Part shown: one piece after another, positions 1 to 11,997 of the stretch
Numbering within the stretch: position 1 is the first letter of the stretch
Layout: the number at the start of each line of letters is the position of its first letter
Assembly (NCBI GenBank): GCA_017456685.1
Contig: JAFTIV010000100.1
Coordinates: 1 to 11,997 of the forward strand
Direction of reading: 5' to 3'
Origin: Clostridia bacterium
Lineage (GTDB): Bacteria > Bacillota > Clostridia > Oscillospirales > CAG-272
Length of the DNA: 11,997 bases
Notes under the pieces: model-generated
Told to the model about the DNA's origin: nothing
Databases searched by the model: none
The model's input: only the letters and a program-made list of their open reading frames with translations
Translations under genes and position numbers: made by a program

Positions 1-39
1 CACTTTTCACTCTTCACTTTTCACTCTTCATTCCCCCGC
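1..39 (+). repeat. 3' part of dispersed intergenic element, cut by the window edge
   Basis: Positions 1-39 match the reverse complement of 7072-7110 at all 39 bases. The sequence holds four heptamers alternating CTTTTCA and CTCTTCA (3-30), followed by ATTCCCCCGC. It corresponds to the tail half of the element also found at 116-180 and, inverted, at 7081-7166. Its head would lie upstream of the window. No coding capacity is apparent. Confidence 0.8.
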
Positions 40-59
40 CCCCTTTAGAGTAAGGGGGG
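39..59. repeat. GC-rich palindrome with 3-base loop
   Basis: CCCCCTTTA (39-47) pairs with TAAGGGGGG (51-59) around a GAG loop, giving nine base pairs with one G:U. It directly follows the heptamer tail of the preceding repeat, as another triloop hairpin does next to the copy near 7081. No T-run follows, so it is not a typical intrinsic terminator. The next stretch (60-115) contains GACAGCGTAGC and G-runs but no gene or promoter I can support. Confidence 0.6.
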
Positions 60-115
60 ACAGCGTAGCAGGGGGGATTGTAAGCCCGTTCGAGAGAACA
101 GATAGGATAGGCTTC

Positions 116-180
116 CATCAAATATAAATCAACGAAAACAGTGCGCAGGCGCGTTTTCTACCTTTTTTCTTCACTCTTCA
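116..180 (+). repeat. Dispersed intergenic element, copy with internal bulged hairpin
   Basis: Positions 116-174 align without gaps to the reverse complement of 7108-7166, with 52 of 59 bases identical by my hand count. Inside it, GAAAAC (134-139) pairs with GTTTTC (153-158) and GCG (143-145) pairs with CGC (150-152). This leaves an AGT bulge (140-142) and a CAGG loop (146-149). Three of the seven differences from the other copy fall in that loop. The tail has only about one and a half TTCA-ending heptamers, against five in the copy near 7081. Function is unknown: it could be a small mobile repeat or a structured RNA. Confidence 0.75.
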
Positions 181-282
181 TTTCACCGCGAAGCGATTTC
201 ATCTGCAGAGCAGATTTCAACCACGCACCGCGTGGATTTCAACCATACGGAGTATGGATTTCATTGCAGAGCCCCGCTCTGC
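180..282 (+). repeat. Array of five short hairpins upstream of addB
   Basis: Five consecutive inverted repeats are separated by ATTTCA or ATTTCAA linkers. They are CGC-GAA-GCG (187-195), ATCTGC-AGA-GCAGAT (201-215), CCACGC-ACC-GCGTGG (221-235), CCATAC-GGA-GTATGG (243-257) and GCAGAGC-CCC-GCTCTGC (266-282). Every loop is three bases and the last four stems are perfect. Positions 180-222 are a direct repeat of 7206-7248 with two differences. The last stem ends three bases before the addB Shine-Dalgarno, so the array would sit in the 5' leader of an addBA transcript. The same DNA stays open in the addB frame from 141, which makes a false N-terminal extension possible. Confidence 0.85.
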
Positions 283-285
283 CTC

Positions 286-291
286 AGGAGG
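286..291 (+). promoter_or_regulatory. Shine-Dalgarno of addB
   Basis: AGGAGG lies five bases before the ATG at 297. It decides the start: an in-frame ATG at 141 would add 52 residues translated from the repeat and hairpin array, has no comparable binding site, and would not match AddB proteins, which begin with the P-loop-like strand. Confidence 0.9.
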
Positions 292-296
292 ACCTT

Positions 297-3200
297 ATGG
301 TTATATTTTTACTTGACAGGCTTGGAACGCCGAAAAACGAATACATAGTTGACAAAATCGCGACGGATGTGGCAAACGGCACACCCGCCTTTTGGCTTGT
401 TCCTGAGCAGAGGGCGGTGCTTTGCGAGCGCACTCTTGCGCTAAAATTAGACCCAAGCGCACAGCTTATAGCTGAGGTTTTGAATTTTACAAGGCTTGGA
501 AACAAGGTTTTCCGCGAGAGTGGCGGACTTAAGCACAATTACATAACAAGAAGCGGAAAAAGCCTCATTATGTATCGCGCGCTTTGTCAGGTTAGAGCCT
601 CTCTTGAGGAGTACACCATACCAAGGGGCAGAGAAAGAGGCTTTGTTGACCTTTTCCTTGATGCGGTTGGAGAGATTAAGTCCTACTGCGTGTCCCCTGC
701 CGAGCTTGAGGGGGCAAGCGCGAGCATAGAGAGTCCTCGCCTAAGAGGCAAAATAGCCGACCTTGTGCGCGTTTTCGGCAAGTATAACGAGCTTTTGACG
801 AGCGCATATAGCGACCCTTATGATGATTTGATAATGCTCGCTGAAAAGCTTGAGCAAAACAGGCTTTTTGAGGGAGCGAATGTTTATATAAGCTCATTTG
901 ACGGCTTTACGGGCGCGCAAATGAAAGCCCTACAGAGGATTTTCGAGCAGGCGGAAAATGTGTATGTCGCGCTCGATATGCGTACAAGCGATATAGGAAA
1001 AATTCAATATCTAAAGCTTACCGAAACGCTAAGAGCCCTTGAAAATCTTGCAAAACGGGCAGACCAAGAAATCAAAAGAGAGCACCTCGGGGGCAGGACC
1101 TATCACGAAAACCCCTGCCTTGACTACCTTAGCGACAATGTGTGGGCCTTTGGCGCGCCACCCTATGAGGGAGAGGTAAGCGGAATTACCCTTATGCGCC
1201 CAAGCGACGAGTTTGACGAGTGCGAAAGAGTTGCAGGCAAAATTAAGGAGCTTGTAATGAATGGCGCAAGGTACGGTGAGATTGCCGTAATTATGCGAAG
1301 CGCAGACACATATCGCGGTATAATAGACTATTGCTTTGACAAATATGATATACCCTATTATGCTTCGGTAAGCACCGATATTACGCTAAAGCCCTTAATT
1401 CGCTTTATCTTTTCGGCAATAGGCGCATCGAGCGACTACAACACAAGAGATATAATTTCATTTATAAGAAGCGGTTATGCGGGAATTTCCTATGACGATG
1501 CGGACGAGCTTGAGAGCTACATTTACCGCTGGGGAATTTACGGCAAGCGCTTTGAAAACGACGACTTTTGGTCGGCTAATCCCGACGGCTACGAAACCGA
1601 GACAACCGATGAGCAAAGGGCGCGCCTTGGCAGAATAAACGACACAAGGGCGCGCGTAATCAAGCTTCTTTTACCGCTTCGCTCAGCGCTTCAAGGGGGC
1701 TCAAGCGCTCCTGAGCTTTGTCGCGAGCTTTATAATTTACTACTCACCCTCAAGGTAAGAGAGACAATTAAGGCGGAGATGGAGGGCGCAAAAAGCGCAG
1801 AGAAGAAGGAGCTTAGTCAGCTCTATCGTGCAACAATTCGTGCCCTTAGCGAGGTTGCAGACATAATGCCCGATGAGCCCATTGACAAGGAGGGCTTTGT
1901 CGCGTCGCTTTCGTATGTTTTAAACGAGGTAAAAATAGGAACTATACCAACAGGAGAGGACAATGTCACAATCGGCGAGGCGGGCGCGCTTCGCACAGAG
2001 AGCATAAAATACGCGTTCGTTATAGGCGTATGTGAGGGAAGCTTTCCTCAGGTCGTGCAGGGTGGCTCGTTCTTTAGTGATAGCGACAAAAAGGAGCTTA
2101 AGAGGCTGAAAATCAACCTCTCGGCTGGCACGGACATTCGCGCAGACGACGAGCTCTTGAACTTCAAAAACAGCATAGCCATAGCCTCTCAGGCTCTTAC
2201 CGTGAGCGCACCCTGTGGCGATATTAAGGGTGCAAAGAGAGAGCCAAGCATGGCTTATCGCAGAATAATAGAGCTATTCCCCGCCCTTGAGGGGGCACAG
2301 GAGAAGGACAGAGGCGTGCTTGACAAGCTCTACACAGAGAAAATCGCACGCGAATATAGCACGGGGGAGACGCCTGAGGCGCACGCAATTCGTAAGCACC
2401 TTGGGATTAGCGAGCGCACAGGCGAGGCAAGCTACTCAAATGACGAGCTTTCAATTTCCCCGAGCAGTATGTCCGCTATTTTGAAAAACAGACTATACCT
2501 TTCACAGTCGAAAATCGAAAAATTTGTCGGCTGTCGCTTTGCGTACTATTGCAAGTATGCGCTAAAGCTAAAGGACAGCGAGAAAATCAGCTTTGGTGCG
2601 CGCGAGGTTGGAGTGCTTACGCATAGCGTGCTTGAGCATTTCCTAAGACAAATGAAGGGCGCAGACCCTAAAAAGCATCTAACCGACGAGGAAATAAGCG
2701 AAGCTATTGACGAGATAACCGATGATTATATTCGTCTTTTATACCCACAGGGTGAGCCCACAAGCAAGCTAAAGCACCTTTTCGCAAGGCTTAAGAGCAA
2801 TCTTTTGGTGTATATAAGAGAGCTTGAGGAGGAAAGGGAGCAGAGCGACTTTGTCCCTGAGCTCTTCGAGATTAAATTTTCAAGGGAAAACGGTATTGAG
2901 CCACTTTGCTTCGACCTTGGCGACGGCAGAAAAATCACCCTGACGGGAACGGCTGACCGCGTCGATGTCTATGAGCGCGAGGGCAAGCTTTATTTGCGCG
3001 TTGTTGACTATAAAACAGGCGAGAAGGCGTTCTCGTTTGACGAGTTTAGAAAGGGGCTTCAGCTTCAATTATTTATATATCTGTTCACTCTGTGTAGCGA
3101 GGACAGCCCGAGACTTAAAGAGACTCTCTTTGGCGAAAGAGCCAAGGAGCTTGAGCTCGTGCCAGCGGGGGTTATGTATTACCCTATGGAGCTTGGCAAG

Positions 3201-3542
3201 GGAAAAATCGAGGCGAGCACCAAAATCGGCGAACAAGAGGAGCGCGAGGCAATTAAGGCGCTGGCAAAAAGGCGCGGAGTGTTCCTTGATGATGAAATAG
3301 TGCTACGCGCACAGGACAAGGAAATGAAGGGAAGATTTCTTCCCAAGAAGGGCAACAATAAAAAATATTACTGCACAAGCGAGCAATTTGACGATTTAAA
3401 GGGCGAGCTTGAGAGTATTTTAAGAGAAATAGGCAAGCAAATGCTCGATGGTAACGCATTGGCAAGGCCCGAGACCGAGGGCGAGCACGGACAATGCTCA
3501 TACTGCACAAACAGAGCAATCTGCAGAAGGAGGAGAAAATGA
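297..3542 (+). CDS. addB: AddB, nuclease and Chi-recognition subunit of the AddAB helicase-nuclease
   Basis: AddB partners AddA to unwind and resect double-strand DNA breaks in the cytoplasm until Chi is recognised, preparing 3' single strands for RecA. The chosen start gives 1081 residues, a little shorter than B. subtilis AddB (about 1166). The N-terminal half is the inactivated helicase-like fold; a pseudo-helicase block (GVCEGSFPQ) lies near residues 574-590. The C-terminal RecB-type nuclease shows H776 (GVLTH), D887 (GTADR), D904-Y905-K906-T907 and Q922/Q924. The iron-sulfur cluster cysteines are C746 and C1067-x2-C1070-x5-C1076. The Walker A region at residues 7-14 reads DRLGTPKN, so the canonical glycines are lost. 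The TGA stop overlaps the addA start (ATGA), indicating translational coupling. Identification is firm; the state of its ATP site is inferred. Confidence 0.96.
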   Translation: MVIFLLDRLGTPKNEYIVDKIATDVANGTPAFWLVPEQRAVLCERTLALKLDPSAQLIAEVLNFTRLGNKVFRESGGLKHNYITRSGKSLIMYRALCQVRASLEEYTIPRGRERGFVDLFLDAVGEIKSYCVSPAELEGASASIESPRLRGKIADLVRVFGKYNELLTSAYSDPYDDLIMLAEKLEQNRLFEGANVYISSFDGFTGAQMKALQRIFEQAENVYVALDMRTSDIGKIQYLKLTETLRALENLAKRADQEIKREHLGGRTYHENPCLDYLSDNVWAFGAPPYEGEVSGITLMRPSDEFDECERVAGKIKELVMNGARYGEIAVIMRSADTYRGIIDYCFDKYDIPYYASVSTDITLKPLIRFIFSAIGASSDYNTRDIISFIRSGYAGISYDDADELESYIYRWGIYGKRFENDDFWSANPDGYETETTDEQRARLGRINDTRARVIKLLLPLRSALQGGSSAPELCRELYNLLLTLKVRETIKAEMEGAKSAEKKELSQLYRATIRALSEVADIMPDEPIDKEGFVASLSYVLNEVKIGTIPTGEDNVTIGEAGALRTESIKYAFVIGVCEGSFPQVVQGGSFFSDSDKKELKRLKINLSAGTDIRADDELLNFKNSIAIASQALTVSAPCGDIKGAKREPSMAYRRIIELFPALEGAQEKDRGVLDKLYTEKIAREYSTGETPEAHAIRKHLGISERTGEASYSNDELSISPSSMSAILKNRLYLSQSKIEKFVGCRFAYYCKYALKLKDSEKISFGAREVGVLTHSVLEHFLRQMKGADPKKHLTDEEISEAIDEITDDYIRLLYPQGEPTSKLKHLFARLKSNLLVYIRELEEEREQSDFVPELFEIKFSRENGIEPLCFDLGDGRKITLTGTADRVDVYEREGKLYLRVVDYKTGEKAFSFDEFRKGLQLQLFIYLFTLCSEDSPRLKETLFGERAKELELVPAGVMYYPMELGKGKIEASTKIGEQEEREAIKALAKRRGVFLDDEIVLRAQDKEMKGRFLPKKGNNKKYYCTSEQFDDLKGELESILREIGKQMLDGNALARPETEGEHGQCSYCTNRAICRRRRK
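3527..3533 (+). promoter_or_regulatory. Shine-Dalgarno of addA inside the end of addB
   Basis: AAGGAGG lies inside the last codons of addB, five bases before ATG 3539. It favours this start over the in-frame ATG at 3494, which would add 15 residues encoded by the addB iron-sulfur cysteine region and lacks a good binding site. Confidence 0.85.
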
Positions 3543-6500
3543 GCGAGAATAAAAATGGCTATGTAGCAACCCCTGCTCAGGCTCGCGCAAAATCCTTCAA
3601 GGGAGCAGACCTTCTTGTGTCAGCAGGCGCAGGAAGCGGAAAGACCACGACCCTTGCCGAGAGAATAACAGAGGAGCTTGCCTTGGGGCAGAGCCTTTCA
3701 CGAAAGCTCGTTGTAACCTACACAAACGATGCAGCAAATGAGCTTCGTGCTAAGATAAGCTCGGCACTCACCGCCCTTTTGGCGAGCGACAAGAGCAATC
3801 AAGCGCTTGCGACACAGCTTGTGGAGCTTGCGAGCGCCGATATATGTACAATAGACTCCTTTTGCCTTAAAATAGTGCGCGAGAGCTTCGAGCTTCTGTC
3901 GCTTGACGGTGGCTTTAAGATGGCTGACGAGAGCGAAACAGAGGTGCTTTGCCGTGATGCTATGGACGAGGTTATCGACACATTGTACGAGGAAAGAGGC
4001 GACGACAGGAGCTTTCTTGCCGTGTGCGAGTGCTTTGGTGCGTTTTCAAGCGAGCAAAGGCTAAAGGACGACCTTTTAAAGCTTTATAAGCATCTTGTAA
4101 CGACAAAGGACGGGCTAAATACATTGCTTGAGGCAAAAAGCCTTGATGGTGATTTTATCGACACCCCCTACGGTGCAGTGATAAGGCACTATGCGATTTG
4201 CATATGTAGGCACTACATACAATTCTTTGAGCGCGCGCTCGAGGAAATAAAGGACAATAGCGAGGCTATGAACGCGTATGGTGATGCCTTTGGAGCAGAC
4301 CGCGATTTTGCAAGAGAGCTTGAGAGCGTTGCCAAAAACGGCACATATGCGCAAATAGGCGCACAGATAGAGACCTATTCACCCGTGAGCCTTAAATCAA
4401 CGACTGATGTTGAGGGCGTAGATACAAAAAGGCTTACAGATACCCGCAACAGCTTTAAGAGCGCAATACGAAAGACCCTTAAGGAGCTATTTTGCCTAAG
4501 CGAGGACCAAATCAAGTGGGCTTATGAGCAAAATAGCGAGATGTGTCGCGCACTTTACGATGTTTTGAAGCTCTTTGAGAGCGAGTACACAAAAAAGAAA
4601 AGAAGCGCCTCTGTGTGCGATTTTAACGATATTTCGTACTATGCACTTAAGCTACTGTACGACGAGAACGGAGAAAAAAGCGCCCTTGCACGCGAGATAG
4701 CAGAGCGCTACGACGAGGTCTATGTTGACGAGTATCAGGACACAAACTATATACAGGACAGAATTTTCTATGCAATTTCACGCCAAAATCGCTTCCTTGT
4801 AGGCGATATAAAGCAGAGCATTTATGCGTTTCGCTCGGCTGACCCGTCGATTTTCTCGGGCTACCGCAGAGGCTTTACCCCGCTTCCTGTTGAGGAGCAA
4901 ATTCCTATGCCCTCAGCCGAGGAGCTAAGAAGGGACCCTAATTTTAAGGGCGCGCAGATTGCAATGAGCGAGAATTTCCGCTGTGATGAAACGATAATCG
5001 ACTTTTCAAATGCTGTTTCAAATCATATGTTCCTCTCATCAAATGGTATTCCGTACGATAAGAGCGATGAGCTGAAGTTTAAAAAGCCCGACTGCGACTA
5101 TGTGCCCGATAAGGCAGAGGTTTACCTGATTGATAAGAGCGCAACGCTTAGCGACGACGAGGACGACGAGGCGCTTACCGCCGAGGCGGAATTTGTTGCA
5201 CAAAAAATAGCGGAGCTTTTAAGCACTAAGGCAAAGCTTGCAAACGGAAAGCAGATAGAGCCCGAGGACATTACAATTTTGCTTCGTGGCTTTAGCCGTC
5301 CTGTGTCAATTTATCGCTCTGCGCTTGAAAAAAGAGGAATACCAAGCGTTTATAGAGGCGACGAGAGATTTTTTGAAAAGGCAGAGGTTTTGCTCGCCCT
5401 GTGTGTATTAAATGCAATTGATAACCCTATGCGAGATGTCTATCTTGCGGGTGCAATGCGCTCGTGCGTGTTCAATTTCTCGCTTGAGGAGCTTGCGCTC
5501 ATAAGAAAGGACACAGAGGCTGACAGCCTTTATGGCGCGCTTAAGGAGTATAAGGGTGCGCTTTATCAAAGGGTAAGCGAATTTCTTGAAAGGCTTCAGC
5601 ACTACCGCGACAGGTGTCGCACCCTTTCGTGCTGTGAGGCGCTATCGCTTATATATGCCGACACAAGCCTTATGACAAGCGCAAGCGAGAGTGAGAGAAG
5701 AAGCCTTCTTAAGCTCTACTCAATCGCCCGTAGCTATGAGGCGGGCAAGAACAAGGGGCTCTATGGCTTCCTTCGCTATGTAGAGGGAATTAAGGAGGGC
5801 TCAGCCAAGGAAATGCTTGGCGACGACGAAAAGGGAAGCGTGCGCCTTATGTCGGTTCATGCATCTAAGGGACTTCAGTTCGAGGTTTGCTTTGTTAGTG
5901 CCTGTGGCGCGCAAATCAATCCAAAGGACGCAAGCGCCGATATGATTTTCGTTGACGGGCTTGGAGTAAATACATATGTTTACCGTCAGGGCGGACTTGT
6001 AAAATACAATACCGTGCTTCGTAAGACTGCACAAATCGCGAAAAAGCGCGAGTGCGTCGAGGAGGAGATGCGTATGCTCTATGTCGCAATGACAAGGGCA
6101 AGAAGCCGTCTTATAATCACAGGTGCGCTTGACAAGCCCGAGGAGTTCTTAGAGGCTCATAGGGGCGCGAGCGCGAGTGAGTATTCGACCCTTAACCCCT
6201 CGTGCTATCTTGACTGGATTTTGCACGCGGTGGCGGACACGGATATTGCCAAGATTGAGATAATAAATCAGGACACGCTAAGAGAGCGAGAGGCGACGAT
6301 AAAAAATTACGAGCAAGAAGCAAGGGACACAGAGGGCGAGGCGCAGGACATAGACGAAATTCTTAAGACGCGCCTTGAATTTGAGTACCCGTATCAGCAC
6401 CTTAGCACCCTACCCTCAAAGCTCTCGGTTTCACAGCTTAGCGCGAGCGTGCTTGACAAGGAGCTTGACGATGACGATGGCTATGAGCTTGACGATTTGC

Positions 6501-7048
6501 CGTCCTTTGCGCCACGGACCGAGGCGGAAGCGAGTGCAACCGACATAGGAACGGCAACGCATACATTTTTGCAGTTCTGCGACTTTGAGCGCCTTGAGGC
6601 AAACGGCTTCGAGAGTGAGCTTGAAAGGCTAAGGAGCGAGGAATTTTTATCTCCTGTGGCAAGCGAGCTTGTAAGAGGGGACTTTATTGAAAAATTCCTT
6701 GAAAGCGAGCTCTTTGGTGAGATAAAGCGAGCAAAGCGCGTTCATCGCGAGCTTCGCTTCAATATGATGTTCCCAACCGAGGGGCTTTATAAGACCTCAC
6801 GGCTCGAGGGGCAAAGCGTGCTTGTACAAGGAATTTTCGACCTTGTTCTTGAGAACGAAAATGGCGAGGTTGTTTTAGTTGACTATAAAACGGACGATGT
6901 GACCGAGGAAAACTATGAGCAAAAGCTTCCAAGAAGTCACCATTTTCAGCTCAAGTACTACAAGGAGGCTGTTAGAAAAATGTTTAAGCCCAAGACCCTA
7001 ACGGCAAAAATTTATTCCGTCGTGCTTGGTAAAAGCGTGAGGGTATAA
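3539..7048 (+). CDS. addA: AddA, UvrD/RecB-type helicase and nuclease subunit of AddAB
   Basis: AddA is the 3'-5' superfamily 1A motor of AddAB and carries the second nuclease. The product is 1169 residues (B. subtilis AddA is about 1232). A Q-motif-like TPAQ precedes the Walker A GAGSGKT (residues 30-36, K35). Other helicase motifs are DEYQD (397-401), GDIKQS (422-427), VHASKG (from about 773, H774) and LYVAMTRAR (847-855). The C-terminal nuclease shows H1008 (GTATH), D1101 (GIFD) and D1115-Y1116-K1117-T1118. All catalytic positions I checked are intact, so the motor and both nuclease sites of the complex look functional. It overlaps addB by four bases. No sbcD or sbcC follows, unlike in Bacillus; the next gene belongs to an unrelated esterase group. 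Confidence 0.97.
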   Translation: MSENKNGYVATPAQARAKSFKGADLLVSAGAGSGKTTTLAERITEELALGQSLSRKLVVTYTNDAANELRAKISSALTALLASDKSNQALATQLVELASADICTIDSFCLKIVRESFELLSLDGGFKMADESETEVLCRDAMDEVIDTLYEERGDDRSFLAVCECFGAFSSEQRLKDDLLKLYKHLVTTKDGLNTLLEAKSLDGDFIDTPYGAVIRHYAICICRHYIQFFERALEEIKDNSEAMNAYGDAFGADRDFARELESVAKNGTYAQIGAQIETYSPVSLKSTTDVEGVDTKRLTDTRNSFKSAIRKTLKELFCLSEDQIKWAYEQNSEMCRALYDVLKLFESEYTKKKRSASVCDFNDISYYALKLLYDENGEKSALAREIAERYDEVYVDEYQDTNYIQDRIFYAISRQNRFLVGDIKQSIYAFRSADPSIFSGYRRGFTPLPVEEQIPMPSAEELRRDPNFKGAQIAMSENFRCDETIIDFSNAVSNHMFLSSNGIPYDKSDELKFKKPDCDYVPDKAEVYLIDKSATLSDDEDDEALTAEAEFVAQKIAELLSTKAKLANGKQIEPEDITILLRGFSRPVSIYRSALEKRGIPSVYRGDERFFEKAEVLLALCVLNAIDNPMRDVYLAGAMRSCVFNFSLEELALIRKDTEADSLYGALKEYKGALYQRVSEFLERLQHYRDRCRTLSCCEALSLIYADTSLMTSASESERRSLLKLYSIARSYEAGKNKGLYGFLRYVEGIKEGSAKEMLGDDEKGSVRLMSVHASKGLQFEVCFVSACGAQINPKDASADMIFVDGLGVNTYVYRQGGLVKYNTVLRKTAQIAKKRECVEEEMRMLYVAMTRARSRLIITGALDKPEEFLEAHRGASASEYSTLNPSCYLDWILHAVADTDIAKIEIINQDTLREREATIKNYEQEARDTEGEAQDIDEILKTRLEFEYPYQHLSTLPSKLSVSQLSASVLDKELDDDDGYELDDLPSFAPRTEAEASATDIGTATHTFLQFCDFERLEANGFESELERLRSEEFLSPVASELVRGDFIEKFLESELFGEIKRAKRVHRELRFNMMFPTEGLYKTSRLEGQSVLVQGIFDLVLENENGEVVLVDYKTDDVTEENYEQKLPRSHHFQLKYYKEAVRKMFKPKTLTAKIYSVVLGKSVRV

Positions 7049-7051
7049 CTA

Positions 7052-7080
7052 TTTCCCTGCGGGAATGTCCCGCGGGGGAA
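7052..7080. repeat. 13-bp hairpin with 3-base loop after addA
   Basis: Positions 7052-7064 pair with 7068-7080 around an ATG loop, with two G:U pairs. The hairpin starts four bases after the addA stop. It could slow or protect the addBA transcript end, but a purine-rich sequence follows on the + strand instead of a T-run, so it is not a standard intrinsic terminator. It sits next to the heptamer repeat, just as the 39-59 palindrome does. Confidence 0.6.
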
Positions 7081-7166
7081 TGAAGAGTGAAAAGTGAAGA
7101 GTGAAAAGTGAAGAGAAAAGGTAGAAAACGCGCTCACGCACTGTTTTCATTGAGTTATCTTTGATG
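7081..7166 (-). repeat. Inverted copy of the dispersed intergenic element
   Basis: Read on the minus strand, this is the second copy of the element at 116-180. The tail has five heptamers (TGAAGAG and TGAAAAG alternating on the + strand, 7081-7115). The internal bulged hairpin occupies 7124-7148: on the minus strand GAAAAC, bulge AGT, GCG, loop TGAG, CGC, GTTTTC. With the copy at 116-180 it forms an inverted pair around addBA, about 6.9 kb apart. Confidence 0.8.
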
Positions 7167-7181
7167 AAAGCCGTCAAGCTC

Positions 7182-7288
7182 AAATCCAAAAAGCAAGCTT
7201 TTTGGATTTCACCGCGAAGCGATTTCATCTGCAAAGCGGATTTCAACCGTCGCAAGACGGATTTCATTGCGGAGCAAGGCTTCGCATT
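7182..7288 (+). repeat. Array of five short hairpins upstream of the SASA esterase gene
   Basis: Five inverted repeats lie in order. The first pairs 7182-7194 with 7197-7209, a perfect 13-bp stem around AA. The others are CGC-GAA-GCG (7213-7221), ATCTGC-AAA-GCGGAT (7227-7241, one G:U), CCGTC-GCAA-GACGG (7247-7260) and TGCGGAGC-AAG-GCTTCGCA (7268-7286, one G:U). Linkers are again ATTTCA or ATTTCAA. Positions 7206-7248 match 180-222 at 41 of 43 bases. The outer hairpins differ in sequence from the array before addB but remain paired. The array ends five bases before the next gene's Shine-Dalgarno. Confidence 0.85.
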
Positions 7289-7291
7289 ATT

Positions 7292-7297
7292 AGGAGG
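7292..7297 (+). promoter_or_regulatory. Shine-Dalgarno of the SASA esterase gene
   Basis: AGGAGG is placed five bases before ATG 7303. The geometry (hairpin array, short gap, AGGAGG, start) repeats that of addB. Confidence 0.9.
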
Positions 7298-7302
7298 ATT
7301 TT

Positions 7303-8880
7303 ATGTTAAAGCTTGCAACGATATTTACAGACCATATGGTGCTTCAGGCAAACAAGCCGATTAAGATTTTCGGCTCGGGCGAGGGAAGCGCGACTATTGA
7401 ATTTTTAGGCAAGACCTACGAGGCATATGGAATAGGGGAGAGCTGGTGTATAGCCATTGATGCTATGCCATATGGCGGACCCTATGAGATGAGCTTTGAG
7501 AGTGAGGGTACAAAAATCACTCTTTGCGACATCTATGTTGGCGAGGTGTGGGTTGCCTCTGGTCAATCTAATATGGAGATGCCTCTTTTTAGAGTTGACG
7601 GTGGACTTACTGAGGCAAGGCTTGCGGAAAACAGCCTTATAAGATTTTTCACCGTGCCAAAGCAATTTAAAAGGGGCTTGGCAATGAAGGGCACTCACTT
7701 TTACGAGATGGACTGCATAGACACCCCTTGGCGCCTCTGCACCGAGGAAAGCGCCCTTGGCGTTTCGGCAATCGGCTACACCGCGCTTAAGGAAATTCAA
7801 GAGAGGCTCGGCTGTGCGGTTGGACTTATCGAGTGCAACTGGGGCGGACGAAGGATAGAGCCCTTTATAGACAAGAAATATTTCTACGATTACGATTTTC
7901 TCCGTCCTCAAATCGAGGAGTACAACGAAATGCTCGCAGAGCTTGACACAGAGGCGTACGAGGAGAGGATTGCAGAGCATATCAAGATTAGAGAGCGCGA
8001 GATGGAAAAGCATCTTGATGCACTGCAAATGGTAAGGGAGCGCGGAGTTTGCCCCGCTGTTTGGATTCCCGAGTTCAATGTTCACATTCCCGAGCTTCCA
8101 CGCGGGCCATATTCGCTTGATGCCCCTGGCACACTCTTTGATTCAATGGTGTCAAAGATAATCCCCTATGGCATACAGGGCATTTTGTGGTATCAGGGCG
8201 AGAGCAACAACACCGAAAACTACGCAAAGAAATATCTTGTGTTTACAAAGTGTATGCGCGAGTCGTTTGAAAACGAGGAGCTCTCCTTCTACGCGGTAGA
8301 GCTTGCGCCCTTTGACTACAACGGCATTGACGATGAGTTCGTCACCGACCCGAACAACTGGGCGTTTAGGCGCGAGCAACAGATGCTTGCTACCAAGGTT
8401 GACAAAAGAAGCCACCTTGTAACAACTCAGCACCTTGGCGACGAGTTCGACATTCACCCAAGGGCGAAAATCGAGCTTGGACACAGAATGGCACTCAAAA
8501 TGCTAAAGCACACCTACGGCTTTGATATAATAGGCGACCAGCCAACCTATAAAAAAGCCACCTTTGAGCAAAATCGCGTAACCGTAGAGCTTGATAATGC
8601 GCAGGGGCTTTACACTCAATATTGGTGGGTGTTTAAGATGTATGTCGCTGACGAGGCGGGCAATATGGAAAGGGCTGAGGTCGAGATTATGGACGACTCT
8701 CGCCTGATATTAAAGTGTAAAATGAAAAAGCCCACCGCGGTGCGCTTTGCGTTCCATTCGCATTACAACGGAATGGCGCCCTTCAACCTTGCGGGACTTC
8801 CTCTCTCGCCCTTTAGAACCGACGGCTACGACGAGCTTCTTAAGGAAATAGAGGACTTTGCGAAAAACGAATTAAACTGA
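7303..8880 (+). CDS. Sialate O-acetylesterase family (SASA) carbohydrate esterase
   Basis: The 525-residue product matches the SASA family, which removes acetyl groups from sialic acids or from plant-polysaccharide sugars. The nucleophile block GEVWVASGQSNME contains S89. A second family block, WYQGESNN, lies at 296-303, and DIHP supplies D383 and H385 as the likely acid and base. No signal peptide or membrane segment is visible, so the enzyme is probably cytoplasmic and acts on imported oligosaccharides or free sugars. It starts a compact run with an SGNH hydrolase 26 bases downstream, an ABC-F gene and another SGNH hydrolase, pointing to a group of deacylases. The exact substrate cannot be read from sequence: sialate and acetylated xylose or mannose units are all possible. 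Length is typical and no truncation is seen. Confidence 0.9.
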   Translation: MLKLATIFTDHMVLQANKPIKIFGSGEGSATIEFLGKTYEAYGIGESWCIAIDAMPYGGPYEMSFESEGTKITLCDIYVGEVWVASGQSNMEMPLFRVDGGLTEARLAENSLIRFFTVPKQFKRGLAMKGTHFYEMDCIDTPWRLCTEESALGVSAIGYTALKEIQERLGCAVGLIECNWGGRRIEPFIDKKYFYDYDFLRPQIEEYNEMLAELDTEAYEERIAEHIKIREREMEKHLDALQMVRERGVCPAVWIPEFNVHIPELPRGPYSLDAPGTLFDSMVSKIIPYGIQGILWYQGESNNTENYAKKYLVFTKCMRESFENEELSFYAVELAPFDYNGIDDEFVTDPNNWAFRREQQMLATKVDKRSHLVTTQHLGDEFDIHPRAKIELGHRMALKMLKHTYGFDIIGDQPTYKKATFEQNRVTVELDNAQGLYTQYWWVFKMYVADEAGNMERAEVEIMDDSRLILKCKMKKPTAVRFAFHSHYNGMAPFNLAGLPLSPFRTDGYDELLKEIEDFAKNELN

Positions 8881-8906
8881 AATTATAGACACATATCGAG
8901 GCAAAA

Positions 8907-9566
8907 ATGGAGCTTAAGGGAAAGAAAATTAACTTTTTAGGAGATAGCATCACGCTTGGCGCAGGTGCGAGCGAGCCGTCAAAATGTCTTGTAGGGCTTT
9001 TGAAGGAGCAATGCGCCCTTGCCGAGGCGAGGAATTATGGCGTTGGCAGAACGAGAATAGCAAGGCAAAGCGAAATGAAGGACCCTGTTGCTGACGAGGA
9101 CTTTCTTATGCGTGCCGAAAAAATGGATAGGGACTGCGATATTATCGTTGTCTTTGGCGGAACTAACGATTTTGGACACGGGCAAGCCCCTCTTGGCAAA
9201 TTTGAGGACACCGAGCCCTTTACCTTCTATGGCGCGCTTCACTCGCTTATTTTATATCTAATTGAGAATTTTACTGATAGCGAAATAGTCTTTTTGACAC
9301 CTATGCACCGCCACAACGAGGTCTCGTGCTATGGATGCTGGAAGCCCGAGGGAGTTGAGCAAAGACCGCTTTGCGACTATGTAAAAGCGATAAAAGAGGT
9401 GTGCGCGCATCACTCTGTGCCCGTGCTTGACTTGTTTTCAAGTGGCTCAATGCACGGAAACAACCCGATATGGTGCAAGAAATATATGCCCGATGGCTTG
9501 CATCCAAACGATGCGGGCTACATAAGGCTTGCACAGCGCGTAAGGAGCTTCCTTGAGGCGCTTTAA
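8907..9566 (+). CDS. Small SGNH/GDSL-family hydrolase
   Basis: This 219-residue protein is a single-domain SGNH hydrolase, a family of serine esterases acting on acyl or acetyl esters. Block I is FLGDSITLGAG with S14, block III is GGTND with N87, and block V is DGLHPND with D196 and H199, so the full catalytic set is present. There is no signal peptide or transmembrane segment, so a cytoplasmic location is likely. The Shine-Dalgarno is modest (GAGG at 8898-8901, five bases before the ATG), weaker than those of the neighbours. The 26-base gap to the SASA gene suggests one transcript and perhaps a shared deacetylation pathway. The substrate is unknown; acetylated sugars are a reasonable guess from the neighbours only. 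Confidence 0.9.
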   Translation: MELKGKKINFLGDSITLGAGASEPSKCLVGLLKEQCALAEARNYGVGRTRIARQSEMKDPVADEDFLMRAEKMDRDCDIIVVFGGTNDFGHGQAPLGKFEDTEPFTFYGALHSLILYLIENFTDSEIVFLTPMHRHNEVSCYGCWKPEGVEQRPLCDYVKAIKEVCAHHSVPVLDLFSSGSMHGNNPIWCKKYMPDGLHPNDAGYIRLAQRVRSFLEAL

Positions 9567-9589
9567 CGACACAGGGCAGAGGGGAAATT

Positions 9590-11494
9590 ATGCTATACCA
9601 AATAAAGGACGGAGCATTTGAATATGGCTCTGTGCCGATTTTAAGAAAAATAAGCTTTGAAATACGCGGAAACGAAAAAATTGCCATCGTTGGCAGAAAC
9701 GGCTGTGGCAAGACCACGCTTCTCAAAATCATCGCGGGCGAGCTTGAGCTGACTCGCGTTGACGGTGAGCTTGGCACGATTACGAAATCTCCGCGTCTTG
9801 TGATTGGCTATCTTACGCAAAACGCGTTTGCTGACCTATCTATAACTGTCGATGAGGCTATGCGCCCGATTTTTGAGGAAATTCTCTCAATGAAGGCGCG
9901 CCTTGATGAGCTTCTTGAGAAAATGCAGACAAATAGCGACCCGTCGCTTCTCGACACCTACAACCGCCTACACGAGCGTTTTGAGGACGCGGGCGGTTAC
10001 TATTACGAAAAGGAATACAATATGCTTCTTTGCGCCTTCGGCTTCTCGCTCGAGGACAAGGGGCGACCCCTGTGTGAGTTTTCGGGCGGTCAGCAGACCA
10101 AGCTTGCCTTTGTAAGGCTACTGCTCTCAAAGCCCGACGTGCTTCTGCTTGACGAGCCGACAAACCACCTTGATATAACAACGGTTGAGTGGCTTGAGGA
10201 GTATTTAAGGGGCTACAAAAAAGCGGTCGTTGTCGTATCGCACGATAGAATGTTTCTTGACAAAATAGCCGAGGTAGTGTACGAGATTGAGTACGGAGAG
10301 ACCACGCGCTATGTTGGAAGCTACTCTAAATTCGTTCAGCAAAAGGAGCAGAGCTACGAGCTTCGCCTAAAGGCATACAAGGCACAAAGGGCGGAGATTG
10401 CAAGGCTTGAGGCGCTGATTGAGCGCTTCCGCGACACTCCAACCAAGGTTTCGATGACAGATAGCAAGCTAAAGCAGATAGAGCATATGGTCAAGCTGAG
10501 CGAGCCAAGGCGCTTTGATACGCGCTCCTTCCGCGCGGATTTTAAGCCAAACCGCGACACAGGCAAGGAGGTTTTGTGCGTAAAGGGCTTGCGTGTTGGC
10601 TACACAGAGCCACTTTGTACCATTGATTTTACCCTTTATAAGGGCGACAGAATAGGAATTATAGGTGCAAACGGTCTTGGCAAATCTACACTTTTAAAGA
10701 CACTTGTCGGCGCTATTGCGCCACTTGGCGGTAGCTTCTCGACGGGGCATCAGGTGGATATAGGCTACTTTGACCAGCACCTTGCTCAATACACGAGCGA
10801 CAAGAGCGTGCTTGACGATTTCTGGGACGAATTTCCTCGCCTTAGCGAAACTGAGGCAAGGCGCGCCCTTGGTGCGTTTATGTTCACGCAGGACGATGTG
10901 TTTAAGTGCGTTTCCTCGCTCTCGGGCGGAGAGCGCGTAAGGCTTGCTTTGTGTAAGCTTTTACAGCAAAAGCCTAATTTCTTGATACTTGACGAGCCGA
11001 CAAACCATATGGATATGATAGGCAAGGAAACGCTTGAGGCGATGCTTGCCGAGTTCGAGGGAAGTATTCTTTTCGTTTCTCACGATAGATATTTCGTTAA
11101 GAAGCTTGCAAAAAGCCTAATAGTCTTTGAGGGCAAGAGCGCGACACATATGAGCTACACCTATGATGAATACCTTGAAAAGCGCACACAGGGTGGGATA
11201 AAGTCGCCTGCTGTGACCGAAATAAGCGCCCCTAAGGTGGAAACGAGCGCTAAGGCATCATATAACCTCGGCAAGGAAAAATCAAGGCTTGAGCGCAGAA
11301 TAACAAAAATAAATGACGAAATTGAGCTTGCCGAGGCTAAGACTGCCAAGCTAAAGCAGGAGATGGAGACGATAACGAGCGACTATGTCCGCCTGTGTGA
11401 GCTGACTGAGCAGATTGAGGCGCTCGAGGCAGGGCTATTTGAGCTTCTTTGTGAGCTTGACGAGTGCGAGAGCAGGCTAAAGGAAATCGGTTAA
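9590..11494 (+). CDS. ABC-F family ATPase, YdiF-like ribosome-associated protein
   Basis: The 634-residue protein has two ABC cassettes and no membrane segments, as expected for ABC-F translation factors that bind the ribosomal E site. Cassette 1 has GRNGCGKTT (35-43), SGGQQ (165-169) and DEPTNHLD (from D188, catalytic E189). Cassette 2 has GANGLGKS (359-366), LSGGE (444-448) and DEPTNHMD (from D468, catalytic E469). The charged linker, about 245-330, corresponds to the P-site tRNA interaction motif. A coiled-coil tail rich in E, K and L occupies about 555-634. Similarity to B. subtilis YdiF is recalled, not computed. It follows the SGNH gene after 23 bases with a GAGGGG binding site (9579-9584). 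A housekeeping translation role is more likely than antibiotic resistance, but linker comparison would be needed to tell. Its presence among esterases is probably incidental. Confidence 0.93.
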   Translation: MLYQIKDGAFEYGSVPILRKISFEIRGNEKIAIVGRNGCGKTTLLKIIAGELELTRVDGELGTITKSPRLVIGYLTQNAFADLSITVDEAMRPIFEEILSMKARLDELLEKMQTNSDPSLLDTYNRLHERFEDAGGYYYEKEYNMLLCAFGFSLEDKGRPLCEFSGGQQTKLAFVRLLLSKPDVLLLDEPTNHLDITTVEWLEEYLRGYKKAVVVVSHDRMFLDKIAEVVYEIEYGETTRYVGSYSKFVQQKEQSYELRLKAYKAQRAEIARLEALIERFRDTPTKVSMTDSKLKQIEHMVKLSEPRRFDTRSFRADFKPNRDTGKEVLCVKGLRVGYTEPLCTIDFTLYKGDRIGIIGANGLGKSTLLKTLVGAIAPLGGSFSTGHQVDIGYFDQHLAQYTSDKSVLDDFWDEFPRLSETEARRALGAFMFTQDDVFKCVSSLSGGERVRLALCKLLQQKPNFLILDEPTNHMDMIGKETLEAMLAEFEGSILFVSHDRYFVKKLAKSLIVFEGKSATHMSYTYDEYLEKRTQGGIKSPAVTEISAPKVETSAKASYNLGKEKSRLERRITKINDEIELAEAKTAKLKQEMETITSDYVRLCELTEQIEALEAGLFELLCELDECESRLKEIG

Positions 11495-11513
11495 TAAAAA
11501 AGCCCCTCGGGCT
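11495..11513 (-). terminator. Terminator-like hairpin oriented for leftward transcription
   Basis: On the minus strand AGCCC, loop GAG, GGGCT is followed by a six-T run (complement of A-run 11495-11500), the layout of an intrinsic terminator. On the + strand there is only an A-run before the stem and AAAGGAG after it, so it should not stop the operon. The stem is only five base pairs. No leftward gene is seen in the window. Confidence 0.4.
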
Positions 11514-11514
11514 A

Positions 11515-11520
11515 AAGGAG
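11515..11520 (+). promoter_or_regulatory. Shine-Dalgarno of the last, partial gene
   Basis: AAGGAG lies six bases before ATG 11527 and begins one base after a triloop hairpin (11501-11513). The position is similar to the hairpin-plus-AGGAGG layout before addB and the SASA gene. Confidence 0.75.
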
Positions 11521-11526
11521 AAAAAT

Positions 11527-11997
11527 ATGAGACTATCAGCAAAAACATTAAAGAGGCTTTATAAGGGCGCACTTTCCTTTAAGGAGGAGGCGGGCTGGCT
11601 AACCGCTTATCGCTACACCAAGGCTCAGCTTGATTATATGGCTGACCCTGAGTACGACTGGGGTTGGCGAATGAGGGCTAAATTTACAGGATGCTGTCGC
11701 ATAGAGCTTAAAACAGATGCTACAAAAATAGCATTTAATTACAAGGCATCGCACTCTCACGAGCGCGCAAATACAATAGACCTATATGTAAACGGAGCGC
11801 TTACCGCCATTTACAGAATAGGGGAAAGCTTAAAGGGCAGAGTGGAGTTTTCGCTTCCTGAGGGCACAAAGGCTGTCACGATTTATATGGCAAACGAGAG
11901 CGAGCTTCAAATTAAGGGCTTTGAGCTAAATGGCACATATAGGGCAATAAAGACGAGGGGCAAGAGGCTACTTATAATCGGCGACTCAATCACACAG
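11527..11997 (+). CDS. SGNH/GDSL hydrolase with N-terminal beta-sandwich domain, 3' truncated by window end
   Basis: An open frame of 157 codons runs to the window edge without a stop. Residues about 1-145 look like the beta-rich accessory domain found before some SGNH esterases: the NTIDLYVNG stretch resembles the GxDLY-type N-terminal domain, and CE2-type acetyl esterases have a similar layout. The frame then reads LLIIGDSITQ, block I of the SGNH catalytic domain, with the nucleophile at S154. The catalytic Asp and His would lie beyond the window. No signal peptide is seen. It starts 32 bases after the ABC-F stop with a good Shine-Dalgarno, so it probably belongs to the same transcript. A carbohydrate deacetylase role is inferred from the domain order and the neighbouring esterases. 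Confidence 0.85.
   Translation, partial: MRLSAKTLKRLYKGALSFKEEAGWLTAYRYTKAQLDYMADPEYDWGWRMRAKFTGCCRIELKTDATKIAFNYKASHSHERANTIDLYVNGALTAIYRIGESLKGRVEFSLPEGTKAVTIYMANESELQIKGFELNGTYRAIKTRGKRLLIIGDSITQ

Follow-up and report, generated by a model that had tools for sequence, protein, structure and literature searches.

The array of hairpins lying directly in front of the addB gene is probably a non-coding and rearranged copy, with one arm only, of a scattered mobile element, the complete form of which carries a gene of the 23S rRNA IVP family. Direct reading of the window, that is, the whole stretch of 11,997 nucleotides analysed here, confirmed five hairpins between positions 187 and 282, each with a loop of 3 bases and joined to the next by ATTTCA(A), the final stem stopping 3 bases short of the addB Shine-Dalgarno sequence AGGAGG (286 to 291), as the sequence-only reading had described them. 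The array (180 to 265, minus strand) is of the one-armed Gut-1 type with minus-strand linkers GAAAT. Its hairpins, all assigned to the minus strand, are CGC-GAA-GCG (187 to 195), ATCTGC-AGA-GCAGAT (201 to 215), CCACGC-ACC-GCGTGG (221 to 235), CCATAC-GGA-GTATGG (243 to 257) and an end hairpin, hp0 (266 to 282), which reads GCAGAGC-GGG-GCTCTGC on the minus strand and GCAGAGC-CCC-GCTCTGC on the plus strand, and whose 3' foot abuts the outer end of the element, AATGAAATCC. When folded as DNA, the minus strand gave exactly these five hairpins (minimum free energy -24 kcal/mol, z -5.30), and none of 200 shuffles equalled it. The plus strand folded as RNA gave z -3.22, equalled by 1 of 200 shuffles, with hairpins 1 and 3 pairing with each other instead. 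A second copy of the array lies at 7182 to 7288 (minus strand). The two copies precede addB (297 to 3542, plus strand; ADDB_N and PD-(D/E)XK nuclease domains) and a SASA-domain gene, respectively, and neither is inside a 23S rRNA gene. Each has a single arm, with no tRNA or IVP gene adjoining. No match to a sigma-70-like promoter was obtained in window positions 1 to 400.

The sequence-only reading recognised no known riboswitch or leader class in the array, but the minus strand is in fact Gut-1 of Rfam (RF01706), the model consensus of which is three hairpins joined by GUGAAAU. With the curated cut-off of the covariance model, 50 bits, as the threshold for membership, positions 191 to 266 qualified with 51.2 bits, whereas positions 7201 to 7269 of the second copy stayed under it with 48.8 bits. 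Gut-1 was described by Weinberg and others 2010 (PMC2864571) as 'Human gut only' and as a likely non-coding RNA candidate, with neither function nor partner gene given in the accessible part of that paper, and the literature records available to us held nothing further on Gut-1 or RF01706 by name. The genome to which the window belongs (1.43 Mb, 64% complete) harbours at least 51 Gut-1 matches, 22 of them above the cut-off; among them are at least four pairs that form the two arms of a single element, so that such elements may be counted twice. The expectation of further copies in related genomes was borne out, Gut-1 matches being present in 28 of 38 genomes (own genome included) and numbering at least 10 in 20 of those; such copy counts are lower bounds where candidates outnumbered those scored. 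Among 14 control genomes, E. coli gave matches, which were under the cut-off. A stricter linker pattern retrieved at least 119 stretches from named genomes, and among the 80 matches listed, 69 came from Clostridia, Clostridiales, Eubacteriales, Oscillospiraceae or Ruminococcus-type records, mostly animal-gut MAGs, 9 from other taxa (Shewanella, Gemella and similar) and 2 were ambiguous. The array is thereby a member of a scattered, multi-copy repeat lying between genes, in the manner of MITE-like sequences. One Shewanella candidate (L317) was rejected as a simple ATTTC repeat. A loose pattern, TGAAATC three times, retrieved at least 120 stretches from viral contigs, likely by chance for the most part. 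In one IMG/VR viral contig (L057, 5025 to 5176) the linker pattern occurs both forward and inverted, with about 50 bases between, which may mark a two-armed element of a virus or prophage.

Comparison of orthologous sites revealed that presence of the arrays is patchy. The addB gene was found in 27 of the 29 genomes of the genus, and in 22 besides our own about 100 bases or more were readable before it. No array preceded addB in 21 of these 22, and the remaining genome (G015) carried an array with a different linker. Behind the gene which we take to be pnp, 24 genomes were readable (two further rows were unreadable and left out), and a Gut-1 type array was present in G003, one with another linker in G014, and none in the other 22. 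The absence of arrays at addB and pnp of most relatives thus gives the patchy presence seen for insertions. At the site of element L193 in G003, genome G013 keeps the same bases just past the stop codon and then diverges, its downstream DNA being wholly different and devoid of such a terminator. At the tRNA-Trp site, a Gut-1 core is present in G003, a different repeat with an IVP gene behind it in G013, and plain sequence in G006 and G002; the rows of G033, RGIG3898 and RGIG3001 (Gut-1) and of G025 (AATGAAG linkers, IVP) were included because they bear elements, and three more rows stop 2 bases past the tRNA. Presence and absence thus differ, in comparisons at species level, at addB, pnp, the gene before L193 and tRNA-Trp, while no empty site at base level was found among the sites compared. 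The arrays before addB in G015 (L262) and behind pnp in G014 (L254), with linkers ATGAAT/ATTCAT and of that kind, respectively, apparently follow the Gut-1 plan with another linker.

These comparisons bear directly on the framing of the array as an addB leader. An addB-specific leader or riboswitch was rejected, as the array is not conserved before addB. That the array acts on addB through mRNA stability or through nuclease or protein binding is very improbable: it does stand directly before the Shine-Dalgarno sequence, but it is absent from this place in 21 of the 22 other genomes, and the unrelated gene at 7303 has a similar array in front of it. Among the roles offered by the sequence-only reading, the evidence favours that of a mobile palindromic repeat and leaves that of an addB leader unsupported. 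We judged addB to be unrelated to the function of the array, and the copy on the addB side most likely has no dedicated function there.

In relatives, many Gut-1 matches lie beside a second, inverted array. Gut-1 is there one arm of a two-armed element of about 185 bp. The core runs in the order AACGAAAT, hairpin, GTGAAAT, hairpin, GTGAAAT, hairpin and so on to ATTTC, followed by arm B in the order ATTTCAC, hairpin, ATTTCAC, hairpin, ATTTCAC, hairpin, ATTTCACT. The arm A linker GTGAAAT is the reverse complement of the arm B linker ATTTCAC, and the ends AACGAAAT and ATTTCACT are inversely alike. The complete form thus comprises hp0 (mostly terminator-like), arm A with about 3 to 4 hairpins, a centre, and arm B with 3 hairpins. 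Row filtering reduced 127 cores to 123 (three L363 and one L354 rows dropped; L317 had been dropped before the 127-core IVP count), then to 116 on removal of cores without a readable A end and of a duplicate of L428, and to 85 on removal of near-duplicates. Stems of at least 4 pairs were present between linkers in 182 of 234 arm A segments (4% when shuffled) and 143 of 163 arm B segments (8% when shuffled). These inter-linker segments comprised 134 distinct sequences in arm A and 130 in arm B; their sequence varies and their pairing is kept. The 5' arm of the first hairpin recurs as its complement at the centre, exactly over 6 bases in 61 of the 85 non-redundant cores, 38 of which share one arm type. 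A closing helix of at least 9 pairs, with one mismatch allowed, was found in 80 of the 85 cores as compared to 1688 of 4198 swapped partners, or 713 of 3223 when only different first-hairpin types were swapped, and an earlier swap test, still including chance matches like L317, gave 80 of 140 against 372 of 2785. The loose count is weak, since swapped controls often pair, and it is the exact 6-base count that carries the weight. By eye, the first hairpin of arm B (L171, L203, L205, L222 and others) often has a tandem G.A / A.G mismatch, for example ATCGA..GAGAT, in several genomes.

The sequence-only reading held that the window array was not a simple tandem repeat; the array does consist of repeat, however, as positions 180 to 222 recur at 7206 to 7248 at 95%. 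The hairpin at 187 to 195 is shared with the array at 7206 to 7269 and that at 201 to 215 is near-identical there, while those at 221 to 235 and 243 to 257 are second-arm (B) units elsewhere in the same genome, the latter with one loop base changed; units 3 and 4 match the second-arm units of L002 and L013 save about one base. As judged from these unit matches, the window array mixes units of both arms, A and B, and recombination probably made the addB-side copy. Further repeats flank both window arrays, including a 71-base module beside the array (110 to 180) with an inverted copy at 7102 to 7172 (87%), and in other copies (L002, L006) a module like it adjoins arm B.

For one complete core (L334), the DNA fold of lowest energy was a ladder (z -6.92), in which the linkers of the two arms pair and the hairpins project on both sides. 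Pairing of at least 2 linkers across the arms was predicted in 74 of 84 cores (one core left out) as DNA and in 65 of 84 as RNA. The ladder of two arms is a prediction of the folding model, arising in part because the linkers of the two arms are complementary. This result bears on the reading of Gut-1 as a genuine non-coding RNA family, under which the window would hold two minus-strand RNA genes. The listing of Gut-1 as a non-coding RNA candidate in the part of the 2010 paper seen (PMC2864571), stems that stay paired despite differing sequence, and the ladder predicted for RNA too in 65 of the 84 cores all speak for such RNA genes. We nevertheless consider them distinctly improbable in view of up to about fifty matches per genome, the patchy sites, the many cores in relatives that stand behind a terminator-like hairpin, and the TATAAT-like hexamer that follows the core and precedes the gene in 9 of 12 IVP-bearing copies, as scored by eye. 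With a terminator-like hairpin before the core and a promoter-like hexamer after it, neither neighbour obviously transcribes the core. The mobile element remains the reading that we prefer.

The complete elements occupy a characteristic place. In 61 of 83 non-redundant cores (two cores without 70 upstream bases being left out) a hairpin foot coincided exactly with the A end; at control positions 50, 70, 90 and 110 bases upstream the corresponding counts were 0, 0, 0 and 2 of 83. The last 8 bases at the A end included at least 5 T in 64 of the 83 cores, which is terminator-like. A tRNA gene lay upstream of 45 of 123 cores, with many isotypes represented and a gap of 28 to 45 bases, approximately the length of a terminator. 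One element (L041, G033) lies behind the tmRNA gene and its hairpin, so that targets include more than tRNAs. In a second format, termed T-type, the element was seen by eye within apparent terminator loops of protein genes, with complementary outer arms in 9 of 10 aligned copies and, in some copies only, apparent target duplications of 2 to 3 bases, none of them firm. Two such copies (L216 and L221) are 95.6% alike over 338 nt and have different outer arms. Judged from the alignments, T-type copies likely represent insertion into a terminator loop; this falls short of proof because at the one compared site, L193, the downstream DNA differs and G013 has no terminator. End hairpins differ widely across named genomes, and most hp0 were hence provisionally taken as host terminators. 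The hp0 tip TTTGTCTACCAAGACAA, by comparison, occurs 10 times in the 38 genomes, 7 of them adjoining a listed Gut-1 match, which favours hp0 as part of the element.

A four-helix-bundle gene of the 23S rRNA IVP family starts 20 to 75 bases behind 12 of the 127 cores (L047, L319, L332, L333, L334, L365, L377, L403, L408, L419, L422 and L427, two of the genes being interrupted), and IVP remnants lie behind the cores of L205, L222 and L388. Three core-linked IVP proteins and one from the window's own genome matched TIGR02436 with 93 to 101 bits, and for the L334 protein a relative of solved structure exists, 2rld. Between core and IVP gene, 9 of the 12 copies have, by eye, a hexamer that differs from TATAAT by one base at most. 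PF05635 was present in 26 of the 28 genomes with Gut-1 as compared to 3 of the 10 without (Fisher p 2.9e-4, kinship ignored), leaving two Gut-1 genomes without IVP and three IVP genomes without Gut-1. The window's own genome, a 64% complete assembly, yielded no IVP of the GAAAT type; two of its three IVP places have arrays with other linkers (C118, GTGAAGT; C136, GTGATAT) and the third is cut by a contig end. Separately, behind arm B there is a stretch with promoter-like and Shine-Dalgarno sequence that recurs about 50 to 51 bases ahead of the start codons of various genes (L171, L173, L204, L218, L224, and the IVP remnants L205 and L222), as if genes had been joined at the start codon to a mobile promoter.

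Because array, promoter-like sequence and IVP gene adjoin, the arrays might instead be operators, with the IVP protein binding the linkers and regulating its own promoter, and solitary arrays regulating other genes, addB included. The tracking of the linker with the IVP subfamily, described below, would suit such operators. We regard them as quite unlikely all the same, since 115 of the 127 cores have no complete IVP gene visible behind them and many stand behind terminator-like hairpins, the arms are inverted and pair-forming in a manner unlike usual operators, and the array is not conserved at addB.

An IVP-first survey, chosen without reference to Gut-1, covered 60 of 90 PF05635 places, mostly from the better-scoring end and thus non-random. 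A 6-mer occurring at least three times and followed by its reverse complement at least three times was found at 24 of the 60 IVP loci, many of them with linkers other than that of Gut-1, in 13 of 1352 control tiles drawn from pnp and addB loci, and in none of 600 shuffles. This array score of 3 was missed by 36 of the 60 loci, and at a score of at least 2 the numbers were 47 of 60 against 257 of 1352, so that control arrays are not rare at that level. A tRNA on the same strand lay upstream at 24 of the 60 IVP loci as compared to none of 924 control tiles and none of 30 phylum-wide IVP genes. A general link of IVP and array across the phylum was absent, arrays being found at 1 and tRNAs at 0 of the best 30 IVP loci (61 genomes matched). 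A linker could be assigned from a fixed list in 35 of 73 IVP entries, the assigned linkers being GTGAAAT, GTGATAT, GTGAAGT, GTGATGT, AATGAAG, AATGATG, AGCTAAAT, ATGAATT, TCATAAC and TTATATT. Gut-1 is thus one linker type among about ten, and linkers of different types are also complementary between arms. Likeness of IVP proteins between genomes was 0.718 with the same linker as compared to 0.515 with different linkers (0 of 5000 permutations), and the nearest IVP in another genome shared the linker in 20 of 25 cases, where 23 could. At the level of sequence comparison, this shows that array and IVP gene travel or evolve together, an association which may reflect only shared inheritance and is in itself no proof of recognition.

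Dispersal and patchy presence of the element are thus plain from the comparisons, and for its mechanism of movement we infer the following. The element would move as a folded single strand, either DNA or RNA copied to DNA. On the strength of the folding energies, complementary linkers would close its two arms upon each other as a ladder of four-way junctions, to which the IVP protein would bind, and a hairpin in the target would guide insertion. Copies without IVP, including both copies in the window, would have moved in trans or spread by recombination. A Y1 (REP-type) transposase was considered as partner and rejected, since Y1_Tnp (PF01797), the transposase family searched, had no match in the window's own 64% complete genome and matched in 17 of 38 genomes; G030 has five Y1 matches and no Gut-1, and G003 has no Y1 match and 33 Gut-1. 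The element could also be an inert MITE-like repeat, spread by an ordinary transposase in trans or by recombination, with the IVP gene as a passenger and the hairpins without a role. Such inertness would fit the dominance of IVP-less copies and the recombinant look of several copies, the window's own included. It appears rather unlikely to us, because the stems keep pairing while their sequence changes, the two arms keep complementary linkers across different linker types, and 51 Gut-1 matches in the window's own genome stand beside none to a Y1 transposase, the only family tested.

As to known systems, REP/BIME sequences, which are associated with RAYT (Y1) transposases, are short palindromes with a conserved foot that occur as inverted pairs in many intergenic copies. 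The present element shares these features and differs in its free stem sequence, conserved linkers and arms of 3 to 4 hairpins, and in that no Y1_Tnp was found in the window's own genome. Integron attC sites keep their structure while their sequence varies and are read as a folded single strand, and group IIC introns insert just behind terminators; the likeness of our element to both is by analogy, and we claim no membership. The BOX repeat of pneumococcus, as described in the accessible part of PMC3049150, is likewise an interspersed repeat built of modules, which varies in how many inner units it holds and has a predicted fold, but is without an inverted arm of complementary linkers, an IVP and a fixed place behind terminators. 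As for Gut-1 itself, the minus strand of the window scores above the curated cut-off, though the Gut-1 model covers one arm of what is here a two-armed, multi-copy element. The intervening sequences of 23S rRNA that carry S23/IVP genes share the protein family (TIGR02436, PF05635) and a hairpin-rich build with our elements. The Coxiella intervening sequence sits in helix 45 of 23S rRNA, much as the present elements sit at or in terminator-like hairpins, and S23/IVP proteins have no known function according to the part of that paper available to us (PMC4990558). The present elements differ in lying outside rRNA and in having their own promoter-like sequence and a two-armed linker array. A figure legend in PMC10910872, on CRISPR-linked systems, names the 23S rRNA IVP among domains, so that, as far as this legend goes, the family has other settings. 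Titles and abstract openings of the best-matching literature reported no link of IVP or its four-helix bundle to mobility, tRNA genes, repeats or insertion at terminator hairpins.

Taken more broadly, and with somewhat less than an even chance in our estimate, these elements would form a new class of mobile elements, in which a four-helix-bundle IVP and its cognate two-armed hairpin ladder insert at the feet or loops of terminator hairpins, favouring tRNA genes. The linker would be the specificity code of protein and array, Gut-1 one of about ten codes, and the 23S rRNA intervening sequences distant relatives also sitting in hairpins. Gut-1, catalogued since 2010 as a probable non-coding RNA of the gut, becomes one of the two arms of a repeat for which there is a candidate partner protein. 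If true, the S23/IVP four-helix-bundle family would gain a testable role in mobility and be linked to elements that choose hairpins as targets. A caution follows for RNA motif searches, where 'covariation' can stem from mobile DNA with folded ends.

Two other repeats were observed at the margins of the window. Positions 1 to 39 and 7072 to 7110 hold CACTTTTCACTCTTCA repeats that are 100% inverted copies of each other, and a stretch resembling them sits between tRNA-Trp and the IVP gene in G013 (L297), by which likeness the CACTTTTCACTCTTCA repeats may be another IVP-linked repeat class. Positions 40 to 100 hold a repeat of G and C runs, CCCCCGCCCCCTTTAGAG...GGGGGGACAGCG, which recurs inverted beside the array in L006.
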